Source of the DNA: a virus | Length of the DNA: 34,883 nucleotides | Virus record (IMG/VR): IMGVR_UViG_3300027833_000131 | Coordinates: 1 to 34,883 of that record | Strand: one strand, 5' to 3' | In this document: in pieces, positions 1 to 34,883 of the stretch | Layout: each line of letters opens with the position of its first letter | How positions within the stretch are numbered: position 1 is the stretch's first letter | Notes under the pieces: model-generated | Told to the model about the DNA's origin: nothing | Seen by the model: only the letters and a program-made list of their open reading frames with translations | Databases searched by the model: none | Made by a program: the position numbers and the translations under genes

Positions 1-914
1 ACAGTTCTGAGCCAGAAATGGACATGGAACCAGAAATGGACATGGAACCAGAAATGGACATGGAACCAGAAATGGACATGGAACCAGAAATGGACATGGA
101 ACCAGAAATGGACATGGAACCAGAAATGGAAGATGAAGAAGATGGTGTTATGTATGAAATCGCTTTAGATGAAGATGCTATTAGAACTGCAACAAGTGAC
201 ATCAACAAGTCAATGACTGGTGATTTAGCTAGTGGTGATATCGAAGGGCAAAAAGCTGATAAAGATGATGTGATTACTGGAGATAACTTAACTGGTGGTT
301 TTGATGATGATGCTGTAGCACATGCTAAGGCTGAAGGTACTATGGTTATGTCTGAAGATGAAGAATTAACTGAATTGGATGATGTTGAAGGTGATGCAAT
401 CGAAGAAAAAATCGGTAGTGGAACTGGGCATAGTGTTGGAAAGAATAGAAACGCTGATAATATGGGTGCACCAATGGGGCCTGGTATGAAAAACGAATCT
501 AAGGTAAAATACAATAAATTATTAACTGAAGCTAAAGCTCTTAAAGGTAAAAATGAAGAGTACAAGAAAACTCTTAAAAACTTTAGAACAATGTTAGCTG
601 AAACTGTAGTATTTAATTCTAACTTAACTTATGTTACTAAGTTATTTATGGAACACTCTACTACTAAGGACGAAAAAAGTGAAATTTTCAGAAGGTTTGA
701 TAATGAAGTTTCTACGCTTAAAGAGTCTAAAAAATTATACAAAACAATTGCCAGTGAATTAGGGAATAAAAAACCAATGAACGAATCAATTGAGAATAAA
801 ATTACTAAAGGAGCTACTTCTAGTTCATCTAAACAATTGAATGAATCAACTGTTTATGAGAACAATGAAAACTCAAGAATTAGAGACCTTATGAAAAGGG
901 TCGATAAAAGATAA
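1..914 (+). CDS. Prohead scaffold/core-like protein (5' partial)
   Basis: The reading frame is open from the first bases of the window (Ser-Ser-Glu-Pro-Glu before the first visible Met at 18), so the true start lies upstream. The visible part opens with six perfect MDMEPE repeats. A very acidic, low-complexity region follows, then a basic helical C-terminal half rich in Lys/Glu/Leu (from about base 490). It ends 34 nt before the gp23-family capsid gene. In T4 this place belongs to gp22, the main prohead scaffold, which is also acidic, helical and destroyed by the gp21 protease. A Leu-Thr-Glu/Ala site at 522-533 fits the gp21 cleavage rule (L/I-x-E before A/G). The scaffold role is inferred from position and composition, not from a recognised domain. 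Another head-core protein is possible. Confidence 0.55.
   Translation, partial: SSEPEMDMEPEMDMEPEMDMEPEMDMEPEMDMEPEMDMEPEMEDEEDGVMYEIALDEDAIRTATSDINKSMTGDLASGDIEGQKADKDDVITGDNLTGGFDDDAVAHAKAEGTMVMSEDEELTELDDVEGDAIEEKIGSGTGHSVGKNRNADNMGAPMGPGMKNESKVKYNKLLTEAKALKGKNEEYKKTLKNFRTMLAETVVFNSNLTYVTKLFMEHSTTKDEKSEIFRRFDNEVSTLKESKKLYKTIASELGNKKPMNESIENKITKGATSSSSKQLNESTVYENNENSRIRDLMKRVDKR
18..125 (+). repeat. 18-bp in-frame tandem repeat (6 copies)
   Basis: The unit atggacatggaaccagaa is repeated six times without mismatch and encodes MDMEPE. A partial copy (EPE) precedes it at the window edge. The perfect identity suggests recent expansion by slippage or recombination. It extends the acidic N-terminal region of the scaffold-like protein, and its total length cannot be known from this window. 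Confidence 0.95.
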
Positions 915-948
915 TAAAAAAATAAAATTAAAAATTAAACTATAAATT

Positions 949-2727
949 ATGTCACATTTATTAAATTCTGGACAAGTCGGAAATATCGGGATTAACCACA
1001 TGAAGGAAATCCGTAGACAAACTCAATCAAAATGGGATTCTTTAGGATTCTTAGAGGGTCTTAAAGGTCACGTTAAAGAAAACGTTGCTCAATTATATGA
1101 AAACCAAGCGTCTTCATTATTAACTGAAACTACTAACGCTACATCTTCAGGTTCTTTCGAAACTGTTGTATTCCCTATCGTTAGAAGAGTATTCTCTAAG
1201 TTATTAGCTAACGACGTTGTTTCTGTACAAGCTATGAATATGCCAATCGGTAAATTATTCTTCTTCGTACCACAAACTTCTGAGAGAAATCCTGATGGAA
1301 CTCATACTGCTATGAACGGAATGTCTCAAGGTGCTCCAACTGAGGTTGCTTTACCACCTTGTATTGATTACACAGGTTGTGCTGTAACTGCTATGAAGGC
1401 TAAGAGTCTTTATGACCTTTACTACAACGATGGTTTATTTGACAACTCTAAAGGTGCTATATCATTAAGTACTGGTTCTGGTGAGTTACAAACTTTAGAT
1501 GAAAATGGTGTATTCGCATCTGCTTCTACTATTGGAGATTTACCAACTGCAACTGATGGTTCTTTAAGAGGTGCTATTGTTAAAGTAACTGGTTTTAACT
1601 CAATAAACAAAGGTAGATTAAACGGACCAGATGGTAACGAAATGGATACTGAAGCATTTATGGCTTCTTTAAAAGTAACTAACGAAAGTGGTGCTGCATT
1701 ATTAGACCAAGATGGAAAAATTATTGCTAAGGTTGGTGAAGCTATACCATTTAGATTAGTAACACAAGCTTACGGTAAAGGTATCGTAGCATATAATGAT
1801 ATTTGTGATGCTGAAGGTGCATTATATCTTGAAGTTGATTTAAGAAAGCCTGTAGATGCTGCTGGTACTGCAACTTATGATGGATATATCGGTGCTGACG
1901 TTGAAAATGGTCAAGAAGGTTTAGATGCTACTGCATTTGGAATTACTTGGGCAACATACGCTAGTCTTGAATTAGAAACTGAAATGGGAGAAGTATCTTT
2001 CAAACTTGATGAAGTTGTTGTTTCTGTTGAAGAAAGAAAATTAAGAGCTACATGGTCTCCAGAATTAGCTCAAGATGTTAGTGCATTCCACAACATCGAT
2101 GCTGAAGCTGAATTAACAGCAATGTTATCTGAGCAAGTAGCTGCTGAAATCGATAGAGAAATCTTGAGAGAATTAAGAAAAGGTGCTGCATGGCAATTAA
2201 GATGGGATTATAACGGATGGAGAAAAGCTTCTTCTGCTGCTAACCCTTATACACAAAAAGATTGGAACCAAACTTTAATCACTAAGATTAACCAAGTTTC
2301 GGCTCAAATCCATAAAACAACTCTTAGAGGTGGTGCTAACTTTATCGTTGTATCTTCTGAAATCTCTGCAATCTTTGATGATTTAGAATACTTCCACGTA
2401 AGTGATGCTAACCCAGAACAAGACCAATACAACATGGGTATTGAAAGAGTAGGTTCTTTATCTGGTAGATACCAAGTATATAGAGACCCATATGCTCCAG
2501 CAAACTCTGTAATTATAGGTCATAAAGGAAAATCATTGTTAGATACTGGTTACATCTACGCACCATACGTGCCAATGCAATTAACCCCTACAATGTTTAA
2601 CCCGTTCAATATGGCACCAGTAAAAGGTATCATGACGAGATATGCTAAGAAAATGGTAAATAACAGGTTCTACGGTCACGTAATGGTTGATGGAGTTCCA
2701 ACGTTTAACATTAACGAATTAAGATAA
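949..2727 (+). CDS. gp23: Major capsid protein, T4 gp23 family
   Basis: This 592-aa protein forms the hexamers of the T4-type head shell. The N-terminal part has the family signature: NQASSLLTE near residues 52-60, then FPIVRRVFSKLLANDVV and a PIGKLFFF segment. The C-terminal part keeps the HK97-fold region (YQVYRDPYAP, GYIYAPYVPMQLTPT, MTRYAKKMVNNRFYG). In T4 the prohead protease removes about 65 residues after an L/I-x-E site. Here L58-T59-E60 sits almost exactly at that position, so mature protein probably starts at T61. It is longer than T4 gp23 (521 aa), with extra sequence around residues 160-330 that could be a surface insertion. The start lies in an A/T-only leader without Shine-Dalgarno. 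Codon choice favours C-ending codons (AAC, TTC, TAC, ATC) more than its neighbours, as expected for a very highly expressed gene. Confidence 0.96.
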   Translation: MSHLLNSGQVGNIGINHMKEIRRQTQSKWDSLGFLEGLKGHVKENVAQLYENQASSLLTETTNATSSGSFETVVFPIVRRVFSKLLANDVVSVQAMNMPIGKLFFFVPQTSERNPDGTHTAMNGMSQGAPTEVALPPCIDYTGCAVTAMKAKSLYDLYYNDGLFDNSKGAISLSTGSGELQTLDENGVFASASTIGDLPTATDGSLRGAIVKVTGFNSINKGRLNGPDGNEMDTEAFMASLKVTNESGAALLDQDGKIIAKVGEAIPFRLVTQAYGKGIVAYNDICDAEGALYLEVDLRKPVDAAGTATYDGYIGADVENGQEGLDATAFGITWATYASLELETEMGEVSFKLDEVVVSVEERKLRATWSPELAQDVSAFHNIDAEAELTAMLSEQVAAEIDREILRELRKGAAWQLRWDYNGWRKASSAANPYTQKDWNQTLITKINQVSAQIHKTTLRGGANFIVVSSEISAIFDDLEYFHVSDANPEQDQYNMGIERVGSLSGRYQVYRDPYAPANSVIIGHKGKSLLDTGYIYAPYVPMQLTPTMFNPFNMAPVKGIMTRYAKKMVNNRFYGHVMVDGVPTFNINELR

Positions 2728-2746
2728 GAAATTATTTTATATAATT

Positions 2747-2779
2747 AAAAAGGATAACCAAAAGGTTATCCTTTTTTTT
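2747..2779 (+). terminator. Rho-independent terminator after the capsid gene
   Basis: A 10-bp stem (aaggataacc / ggttatcctt, 2750-2759 with 2764-2773) and a four-base loop are followed by a T run to 2779. It lies 20 nt after the capsid stop and separates the capsid gene from the next plus-strand gene. Confidence 0.92.
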
Positions 2780-2799
2780 GTTATAAACTATTTATAGAT

Positions 2800-3318
2800 A
2801 TGAGAAAGTTAATACAAAAATTATTAAAAGAAGGGTTATTAAATGAGAATCAAAAAATAACTGTTTATAGGGGTGCTGGTAGTCATTATGGTGAAGAAAT
2901 AAACCAAGGGATACTGTGGGTTAGCACATCTAAGGATTATGCTAAAATGTTCGCATCAAAAAATGATGATGGTACATTTAATATTGAAACTATTAATATG
3001 ATTAAACCAAATAAAACATTCCAATTCCCTTATAGTAACACTAGTCAACCAATTACTACTAATCAACTTATTAAAATTTTTAACAGGTTATTAGGTAATG
3101 CCATAAAAGAAATTAAATTATCTAAAGAAGATTATTTCAAAATAAAAAATATTATAAAAGAAATTAGTGATAAATTAGGTAATAGTGTTGAACCATTCCA
3201 ATCAAAAATTAATAACCCAATAGTTTCTAATAAAATTTCTAACCTTTTTAAACTTTTAGGGTATGAAGCTATAAAAGTTTCTGACGGTGATATAACCAAT
3301 TACGGTATTTTAAAATGA
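2800..3318 (+). CDS. ADP-ribosyltransferase-like protein with capsid-targeting-like N-terminus
   Basis: This 172-aa protein lies directly after the capsid gene terminator. Residues 20-51 read like the core of ADP-ribosyltransferase (ART) folds: KITVYRGAG with the NAD-binding Arg24, then the STS motif in LWVSTSKDYAKMFA (S42-T43-S44). A late LGYEAIKV segment (153-160) resembles the end of phage/PolyVal-type ARTs. The usual catalytic Glu near the C-terminus is not obvious, since NYGIL occupies that place, so activity is uncertain. The N-terminus MRKLIQKLLKEGL is a short basic amphipathic helix ending in L9-K10-E11/G12, a match to the T4 gp21 protease rule. This is how T4 Alt and internal proteins are packaged and processed. 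I infer an Alt-like protein injected with the DNA. The fold call is from motifs only. Confidence 0.5.
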   Translation: MRKLIQKLLKEGLLNENQKITVYRGAGSHYGEEINQGILWVSTSKDYAKMFASKNDDGTFNIETINMIKPNKTFQFPYSNTSQPITTNQLIKIFNRLLGNAIKEIKLSKEDYFKIKNIIKEISDKLGNSVEPFQSKINNPIVSNKISNLFKLLGYEAIKVSDGDITNYGILK

Positions 3319-3347
3319 TAAATTATTATGTTACCTTTCGTTATATA

Positions 3348-3500
3348 CTATTTTAATTTATCATTAATTAATTTACTTTTTCTTTTATCCATTTTATTAA
3401 TTAATTTTAAAGATTTTTTAATAGGGTTTTGTTCAACCCAGAACCTAGCCCTATTTAATTCTTTAGTTAATTGTTCTAATGTCATATCCTTTATATTCAT
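3348..3500 (-). CDS. Small hypothetical protein (50 aa)
   Basis: A 50-aa frame starts with ATG at 3500 and ends with TAG at 3348. Its product begins MNIKDMTLEQLTKELNRARF, includes FWVEQNP, and has a strongly basic Lys-rich helical C-terminus. The start overlaps the stop of the upstream nuclease-like gene in an ATGA motif (3497-3500), the classic sign of translational coupling. It ends 29 nt from the stop of the convergent ART-like gene, with no hairpin between. I recognise no domain. A 73-aa open frame on the opposite strand covers the same bases but is hydrophobic low-complexity sequence and looks like its shadow. Confidence 0.65.
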   Translation of the reverse strand: MNIKDMTLEQLTKELNRARFWVEQNPIKKSLKLINKMDKRKSKLINDKLK

Positions 3501-4216
3501 AACCACACTAAATTTCCGTTTTTATAATTTTTTAATAACTTTTTATTAAATTCAAATGTATCAATGTTAGCATAATTAATATTACTACCTTCGTCAGTTA
3601 TTTGGTAAAAATTATTATTATTATAAAGGTTAAAGGTTTTACCGTTAATAATAAACCTAGTATTATCTTTAAACTTATTAACCATTAATTTTAACTCACT
3701 TAAATTTCTAAATTTTTTTAGTTCAGAAAAACCGTAGAAACATGTCTTAGTACCCCTATTAAGTAATTTAGGTGATAAGATTAATTTATCGGATTGGTAT
3801 TTATTAAGGGTTTTAGTTGTAGCTAAGCCACATACGTAAAAATCTAAGTCAGTATCCTTAACTACTATTATTTGTGGTTTATAAGATTTCTTAAATATTA
3901 TTGGGAATTTTCCACTCTCAACAGTTTTAACCCCAACATCTAAACCAATTGTATTTAAATCTGAAACATTATATAAATTAGAATCACCAATGGTTAAATC
4001 TATAAACTGTTTATCTATTAATCTTTCCACAGCTGATTCACCTGATATTCCAGTATACCACCTCTTTTCTTCGTTATATGGGTCAACAATATGATGAGTT
4101 TCGTTTTTCTTAAATTCTATAACATCTTTAACAAAATCTTTTATTACCTTAGATTTATTTTCACTAATTCTAATATGGATGTGATTTTCTTTTTTAAAGG
4201 ATTCATTAAAATTCAT
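3497..4216 (-). CDS. Hypothetical protein, possible PD-(D/E)XK-type nuclease
   Basis: I place the start at ATG 4216 (MNFNESFKKENHIHI), giving 239 aa. A longer frame from 4264 would begin inside the terminator hairpin of the preceding operon and encode an odd hydrophobic leader. The protein has GISGESAVERLI (about residues 56-67), then a core with VSDLNTIGLDVGVKTVESGKF followed by a strand that ends in QIIVV. This order of helix Glu, Asp and then a strand ending in xxK resembles the restriction-endonuclease-like fold, but the usual D/E before xK is Gly here, so the match is incomplete. The strand after it (FYVCGLAT) fits the same fold. It is coupled to the 50-aa gene downstream. Function is a guess from motif order. 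Confidence 0.45.
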   Translation of the reverse strand: MNFNESFKKENHIHIRISENKSKVIKDFVKDVIEFKKNETHHIVDPYNEEKRWYTGISGESAVERLIDKQFIDLTIGDSNLYNVSDLNTIGLDVGVKTVESGKFPIIFKKSYKPQIIVVKDTDLDFYVCGLATTKTLNKYQSDKLILSPKLLNRGTKTCFYGFSELKKFRNLSELKLMVNKFKDNTRFIINGKTFNLYNNNNFYQITDEGSNINYANIDTFEFNKKLLKNYKNGNLVWL

Positions 4217-4243
4217 TTCTATTTTATTTTTAACAAAAATACA

Positions 4244-4276
4244 TAAAAAAAAGGTGATATGCAAATATCACCTTTT
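4244..4276 (-). terminator. Terminator of the minus-strand baseplate operon
   Basis: A 12-bp perfect stem (aaaaggtgatat 4249-4260 with atatcacctttt 4265-4276) and a four-base loop are followed, on the minus strand, by a run of T (the A tract at 4244-4252). It lies 20 nt after the stop of the gene ending at 4296 and also rules out the ATG at 4264 as a start for the next gene. Confidence 0.92.
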
Positions 4277-4295
4277 AAATTAATAAAATATAATT

Positions 4296-5693
4296 TTAAT
4301 TGGAATCTCTCAAATCACTTTGACTTACAATATCGAAACTAAGAATTTCTTTATTTGTTAATACTTCATAGTTAGATTCTACTTGAATATCTAAGTAATA
4401 AGTACCTGGGACAAGACTTTCAGTGTCTAATAAGAAATAATTTTGATTATTTGACATCTCAATGTCTTGAAAATCTATAACGGTATATTCGTTCCTACCT
4501 TCTTTAACGTATAGACGGTATTTAAGGCTATCTACTAACTGTTTTTGGTTAATTGTATATGGAATTCTAGTAGATACGATTACCTTCCTTATATCGCCTC
4601 TATATACCCTCTCATCCAATCTAATACCAGTAACAGTTAACCCAACTTTCTTAGGGGTTGAACTATTATCACCTATATTGAAATATCCACCACCATCTTT
4701 AACAACGAAATCTAATTGAGCATCAGGTCTTGTAATACCATTTATCTTAATTGGTCCCCAAGTATCGGTAAATTGTGAACAATCAGTATAATTAGCTGAT
4801 GGTACGTTTACATCAATAGAATAAACACCTTTAGATACATGTGTAACTTCGTTGTTGGGTATGTTCCTAAATAAATTATCGTTTGTGTCAAAAATATTAA
4901 CACTAGGTATTTCATCTAGATTAGTTGGATTACCACCTAAATTAACATAAAGGTATAATTTATTATTTTTATCTAAATAAAAATCGTTTCTATCATCCTT
5001 TATATGATTACCGTATACGGTTTCTATGAATGGTTCGTAGAATGTTTGTGTGTGTCTTGTGAAGAAACCAACATATTGTTTATCTGTGGTTTCAGTTTCT
5101 TCTAAAGTTCTTATATAAGCTAAACCTAAACCATTATTTGTATCACCAGTTAAATAACCATTAACAACATCAGTAATATCCATTTCAATATTTTCATTAC
5201 CTTGTTCAAAGTGTTGTGTGGCTATTGTTATTGGTGAACCTGAATACACACCATTACTTTCCCATGGTGTGTTTGTCCCACTTTCAAACCAATTTGAAGG
5301 ACCGAAATGTTGTATGTTTTCACCTATTGTTGAACAATCTAAATAATCATAACCGACACCTTCATCCCATTCTTGTGTTATTGGGAAAAGAACTAAATCA
5401 AATGAACATGAACGTTGTTTACCATCACATGTGTCATTACCTAATAATTCAGTATCAAACGCACCTGTATTAGTCATCCTTAAGGTATGTTTTAACTTAC
5501 TTAAATCATTAAATGTACTATCCTCGTATAAACCTTTTAACTTAGTTTCATCGAATTGAAAAATAAACCTGGAGTATGAGTTTGATGTACCATTACCACC
5601 GTAATATAATTCGGTTATAGGGTTTCTACCAACGTTAGTATTGTTATTATATAACAATGTATTATTTCTATCAAAAAATGTACGTATTACCAT
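4296..5693 (-). CDS. Virion/tail structural protein with DNRLRE-like N-terminal domain
   Basis: This 465-aa protein has no signal peptide. The first half (about residues 30-215) resembles DNRLRE-type beta domains: a 'SRFIFQFDET' strand, 'FDLVLFPITQEWDEGVGYDY', 'TPWESNGVYSG', and 'MDITDVVNGYL' followed by 'GLGLAYIRT'. Such modules occur in extracellular and phage surface proteins. The rest is predicted beta-rich, Ig-like segments with alternating hydrophobic residues and few cysteines. It is the last gene of the baseplate-type cluster, so it is probably a tail or baseplate-attached protein facing outward. The fold call comes from residual motifs, and no specific T4 gene equivalent is recognised. 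Confidence 0.55.
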   Translation of the reverse strand: MVIRTFFDRNNTLLYNNNTNVGRNPITELYYGGNGTSNSYSRFIFQFDETKLKGLYEDSTFNDLSKLKHTLRMTNTGAFDTELLGNDTCDGKQRSCSFDLVLFPITQEWDEGVGYDYLDCSTIGENIQHFGPSNWFESGTNTPWESNGVYSGSPITIATQHFEQGNENIEMDITDVVNGYLTGDTNNGLGLAYIRTLEETETTDKQYVGFFTRHTQTFYEPFIETVYGNHIKDDRNDFYLDKNNKLYLYVNLGGNPTNLDEIPSVNIFDTNDNLFRNIPNNEVTHVSKGVYSIDVNVPSANYTDCSQFTDTWGPIKINGITRPDAQLDFVVKDGGGYFNIGDNSSTPKKVGLTVTGIRLDERVYRGDIRKVIVSTRIPYTINQKQLVDSLKYRLYVKEGRNEYTVIDFQDIEMSNNQNYFLLDTESLVPGTYYLDIQVESNYEVLTNKEILSFDIVSQSDLRDSN

Positions 5694-5724
5694 ATTAATG
5701 TTTATTAATAAATACTAAGAAATA

Positions 5725-6738
5725 TTAATTAATCCTAATGTTCTTTGATAGCATTTCTTTTTCTAACCTTTCAGCTGATTTAATAAAATCCTCTAGTGGT
5801 AAACTACCACCACCATCTGTTCTATCAGTAGGTTTATTACCATTACCGTTATGAACATGATTCACTAAAGCTTTTTTTAATAATTTTAAATATTCTACAA
5901 GTGTGTCACCAAAAACTAATGGATGAGCCTCATTTAATATTGTATTTAATTGTTCATCTGATATGTATTCTGCAATGTTACTTTCTTTATTAACACTAGT
6001 TAGGTTGTCAAACTCTGGAGAACCATCTTTATAGGTTAGTAAATTTATTTTATTTGCAACTATGTTACTAACAGATATTGATGATTTATTACCCGTATCC
6101 TCATCTGTAATTTCTTGATTAAATTTTAATTGTATATAACCTGGGTTTACACTATTAAATTTTAATGGGTCATTATTAATAAATTTACCTGACCTAATAA
6201 TAACTTCATTCTCTCGTTGGATTATATCTGTGTTATACCTACCATCAATAACAACGTTTTGTGGGTTTTCGTAAATACCATTTGCAGAGGGTATTTTGTC
6301 TATTTCAGGGTAAGGTGATGTTATTCCATCACCAAAGTTAGAAAGTGCCGTAGCGTCTATTGTATCACCATTTAGTTTGGTTAATGATGAGGTTATAGGT
6401 CCTATGTAGAATCTATCAGAAAATCTATCATTATTACCGAATGTAAATATTAATACAACTTCATTTTCTTTTGGCACAAAGTTTAAATGTTTTGGTAAAA
6501 GAGGGTAACAATTTGGTAATTCACCATCTAATGTATTATTATCAAAATCTGAACCAACTATCCTACATCTAATTGCATGTTCATCTGAGTTAAATCTAGT
6601 GTCCTTATTTTTAACCCTTTCACTACTTGTATTAACCTTAACTTTACCAACAGTCTTAACAACACCTATTTGTATGTTATCAAAACTTTTGTTATTATCA
6701 AAAGAATTTGGTAGACCGAAACTATATTTACTACTCAT
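5725..6738 (-). CDS. Baseplate hub/spike OB-fold protein (gp5-like)
   Basis: This 337-aa protein has an N-terminal OB-like region (about residues 20-115). 'IRCRIVGSDFD' and 'LPNCYPLLPKHLNFVP' are followed by 'ENEVVLIFTFGNNDRFSDRFYIGPI', a pattern I associate with the gp5 OB domain of T4-like baseplate hubs. The C-terminal part contains 'HPLVFGDTLVEYL' and 'NHVHNGNGNKPTD', a tail-protein motif common near the end of baseplate hub/spike proteins. There is no lysozyme domain, unlike T4 gp5. It overlaps the upstream 64-aa gene by ATGA and sits within the tail cluster. It would form part of the central baseplate hub. The exact equivalence to gp5 is inferred. Confidence 0.65.
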   Translation of the reverse strand: MSSKYSFGLPNSFDNNKSFDNIQIGVVKTVGKVKVNTSSERVKNKDTRFNSDEHAIRCRIVGSDFDNNTLDGELPNCYPLLPKHLNFVPKENEVVLIFTFGNNDRFSDRFYIGPITSSLTKLNGDTIDATALSNFGDGITSPYPEIDKIPSANGIYENPQNVVIDGRYNTDIIQRENEVIIRSGKFINNDPLKFNSVNPGYIQLKFNQEITDEDTGNKSSISVSNIVANKINLLTYKDGSPEFDNLTSVNKESNIAEYISDEQLNTILNEAHPLVFGDTLVEYLKLLKKALVNHVHNGNGNKPTDRTDGGGSLPLEDFIKSAERLEKEMLSKNIRIN

Positions 6739-6929
6739 TTATATATATTATTTTTACCGTTTATTCTTTCACTTAAAATTTTAGCAGCCTTATCGCACAT
6801 TTTTTCTATAAGAAATAAATTATCTAAATCTTTAAGCATTCTTCTTTTTATTGCTTCATAATCATATTCCATTTGCTTAATAGCTAATTGAATATCATTA
6901 TTTGATTGTTCTTTAAAATTATCATCCAT
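6735..6929 (-). CDS. Small hypothetical protein (64 aa), tail cluster
   Basis: This short, charged, almost fully helical protein (MDDNFKEQSN..., then IKQMEYDYEAIKRRML and LFLIEKMCDKAAKIL) has heptad-like spacing that suggests a coiled coil. The frame ends four bases inside the start of the OB-fold baseplate gene (ATGA, 6735-6738) and begins 11 nt after the preceding stop, so it sits tightly in the operon and is likely real. I do not recognise its family. A small baseplate assembly or chaperone-like role would fit, but only from position. Confidence 0.6.
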   Translation of the reverse strand: MDDNFKEQSNNDIQLAIKQMEYDYEAIKRRMLKDLDNLFLIEKMCDKAAKILSERINGKNNIYK

Positions 6930-6939
6930 AACATTAATA

Positions 6940-7386
6940 TTACATTACACCACCAGCCCCAGTAACAAATAGTGTATTAGCACCTATTGTAACTACTGGA
7001 ATTGGACCAGCAGAACCAGTTGATGTTACTTGAATTGCACCTGGGTCAATAGCAACGTCCACTTTTGCTTCTGTCTGAATCATAGATACTATCTCTTCAG
7101 ACATTATTCTTATTTTTTTAGCTTCAGTATTGGAACCATCTTTAAATACATCACCCATTGGTATATTACCTTCACTTTCCATTCTAGATATAACTCTACC
7201 AGCTAAATTCCTTGCACTCATACCTGGTCTTAAATTCTTACCAATTAATAATAATGGTGGTGGAATTTGTCTAGCTGGTTTTTGAGTCAATTTAAAGACA
7301 CCTAATATAATTTCCAATATATTAGATATTGAAGATAAATCAGTGTCTTGATTATATTGTTTTTCGTTTGATTTACATTCAGACAT
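6940..7386 (-). CDS. Hypothetical tail/baseplate cluster protein (148 aa)
   Basis: This protein begins with a polar Cys/Asn-rich stretch. A conserved-looking segment with PPPLLLIGKNLRPGMSARN follows at about residues 42-60. A helix (KKIRIMSEEIVSMIQTEAKV) comes next, and the end is small-residue-rich, almost only Gly/Ala/Thr/Val/Ile (for example TIGANTLFVTGAGGVM). It starts 3 nt after the stop of the 481-aa gene (whose end is 7389). Position between two tail genes suggests a baseplate or tail component. The Gly-rich C-terminus could pack in a trimeric or beta-helical assembly. No family is recognised. Confidence 0.55.
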   Translation of the reverse strand: MSECKSNEKQYNQDTDLSSISNILEIILGVFKLTQKPARQIPPPLLLIGKNLRPGMSARNLAGRVISRMESEGNIPMGDVFKDGSNTEAKKIRIMSEEIVSMIQTEAKVDVAIDPGAIQVTSTGSAGPIPVVTIGANTLFVTGAGGVM

Positions 7387-7388
7387 AA

Positions 7389-8834
7389 TTATAATTTTGA
7401 TATTTGGTCGGATATTGAAGAAGGTACACCTAAGTAACTAAGTACCACCTTAACATAATTCTTATTTTTCTCTATTTCATCACCCGAAATCTTTTGAGCC
7501 AATTTAATAGTTAGGTACTTTAAAGCTAACGTTAATAGTAAATTTAATAGAATTTGAGAAACCCTTTTACTAATACCTTTTATTATTTTCTTATTTTTCT
7601 TTAAAAAATCAACTGGACCATCATATTTACTACCTTGACCATATATTATTTGATGATTTATAGCAAATAATGTTATAACTTTAGGGGATAAAACTATGTT
7701 CATAATAACCCTTGAAAATTTTTTAATCATTTCACTGAAAAAATCAGATTTAACTGTTAATTTATCTTTTGGGTCTTGACTAAATGATGATTGAATATCC
7801 GATAGATTATCTAACGCTGTTGATACAGAATTAAATTCCTCTTCAGTTGTTGTAGAACTATCAATTAAATCTTGACTCACACTTAATTCATCAGATGTTA
7901 TTTTAACAACTAAATTACCACAAGTTTCTAACCTTCTAATACCATTTTTTCTGTTATTAACATCTTCATCAATTTTAGCAATAGTAGGATTATCAAATGT
8001 AAAGTAACTATCATCAATCAAATCATTTTCTGAATTAATTATACAATCAAGTACTTCCCTAAGTTCACCTTCTTTTTTTAATTGTTTTTTACTTTTTTTA
8101 ACACCACTTGATGAGCTTATCGTACCAAACATTTCTTCCATCATTGAGTTTATAAATGTTTTAGAATTCAAACTACCTGTCGAACCAAATAATGAAATAC
8201 TATCGATATAATCATTATTAAATTGTGTTAATTTTTTACTACTATAATCAACAGTAGCATTAAACTTAAGTACGTTGTTATCACTTGTGTGGGTTTCTAG
8301 AAATGTAGTTTGTAAAATTTCTTTATTGTATGTAGATATACCCCAATTAGTATCTACCGTTGGTGATTGGATTGTATTATACAAATAAGTGTTGAAGTCA
8401 GAACTATTAACACCTGAAGTTATGTCAGTGAATATTAAATTACCTTCAAGACTATCTGGATTAACTTTCATAGTGTCAAAAAAATCAACATCCATGACTT
8501 TTAAAATAACACCGTCCCCATCGTTTTTAAACCAACTAGGCATTGATGGATTTATACTACAAGATACAATTTCTTTAAATTCAGTCTTTATAGCACTTTT
8601 AATTTCATCTTCAATGTCACTTAACTTATATGTTATTGTATTCGTTACATAATCTTTAAGTGCGTCAAAACCAACTAATGAGGTAATTAAATCCATTAAG
8701 AATTGTGTACTATTTAAACCATTATTAATAGATGGTAGTGAATTAGTACTTGGTAATTTAGGGAAATTATCATTTAAAACATTAATAGCACCTATATTAC
8801 CGAATATTTCTTTTTTTTTATCTAAAATACCCAT
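7389..8834 (-). CDS. Hypothetical large tail/baseplate cluster protein (481 aa)
   Basis: This 481-aa protein starts MGILDKKKEIFGNIGAIN. An N-terminal helical part (about 40-90) leads into a mixed region with 'DFFDTMKVNPDSLEGNLIF', then helical segments rich in Lys/Ser. A markedly hydrophobic stretch follows near residues 425-445 (ILLNLLLTLALKYLTIKLA), which could be a membrane-seeking or buried helix. Its start shares one base with the stop of the upstream gene (TAATG at 8834), indicating coupling. Placement next to the OB-fold hub gene suggests a baseplate or tail-tube-associated role, and the hydrophobic helix would fit a part that meets the host membrane. I recognise no specific homologue. 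Confidence 0.5.
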   Translation of the reverse strand: MGILDKKKEIFGNIGAINVLNDNFPKLPSTNSLPSINNGLNSTQFLMDLITSLVGFDALKDYVTNTITYKLSDIEDEIKSAIKTEFKEIVSCSINPSMPSWFKNDGDGVILKVMDVDFFDTMKVNPDSLEGNLIFTDITSGVNSSDFNTYLYNTIQSPTVDTNWGISTYNKEILQTTFLETHTSDNNVLKFNATVDYSSKKLTQFNNDYIDSISLFGSTGSLNSKTFINSMMEEMFGTISSSSGVKKSKKQLKKEGELREVLDCIINSENDLIDDSYFTFDNPTIAKIDEDVNNRKNGIRRLETCGNLVVKITSDELSVSQDLIDSSTTTEEEFNSVSTALDNLSDIQSSFSQDPKDKLTVKSDFFSEMIKKFSRVIMNIVLSPKVITLFAINHQIIYGQGSKYDGPVDFLKKNKKIIKGISKRVSQILLNLLLTLALKYLTIKLAQKISGDEIEKNKNYVKVVLSYLGVPSSISDQISKL

Positions 8835-9211
8835 TAATTATCACCCCTTTTAGCTTTTGCTTCAATCATCTCTCTAACAGCTTTCATATCATTTAATGTT
8901 ACTTGTCCGTTAGATTGGTTATTAACCGCTTCATTAAGATTACCACTATGCTTTATAGTGTCATTTTGTAATTTAGCGATTTCTAATTTAATTTTTATTG
9001 CTGATTCTTTAACTTTTAATGCATCAACCTTACCCTTAGATATTTTAGTTAAATCATCGATATCTACTGGGTCAGCCGCATTAGCCATTTCATTCATGGC
9101 TTTTTGAGCATCATTTATGTTAGAACATGCGTCATTATAAGTCTCTTGTAAAAGACCTTCTAAACTCTCTTGGTTATTAACCTTAATCTGTTGTTTCTTC
9201 TTTCTAGGCAT
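8834..9211 (-). CDS. Hypothetical helical protein (125 aa)
   Basis: This basic N-terminus (MPRKKKQQIKV) is followed by nearly continuous helix-forming sequence with heptad-like leucines (LEGLLQETYNDACSNINDA, VDALKVKESAIKIKLEIAKL), ending MREMIEAKAKRGDN-like. It sits between the late sigma factor gene and the large tail gene. A small helical DNA-packaging subunit (small terminase-like) is one possibility from size and composition, but no motif proves it. The ATG at 9211 is preceded by only seven bases after a TATAAATA sequence on the same strand. Confidence 0.5.
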   Translation of the reverse strand: MPRKKKQQIKVNNQESLEGLLQETYNDACSNINDAQKAMNEMANAADPVDIDDLTKISKGKVDALKVKESAIKIKLEIAKLQNDTIKHSGNLNEAVNNQSNGQVTLNDMKAVREMIEAKAKRGDN

Positions 9212-9244
9212 ATCTTTTTATTTATAAATATCAAGTTAAATGTT

Positions 9245-10036
9245 TTATTCTAAACCATGTTCTAAACCGTCTAGTTTTATTAGCTTATATATCTCTTTAT
9301 AACGTTTCATACCTAACCTAATATCTTTAGTGTTTAAATGTGTATAATTTCTCATAGCCTCTAACACACTATTTTTATTAAATTTTGTACCACCATTCAT
9401 TAAATCTAAAATTCTTTCCCAATCATTTAGAATAGCAATTAAAGCAAGGCCGACTTTTCTTTCGTTATCGGTCATCCTTTTCTTCTTTTTCTTTTTACCA
9501 CCCTTTTCCGCATCTAACTTATCTAATCTGTCAGCTTCATCAATTTCATCTTGAATGTTGTCTATAATTTTATTGATAAAATTCTTAACATTAAATTCAC
9601 CCTCATCTATATGATAACTATAATCATCATTCTCTTCAATTTTAGTGGCATAATCATCATAACAGTAAAACCTAGTCATTTTTTTAGTATCACTAATCAA
9701 TAACCCTATTATATAATTTTTACAAATTGTACCGTAATAAGAATATGCTTTTTTACCTTTATTTTTACCATGTGAATTTTGAAACTTATCAGCCTTCAAC
9801 ATTAAAAAGGAAAGGGTGTCCGCATGAAGGTCTTCAAACGTTTCACCCTTTCTATATAACTTATATTTTCTAATGATTGATTCAATCATTTTGTTAAATG
9901 GCTCCCTTAACCATTTATTATAAATGTTATTCCTTTCAATATAATCCTCACACGCCAGAAATCTTAATACAGCTTCTTCTTGTTCGGGACCAAAGTATAA
10001 ATTATTTTTTCTTTTTCGTCCTCTTTTCTCTGCCAT
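9245..10036 (-). CDS. gp55: Late-transcription sigma factor, T4 gp55-like
   Basis: This 263-aa basic protein would direct host RNA polymerase to phage late promoters. A helical sigma region-2-like core spans roughly residues 45-120: 'MIESIIRKYKLYRKGETFEDLHADTLSFLMLKADKF', then 'KKAYSYYGTICKNYIIGLL', which matches the order and spacing of the gp55 pattern of an acidic helix, a '(K/D)aDkF' turn and a 'ayYgtI..nyi' DNA-melting helix. A poly-Lys linker (about 175-185, GGKKKKKKR) and a C-terminal helical tail follow; in T4 the gp55 C-terminus binds the gp45 sliding clamp. No region 4 is seen, as in T4 gp55. Immediate neighbours are a GT2 gene (2 nt upstream) and the tail operon. TATAAATA-type boxes occur at divergent genes in this window, in keeping with such a factor. 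Identification is from motif resemblance. Confidence 0.7.
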   Translation of the reverse strand: MAEKRGRKRKNNLYFGPEQEEAVLRFLACEDYIERNNIYNKWLREPFNKMIESIIRKYKLYRKGETFEDLHADTLSFLMLKADKFQNSHGKNKGKKAYSYYGTICKNYIIGLLISDTKKMTRFYCYDDYATKIEENDDYSYHIDEGEFNVKNFINKIIDNIQDEIDEADRLDKLDAEKGGKKKKKKRMTDNERKVGLALIAILNDWERILDLMNGGTKFNKNSVLEAMRNYTHLNTKDIRLGMKRYKEIYKLIKLDGLEHGLE

Positions 10037-10037
10037 A

Positions 10038-10841
10038 TTACTTACTTTCTTCGTATCTTATTTCTCTTTCATTTGGGAAGTAATATTCTTTTTTAGCTTG
10101 TGCTAACCACCAATTAGCTTCTATAGGTGTTACTGTTTCCCTGTATGTTTGGAATAATGAACCTACCCTTTGATTCATGTGTCTATAACCATATCTAGGT
10201 ATAACCATAGTTTTTACTTGTTTAAAAGTCATCCTAAGTAAAAACTCATACGTAAACATTAATTTAATAGTGGATTTAAACCCACCATGTTCTTCAAACA
10301 TAGATTTTTTAATAACCATACCACAAATACTAAAACTTTGATTAGTTAATAGAGCGTCATTATTTAGTAAACCAATTTCATCTGTAAAACTATTAGCCCA
10401 GGCTAATTCATTAGTTGTCCCCATAAATTCACCGTTTTGGTCAACATCGACAATAATTGGCATGAAAATCTCAACATCATCATGTGCTTTCTGATAAACA
10501 CCTACTTCATGAAACCAGTTATTTGAATATTCATCATCAAATTCTAAAATACTAACCCATTCAGTTTTACTTTGACTAACACCGTAATTAACTTGAGAAC
10601 TAAAATCCGTTTTACCATCGTTAGATATTACCCTAACATCCATTTTATAATCCTTAAAAGAAAACGAATTCATAATTTCCTCAACTTCAGAACCTTTAGG
10701 TACAACTATCAATAATTCACCTGGTAATACTTTTTGCCTAGAAACACTATCTAAAGCGTTTTTAAATAGTTTCATATTATCTTCACCTAACAATTCATGA
10801 ATAGGTAATATAACTGATATATCTTTTCCTGTATCTTTCAT
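10038..10841 (-). CDS. Glycosyltransferase family 2 (GT-A fold)
   Basis: I take the start as ATG 10841 (MKDTGKDISVILPIHELLG), five bases after the upstream stop. A longer frame from 10877 would overlap the upstream gene by 32 bases. The 267-aa product has the GT2 opening strand ISVILPIHE, an alignment of FKNALDSVSRQK with family helices, and a DxD-like metal site in ILEFDDEY (about residue 100). Later 'CGMVIKKSMFEEHGGF' matches the GT2 acceptor-side segment. It would move a sugar from a nucleotide-sugar donor to an unknown acceptor. It pairs with the GT-B gene just upstream, and the two may act in one pathway. The donor and acceptor cannot be told from sequence. Confidence 0.85.
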   Translation of the reverse strand: MKDTGKDISVILPIHELLGEDNMKLFKNALDSVSRQKVLPGELLIVVPKGSEVEEIMNSFSFKDYKMDVRVISNDGKTDFSSQVNYGVSQSKTEWVSILEFDDEYSNNWFHEVGVYQKAHDDVEIFMPIIVDVDQNGEFMGTTNELAWANSFTDEIGLLNNDALLTNQSFSICGMVIKKSMFEEHGGFKSTIKLMFTYEFLLRMTFKQVKTMVIPRYGYRHMNQRVGSLFQTYRETVTPIEANWWLAQAKKEYYFPNEREIRYEESK

Positions 10842-10845
10842 AATC

Positions 10846-11976
10846 TTACTTTTTAACTTCTTCTGTTTTTGCAACAACAGCCATTATTTTATTAAACTCT
10901 TCCACTCTATTAGAAATTATGTTACCATATACTTCTTTAATGGTAGAAACTTGTTTTTCTGGGGTATACATTCCCTTTGTACTTTCCATAGCGTCAGTTA
11001 ATTCAACTGGTACATTACCTTCTAACCATAAATTTAAATATGTACCAATTAATTCTGGTATATTTAAATGTGTATTAGTCCAAATACCATTATTTTTAAT
11101 AACAACACCTTCCTCAGTTTCTTCTTCCATCCATTCTGGAATCATGTTAGGTATTTTACCTATAACTGGTGTATTACACTCCATAGCTTCTAACGGTAGT
11201 GTACCAAATCCACTTACATCATCTAACCAAACCGCAAGGCAACTATTTGAAAGTTCTTTTGCAAATTCTCTTTTATTTAAACCTTTTAATTCTTTAAAAG
11301 AAACCCATCTAAACATAGGATTTTGTAAATAAAACATCTTAACTAATTTAGCCGCATCACCTGGAACTCTTGTATGAATCGCAACAACAGGTACTTTAGG
11401 TTTATCAGAATCTTTAAAGTAATCTGATATAGATACTGGAACTACATGAGTATTTGTTGATGGGAAAAGACCCTTAATAAATTGAGCTTGTTTATCAGAA
11501 GTTGTTATAACATCATTAAAACCGTAATCAGTCCACCTTCTACCCATTGGAAGTAATTCTAAAGCGTATTCATAGCTTTGTGAAAACACTAATTTTTTAC
11601 AAGGTAAATTCTTTAACTCATCCATGATATTAGAAAAAATCTCTGGAATCACTATAAAATCCTGTGGTCCAACATTTAACTCTTTAGACTCAATAGATAA
11701 GTGTGGTAAAGAAGCGTATTCTTCACCTAACCATTCAGAAATACCAGGACCTTCAGTATCTGCGTGTAATTTATAATCGTTCTTTTCGTGTAATATATGT
11801 GCTCTATAACCTAACTCATTTAAGACTTTAACATGTTCATATATGTTAGCAATACCAGCAGTTGGATTACCCTTTGTATCTAATGTAAAAAAATAAAACC
11901 CAAAATCTTTGTTTTCTAATAACGAAATTGTTTTTTTAAAATCCTCTACTTTAACTTCTCTTTTAACTTCACTCAT
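10846..11976 (-). CDS. Glycosyltransferase, GT4-like (GT-B fold)
   Basis: This 376-aa protein opens with a charged leader, then 'DFGFYFFTLDTKGNPTAGIANIYEHVKVL', a GT-B N-terminal Rossmann segment with a GIAN glycine turn. The C-terminal half has 'VPVSISDYF' before the linker and the signature 'DDVSGFGTLPLEAMECNTPVIG' split around residues 255-275, which carries the donor-binding EX7E-type Glu (LEAME). This is the second Rossmann domain of retaining GT4 enzymes. It is followed five bases downstream by the GT2 gene. No transmembrane segment is seen, so it should act in the cytoplasm. Acceptor unknown. Confidence 0.85.
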   Translation of the reverse strand: MSEVKREVKVEDFKKTISLLENKDFGFYFFTLDTKGNPTAGIANIYEHVKVLNELGYRAHILHEKNDYKLHADTEGPGISEWLGEEYASLPHLSIESKELNVGPQDFIVIPEIFSNIMDELKNLPCKKLVFSQSYEYALELLPMGRRWTDYGFNDVITTSDKQAQFIKGLFPSTNTHVVPVSISDYFKDSDKPKVPVVAIHTRVPGDAAKLVKMFYLQNPMFRWVSFKELKGLNKREFAKELSNSCLAVWLDDVSGFGTLPLEAMECNTPVIGKIPNMIPEWMEEETEEGVVIKNNGIWTNTHLNIPELIGTYLNLWLEGNVPVELTDAMESTKGMYTPEKQVSTIKEVYGNIISNRVEEFNKIMAVVAKTEEVKK

Positions 11977-11978
11977 AA

Positions 11979-12341
11979 TTATATTTCTTTTAATATACCA
12001 TATTTAATTAAGGTATTCATACTTATTTTAAATGGAACTGATGTTTTACTTAACCCACGGTCCGCACCTAACGTGTCATCAATTTCTTCATGATAAGATA
12101 AAATAACTTCCAAAGCTATCCTAATAACATCATACTTTGAACCGTCATATTCTTTAGGTTTGTCATATTCCTTAGTTCTAATCTCAGTACTAATAACTTC
12201 ACCATCTACACCTAACTTTTTAATGGTTTCAGTTTCTACCATTCTTTTATTTTTTAAACTTTCTTCTGAAGTTAAAACTTCTGCCATAACATCTATATCA
12301 ATGTAGTATGTTTTTTCACCTATTTGTATCATATTATTCAT
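11979..12341 (-). CDS. Hypothetical protein (120 aa)
   Basis: A compact protein beginning MNNMIQIGEKTYYIDIDVM, with a YYIDIDVMAEVL strand-helix, two Lys/Glu-rich beta-like segments (VISTEIRTKEYDKP, YDGSKYDVIRIALEVIL) and a C-terminal helix. It overlaps the end of the HAD-like gene by eight bases (12334-12341) and is followed 2 nt later by the GT-B gene. That tight packing supports a real, cotranscribed gene. I recognise no domain; the size and the position before the glycosyltransferases hint at an accessory role, without proof. Confidence 0.6.
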   Translation of the reverse strand: MNNMIQIGEKTYYIDIDVMAEVLTSEESLKNKRMVETETIKKLGVDGEVISTEIRTKEYDKPKEYDGSKYDVIRIALEVILSYHEEIDDTLGADRGLSKTSVPFKISMNTLIKYGILKEI

Positions 12342-12930
12342 TTATATTTTCATTATTTAAAATCAATTCTCTAGTTTCAGTTTCACCTATAAAATCAAGT
12401 ATTGAATCTATTTCATAGTCAGACTCAACGCCTTCATTATAAGAACTTTTAACCTTTACAGATATTTTACCCTCTGGTTTATTTTTAATCGCTATCGGAT
12501 TTGCCGTAACTAACATGTCAACATAATCCCATTTGTCCTCATGATTTTTAACAAATTGTATATTTGACATTTTACAACCTAATTTGGATAGGAAAAATAA
12601 CGTTGATGGTATACTCTTATCGAATTCTCTAGAAATTATAATAACCTCATGCTCTTCTTCGTCTTCCATATCCATAAGAAACATATTTAAATGGTTAGCG
12701 ATATTATCATGTGTTTGGTCAGCGTGACCAAATATTTCCAATGCAGCATTTGTGTATAGGAATTTATTCATATCAAACTTAGAATCAAATTTAAAATAGT
12801 CAAGTAAGTCAAATGTTTTAACATCACCTTCCTTTAAATCAAATTCATCGTCAATATATTTTTTATATGTATATGTAAATTGCCCTATAAAATCTCTGAG
12901 CACTTCGTTAACTGTTATACCAATTACCAT
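12334..12930 (-). CDS. Degenerate HAD/5'-nucleotidase-like protein
   Basis: This 198-aa protein begins MVIGITVNEVLRDFIGQF, which matches the HAD 5'-nucleotidase opening (IGIDVDGVLRDF) but with Thr6 and Asn8 at the two catalytic Asp places and Glu9 for Gly. Motif II (EVIIIS, Ser100) and a Lys around 128-133 are kept. Motif IV reads DMLVTANP, so Thr142-Ala143 replace the metal-binding Asp pair (normally LIDDNP). The fold is probably kept while phosphatase chemistry is lost. It could bind nucleotides or a partner instead. It is the first gene after the PhoH terminator, starting only three bases after the T run. The HAD assignment rests on these aligned motifs. Confidence 0.6.
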   Translation of the reverse strand: MVIGITVNEVLRDFIGQFTYTYKKYIDDEFDLKEGDVKTFDLLDYFKFDSKFDMNKFLYTNAALEIFGHADQTHDNIANHLNMFLMDMEDEEEHEVIIISREFDKSIPSTLFFLSKLGCKMSNIQFVKNHEDKWDYVDMLVTANPIAIKNKPEGKISVKVKSSYNEGVESDYEIDSILDFIGETETRELILNNENINE

Positions 12931-12932
12931 TG

Positions 12933-12985
12933 TAAAAAAAATTAAGCTTATTCTGATTATTATATAACCAAAATAAGCTTAATTT
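12933..12985 (-). terminator. Terminator after PhoH, with promoter-like loop
   Basis: A 14-bp perfect stem (aaattaagcttatt 12939-12952 with aataagcttaattt 12972-12985) and a 19-nt loop lead, on the minus strand, into a T run (A tract 12933-12940). The PhoH stop lies 23 nt before it and the next gene starts at 12930. The loop reads, on the minus strand, ttggttatataataatcag and contains TATAAT at 12964-12959, 29 nt before the next start. The hairpin and T run look like a true terminator; the promoter in the loop is possible but may reflect AT-richness. Confidence 0.8.
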
Positions 12986-13007
12986 ACCTTAAAGTAAATG
13001 TTAACTA

Positions 13008-13931
13008 TTAAAAAAAGAAACTTTTTATCTTACTGTATAAACCTTTTTTATTAACTTTTTTATTTTCAGTTAATAAAGTTTTTTTCTCATCTTTTCCTGT
13101 GTCTATTTCTGCTTTTAGCGTAAGTGCTTCTGCTTTTTTTATTGCATCATTTAAAATAACTTTTTTTACAGGATTTTTCTTAGTTGAAGTATTTTGATAG
13201 TTTTTAAGTATCTTACATATAATTGGATTTCTTACGATATCTTCAACCTCAAATTCAAAAAAACCAATTTCTTCTACATTTCTGTGTCTACTCATCACAT
13301 CAAATAAACCACTATCCTTAACGTTCTTATACTTATCAGATTGGTCTATATCCCCAGATAATATAAATTTAGTGTTTTCACCAATTCTAGTTAATAAAGT
13401 CTTTACTTGATTAGGTGACATGTTTTGACATTCTTCCATTATTAATATAGAACCGTCAATTGATTTACCTCTAATATAAGCTAAAGCTTCAACTTCTATG
13501 TGACCAGAATTCATTAATTTTTCTCTGTTACCCTTACCTATAATTTTATCAATTATATCAACAGATGAAGAAACATATGGTTCCATCTTTTCTTTCATAC
13601 CTCCAGGTAAAAAACCATGATTTTCTTCAGCTTCAACGGCTGGTTTAGAAATTATAAGTTTCTTATATGGGTTTGTTTTATTTTGTAGTAATTCTAGTGC
13701 TCTAGCTATTGAGACATAACTTTTACCAGTACCAGCTGGTCCAGATGCAATAACAATCTCCTTTTCAGTAATTAAATTAGCATACTGTTTTTGCTTCTCA
13801 TTCTTACATTTTAACCTATGCCTCTTAGTTAACACTTTGTTTATTTCGTTTTCTTCTACTTTACTAACCTTAGTCGCTACTTTAGCTTTAGGTTTAGTTG
13901 TACTTGGGTTTCTTTTACTACCTCTTGCCAT
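13008..13931 (-). CDS. phoH: PhoH-like P-loop ATPase
   Basis: This 307-aa protein has Walker A GPAGTGKS (about 64-71), the PhoH segment IISKPAVEAEENHGFLPGG, Walker B ILIMEECQN, and sensor-like ILSGDIDQSD, the classic order of the PhoH ATPase/RNA-helicase-like domain. A basic Lys/Pro-rich N-terminal extension and a Lys-rich C-terminal tail (from about 250) flank it. PhoH is widespread in T4-like and marine phages. Its role there is unclear, though RNA metabolism has been proposed. It is the last gene of the nucleotide and glycosyltransferase operon, 4 nt after the 319-aa gene, and is followed by a strong terminator. Confidence 0.95.
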   Translation of the reverse strand: MARGSKRNPSTTKPKAKVATKVSKVEENEINKVLTKRHRLKCKNEKQKQYANLITEKEIVIASGPAGTGKSYVSIARALELLQNKTNPYKKLIISKPAVEAEENHGFLPGGMKEKMEPYVSSSVDIIDKIIGKGNREKLMNSGHIEVEALAYIRGKSIDGSILIMEECQNMSPNQVKTLLTRIGENTKFILSGDIDQSDKYKNVKDSGLFDVMSRHRNVEEIGFFEFEVEDIVRNPIICKILKNYQNTSTKKNPVKKVILNDAIKKAEALTLKAEIDTGKDEKKTLLTENKKVNKKGLYSKIKSFFF

Positions 13932-13935
13932 AAAT

Positions 13936-14895
13936 TTACTTTTTTAATTTATTTTTGTATTTTTCATTTAATTCTTCTGAAACATAGTTCTCTAATAAAT
14001 ACTTTCCATCAACAGTTACGTCAGCTTTAAATTTTATAACGTAACTACCGTTAAATTCTATAATCTTATGAAACGATTTGACTTTATATTTGTACTCATA
14101 ATAATCAGAAACTCCTATATTGTTATACGTTATGAATTCAACTTCATCGATATCTAACATACTAGACGTTATAGGTGATTTAATTGCTCTTTTTATTTCA
14201 GATAATAATAAGAATGTTTTCCTATCATGTGGGTCTGGATATTTACTAATATAAAATTCTAATAATTTTTCTTTACCATCAATATCTCGTACATTTAATT
14301 TTTTAGCGTACTTTTCTAATTTAAAATTAGGGAAGTGTTTTCTACCCACGGATATTGGATATTCGTAATCAACGTCATTGTATTCATCACCCTTTGTTTC
14401 ACCAATCGAATTAATAATACCAATCGAATTAATAATATCACCTTCATTATCAATTACACTATCTTTTGGTTTTTGATATTCATTTATATCAATTTTACCT
14501 AACATTTCAAAGCTACCTAATGATATTTTTTCATTACTTATAACCATTTCTAACCTATAATCATCGTAATCATCTATAGAAACATTATTTAAAACTTCTT
14601 CTCCATCAACCTTAACATTTTCTAAAATAGGGTTACCTAACGAGTCATAACCCGATAACTTTACTTTACGACCCTTAGCCTCTTGTTCAACTTTATACAT
14701 TCTCCACCTTAGAGCCTTAACTTCCTCAGTAATTTCACCGTTAATAAGAGAATCTGCTAAAGTTCCTTGATTTACCCCTTGATTCATACTAATAGATTCA
14801 TCTAATTCTTTAGACTTTTGACCCAAGTGTTTTTTTTCTACATTAGCAGTGGCCATCATTAAGGCTGCCATTTGTTTTTTAATCCATTTACCCAT
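13936..14895 (-). CDS. Hypothetical protein (319 aa)
   Basis: The protein starts MGKWIKKQMAALMMATANV, a basic amphipathic helix, then a polar coil with 'EITEEVKALRWRMYKVEQEAKG', and beta-strand-rich segments in the second half ('EFITYNNIGVSDYYEYKYKV', 'EFNGSYVIKFKADVTVDGKY'). A tandem 18-bp repeat near residues 155-165 writes IINSIG twice. It shares one base with the next gene start (TAATG at 14895) and ends 4 nt before PhoH. The RWRMYKVEQEAKG element recurs in T4-like phage proteins as I remember them, but I cannot name a function. A virion or assembly protein is conceivable. Confidence 0.5.
   Translation of the reverse strand: MGKWIKKQMAALMMATANVEKKHLGQKSKELDESISMNQGVNQGTLADSLINGEITEEVKALRWRMYKVEQEAKGRKVKLSGYDSLGNPILENVKVDGEEVLNNVSIDDYDDYRLEMVISNEKISLGSFEMLGKIDINEYQKPKDSVIDNEGDIINSIGIINSIGETKGDEYNDVDYEYPISVGRKHFPNFKLEKYAKKLNVRDIDGKEKLLEFYISKYPDPHDRKTFLLLSEIKRAIKSPITSSMLDIDEVEFITYNNIGVSDYYEYKYKVKSFHKIIEFNGSYVIKFKADVTVDGKYLLENYVSEELNEKYKNKLKK
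14401..14436. repeat. Tandem 18-bp duplication inside a gene
   Basis: Two identical 18-base units (accaatcgaattaataat, 14401-14418 and 14419-14436) lie in the minus-strand 319-aa gene and encode a repeated INSIGI-type hexapeptide. The in-frame, perfect copy suggests recent slippage. Confidence 0.9.
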
Positions 14896-15785
14896 TATAC
14901 CTTTAATTTTAAATATTTATCAACCTGATACTTTATATTTAGGCTATTTAACGCATATTCACGACAAAAATCACCTAATTTAGAATCGTATTTCATTATT
15001 TCCTTTTCAATCATGTTTTCATCATATATTGTATTTGAAAACCTACCACTACAATTATTTTTTATAATATCGGAAATATTATCCTCAGTTAATAAACCGT
15101 CCCCTAATGGTGGTTTATTAATGTAAGGTCTTTTATCTAATATCATAACATTCCTACCACAAGCCATAGACTCATAAGCACCTCTACCTAAACTTATAAC
15201 CATATCAACCTCATTTATCATATTCTCAACATTAAATATTGGATTTTTAAACTTATTTAAACAATATAATTTAATACCCATTTTATCACATACTTTACGT
15301 ATTTTATTATTTAATACATCAGATTGTGCTAATGAAAGTATAGATTTAATATTTTTATTTATAGGTTTTATAGGTTTAAACCTATCACAGTTAATACCAT
15401 TATGGATTATTGTTGATTTAAACCTAAGTTTAGTAAGATGTTTCTCAACTTCTTCACTTATACTAACATAACTATCCATACCTTTAGCTGGTTGTTCTAA
15501 ACTTGGGTAAATACCATGGCAAGTTTGTATTTTGTAACCATTATTATTGATTATTGATGGTATTGTTGATGTGTGTGAAGCTAAAATTAAATCATAACTA
15601 TCTTTAACACTAGTTATAACATTATAACCCTCACTTTTTAAAGTTTTACCAACTAAACCTATATTTTTACTAAAACAATCAACGTTAAGTTCTTTCCTTG
15701 AAGCTAATTCCCTGATTAAGGTGTAAGCATATGTTTCACTACCACCTAGATTAGCTAATGTATTATTTGTTACTAAAATTTTCAT
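14895..15785 (-). CDS. Glycosyltransferase family 4-like (GT-B fold)
   Basis: This 296-aa protein is a compact GT-B glycosyltransferase. It begins MKILVTNNTLANLGGSETYA, a typical GT4 N-terminus with the glycine-rich donor/acceptor loop (GGSE). 'IIHNGINCDRFKPI' marks the interdomain region, and 'VDMVISLGRGAYESMACGRNVMI' (about 195-217) is the EX7E-type nucleotide-sugar motif, with Glu in AYESMA. It is shorter than many GT4 enzymes (usually 350-400 aa). It shares single-base TAATG junctions with both neighbours (14895 and 15785), so translation is probably coupled with the two-domain glycosyltransferase. Sugar and acceptor are unknown. Confidence 0.88.
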   Translation of the reverse strand: MKILVTNNTLANLGGSETYAYTLIRELASRKELNVDCFSKNIGLVGKTLKSEGYNVITSVKDSYDLILASHTSTIPSIINNNGYKIQTCHGIYPSLEQPAKGMDSYVSISEEVEKHLTKLRFKSTIIHNGINCDRFKPIKPINKNIKSILSLAQSDVLNNKIRKVCDKMGIKLYCLNKFKNPIFNVENMINEVDMVISLGRGAYESMACGRNVMILDKRPYINKPPLGDGLLTEDNISDIIKNNCSGRFSNTIYDENMIEKEIMKYDSKLGDFCREYALNSLNIKYQVDKYLKLKV

Positions 15786-17317
15786 TACTTTATTTTTACA
15801 ATATATTTATGTAATTCTTTATGTTTACTAATAAAAGGTAGTAATCTGTATTTAAAATCTAACCTTAACCTATCCATAGCCTCATCTGATTTACCTCTAC
15901 TAACACTTTCATAGTGATAACATACAGCATTACCCATAAATAAGTTATTCTTACCCTTTAAAATACATTCTAAGTTTAATTCAACATCCTCAAAACATTC
16001 TATATAAGCTTCATTAAAACCACCTATTGAATTAAATAGACTTTTACTCATTAATAAAAAAGCCGCTGTATTACCAATAACTTCACCAAAATCTTTATAA
16101 TTATAGTTACTACCTAAACCTAAGTGTGTGAAAGATAAAGAATTATATTTATTAAGTGTACTAACAATACCAGCATGTTGAATTTTATTATTTTTATAAT
16201 GTAATCTTGCACCGACAGTACCCACAGTTTTTTTGTTTTTTTGGTAAACTAAAACCATATTAGTTATCGCATCATTTATTAATTCAATATCATTATTACA
16301 AAATAATAACAATTCACAATCACTTGATGTGTGATATTTAACTACGTCATTATTTATTTTAGCAAAATTATAAAAATCATACATAACAAGTTTGATATTA
16401 ATTTCATAACTCATCATAACTATAAACTCTTTGATGGATTTTATTTCTTCATTAGTTGAACCAGTATCTGCAATAATTACCTCTAGATTTTTATAATAAC
16501 TTTTATGTGTTATGGATTTAACACAACTAAATAATAAATCTAAATTACCTTTAGTTGGTATTATTACATTAACCTTTGGTTCTGACTTTAATTTAACTAT
16601 TGGGTCATCATATAAAATTTCTCCCTTAATTTCTGTAGGTAATGAATCACCCCATTTTTCTATAAATTTAGTTTTATTATCCAACCAACTTTTATTAGTA
16701 ATACCTATAGATTTATGGGTAATTCTTATATCGAACATAACTCCAACTTTACAACCATTTTTATGGTTTCCAAAGGTAAAATCAATATCATAAAAATGAA
16801 ACCCTTTAACGTTTAAATCAAAATCATATTTTAACCTATTTTTATTAACCACAAAGAAAAGGCCATCTACTACTACTGACTCTAATACCTTATCATCAAA
16901 GTTCTTAGAATAATTAGATGTCCATTTTTTACCTTCGTTAATATGGTTAACTATACCTAACATTAACCCCTTATTAGACCACCAAACACCATCTTTAGAC
17001 ATTTTAGTACTACCAGCTACACCTAAAATTCCGTAATCTGTTTTTTCAAAATGTTTCAATATTTTTTTACCCCATTTTTTGGTATCGAAAAGTATATCAT
17101 CATGGCAAAATACAACAGTATCGTATTTACTACTCACCAAACCTTCAGCATATACTTCGGTTAATGATTTACCACCATTATACCACTTAGAAGAATTATC
17201 TGAATTATTAATAACTTCTATAACTTCATATTCCCACTTTTTAAGACCAATAGTCTCTTTAATGTGTTTTATGAAGTTAGGTTTTGGGGATTTTGTAGAA
17301 AATACAATACTAATCAT
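15785..17317 (-). CDS. Two-domain glycosyltransferase (GT-A + GT2)
   Basis: This 510-aa protein combines two transferase-like domains. The N-terminal one (about 1-215) begins MISIVFSTKSPKPNFIKHIKE and has 'VVFCHDDILFDTKKWG' with the metal-site acidic residues and 'GVAGSTKMSKDGVWWSN', like the glycosyltransferase-like family that modifies surface glycans. The C-terminal one (about 245-500) is a classic GT2 domain: NVIIPTKGNLDLLFSCVKSI, 'IIADTGSTNEE', DxD-like 'CNNDIELIND', and 'GGFNEAYIECFEDVELNLE'. Such fusions build polymeric or branched glycans with two activities. It lies 3 nt after the IMPDH/GMPR gene end and is coupled to the following GT4 gene. Confidence 0.88.
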   Translation of the reverse strand: MISIVFSTKSPKPNFIKHIKETIGLKKWEYEVIEVINNSDNSSKWYNGGKSLTEVYAEGLVSSKYDTVVFCHDDILFDTKKWGKKILKHFEKTDYGILGVAGSTKMSKDGVWWSNKGLMLGIVNHINEGKKWTSNYSKNFDDKVLESVVVDGLFFVVNKNRLKYDFDLNVKGFHFYDIDFTFGNHKNGCKVGVMFDIRITHKSIGITNKSWLDNKTKFIEKWGDSLPTEIKGEILYDDPIVKLKSEPKVNVIIPTKGNLDLLFSCVKSITHKSYYKNLEVIIADTGSTNEEIKSIKEFIVMMSYEINIKLVMYDFYNFAKINNDVVKYHTSSDCELLLFCNNDIELINDAITNMVLVYQKNKKTVGTVGARLHYKNNKIQHAGIVSTLNKYNSLSFTHLGLGSNYNYKDFGEVIGNTAAFLLMSKSLFNSIGGFNEAYIECFEDVELNLECILKGKNNLFMGNAVCYHYESVSRGKSDEAMDRLRLDFKYRLLPFISKHKELHKYIVKIK

Positions 17318-17320
17318 AAA

Positions 17321-18358
17321 TTATTTATTAAAACGTTTGTAAGAGTTACCTGAAATGATAACTAGTTCTGTGTTGTTTCTAAATTCATCTAATGTTAATG
17401 CACCAGCATAACTCATAGCTGAACGTAAGTAGTGTTCAAAGTTATTAACCCAACCATCAATAGTGTATTCAACTTTTCTAAATCTAACAACACCTTCTGA
17501 TGTTTTAAGTATTTTACTACCCCATTTTTTTTGCACCTCTTTAGTAGACATACCTCTAAATTTTTTATAAACATTACCACCTAACTCATAATATTTATTA
17601 GCACCATTTTGAGTTATTTTAATTTTCTTTAAAATGTAATTTTGCCCACAAGATTCTAAACATTTATTTAAAATACTACCTAACATAACATAATCAGCAC
17701 CTAATGCAATAGCCTTAATGATATCTGAATAAGTTTGCATACCACCGTCAGCTACAATCTTAGCGGGTTTATCTAATTTAGATGATTCACTGTAACATTC
17801 GGCTATTAACGATGCCATAGGGTATCCTACACCCGTTTGTTGGGTTGTTAGACAACCTCCACCATTACCGATACCAACTCGTATTAAATCAGCACCAGCT
17901 TCAGATAACTTAACATAAGTCTTTGGGTTAGCTATATTACCAACCATAAGTGTTAAATCTTCATACTTACTTTTAACATACTTAACAGTGTCAACTAAAT
18001 CTGATATATGACCATTAGCTATGTCTATTAAAATATTTAAATTAGCAGTTTGATTATCAACCATAAACTTATTGTTACAGAACTTATCTTTAAAATCACT
18101 AAGTGAATAAGATGTGAACCCACCTAAGTCTGATTTCTCACCTCTAGGTAAACAAACATTAAGTCCGTTAAAATAAAATAAACCTTCATTATCACTACTA
18201 ACTACAGTATCCATAGGGGCGGTAAATAAAGGTAACATGTCATTATCATCATCAATATTTATTTCAGACCTACTTTTAATACTCGTAAGTGTTTTTGGTT
18301 TAATTAATAAATCGTTAAAATCTAATTTATTTGGACTTCTTAATATATTTTCTTTCAT
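17321..18358 (-). CDS. IMP dehydrogenase / GMP reductase family enzyme
   Basis: This 345-aa TIM-barrel enzyme links IMP and guanine nucleotides. Visible motifs: FNDLLIKP near the N-terminus, FTAPMDTVVS (45-54), the catalytic loop GIGNGGGCLTTQQTGVGYP with Cys169, the phosphate site IVADGGMQTYSDIIKAIALGA (201-221) with LGS, and a flap-like FRGMSTKEVQKKWG followed by SEG. There is no CBS domain, and the length equals bacterial GMP reductase (about 345 aa); TGVGYP and the RS..SYAGA C-terminal segment also favour GMP reductase. It lacks the usual Pro-Gly-Ser before the Cys loop. Specificity remains open. In phage context it may recycle host guanine nucleotides. It lies 5 nt downstream of the dUTPase gene. 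Confidence 0.85.
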   Translation of the reverse strand: MKENILRSPNKLDFNDLLIKPKTLTSIKSRSEINIDDDNDMLPLFTAPMDTVVSSDNEGLFYFNGLNVCLPRGEKSDLGGFTSYSLSDFKDKFCNNKFMVDNQTANLNILIDIANGHISDLVDTVKYVKSKYEDLTLMVGNIANPKTYVKLSEAGADLIRVGIGNGGGCLTTQQTGVGYPMASLIAECYSESSKLDKPAKIVADGGMQTYSDIIKAIALGADYVMLGSILNKCLESCGQNYILKKIKITQNGANKYYELGGNVYKKFRGMSTKEVQKKWGSKILKTSEGVVRFRKVEYTIDGWVNNFEHYLRSAMSYAGALTLDEFRNNTELVIISGNSYKRFNK

Positions 18359-18363
18359 ATTTT

Positions 18364-18915
18364 TTATTTTACACCAGTAGAACCAAATCCACCTTCACCA
18401 CGTTCCGTTTTTGTTAACTCATCAACTTGTGTAAACTTAAGTGTGGTATTATTAAAAACATTACTTATAACCCCTTGAGCTATTCTATCACCTGGATTTA
18501 TAGTAAAGTCAGTACTTTTATGGTTTATTAATATTACCTTAACTTCACCTCTGTAGTCTGAATCAACAGTCCCAGGAGTATTTAATACTGTAACACCATG
18601 TTTGGCAGCTAAACCACTTCTTGGTCTTACTTGTAGTTCAAAATTAGGTGGTATTTCGAAATATAAACCTGTTGGTATCATAACTATATTATTATCACTA
18701 TTTTTACCAGGGATTGTTATGGGTTCACTTAAATCTGCTCTGAAATCAAAGCCAGCCGCACCATCACTCTCGTATTTAGGTGTTTTATTATTACTTTTAT
18801 TAATAATATTTACGTTAAATTTAAATATTTCTGTTGTATCAGATGGTTTTAAGGTATCATGTAGTGACATACTTGATGCTTTTTCAATTAGTTTTTCAAT
18901 TTCGTCTCTATTCAT
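18364..18915 (-). CDS. dut: dUTP diphosphatase (trimeric dUTPase)
   Basis: This 183-aa enzyme hydrolyses dUTP to dUMP and pyrophosphate, keeping uracil out of DNA and feeding dTMP synthesis. All five conserved motifs are present in order: DGAAGFDFRAD, PRSGLAAKHG, NTPGTVDSDYRGEVKV (with the catalytic Asp region and the uracil-binding hairpin), NPGDRIAQ, and the C-terminal RGEGGFGSTG arm that closes over the active site. The first 40 or so residues are an extra, charged N-terminal extension. It sits 1 nt after the HD-like gene and before the IMPDH/GMPR gene. The intact motif set makes it very likely active. Confidence 0.96.
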   Translation of the reverse strand: MNRDEIEKLIEKASSMSLHDTLKPSDTTEIFKFNVNIINKSNNKTPKYESDGAAGFDFRADLSEPITIPGKNSDNNIVMIPTGLYFEIPPNFELQVRPRSGLAAKHGVTVLNTPGTVDSDYRGEVKVILINHKSTDFTINPGDRIAQGVISNVFNNTTLKFTQVDELTKTERGEGGFGSTGVK

Positions 18916-18916
18916 A

Positions 18917-19474
18917 TTATTTTTGATTATAAATTGCTATTAAACTAGCTATTTTAATTATTGATGCTAATTTTTCACCTAATGTTTTTAAATCTCTATG
19001 CGTGAAGTCAATATCACTATTGTATATCGCAAAAACTTCCGCTTCAGACAACTTAATCCCAGATGAAAGTGTATAAAACACTGAAGCTTCGCCAGTTTTA
19101 AATGTTAATCTTTCGTCGTTGAATTTAAAATATTCACCCCTATTTTTTATAAACCATTCATTATCTTGTGTTATAAACATATTTGCCTTACCTATTTGAC
19201 TCAATAGTGATACCCTTATTAAATTCTCTAATGGTACTTGTTTATTTTCAGGTAACCCTTCGTTTATTAAAACAGCTTGTTTGGTTGTTTCTAAAATATG
19301 TGAAATTAAACCCCCATCGTATGCATTGTAAAATTTATCACTAGTTGAGCAAGGTGCATTCATAAAACCATCACCTAACATGTCTAATAATTCTTCATTT
19401 ACAACCCCGTACTTTATACCAGTTTGTTTAAATTTTTCTAGATTTTTTAAAATCTTTTCTTTTGTAATACTCAT
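18917..19474 (-). CDS. Degenerate HD-domain protein
   Basis: This 185-aa protein follows the scaffold of phage/bacterial HD hydrolases of the 'F..APASTKYHGAYEGGLLEHSL ... ALLHDLCK' type: FMNAPCSTSDKFYNAYDGGLISHIL, then VSLLSQIGKANMF. His59 (ISHI) is kept, but the first His is Tyr49-Asn50, the HD pair is Ser92-Gln93, the later GHGE-like site is KTGE and the last WH site is Asn-Ser (150s). So the metal ligands are nearly all lost and phosphohydrolase activity is unlikely. It could be a structural or regulatory remnant that binds nucleotides or a partner protein. It directly precedes dut. Confidence is in the fold resemblance; the lack of activity is inferred. Confidence 0.6.
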   Translation of the reverse strand: MSITKEKILKNLEKFKQTGIKYGVVNEELLDMLGDGFMNAPCSTSDKFYNAYDGGLISHILETTKQAVLINEGLPENKQVPLENLIRVSLLSQIGKANMFITQDNEWFIKNRGEYFKFNDERLTFKTGEASVFYTLSSGIKLSEAEVFAIYNSDIDFTHRDLKTLGEKLASIIKIASLIAIYNQK

Positions 19475-19506
19475 AATTTATATTTTAAATTTATACTACA
19501 AATATA

Positions 19507-20796
19507 CTATTTTTCTACTCTAGTTGCAACAACTTCTGATAATTTACCTTGAAGTAAACTTAAATAAAGTTCCCTTCTCTTAGATGTTATAGTTTTCATA
19601 CTGTATTCATCAACAACTGTCTCATGCAACCTTTGACTTAGTTCTTCAACTAATGATGGGTTGTTTATTAATTTCTTCACAGATTTATACCAATCTTTAC
19701 CACTTTTATTAGAGTTAAAGTTATTTATTAATAGAGCGTTACCATCATTAAGTGTTGGTTGCTGACCTTTCTTAGGTTTATCAAAAATATGTTTTAAATC
19801 TAAAGTGTAAGGTCCGAAATTTTGAGCTATAATGGCTTTTTTATGGAAACCAGCTTCAATAACTTTTAATTGTGATTTAACTTTATTAAAAGTATTATCA
19901 GTTAATGGAGCTAAGGAAACATCAAAAAGGTTATAATTATTTGCATATGAATCAATTGATTTTGTCCATACTCTTCTGTAAGGTTCATTTTCGATATCCC
20001 CATATTCACCCTTTTCAAACTTTAATAAGAAATTTTTATATTTATCACTAATTATTTTATAATCATTAGTAAATATTTTTTCATATTTACACCAAACAGT
20101 ATCAATAGGTTTTATTTTTTCTTTTCTACGTTCACCGTTTAATGGGTTTATTATTGTTTTATAACCTCTAGTATCAAAACCACATAAAACCATTTGAATC
20201 TTATCAATTAAACCATCACCTTTAAGTCTACTGGTTAACCCTTCTAGTAATTTTAAATCTTCTAAGTGTGAACTACCACCAAGCCAACCTATTCTAAGTC
20301 TATCTGATTTCTCTGAATTAGGTTGGAATTGTTTTTCGTTAGGGTTTATAGCGTTTGGAATAACTGAAACATTTTTGTTGTATTTACTTATTTCTTTAGC
20401 AAATAAAGGTGTTGTTGTTATAATATTTTCAGCTACTTTAATATTATTAAGTATTTTCTTATCTAAGTTATCACCCTTAATTATAAGATAAAGTGGGTGG
20501 TGTTTACCTGGAGACCAATAATCATCCAAATCCATAATTGTGATAATACCTAAACCTCTAATTCTAGATAAAGTTTCACCTATTTTTTCGTAAGAACCAA
20601 GAGTTCTATGATAATGAATAATATCATATTGTTTTAACCATTCATTATCTTCCAACTTTGGCGAGTAGTCTATATCAATGTGAAATTCTTCTGGGTAATT
20701 AATTTCTAATGAGATGTGTGGGTTTGTTGACCTAAAATAACCAACACCAGTTCTATCACTAGGCACTACCAAAACTTTAATCTTACTATTTTTCAT
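19507..20796 (-). CDS. Glycosyltransferase (GT-B, family 4-like)
   Basis: This 429-aa protein begins MKNSKIKVLVVPSDRTGVGY and continues YFRSTNPHISL, a first Rossmann domain with a GVGYFR loop typical of phage-encoded glycosyltransferases. 'DIIHYHRTLGSYEKIG' and 'IITIMDLDDYWSPGKHHPLY' follow. 'VSVIPNAINPNEKQF' and 'RIGWLGGSSHLEDLKLLE' open the donor-binding second domain. A 'YNLFDVSLAPLTDNTFNKVKSQLKVIEAGFHKK' stretch (about 310-345) carries the late GT4-type Glu (KVIEAG). It is the first gene of its operon, 53 nt from the terminator at 20849-20880. No membrane segment is seen. Product unknown; a polysaccharide or DNA-sugar role is possible. Confidence 0.85.
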   Translation of the reverse strand: MKNSKIKVLVVPSDRTGVGYFRSTNPHISLEINYPEEFHIDIDYSPKLEDNEWLKQYDIIHYHRTLGSYEKIGETLSRIRGLGIITIMDLDDYWSPGKHHPLYLIIKGDNLDKKILNNIKVAENIITTTPLFAKEISKYNKNVSVIPNAINPNEKQFQPNSEKSDRLRIGWLGGSSHLEDLKLLEGLTSRLKGDGLIDKIQMVLCGFDTRGYKTIINPLNGERRKEKIKPIDTVWCKYEKIFTNDYKIISDKYKNFLLKFEKGEYGDIENEPYRRVWTKSIDSYANNYNLFDVSLAPLTDNTFNKVKSQLKVIEAGFHKKAIIAQNFGPYTLDLKHIFDKPKKGQQPTLNDGNALLINNFNSNKSGKDWYKSVKKLINNPSLVEELSQRLHETVVDEYSMKTITSKRRELYLSLLQGKLSEVVATRVEK

Positions 20797-20848
20797 ATTT
20801 TTAATATTAATTTATTTAATAATACTAAAAATTAATGATAATGTAAAT

Positions 20849-20880
20849 AAAAAGGGGTATAAATATTTATACCCCTTTTT
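20849..20880 (-). terminator. Terminator hairpin with embedded TATAAATA boxes
   Basis: A strong stem (aaaaaggggtata 20849-20861 with tataccccttttt 20868-20880, extendable through an A/T loop) lies 23 nt after the stop of the gene ending at 20903 and can terminate on either strand. The apex is palindromic and holds TATAAATA on the plus strand (20858-20865) and on the minus strand (20871-20864). The minus copy is 68 nt from the start of the glycosyltransferase at 20796, so the same element may end one operon and start the next. Confidence 0.88.
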
Positions 20881-20902
20881 ATTTGTTATTAAATGTCAAT
20901 TA

Positions 20903-21490
20903 CTATCTTTTAGTTTTTAACTTACCTTCTTTAATTAATGTGTTAATTGTTTTCTTAATGACACCTTCAGTTAAATTTTTACTATAATCTACAGTTAAGA
21001 ATTCTAATAAAACATCCTTTATTATCCCCCTTAAAACTGTTTCACTAACAGTTATTTTATCATTATTCATAACCACATTTTCATTAATACTATGTGTACC
21101 ACTTGGTTGTTGATAACCCCTACCATGTGCTGAAGGTGTTGGTAGGGGTTTTTCAATTAAATCCTCCATACCTTCTAAACCATGATTTAAACTAACTGGT
21201 TGTGGTGGATTATTTAACATCATTTGTTTAACAGAATCTGGTAATTTAGAATTTTTAATAGCAGACTCATCAATATGAGCCATATTCCTAGTAGGGTCAG
21301 TATAATTCCCAGACACTTGGTGATTACTTGGCATGTTATTTTCACTTAGATAACCATCAGTGTTTTGCCTCAATTTACTTCCATCAAGATTACCACCTTG
21401 AAAGTTGTTATCAGTTTTTATTATTTTTTTAGCATTACTTAAGATACCTTTTAATCTACTTAAGTCAGCTGGCATTGGCATTTGATTCAT
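20903..21490 (-). CDS. Hypothetical, Gln/Asn-rich protein (195 aa)
   Basis: The protein starts MNQMPMPADLSRLKGILSNA, is rich in Asn/Gln/Pro/Gly in its middle (for example PPQPVSL and GRGYQQPSGTHS), and ends in two helical segments: 'VSETVLRGIIKDVLLEFL' and 'NLTEGVIKKTINTLIKEGKL'. 'KLPDSVKQMMLNNP' is a motif I recall from T4-like head and core proteins. L-T-E/G and I-K-E/G match the T4 prohead protease rule, so head processing is possible. It is the last gene of a five-gene minus-strand block and is followed by a strong terminator. No catalytic domain is seen. Confidence 0.55.
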   Translation of the reverse strand: MNQMPMPADLSRLKGILSNAKKIIKTDNNFQGGNLDGSKLRQNTDGYLSENNMPSNHQVSGNYTDPTRNMAHIDESAIKNSKLPDSVKQMMLNNPPQPVSLNHGLEGMEDLIEKPLPTPSAHGRGYQQPSGTHSINENVVMNNDKITVSETVLRGIIKDVLLEFLTVDYSKNLTEGVIKKTINTLIKEGKLKTKR

Positions 21491-21503
21491 AATATTATAT
21501 TTT

Positions 21504-21896
21504 TTAAAACGTTACATAATTTTGTAAGTTACCACCCATCATTGAGCCATCTTTAGGTCCGACATAATCTGGTATATCTTCCCCACCACTTACTTTATTA
21601 ACAGGCTTTTGAAATTTGAAGTTTGTTGCTTCAATTTTACTTATATTATTAACTAATAATGTTTTCCACTTAGCATTTTCAGAATTAGTTCCACCAAATG
21701 CTTGAAAAACCCTTATGATTTGGTTACCCGCCTTACTTGTACCCATACCATAAATAAATACGTATTTTTTAGTTAAGTTATTACCCTTTTTATCGGTATA
21801 CCAAACATTTACAGCGTATTTACCCTCAATAGCATCAATAATACTATTGACATTGTTCTCTAATATAAGGTTTTCATATATATTGTAAAGTTTCAT
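21504..21896 (-). CDS. WYL-like domain small protein (130 aa)
   Basis: It begins MKLYNIYENLILENNVNSII. After that the pattern 'IDAIEGKYAVNVWYTDKKGN', 'KKYVFIYGMGTSKAGNQIIRVFQAFGG', then 'WKTLLVNNISKIEATNF' follows the WYL-like beta-barrel found in nucleic-acid-binding regulators and also in phage proteins ('gtsKaGN.iiRafq..g......WK.frvd.I'). The C-terminal part is Gly/Asp-rich and disordered. It lies 14 nt before the preceding gene of the block. Whether it is a regulator or a structural protein cannot be told. It may bind a nucleic acid or nucleotide ligand. Confidence 0.5.
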   Translation of the reverse strand: MKLYNIYENLILENNVNSIIDAIEGKYAVNVWYTDKKGNNLTKKYVFIYGMGTSKAGNQIIRVFQAFGGTNSENAKWKTLLVNNISKIEATNFKFQKPVNKVSGGEDIPDYVGPKDGSMMGGNLQNYVTF

Positions 21897-21909
21897 AATT
21901 AGTTTTTTA

Positions 21910-22245
21910 TTAACCTATAGTAACTTGACCAATATTTGATGATGTGTCAGGTGCGGTATAATATTGGTCTGGAGTGAAACCCCATGTAGAACCATTGTTA
22001 GCATATGCAGCTAATCTACCAGAACCACCATATGTTGGGTTACCGTTAATATCGTAATCACCACCACCATTATATGTGTCTAAGAAAGTACCAGTACCTT
22101 TACCTTTAACAGGTGTAAGTTGGTCAGATAAAGCCTTAGTGTGTGTTGCTGTATAGTTGTTAGCACCATCTTCATTATTATAACTATTAATAGTTAATAA
22201 TGTGTCTCTAGTTGCTATTGCTGCTTGTTCTAATTTATTACTCAT
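21910..22245 (-). CDS. Hypothetical Gly/Asn/Thr-rich small protein (111 aa)
   Basis: The protein starts MSNKLEQAAIATRDTLLTINS and then becomes rich in Gly, Asn, Thr, Tyr and Asp with no long hydrophobic stretch (for example 'DTYNGGGDYDINGNPTYGGSG', 'STWGFTPDQYY'). It has no charged C-terminal helix. Composition and its place among other small, non-enzymatic genes fit a minor virion or head/neck component. It is separated from both neighbours by less than 20 nt. No family is recognised. Confidence 0.5.
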   Translation of the reverse strand: MSNKLEQAAIATRDTLLTINSYNNEDGANNYTATHTKALSDQLTPVKGKGTGTFLDTYNGGGDYDINGNPTYGGSGRLAAYANNGSTWGFTPDQYYTAPDTSSNIGQVTIG

Positions 22246-22264
22246 AATTGTTTTTTTATTTGTT

Positions 22265-22708
22265 TTATTTATTCATGTACTCTATTAAATACTTTATTTC
22301 ATTTAATTCCAAACTTATTGACTCATAATATTGAACCCTATTGTTTTCAATTTGGTCAGAAACTTTACTGTGTTTACCACTTGATGTTAATTTAACACCT
22401 TTATTAACACCAGCAACTTCAGTATCTTTACCGTCCTTAGTGTGTGTTTTTTTAAAAGCATTAGGTGTACTATCATCACCAGCCCTCATTTTAGTCCTTT
22501 TTGAACTATCGATTCTTTTTATCTCTTCTTCATACTTTTTAGTAATCCAGTCAAGAGCTTCAGATTCTTCTTTAGATAAATTATCTTTATTGTCTAACCT
22601 TGATTTAATAGTGGTTAAATTAGTTCCAGAAATCTTATCACCTAAATATTTCTTAGCTGAAGGATTTGTTACCACGTAATCTTTATTTATTAAATCTAAA
22701 TTTGGCAT
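22265..22708 (-). CDS. Hypothetical Lys-rich protein (147 aa)
   Basis: It begins MPNLDLINKDYVVTNPSAKK, is Lys/Asp/Ser/Thr-rich throughout, and ends in an amphipathic helix 'ESISLELNEIKYLIEYMNK'. Short 'E-I-x-x-(I/L)-I/M' C-terminal helices like this are familiar from proteins of large T4-like phages and may be packaging or assembly tags. The start is directly after the stop of the preceding gene (TAG-ATG at 22708-22711), which implies coupling. I recognise no domain and class it as a possible virion protein only by position. Confidence 0.5.
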   Translation of the reverse strand: MPNLDLINKDYVVTNPSAKKYLGDKISGTNLTTIKSRLDNKDNLSKEESEALDWITKKYEEEIKRIDSSKRTKMRAGDDSTPNAFKKTHTKDGKDTEVAGVNKGVKLTSSGKHSKVSDQIENNRVQYYESISLELNEIKYLIEYMNK

Positions 22709-23287
22709 CTATATTGATTTTTTTATTATTTCTTTATAAATATCTGGTATTGAGTTTAAATCTACATTTTTAACAACATAATCCATAATCATACCTAATT
22801 CTTTACCATTAATACTACTACTATTAATTGAATCAACAAATGATTTAGTTTTATTTATAACCATCGGTTTAGCTAATTCATTAATATCTGGTATATTATT
22901 ATCGTTAACATCTGAATAGTTATTATCATCAACCGTTTCACCATACTTAGATTCGAACATACCTTTTAATTTACCCTTAGTACTTTCTGCAAGTCCACCC
23001 ATGGATGATACAGTACCTGAATTCCAACCAAAGAAATTAGCCGCAGTATTCTTAGTCTTACTGACAAAATCATCACCTGTTTGGTCCACACCCTTTTTAA
23101 AATCAGATTTATCATCAAATGCTTTACCTGTATCTGTTTTAACCTCATCATTTGGTTTGTGTGGTATATCACCACCGAAATCACCATTAGGTTCAAACAA
23201 CTCTTCAACACCCTCTTTATCCTTTAAATTTGATTCTTTAGCTTTACGCTTGTATTTCTTGTCAAATTCTTTCTTAGAAAATTTCAT
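22709..23287 (-). CDS. Hypothetical protein (192 aa), first gene of the minus-strand block
   Basis: The product starts MKFSKKEFDKKYKRKAKESN, a strongly basic N-terminus, followed by a polar Gly/Asp/Lys-rich coil ('DDKSDFKKGVDQTGDDF') and a helical C-terminal third ('SSINGKELGMIMDYVVKNVDLN', 'IPDIYKEIIKKSI'). Its ATG at 23287 lies 39 nt from the minus-strand TATAAATA box of the divergent palindrome, so it likely heads the operon that runs to 20903. No recognised fold. Small head or neck protein is a guess. Confidence 0.5.
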   Translation of the reverse strand: MKFSKKEFDKKYKRKAKESNLKDKEGVEELFEPNGDFGGDIPHKPNDEVKTDTGKAFDDKSDFKKGVDQTGDDFVSKTKNTAANFFGWNSGTVSSMGGLAESTKGKLKGMFESKYGETVDDNNYSDVNDNNIPDINELAKPMVINKTKSFVDSINSSSINGKELGMIMDYVVKNVDLNSIPDIYKEIIKKSI

Positions 23288-23295
23288 AAATATAC

Positions 23296-23339
23296 TTTTA
23301 TTATAAATATAATGAAATATTGTAATATTTATAATAAAA
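23296..23339. promoter_or_regulatory. Symmetric divergent T4-late-type promoter region
   Basis: A perfect 15-bp inverted repeat (arms 23296-23310 and 23325-23339, 14-nt spacer) sits between genes that diverge at 23287 (minus) and 23349 (plus). Each arm contains TATAAATA: plus strand at 23302-23309, 40 nt before the plus ATG, and minus strand at 23333-23326, 39 nt before the minus ATG. TATAAATA is the T4 late -10 element read by gp55, and a gp55-like gene is present in the window. The inverted repeat could instead be a protein site. A base-pair-perfect arrangement centred between two start codons is unlikely to be accidental, even in AT-rich DNA. Confidence 0.65.
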
Positions 23340-23348
23340 TAGATAAAT

Positions 23349-25451
23349 ATGGCATTTAGAACAAAATTAGATTATTCTGACGGTAGACAGATAAAACAAA
23401 GGGAAGGTACATTGACACAACTTTCTGGTGGAACTATTTTCGGTGTTTCAATTGATGACCTAGAAAGTGGGCCAGACCTTAGTACTAGTGCGTTAACAGA
23501 AGAATACTATTCTGTTATTAGTACTTTCTCTGGTGATTCTCAGTTGACGGTTATTAATTGGTATGATTCTAGAATGGAATTGTTAAATGACCAAATAATA
23601 CCACTAACCCCATCAAATAGTGGGGACACACAAGATTTATTGGTTCAATTCACCCCAGATAATTCAATAATAGTTGATGGTAATGAAGTTAATTTATCAT
23701 ACTTGGGTGTTGAATTTAATTTAGTAGCTGATACAATGACTGATAATGGTGGGACATACACTGGTACTATAATACATGAAGATTTATTTTTCTATAGTGC
23801 GGACACACTTGATTATACAGGTAGAACTATATGGGTAGATAATACAGAAATAACTAGAACGGATAGATTAATAATTAAAAATGAACCTCAAGTAGGTCAT
23901 GTCTTCACTTGTATAGATTCAGAAGGTATGGGTGCTTGGTTACCTGGTGGAACTGGTGGTAATTCGTTATGGGAATATAGTAATGGTATTTTATCATTGG
24001 TTCCGTTTAACTCCACAAATATCGCTAGTGGTGATAATTCCTTTGCAATAGGTTCTGGAACACAGGCTTTAGGTGATAACTCTTACGCACAAGGTTTAGA
24101 TACAATAGCTAGTGGTAATAGTGCACATGCTGAGGGTGTTACAACACAAGCATTAGGGGATAATTCACATGCACAAGGTAGTCAAACAATTGCGGATTCA
24201 ACAGCGTCACATGCTCAAGGTGCTCAGTCAAGAGCCTTAAATATTGCTGCACACGCACAAGGTTTTGATACATTAGCGAGTGGTGAAGCAGCACATAGTC
24301 AAGGGGCTAGAACTCAAGCGATAGGTAATAACTCACATTCTGAAGGTCAAGATACAATAGCTAGTGGTAATAGTTCACATGCTGAAGGTAGATTTTCAAA
24401 ATCAATAGGTGTTTCATCACACGCTCAAGGGTTTAATACTAGAGCCTTTGGTGATTTTTCACATGCTGAAGGGGATGGTGTATCAACATTTGGTTTAGGT
24501 TCACATGCTGAGGGTGGTGAGACAATCGCTTATGGTGATTTATCACACGTACAAGGTTTTAGAACAGAAGCTAGTGGATTTACAGCACATGCTGAAGGGT
24601 TTCTATCTAAGGCTAATGGTGACCAAAGCCATGTTGGTGGTTTTAATAGTACTGTTGAATCAGAAACTGGGTTTATACACTCAAGAAGCTCTTTATTAAC
24701 CATTAATGCTATAAATTCAGCAATACTAGGTGGTGTTGCTATTACTGGTGACTCAGCAAACACTGTTTACGTACCAGATTTAATTATAGATGGTTTAACA
24801 TCTGTTACTGATTTACAAACAGACGCTGATGGTAGGTTGGTTGATGGTGTTTCAGATGTTTCTTTAAAAGAAAATATTAAAACAATAGAATCAGCATTAG
24901 ATAAAATTAAAAAATTAAGAGGTGTATCTTTTGATTGGACTGAAGAATCTAACATGGGTGAAGGTATAAACTTTGGTTTGATTGCTCAAGAAGTTAACGA
25001 AGTCATACCAGAAATGGTGAAAACTATAAGGAAAAATGAAGGTAAATTAACTTTAGATTATAAATCTATAATACCTTGGTTAATTGAGGCTATAAAGGAA
25101 CTTAGTTCGGATGATTTAGAAAGTAACACAATAATAAAAAGTCAAACAATAACATCAGAAGATAATAATATAATTTTAAATTTTAATGGAACACATGAAT
25201 CTTCATTAAATGGTGGTATTGTTGTTAATAAAGGTATAAACTCATCTGATAATTCACAATTTATAATTAATTCTGATGGTGATTGGTTTACTAATAATTA
25301 TATAATCCCATATGGTTTAACAATACCCGAATACACACCAACTTCATCATATGATGATAGTGGTAAGATAGGGGAAATAACTAGAGATGATAACCATATT
25401 TATATTAAGACAAATAGTGGTTGGAAAAGAAGTAATTTAACAGAATTTTAA
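23349..25451 (+). CDS. Tail fibre/adhesin with YadA-type repeats and S74 chaperone domain
   Basis: This 700-aa fibre has four parts. Residues 1-240 form an N-terminal attachment region (MAFRTKLDYSDGRQIKQREG, LSGGTIFGVS) of a kind I associate with T4-like phage fibres. Residues 245-440 are 14 units of 14 residues with SHAQG/SHAEG-type cores, as in the YadA head, which folds as a trimeric left-handed beta-roll. At about 500-585 lies an intramolecular chaperone peptidase S74-type domain: VSDVSLKENI with Ser502 and Lys507 at the spacing of the endosialidase Ser-Lys dyad, then FGLIAQEVNEVIPEMV and LDYKSIIPWLIEAIKEL. Self-cleavage before Ser502 is expected. About 115 further residues follow, ending GWKRSNLTEF, which is unusual because S74 domains normally end the chain. 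Confidence 0.85.
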   Translation: MAFRTKLDYSDGRQIKQREGTLTQLSGGTIFGVSIDDLESGPDLSTSALTEEYYSVISTFSGDSQLTVINWYDSRMELLNDQIIPLTPSNSGDTQDLLVQFTPDNSIIVDGNEVNLSYLGVEFNLVADTMTDNGGTYTGTIIHEDLFFYSADTLDYTGRTIWVDNTEITRTDRLIIKNEPQVGHVFTCIDSEGMGAWLPGGTGGNSLWEYSNGILSLVPFNSTNIASGDNSFAIGSGTQALGDNSYAQGLDTIASGNSAHAEGVTTQALGDNSHAQGSQTIADSTASHAQGAQSRALNIAAHAQGFDTLASGEAAHSQGARTQAIGNNSHSEGQDTIASGNSSHAEGRFSKSIGVSSHAQGFNTRAFGDFSHAEGDGVSTFGLGSHAEGGETIAYGDLSHVQGFRTEASGFTAHAEGFLSKANGDQSHVGGFNSTVESETGFIHSRSSLLTINAINSAILGGVAITGDSANTVYVPDLIIDGLTSVTDLQTDADGRLVDGVSDVSLKENIKTIESALDKIKKLRGVSFDWTEESNMGEGINFGLIAQEVNEVIPEMVKTIRKNEGKLTLDYKSIIPWLIEAIKELSSDDLESNTIIKSQTITSEDNNIILNFNGTHESSLNGGIVVNKGINSSDNSQFIINSDGDWFTNNYIIPYGLTIPEYTPTSSYDDSGKIGEITRDDNHIYIKTNSGWKRSNLTEF
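24081..24668 (+). repeat. 14 x 42-bp degenerate YadA-type repeat array
   Basis: Fourteen in-frame units of 42 bases with no length change encode 14-residue units around SHAQG or SHAEG. Each unit is diverged at DNA level, so the array is old compared with the near-identical one at 33626-34882. Confidence 0.9.
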
Positions 25452-25452
25452 T

Positions 25453-27537
25453 ATGGGTAATTTAAAGAATTATAATTTTAATAAATTAGATGCATTTTTG
25501 AGTAATAGTGAATATACTGACTATTACTTAGCTAATGATGGTATAGCATCACCATGTTGTTTAGAAAACGACTCATTTATTAGTGATTGTACAACATTAC
25601 ACTATGATTTTAATAACCAAGACATATATCAGCCAGGAACTACATCTGGTGGTACTATTTTTAGTTTAGAAACATGGGAAGATGCTGTTAATGAAGGGTA
25701 TTCGTTACCAACATTCGGATTAACTGGTATAGATAACGGTTATATAAAGTATGTTGACGATAGTACATTTAACAATCAAAGTTTAGTAGAGACTATTACA
25801 GGTACTACAATTGAAATACCTTCTGGTGATACTAGATTTTTTATGAATAAAGTTAGTGGTAATACTGACCAGTACATATACCCAATTGATATAATTGAAG
25901 ATGAAACAATATTAGGTGATTATAATAGTTTTTGTGGTGGTTTTTATCAAGGTTATTATAAATTAGATGGTAATACATACCAAACACAACCAAATAGGCA
26001 TGAGAAGGCTTGGGTGGCTGAATTTTGGGTGAATAAAACTGAATTAAATTGTACTGGACACACTGGGCAAATATTAAACGATACTTATCCAGATAATAAA
26101 GGTTTCTTCTTTTATATGGGTACTAGGTCAGAAAATAAGTATTGGAACTTTTTTGAAGGTATTAATACTGGATGTACTAGTGGTTGTACATCAGATAGTG
26201 GTTGTACAGAAGATGTAACATCATATTGTACTGTACCTAAAGAAACTGAGGTTTATATTGATAGTGATGAAGGTTATCCTATTAGTCTTAGTCCACGTTA
26301 TTTTGACATACAAGAAATTACTAACCCATTTTTAATATATGGTAGGGCTAGTAAATTATCTGGACATACAAATGGTTGTGGTGTTGAACCTAGTGGGCTT
26401 GGTAACGAGACAGTTTGTTCATATTCTGGAGACTCAATAACTATAACTAGTACTACTAGACCAATTGTTTACGAAACTAACCCATTCTTAATATATGGTA
26501 GGGCTAGTAAGATGTCTGGACATACAAATGGTTGTGGTGTTGAACCTAGTGGGTATGGTAATGAGACAGTTTGTTCGTATTCTGGTGGGTCGTCTAATCA
26601 AGATATTAATTTAGATAACACATTAGATATTGTCGATAATGCCATTGGATTTAGAATTAAAGATGATGGAAGTATTGGTTATAGATTATTAACATCTGGT
26701 TGTACTAGTGGGAATACCTCTATGAGTGCTGTAACAATAGAGGAAGGTTATTCTTTAAGTGGTGAAGTAAGAGATAATGTTTGGGAACATATTATTATTA
26801 GATATGTTATGGATGAATATTATGATGAATGTGAATTAAAATTTGGTAAACCAAGGAATGGTAGGTTAATGTTTTATGTTAACGGTAAATTAAAATTTGC
26901 AGTAGATGATATTAGTGAATTAGTATTTAAAAGATTAAATGATTTTAAAGAAAAACAATTAGGTGTCCCGTTTAATTTTAGTTTAGGTGGGGGTTCACAA
27001 GGGTTATTGGAGAGTATGACTTTTGATGGTCAAGATGAGGATGATTTAGGGTTGTTAATTGAAAATAATTTTGCTGGTACATTTATTGGTGGTATATCAC
27101 AATTTAAATTTTATAATTGTGATTTAAATTGGTGCGAAATAAGTAATTTATATGAAAATAATATATTTAGGTATTCAAAAATTGAAGACGTGGTAATACT
27201 TGGGGAACCTACTGGAGAAATTAATGTATATGTCGGTAAAAATATAAATAATTTTATGGACATAAACGTATTAAATTCATTAACTAAGTACCAATTAGAT
27301 AGTCTTGGTGAACTTGATGATTTTACACTAAATTTAACTGATAACAATGGTTATATATTTGTTCTATTACCTTTAGGTGTTTCTAGACCAAATAAATTTG
27401 TTTTAGGGGAAGATTGTAATGACTTTTCAGTACCTTTTAACATATCCCCTAATAAAATGGTTATTAATGATATTGAATATAACGTATATAAATCATTTAA
27501 CAAAAGTTTTTATAGTGGTAATTTTAAATTTTGTTAA
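25453..27537 (+). CDS. Large tail-fibre/virion surface protein (694 aa), Cys-rich
   Basis: The gene begins one base after the fibre stop (TAA-t-ATG), so it belongs to the same operon. The protein is polar, with many Asn/Gly/Asp/Thr residues and an unusual number of cysteines (for example GCTSGCTSDSGCTED). Segments such as 'NVWEHIIIRYVMDEY', 'RLMFYVNGKLKF' and 'FNFSLGGGSQGLLE' resemble LamG/concanavalin-like beta-sandwich binding modules that occur in phage fibres. Residues 290-326 and 342-378 are a near-identical internal repeat. A host-receptor or accessory fibre role fits. No signal peptide is present. Confidence 0.6.
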   Translation: MGNLKNYNFNKLDAFLSNSEYTDYYLANDGIASPCCLENDSFISDCTTLHYDFNNQDIYQPGTTSGGTIFSLETWEDAVNEGYSLPTFGLTGIDNGYIKYVDDSTFNNQSLVETITGTTIEIPSGDTRFFMNKVSGNTDQYIYPIDIIEDETILGDYNSFCGGFYQGYYKLDGNTYQTQPNRHEKAWVAEFWVNKTELNCTGHTGQILNDTYPDNKGFFFYMGTRSENKYWNFFEGINTGCTSGCTSDSGCTEDVTSYCTVPKETEVYIDSDEGYPISLSPRYFDIQEITNPFLIYGRASKLSGHTNGCGVEPSGLGNETVCSYSGDSITITSTTRPIVYETNPFLIYGRASKMSGHTNGCGVEPSGYGNETVCSYSGGSSNQDINLDNTLDIVDNAIGFRIKDDGSIGYRLLTSGCTSGNTSMSAVTIEEGYSLSGEVRDNVWEHIIIRYVMDEYYDECELKFGKPRNGRLMFYVNGKLKFAVDDISELVFKRLNDFKEKQLGVPFNFSLGGGSQGLLESMTFDGQDEDDLGLLIENNFAGTFIGGISQFKFYNCDLNWCEISNLYENNIFRYSKIEDVVILGEPTGEINVYVGKNINNFMDINVLNSLTKYQLDSLGELDDFTLNLTDNNGYIFVLLPLGVSRPNKFVLGEDCNDFSVPFNISPNKMVINDIEYNVYKSFNKSFYSGNFKFC
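26321..26585 (+). repeat. Internal duplication of 109 bp, period 156 bp
   Basis: The segment 26321-26429 recurs at 26477-26585 with only a few base changes, encoding NPFLIYGRASK...SGHTNGCGVEPSG twice with a Leu/Tyr-type difference. The 52-codon period keeps the frame, so this is a duplicated binding or spacer module. Confidence 0.9.
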
Positions 27538-27569
27538 TGAATTAAAGTATTTATAAAAAAAGATAAAGT

Positions 27570-28445
27570 ATGAGTGATTTTAGTGAAATAGGTGGTGTTC
27601 CAGTTTTAGGTTTTATTAGCCCAGCAGACACTAGAGATGAATATGCAGTAACTGACCCATTATACGCTATAGGTGGGTTTAGAATAATAGAAGGTGGTTT
27701 AACAGATTTGAATCTAATACCAGAAGCTAGACGTAGAGCTGGTATGATTGTAGGTATTAGAAATGGTGAAAAATACTATAAATTATTAAATAAAGAGTGG
27801 ATTTATGATTTGGGTGATTGGGAAACTTGGAGAATATCTGATAATCCAGACCCTTTTAATAGTGGTACACAAATAAGTGGTACTAAATTATTTACCAATA
27901 GATTAATACAGGTAACATCTAACCAAAGTACTTTTAACATCACATTAGATGATGATAGTATCTTAGTTAATATAAAGTGTAATGAAGATTATAATATAAT
28001 TTTACCACCTTTAAATTCAATTAATTTAGGCTTTAAGATAGCTTTTAAAAATTTAACATCAGATGGGTTAAAAGGTACTATTTATCCTTATAGTGGTGAC
28101 ATTATAGAAGGTAAAGGTAATTTTAATTTCTTCGGTAAAGGTTTGTTTGAAATTACTAAAATGTTATCAGTAGACGGTGTGAATAATGAATGGGTTTTGA
28201 CACATTATTCCAATATAATTGAATCTAGGTTTCAAGGTAAAACTAAAAAATTTGAATTTATAAATAAAAGTCAAATTATAGTACCACACAATTTAGGTTA
28301 TACCCCTGTAACACAGGTGTGGATAGGTGATGGGTTGGGTGATTATAATGATGCTGATGTTGATGTTGACCATGATTTAATAAATTATAATACTTTTAAT
28401 ATTAATTTTGGACAACCTTTATCTGGTTTTGTACTATTTATTTAA
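27570..28445 (+). CDS. Tail-fibre/virion protein with fibre-attachment-type N-terminus (291 aa)
   Basis: It begins MSDFSEIGGVPVLGFISPAD. Residues 25-60 ('YAVTDPLYAIGGFRIIEGGL', 'LIPEARRRAGMIVGIRNGEKYYKL') match a common fibre element of the type 'D..yg.GG.r.v.dl.ar..Ip..RR..GM.vyv..e.kyY.L', as I recall it. The middle is beta-rich. The end has 'SQIIVPHNLGYTPVTQVWI' and 'SGFVLFI', a C-terminal domain common to phage structural proteins that binds ligands. It lies within the fibre operon, 32 nt after the 694-aa gene. It would be a short fibre or adaptor, outside the capsid. Confidence 0.65.
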   Translation: MSDFSEIGGVPVLGFISPADTRDEYAVTDPLYAIGGFRIIEGGLTDLNLIPEARRRAGMIVGIRNGEKYYKLLNKEWIYDLGDWETWRISDNPDPFNSGTQISGTKLFTNRLIQVTSNQSTFNITLDDDSILVNIKCNEDYNIILPPLNSINLGFKIAFKNLTSDGLKGTIYPYSGDIIEGKGNFNFFGKGLFEITKMLSVDGVNNEWVLTHYSNIIESRFQGKTKKFEFINKSQIIVPHNLGYTPVTQVWIGDGLGDYNDADVDVDHDLINYNTFNINFGQPLSGFVLFI

Positions 28446-28481
28446 AAACAATAATAACACTTAAAAAAAAAGACAAAAAAA

Positions 28482-31055
28482 ATGCCAATTACAAACAAAA
28501 ATCTGTATAGAGGTTCAGACTTTAATAATCAAGAGTTAAAGGATGTTAAATCTATTCAATTAAATCAAGACGCTACATTAGCTGATGAAGTGGTTAGAAA
28601 ATCACAATCAGAATCTATTTCGGCACTAGCTGCTCAAAACATCTTAAAGACATTATTAAGTGAGGCTAGTAACGTCACAGCCTTCACATCATTATCAATT
28701 AAAGGTTTTTTAGAAGGTAAACAAGATAATTTAGAAATTGATAGTAGTTCTACCTCTTATTTACAGATTGTAGATGGGTACAAGATTAAGGCTACTCAAT
28801 TACTAATTACAGATGTTGAGGTAAACGAAACTTGCTCAACTTTACAGATGTTTATAGATACTTATTCACCTAGTAAACAAGAAGGTGATGTTGTAATCCT
28901 TACGTCAGCATCTAATAACCAAGAACGTTCTTGGATAAAAACTAGTAACGTATCTCAAGGTGTAGATGGTTATACCAGACTACAGACTGACTATAACGTA
29001 ACTTCAATACGTACTATGTTTTCATCTGGAGCCTTCTTATCATATAGTCAATCTTCTGGTCAATATGCGTTAGTTACTGGACTTCTTGGGACTCAATTAG
29101 GTGCCCAAACTTTACCTATGGATTCAAATAAATTTTCTGTTTTATCATTAAGTAATGATACACAAGAGAAAGTTAATTTAGCTTTAGAAAGTTATATAGA
29201 AAGTGTGGACACTAATGCCACTGGTGGTGTTGGTACAGTTAATTTAAGGTTAAATAATTTATCTGGTGTCGATGGAAACAACATGCAATTATTTACTGGT
29301 AATTTTTATAGTAATAACGCAACAATAAAACAATTATTTGTTGAGACAGAAACTGCTTTAAGTAACGCCACATCGGATAGGGCTCTTATTCGTTCTGAAT
29401 TCTCAGATGCCGACAACGGTTTACAACTAAACATTAATTCAGAAACCAATGCTAGAGTTAACGCAGTTAATGGTGAGGCTAATATAAGATTAAATGAAGA
29501 TTTACAGTTACAATCAAACATCAATCAAACTAATTCAGATATTAATGATGAGATAAATAGAGCAACTAGTGCTGAAAACGCTTTAAGTAATAGAGCGGAT
29601 ATTTTTGAGGGGGATGTTTCAACAATTGGTTCGATAAGTAAAGCACAATCGGATTCACAAATATTCGCAACTAACGCAGTTAATGGTGAAGCCTCACTTA
29701 GGATAACTGGTGACGCTAATTTACAAACACAAATTGATGCATTACAAGGTGCGTTCCAATACAAAGGATTTGTCGATAGTAGTGGACGTATAACACATGT
29801 TGACAGTCTAAACCCTAATAATAACCAAGTGTTTGAGAATGCTACTTTCACTGAAGGTGAATTTTATAAAATAAATTCTAATTTAACTATAACTTTTAGT
29901 GATAATAGTGCGTTGTCACTTAATAATGGTGATGGTTTAATTGTTATTAACACCAAAAGTGTGGCTGGAACCGCAGTTGCTAGTGATTTCCATAAAGGTG
30001 ATAACACTGAAAACGCTGATATATTAAGGGAAGGTATGTTAGATAATACCACAATTGAAAAAACTGGTAATGAAGTAAAAGTTAAAAATGATTCAATAAC
30101 AAGAGTACAGTTAGACTCAAATGTTGAAGTAGATATTGATAATAAAGTTTTAAAATCTGGTGATATAATGAGTGGGGCCTTACAAATAGATAAAGTTGTG
30201 GGTGCTGGAGCTGGTTACACAGGGGGGTATGATTTCTCAAGTTATATTAAAATGAAATCTATCGATACATCTAGTTTAACTAACACACAAAGAGCATTAT
30301 TAGTAGAGAACGAGGTCTATACTGACGGTAGTGGGAACCCATTTGATTTAGATTATGCTAATGGTGCCACAATATCTACTCACTATAAAGGGGGTAGTAA
30401 TGATTTAACTGTTGCAATTGTTGGACTTAATGGTGAGGGTAGAGTTTTAAACCCATTATCTGCTGTTTATTCAACTGGTGTTTATGGTTCTTCAATTGAC
30501 CCACAATTGGGTGTTAATGCTGGAGCTACTTTAATAGCTCAAAATGGTGCCACAGCAAACTTAGGTATGTTCGCTTTTTGTGACACTGCTGGAGCTTTAA
30601 ATAATAGAGGTGCATATATAGCATTATCAACCGACACAGTTGATTTTGATGCTTATAGGGTAGCTAGAGTGTCTGACCCTCTACCAGTTCAAAATGCCGC
30701 TTTAATCATTGATGATTATACTGGGATTTCACATGCTGCTTATATTAATGGTAAAGTTGAGATAAATGGTCCTGTTATAATACCTAACGCATCAAATGAT
30801 ACACATGCTGTAAATTTAGGTGATATTAAAAATAAAGAAAAAGAGTTCACTGTTAATATCCCAGCTTTAGATTCTGTAACAATTAATCATCAATTTGATA
30901 GTAAGAAACTATTATTTACTTTATGGTTAAATGATGAATCAGTTGATGATGGATTTAAGGTTGAGCGTACTAGTACAAACTCTATAAAAATTTACAATAA
31001 CACTATTGAATCTGTAGATGGTTTAGAAGTTCTTTTATATAAATTTTCAATATAA
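28482..31055 (+). CDS. Long tail fibre protein (857 aa) with coiled-coil repeats
   Basis: This protein starts MPITNKNLYRGSDFNNQELK, a typical fibre N-terminus. Residues about 280-420 contain heptad-like helical repeats ('NAVNGEANIRLNEDLQLQ' and 'NAVNGEASLRITGDANLQ' are related units), which suggests a trimeric coiled-coil shaft. Around 425-480 ('LQGAFQYKGFVDSSGRI') and later are beta-rich domains typical of the distal shaft, and the C-terminal segment 'VDGFKVERTSTNSIKIYN' has a fibre-tip-like strand pattern. There is no S74 or YadA repeat. It should form a trimer attached to the baseplate or to another fibre. A strong terminator follows. Confidence 0.7.
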   Translation: MPITNKNLYRGSDFNNQELKDVKSIQLNQDATLADEVVRKSQSESISALAAQNILKTLLSEASNVTAFTSLSIKGFLEGKQDNLEIDSSSTSYLQIVDGYKIKATQLLITDVEVNETCSTLQMFIDTYSPSKQEGDVVILTSASNNQERSWIKTSNVSQGVDGYTRLQTDYNVTSIRTMFSSGAFLSYSQSSGQYALVTGLLGTQLGAQTLPMDSNKFSVLSLSNDTQEKVNLALESYIESVDTNATGGVGTVNLRLNNLSGVDGNNMQLFTGNFYSNNATIKQLFVETETALSNATSDRALIRSEFSDADNGLQLNINSETNARVNAVNGEANIRLNEDLQLQSNINQTNSDINDEINRATSAENALSNRADIFEGDVSTIGSISKAQSDSQIFATNAVNGEASLRITGDANLQTQIDALQGAFQYKGFVDSSGRITHVDSLNPNNNQVFENATFTEGEFYKINSNLTITFSDNSALSLNNGDGLIVINTKSVAGTAVASDFHKGDNTENADILREGMLDNTTIEKTGNEVKVKNDSITRVQLDSNVEVDIDNKVLKSGDIMSGALQIDKVVGAGAGYTGGYDFSSYIKMKSIDTSSLTNTQRALLVENEVYTDGSGNPFDLDYANGATISTHYKGGSNDLTVAIVGLNGEGRVLNPLSAVYSTGVYGSSIDPQLGVNAGATLIAQNGATANLGMFAFCDTAGALNNRGAYIALSTDTVDFDAYRVARVSDPLPVQNAALIIDDYTGISHAAYINGKVEINGPVIIPNASNDTHAVNLGDIKNKEKEFTVNIPALDSVTINHQFDSKKLLFTLWLNDESVDDGFKVERTSTNSIKIYNNTIESVDGLEVLLYKFSI

Positions 31056-31075
31056 TTAATTAATTAACTTTTAAT

Positions 31076-31112
31076 AAAAAAAAGGTAACCGTTTATGGTT
31101 ACCTTTTTTTTT
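31076..31112 (+). terminator. Terminator after the long tail fibre gene
   Basis: A 15-bp stem (aaaaaaaaggtaacc 31076-31090 with ggttacctttttttt 31097-31111) and a six-base loop end in a T run. It lies 20 nt after the stop. The symmetry lets it act on either strand, but only the plus strand carries genes here. The next gene begins at 31164 and likely has its own promoter in the A/T-rich gap, which shows no clear consensus. Confidence 0.92.
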
Positions 31113-31163
31113 ATTTAATAATTTTTTTTAATTATTAAGACATATTTATTAATAAACAATTAT

Positions 31164-33332
31164 ATGGCAAACAATAGATTAATATTAAGGACATTAAATA
31201 GCCCATGGTTAGTGCCATTACCTGATGTAACAAAAGGTTCTGTATTAACTCACGCTGAATTGGATAATAATTTTTTATACCTTAAAGGTGAAGTTATTTA
31301 TTCAGCTTCTACAATTAATGATGAAATTTTATTTCATAAAATAAATGGTGAAAATATAACGGTTAAAGCACCACAAAATTATTGGGTTGAGGTTACTGAT
31401 GAAGTAAATTCCATAACAACACCAAATACAGTTTATGTACCTAAATTAAATGTTAATGATGTAAATACTATTGAACCTAATGGGAAGTTTTTAACATTAG
31501 ATGATGATGGTTTCCTTACAGAATCTAGTAATATTTTTGAAGGTACATGGGAAGAATTAAATACGATAAAACAAAATAATGGGTTAATTATTGGTTCAAG
31601 ATACTTATTAACAGATTATCAAACCCAATATATAATTGAGGGGACTGACTCTAGTGATTTAGTGGTAATAGAAGAGGTTATTGGTCAGGCTAGTGGTTAT
31701 GCACAATTTGAGAATGTCCCTACTACTTTGTTATTTAATGGTGATACCGCAACAATTTATGAGTTGCCAGATAGTTATAGTGGTTCTTTATCAGTGGGCG
31801 ATACAGTAACGGTTACTGATTATTTTAACAGTACTTTTATCAAATTCTCCCCATCTATAACAACACCTGGTATTAAATTATCAATAAGTAAGCAAAGGTA
31901 CCCTAACGTAACAAGTAATACTTTACTATTAGATTCTTTTGGTAAACCAATATTAAAACCCCAGGGTGTGTTGAATATAGATGTTCATGATGGGACACCT
32001 TATTTAAACATGTTAGCGGAAGAAAACCCAATACCACCAATTGAGCAAATTTCAATAATAGCGATTAGTGAAAATCAATTTTCATTAGAGGCTGAAAGTT
32101 TGACTTTTATAGGTGATAAACTTAGATACGACTTTGAAGACATAAACTTATTAGATGGTAATGGGACCCCTACTGGTCAATTTAGGAAAGGTTTTATCTT
32201 AGGTAGAGAGAATTTAGATAAAACTGTAAATATTAATAAAGACTGGAGGGTTCAGAGGTATAGAAGGTATAAGATGGATGATGAAAATTGGTCGAAATAC
32301 ACTCATGATGAAACACAAATAACAACTAGTGGTTCTACAAATATATATCTTATTGATGGACTTAATAATTTTACCACTAATTTAACTGTTAATGAAGAAC
32401 ATAAATATATATGTAAAAACCCATACGAACAACAGTTTTATATTGATTTTACAAATATAAATGAAAACCCATTTATATCTGGTGTAACTAATTCAGATAT
32501 AATTACTAGGGTACAGACGAATACTGGTGAAGATATTTTACTAGACATAAACTTACCTTTTAGTGGTTTATCCGAATCTAAAGATTTTTTTATATTACCA
32601 ATAACCAATAACGATAAAAATGGGTTAACTGAAAGATTAGTTGTAGGTGATTTAACTAACACCATATTTTTAGATAATACTCAAAACTATGGTTCATCAG
32701 CTAAAATAAATATATTTAACACAGATAAAATATATAATTCTTCATTTATGACTGGCTTATCGATTAGTTCATATGGACCTATTACCAGTGTTATTAGTAT
32801 AGATAGAATGGACATAACTAACACTAGTACTAGTACAATGGATAAAATAAATATATTAGTAAATGGTGGACTTAATAATAGTGGTAGCTTGTACAATTTA
32901 ACGATAGGTGGTAGTAAACAATCATCTACATCCTTAAATTTAGTTAAAGAGATAAGGTTTACTGATAATTGTCTGATTAGGAATTCAATGTTAGGTGGTA
33001 GAAGATGGGATAGAATGATAATTAAAGGTGTTATGTCCCATAATTATATTAGCTTAAGTTTTAATATAATGACAACAATACATGGGTTATCATATTTAAA
33101 TTTAATTAGACAAACTAATAATAGTAATACTATATATAGTGGGTGGGAAATTGATATAAACTCATATACAAATAAATTACCTGGTAAAGCTGATTTTGGT
33201 TATATTTATGATTTAACATCGATACCAAACGACACTAAGTTAAATAATTTTAACGATAATAAAAATTTAGTCTACACAAAAATAGATTCAAATAATAACA
33301 TACAATTAATAACACAATCAACACCTCAATAA
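31164..33332 (+). CDS. Tail fibre/spike-like protein (722 aa)
   Basis: The N-terminus has 'LILRTLNSPWLVPLPDVTKG' followed by 'LTHAELDNNFLYLKGEVI', a fibre-attachment pattern of the type 'P....kGs.Lt..elD.NFl.Lk' found in many phage tail proteins. The central region is beta-rich with 'SRYLLTDYQTQYIIEG' near residue 150. The C-terminal third is full of short Asn/Ser/Thr strands ('NILVNGGLNNSGSLYNL', 'NLVKEIRFTDNCLIRNSML') that suggest a beta-helix or stacked-strand trimer. It ends close to the next fibre gene, whose start follows after two bases. No enzyme motif is visible. Host recognition or surface glycan binding is likely. Confidence 0.65.
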   Translation: MANNRLILRTLNSPWLVPLPDVTKGSVLTHAELDNNFLYLKGEVIYSASTINDEILFHKINGENITVKAPQNYWVEVTDEVNSITTPNTVYVPKLNVNDVNTIEPNGKFLTLDDDGFLTESSNIFEGTWEELNTIKQNNGLIIGSRYLLTDYQTQYIIEGTDSSDLVVIEEVIGQASGYAQFENVPTTLLFNGDTATIYELPDSYSGSLSVGDTVTVTDYFNSTFIKFSPSITTPGIKLSISKQRYPNVTSNTLLLDSFGKPILKPQGVLNIDVHDGTPYLNMLAEENPIPPIEQISIIAISENQFSLEAESLTFIGDKLRYDFEDINLLDGNGTPTGQFRKGFILGRENLDKTVNINKDWRVQRYRRYKMDDENWSKYTHDETQITTSGSTNIYLIDGLNNFTTNLTVNEEHKYICKNPYEQQFYIDFTNINENPFISGVTNSDIITRVQTNTGEDILLDINLPFSGLSESKDFFILPITNNDKNGLTERLVVGDLTNTIFLDNTQNYGSSAKINIFNTDKIYNSSFMTGLSISSYGPITSVISIDRMDITNTSTSTMDKINILVNGGLNNSGSLYNLTIGGSKQSSTSLNLVKEIRFTDNCLIRNSMLGGRRWDRMIIKGVMSHNYISLSFNIMTTIHGLSYLNLIRQTNNSNTIYSGWEIDINSYTNKLPGKADFGYIYDLTSIPNDTKLNNFNDNKNLVYTKIDSNNNIQLITQSTPQ

Positions 33333-33334
33333 TT

Positions 33335-34883
33335 ATGGCTTTAAAAAGATTTTATAATAATATATACACTGGTTTATTAACAGATTTACCAGTTAGTGGG
33401 ACATCTGGAACATTAGTAGTGATTGAAGATTCAAAACTACTTTACGCTTACGGTGATGATAATTTACCATTTTTAATATCATCTAGTGGTAGTACTAGTG
33501 GTGGAACTTCTTTATGGGAAAGTGGGGTTGGTTTGAATTCTTTAGTCACAAAAAACAGTTTTAACATATCTAGTGGTGATTATTCATTATCTGAAGGTCT
33601 TGGTAATTCATCTATTGGTAAATATTCACATGCTGAAGGTGTTGAAACAATAGCTAGTGGTGATGCGTCACATGCTGAGGGATATGGTACAATAGCAAGT
33701 GGTAAAAGGTCACATGCTGAAGGTTTTAGTACAATAGCTAGTGGTGATACGTCACATGCTGAAGGGTTAAGGACAACCGCTAGTGGTGTTGAATCACATG
33801 CTGAAGGTAATGGTACAACGGCTAGTGGTAATAGGTCACATGCTGAGGGTAGTCAAACAACTGCTAGTGGTATTGCTTCACATGCTGAGGGTGGTAGTAC
33901 AACGGCTAGTGGTGATGGTTCACATGCTGAAGGGGCACAAACAAGAGCTATCGGTAATGGGTCACATGCTGAGGGTGGTGATTCTGAATCTAGTGGTGAT
34001 TATTCACATGCTGAAGGTTTAAGTACAATAGCTAGTGGGGAAAATTCACATGCTGAAGGTAGTAGGTCAATAGCTAGTGGTGATAACTCACATGCTGAAG
34101 GTGTAGGTACAACAGCTAGTGGTACTTCATCACATGCTGAGGGTGAAAGTACTGTAGCTAGTGGTGATTATTCACATGCTGAAGGTAATGATACAACGGC
34201 TAGTGGTATTGCTTCACATTCTGAGGGTGTGCAAAATGAATCTAGTGGTTTAGCGTCACATGTGGAAGGTAGGTTAAATTCATCCATTGGTGATTATTCA
34301 CATGCTGAGGGTAATGATACAATAGCAAGTGGTAATAGTTCGCATGCTGAAGGTATATTTACAAGGGCTATTGGTCAATCATCACACGCTGAGGGTGGTA
34401 GTACAACGGCTAGTGGTCAATCATCACACGCTGAGGGTAGTAGAACAACAGCTACTGGTGATTATTCACATGGTGAGGGTGAAAGTACTGTGGCTAGTGG
34501 TTTAGGTTCACATGCTGAAGGTAGTTTTACAACGGCTAGTGGTGATTTTTCACATGCTGAAGGTGGTAGGTCAAGAGCTAGTGGTAATAGTTCACATGCT
34601 GAAGGTAGTTCAATCGCTATTGGTAATTATTCACATGCTGAGGGTGAAAGTACTGTAGCTAGTGGTGATACGTCACATGCTGAGGGTTATGAAACAATAG
34701 CTAGTGGTGATTATTCACATGCTGAGGGTGAAAGTACTGTAGCTAGTGGTGATACGTCACATGCTGAGGGTTATGAAACAATAGCTAGTGGTGATTATTC
34801 ACATGCTGAAGGTAGGGGTGCAACAGCTAGTGGTTTCGTATCACATGCTGAGGGTAGAAATGTAGTCGCTAGTGGTGATTATT
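33335..34883 (+). CDS. YadA-type repeat adhesin/tail fibre (3' partial)
   Basis: ATG at 33335 lies two bases after the preceding stop and the frame stays open to the window end (516 codons), so the C-terminus is missing. The N-terminus reads MALKRFYNNIYTGLLTDLPV, then 'LVVIEDSKLLYAYGDDNLPF' and a Ser/Gly-rich linker to GGTSLWES, a segment shared with the 23349 fibre (GGNSLWEY). From residue 98 on it is 30 SHAEG-type 14-residue units, expected to form a trimeric left-handed beta-roll. An S74-type chaperone may lie beyond the edge, by analogy with the first fibre. An open frame of 79 codons in another phase over the array is a shadow. Confidence 0.85.
   Translation, partial: MALKRFYNNIYTGLLTDLPVSGTSGTLVVIEDSKLLYAYGDDNLPFLISSSGSTSGGTSLWESGVGLNSLVTKNSFNISSGDYSLSEGLGNSSIGKYSHAEGVETIASGDASHAEGYGTIASGKRSHAEGFSTIASGDTSHAEGLRTTASGVESHAEGNGTTASGNRSHAEGSQTTASGIASHAEGGSTTASGDGSHAEGAQTRAIGNGSHAEGGDSESSGDYSHAEGLSTIASGENSHAEGSRSIASGDNSHAEGVGTTASGTSSHAEGESTVASGDYSHAEGNDTTASGIASHSEGVQNESSGLASHVEGRLNSSIGDYSHAEGNDTIASGNSSHAEGIFTRAIGQSSHAEGGSTTASGQSSHAEGSRTTATGDYSHGEGESTVASGLGSHAEGSFTTASGDFSHAEGGRSRASGNSSHAEGSSIAIGNYSHAEGESTVASGDTSHAEGYETIASGDYSHAEGESTVASGDTSHAEGYETIASGDYSHAEGRGATASGFVSHAEGRNVVASGDY
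33626..34882 (+). repeat. 30-unit near-perfect 42-bp YadA-type repeat array (runs to edge)
   Basis: Twenty-nine units of exactly 42 bases and one of 39 (starting 34592, SHAEGSSIAIGNY) fill the stretch without interruption. The core tcacatgctga(a/g)ggt is almost invariant, while residues 6-8 and the last two of each unit vary. The low divergence contrasts with the older array at 24081 and suggests recent growth by recombination. Confidence 0.95.
34631..34798 (+). repeat. Perfect 84-bp tandem duplication inside the array
   Basis: Bases 34631-34714 (two units) are repeated exactly at 34715-34798. This two-unit copy without a single change is the clearest footprint of a recent expansion event, or it could be an assembly artefact. 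Confidence 0.95.

What the first reader, a model, noticed from the sequence alone, without database searches (positions are those of the whole stretch)
2800..3318. Possible capsid-packaged ADP-ribosyltransferase (Alt analogue) beside the capsid gene
Seen: a VYRG and an STS motif in ART-like order, and an N-terminus with L9-K10-E11/G12 that fits the T4 gp21 processing rule. Known: T4 Alt is an ART delivered with the DNA after processing of a targeting peptide. Inference: this small protein is a packaged, injected host-modifying effector. The catalytic Glu is not obvious, so it may be a divergent or inactive ART.
Basis: partly seen in the sequence, partly recalled or inferred. Interest (0 to 1): 0.75.

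Follow-up and report, generated by a model that had tools for sequence, protein, structure and literature searches.

The report
Possible capsid-packaged phage effector with tag
The gene next to this phage's capsid gene carries an 11-residue N-terminal tag that uncultured T4-like phages put on dozens of unrelated proteins, which suggests it is loaded into the virus head and injected; whether the protein itself is an ADP-ribosyltransferase remains unproven.

Summary
The strongest result is the N-terminus, MRKLIQKLLKE|G. In 81 loci anchored on related capsid genes, this 11-mer pattern occurs 17 times at protein N-termini and twice internally, against 0.03 in shuffles. All 17 genes start 72-3473 bp downstream of the capsid gene, and their mature parts are mostly unrelated. 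It ends like the T4 vertex protein gp24 propeptide (MAKINELLRE|S), whose 10 residues gp21 removes. The gene has its own late-promoter-like TATTTATA and follows the capsid terminator. I therefore infer a capsid-targeting propeptide on an exchangeable cargo gene.

The enzyme claim is weaker. VYRG (22-25), GILWVSTS (37-44) and GYEAIK (154-159) follow ART order, but no Pfam, PDB or profile test places the protein in an ART family, and the AlphaFold2 model is poor (pLDDT 47). Confirmed ART-PolyVal proteins do carry the same tag in other phages (L275, L120; Pfam E 1e-12, 1e-11); the L275 model (pLDDT 88) matches the anti-CRISPR ART AcrIF11.

Verdict: a tagged, probably packaged effector (likely); ART-like (about even odds); target unknown. 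The tag system looks like an undescribed variant of the T4 capsid-targeting sequence.

The parts
18..914 (+). Prohead core/scaffold-like protein (gp22 position) upstream of the capsid gene
   Evidence: Acidic repeats and several L-x-E sites (KLLTE, QLNE), immediately upstream of the MCP as gene 22 is in T4; no convincing PHROG hit. Assignment inferred from position and composition.
949..2727 (+). T4 gp23-like major capsid protein; candidate propeptide cleavage SLLTE60|TTN (nt 1128/1129)
   Evidence: PHROG 138 E 3.3e-67; the SFLTE|AEI site region of T4 gp23 corresponds.
2748..2779 (+). Terminator-like hairpin AAGGATAACC-AAAA-GGTTATCCTT followed by a T run, presumably ending the capsid transcript
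   Evidence: Read directly from the sequence.
2789..2796 (+). TATTTATA, late-promoter-like element just upstream of the cargo gene
   Evidence: TATTTAT[AT] occurs 330 times in the 60 nt upstream of 1137 genes of the related loci against 27 expected.
2800..3318 (+). The cargo gene, 172 aa, pI 9.5
2800..2832 (+). N-terminal tag MRKLIQKLLKE (residues 1-11), inferred capsid-targeting propeptide; cleavage expected between E11 and G12
   Evidence: T4 gp24 parallel (and PMC9958956).
2833..3315 (+). Inferred mature effector, 161 aa, 18.2 kDa, pI 9.3
   Evidence: the cleavage is inferred.
2863..2874 (+). VYRG (residues 22-25), putative ART strand 1 (R24)
   Evidence: aligned with YHG of ART-PolyVal by hhalign.
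2908..2931 (+). GILWVSTS (residues 37-44), putative ART strand 2
   Evidence: L078 has GIIWLSAD at the same place.
3259..3276 (+). GYEAIK (residues 154-159); E156 is the candidate acidic catalytic residue
   Evidence: identical GYEAIK in the Pfam-confirmed ART of L120.

Best explanation
This is an exchangeable cargo gene of a T4-like phage. It is transcribed late from its own promoter. Its first 11 residues form an amphipathic helix that targets the protein into the prohead core and is then removed by the gp21-type prohead protease after E11. The 161-residue basic remainder stays in the head with the DNA and is injected at infection. The mature domain is most likely a diverged ADP-ribosyltransferase-like fold that modifies a host take-over or defence target before phage genes are expressed. 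Shown here: the shared N-terminal tag, its position next to the capsid gene, the promoter-like element, and true ARTs with the same tag in other phages. Inferred: targeting, cleavage, packaging and injection. Only suggested: the ART fold of this protein. Unknown: its activity and target.
For: Tag: 17 N-terminal against 2 internal occurrences in 1280 genes, shuffle mean 0.03; all 17 start 72-3473 bp downstream of the MCP, a zone holding 27% of genes, P about 2e-10 if independent. At least 70 largely unrelated proteins carry it (only I5 and E11 invariant across 71 proteins), and 165 unique ones after a second scan. Codons vary while residues hold, so it is conserved as peptide, not DNA. Hydrophobic moment is in the top 2% of shuffles. 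T4 gp24 starts MAKINELLRE|STTT, and its 10-residue N-terminal peptide is removed by gp21 (PMC9958956). The T4 IP tag MKTYQEFIAE|A was confirmed in the record, and 10 residues suffice for targeting (PMC9026906). Late-promoter-like element. ART with tag: L275 PF18760 E 1.7e-12 and L120 1.7e-11; the L275 model has pLDDT 88 with a low-confidence N-terminus, and Foldseek finds AcrIF11 (6kyf), MbcT and PARPs. Window protein: best relative is the YRG...GIIWLS protein L078 (E 0.0015); hhalign to phage ART-PolyVal has P 0.0011 with YRG/YHG and WVSTS/WFTT in register; secondary-structure order parallels L275.
Against: No Pfam, NCBIfam or PDB match of note; the ART profile gives only 4.1 bits and the L275-family profile 0.2 bits, rank 514 of 1567. 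The AlphaFold2 model is poor (46.8) and its fold search finds no ART. Orphan gene: one near-identical strain only. Virion presence is untested. In the one virion proteome checked, phage CBB, the homologue of the L275 ART (CBB_455) is not listed. Some tagged proteins (glucosaminidase, tRNA nucleotidyltransferase) are odd capsid cargo. A generic L-x-E|[SAGTN] site near N-termini is not significantly enriched downstream of the capsid gene (p 0.18), so cleavage rests on the specific tag.
Confidence: 0.55

Rival explanations
1. The protein is a capsid-targeted, cleaved internal head protein, but the mature domain is not an ADP-ribosyltransferase (another small effector or a DNA-binding internal protein like T4 IPII/IPIII).
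For: All direct ART tests fail or are inconclusive. The mature protein is small and basic (pI 9.3), as T4 internal proteins are. The tag is carried by many non-ART domains: GNAT, kinase-like, ParB-like, nucleotidyltransferase.
Against: Three motifs in ART order and spacing, a weak in-register profile match, and the best detectable relative shares YRG...GIIWLS.
Confidence: 0.3
2. The N-terminal peptide is not a capsid tag but another shared feature, such as a docking helix for a phage factor, a membrane-binding helix, a stability signal or a translation-friendly start.
For: Tagged proteins include endolysin-like and tRNA nucleotidyltransferase domains, and many tagged genes were fetched without showing that they lie near head genes. 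Only 25 of 49 tagged contigs showed Gp23, although most are fragments. The residue after E is often E, unusual for gp21.
Against: In the capsid-anchored set every tagged gene lies just downstream of the capsid gene. The tag ends exactly like the processed gp24 propeptide of T4. Homologues of the tagged ART have different N-terminal helices that mostly also end in [LI]-x-E. It is conserved at peptide level, not codon level.
Confidence: 0.2
3. Spurious or decayed ORF without function.
For: No homologues; known from one near-identical strain only.
Against: Intact 172-aa frame, late-promoter-like element, terminator before it, and an N-terminal tag shared with many other genes in the same position.
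Confidence: 0.04

Closest known systems
T4 internal head proteins IPI/IPII/IPIII and their capsid-targeting sequence
   Same: About 10-residue N-terminal peptide shared by otherwise unrelated small basic proteins, ending in an E at which gp21 cuts; variable cargo among related phages (PMC9026906).
   Different: The peptide sequence differs (M[KR]xLIKKLLRE against MKTYQEFIAE); here the cargo is far more diverse and includes recognisable enzymes; processing is not shown.
T4 Alt
   Same: Proposed role: ART packaged in the head, processed at the N-terminus and injected; R...STS order resembles the R-S-E clade.
   Different: Much smaller; no E-x-E motif; no sequence relationship found; target unknown.
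ART-PolyVal (PF18760), domain of polyvalent proteins
   Same: Y[HR]G, a G-x-[FWL]-[WF]-x-[ST]-T-like strand and GY[DE]-[GA]-I in the same order; bona fide members carry the same tag (L275, L120).
   Different: R instead of H in strand 1; no profile match; C-terminus ends before the conserved NP..I stretch.
T4 gp24 vertex protein propeptide
   Same: MAKINELLRE|S ends in LLRE followed by a small residue, as the tags do; removed by gp21.
   Different: gp24 is a shell protein, not an injected effector.
AcrIF11, an anti-CRISPR ADP-ribosyltransferase
   Same: Second-best structural match of the tagged ART of L275; shows that phage ARTs can disarm host defence.
   Different: Not known to be packaged; no relation to the window protein was detected.

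Membership tests
T4-type capsid-targeted internal proteins | Short N-terminal peptide shared by unrelated proteins | tested here: met
   17 N-terminal against 2 internal; 71 proteins aligned with only I5 and E11 invariant.
T4-type capsid-targeted internal proteins | Peptide ends in a gp21-type site, (L/I)-x-E followed by A/S/G | tested here: met
   L9-K10-E11|G12; parallels T4 gp24 LLRE|S. Sequence rule only.
T4-type capsid-targeted internal proteins | Late expression and linkage to head genes | tested here: inconclusive
   Linkage met: 72 nt after the capsid gene. Late expression only suggested by TATTTATA at 2789-2796; expression was not measured.
T4-type capsid-targeted internal proteins | Sequence match to the T4 tag MKTYQEFIAE | tested here: not met
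   Little in common beyond the start and the final E. Hence 'works like', not the same tag family.
T4-type capsid-targeted internal proteins | Cognate gp21-type prohead protease in the same phage | tested here: inconclusive
   The contig starts inside the head cluster, so upstream genes are missing; in the related cultured phage immuto the annotated protease lies upstream of the capsid gene.
T4-type capsid-targeted internal proteins | Truncated protein present in virions | not testable with these tools
   Needs mass spectrometry.
ART-PolyVal (PF18760) | Match to the family profile | tested here: not met
   No Pfam ART hit up to E 10; own ART profiles 4.1 and 0.2 bits.
ART-PolyVal (PF18760) | His in strand 1 (H-Y-D active site, PMC5512222) | tested here: not met
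   R24 in VYRG.
ART-PolyVal (PF18760) | Acidic residue at GY[DE]-[GA]-I | tested here: met
   E156 in GYEAIK, as in L120. That this acid is the strand-5 catalytic residue is my reading, not shown.
Alt/VIP2 (R-S-E) ADP-ribosyltransferases | R in strand 1 and S-T-S in strand 2 | tested here: inconclusive
   R24 and S42-T43-S44 are present, but the strand assignment comes from a low-confidence model.
Alt/VIP2 (R-S-E) ADP-ribosyltransferases | E-x-E catalytic motif | tested here: not met
   No E-x-E in the mature protein (acidic residues listed).
ADP-ribosyltransferase fold in general | ART fold in a confident model | tested here: inconclusive
   pLDDT 46.8, pTM 0.42; fold search without ART hits cannot be read at that confidence.

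The most novel reading that the evidence does not exclude
A large group of uncultured T4-like phages, probably of Bacteroidota, uses a general 11-residue cleavable address tag, M[KR]xLI[KR]KLLRE, to load dozens of interchangeable enzymes (ARTs, acetyltransferases, kinases, nucleotidyltransferases and others) into the head and inject them, with the gene next to the capsid acting as a cargo slot. The window gene is one such cargo.
Probability: 0.5. Interest if true: 0.85.

Novelty: new variant of a known kind. Interest (0 to 1): 0.62.

Why it matters
If the tag is a capsid address, a simple N-terminal search lists injected effectors in uncultured phages without proteomics. Many of those listed are unannotated and likely to act in the first minutes of infection, before the phage makes anything. 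It would also give a second capsid-targeting sequence beside that of T4, testable with fusion proteins, and a source of phage host-take-over and counter-defence enzymes, including Pfam-confirmed ADP-ribosyltransferases.

Tried and rejected
Direct homology searches of the protein: Pfam, NCBIfam and PDB gave no credible match, and tblastn against phages none. Weak PHROG hits (phrog_2579 ParB C-terminal, E 0.0012; phrog_28204) were not pursued, as the local scores are near noise. Relatives by peptide or DNA patterns in IMG/VR and in GTDB genomes: only the same gene and L078; 54 genome hits read by eye, none an ART or relative. Treating it as a member of the L275 ART family: rejected by profile score. 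Structure of the window protein: low confidence, fold search uninformative. An alignment of the window protein with ART-PolyVal for a second model misaligned the C-terminus, so it was not used. A generic L-x-E|small-residue census near N-termini was not discriminating. A short tblastn with the tag against cultured phages found nothing, but the query is too short to be informative. A search for a published description of such a tag outside T4- and phiKZ-type phages found none in the held library.

Full report
Observation. The ORF at 2800-3318 (+) is intact, 172 residues, and starts 72 nt after the stop of a T4 gp23-like capsid gene. Between the two genes lie a terminator-like hairpin with a T run (2748-2779, read) and a TATTTATA box (2789-2796). 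In the related loci TATTTAT[AT] occurs 330 times in the 60 nt upstream of 1137 genes against about 27 expected, mostly 10-30 nt before the start. In the window it also precedes tail or structural genes. It is thus a promoter-like element, probably late. The simple count of TATTTATA over the whole window is at chance; it is the position that is informative.

The N-terminal tag. Capsid relatives in IMG/VR gave 80 loci with flanks. In these plus the window (1280 non-nested genes, 373,558 residues) the pattern [LIVFHM]I[KRQ][KRQI][IL][LI][KR]E occurs 17 times within the first residues of a protein and twice elsewhere; shuffling N-termini gives 0.03. All 17 genes start 72-3473 bp downstream of the capsid stop, a zone with 27% of the genes. 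The pattern was written after seeing a few examples, and two of the 17 are copies of one gene, so the exact P value should not be over-read; the contrast with internal occurrences is the point. Across 71 aligned carriers only I5 and E11 are invariant and M1 and L9 nearly so; nothing after the tag is shared by all. Codon choice varies while the residues hold, so the conservation is in the peptide. Carriers match GNAT acetyltransferases, kinase-like, ParB-like, tRNA nucleotidyltransferase, glucosaminidase, polynucleotide-kinase-like and ART families, and several sit in tandem.

Why a capsid tag. T4 gp24 begins MAKINELLRE|STTT, and gp21 removes its 10-residue N-terminal peptide (PMC9958956): the same L-L-R-E ending before a small residue. 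T4 gp23 has SFLTE|AEI where the window capsid protein has SLLTE|TTN. T4 internal proteins carry a tag of which 10 residues suffice for targeting (PMC9026906), and their mature parts vary among related phages. Among homologues of the tagged ART in L275, N-terminal helices differ (MKQLIKKLLRE, MKLNNLFTEILNE, MGLSISELLNE, MIKIYDLYKTIIQE, MEMKKLMEDISAIMEG) while the ART core is conserved, and those helices mostly end in [LI]-x-E. In the L275 model residues 2-18 have low confidence, unlike the rest. Twenty-five of 49 tagged contigs, mostly fragments, encode Gp23, and 15 of the 19 that exceed 150 kb (counted). I had no random-contig control for that fraction.

What does not fit. A glucosaminidase and a tRNA nucleotidyltransferase are unexpected head cargo. 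After the tag's Glu, E is the commonest residue in the wider set, whereas gp21 prefers A/S/G; the capsid-adjacent set has mostly S, N, G, E, T and A. The general L-x-E site is not enriched enough to discriminate. CBB_455, the homologue of the L275 ART in phage CBB, is not in the list of 55 virion proteins (PMC5259590), though that list need not be complete. Hence packaging is inferred, at roughly 75%.

Is it an ADP-ribosyltransferase? For: V-Y-R-G, G-I-L-W-V-S-T-S and G-Y-E-A-I-K in that order; the best relative found, L078, repeats YRG...GIIWLS (phmmer E 0.0015 in 4724 ORFs). Profile comparison with seven phage ART-PolyVal domains has P 0.0011 and puts YRG on YHG and WVSTS on WFTT. The order helix, strand, strand, helix, strand, long helical insert, strands of the weak model parallels the L275 ART. 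L120, a GNAT plus ART-PolyVal protein with the tag, has the identical GYEAIK. Against: no Pfam ART hit, 4.1 and 0.2 bits with ART profiles, pLDDT 46.8, no ART in its fold search. The active site would be R-S-E-like, but without E-x-E, and unlike the H-Y-D of ART-PolyVal (PMC5512222). I give the ART fold about 55%, catalytic activity less.

A positive case. L275 shows that the combination of tag and ART exists: PF18760 at 48.7 bits (cut-off 31.2), model pLDDT 88, and structural matches to a protein in a cyanophage A4 pre-ejectosome entry, the anti-CRISPR protein 6kyf, MbcT and many PARPs. 6kyf is AcrIF11 (my knowledge; PMC12421852, found, describes AcrIF11 as an ADP-ribosyltransferase and mentions that entry). 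So a packaged ART could act on RNA polymerase, as Alt does, or on a defence complex, as AcrIF11 does. For the window protein the target is open.

Host and record. The window is a 34.9-kb virus record; a near-identical strain exists as a 51-kb record (24 differences in 13.3 kb). Among the closest cultured capsid relatives are Flavobacterium phages, so a Bacteroidota host is likely but not shown.

Verdict. The packaging inference is strengthened and broadened into a shared tag on many cargo proteins, which I found described nowhere outside T4- and phiKZ-type systems in the held library (a limited search). The ART inference stays unproven for this protein.

Noticed in passing
window 21504-21896 (-) and L011, L031, L015 just downstream of the capsid gene: A second N-terminal type, MKL-x-x-I-[YF]-x-x-[LI]-[LI]-x-E, closer to the T4 tag MKTYQEFIAE; six cases against 0.65 expected in shuffles.
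   Followed up: partly
L049, L050, L060, L079, L080 and others, within 2 kb downstream of the capsid gene: A further recurrent N-terminus of the form L-I-N-E-D-E-K-x-R-I-L-x-L-H-E-x-x-T-K-x-Q-Y-L-x-E on different proteins; may be another cargo tag.
   Followed up: no
L004, L017, L019, L030 downstream of the capsid gene: Another recurrent N-terminus, roughly D-K-x-K-x-x-x-K-A-N-L-L-A-E-x-x-Y-L-x-x-K-x-L-x-x-E.
   Followed up: no
window 20903-21490 (-), C-terminus; also N-termini in L040, L066, L078, L082: The string ITVSETVLRGIIKDVLLE in the C-terminal part resembles the recurrent I-x-x-[TN]-E-[ST]-x-[LI]-x-x-[LI]-[IV]-K-x-[VL]-[LV]-x-E at N-termini elsewhere; T4 Alt is also processed at its C-terminus (PMC9026906).
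   Followed up: no
L290, L292, L293 (ORFs of 1160-1407 aa): The L275-type ART core is embedded in very long ORFs, as expected for polyvalent proteins.
   Followed up: no
window 23349-25451 and 33335-34883 (+): Long SHAEG repeats like YadA-type adhesin heads; the first contains a stretch resembling the S74 tail-spike chaperone (from the translations; names from memory).
   Followed up: no
window 17321-18358 (-): Protein resembling IMP dehydrogenase/GMP reductase inside a structural-gene region, next to a dUTPase-like gene (from the translations; names from memory).
   Followed up: no
1137 genes of the capsid-anchored loci: TATTTAT[AT] as the presumed late promoter, 330 observed against 27 expected upstream of genes, peak 20-25 nt before the start.
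   Followed up: partly
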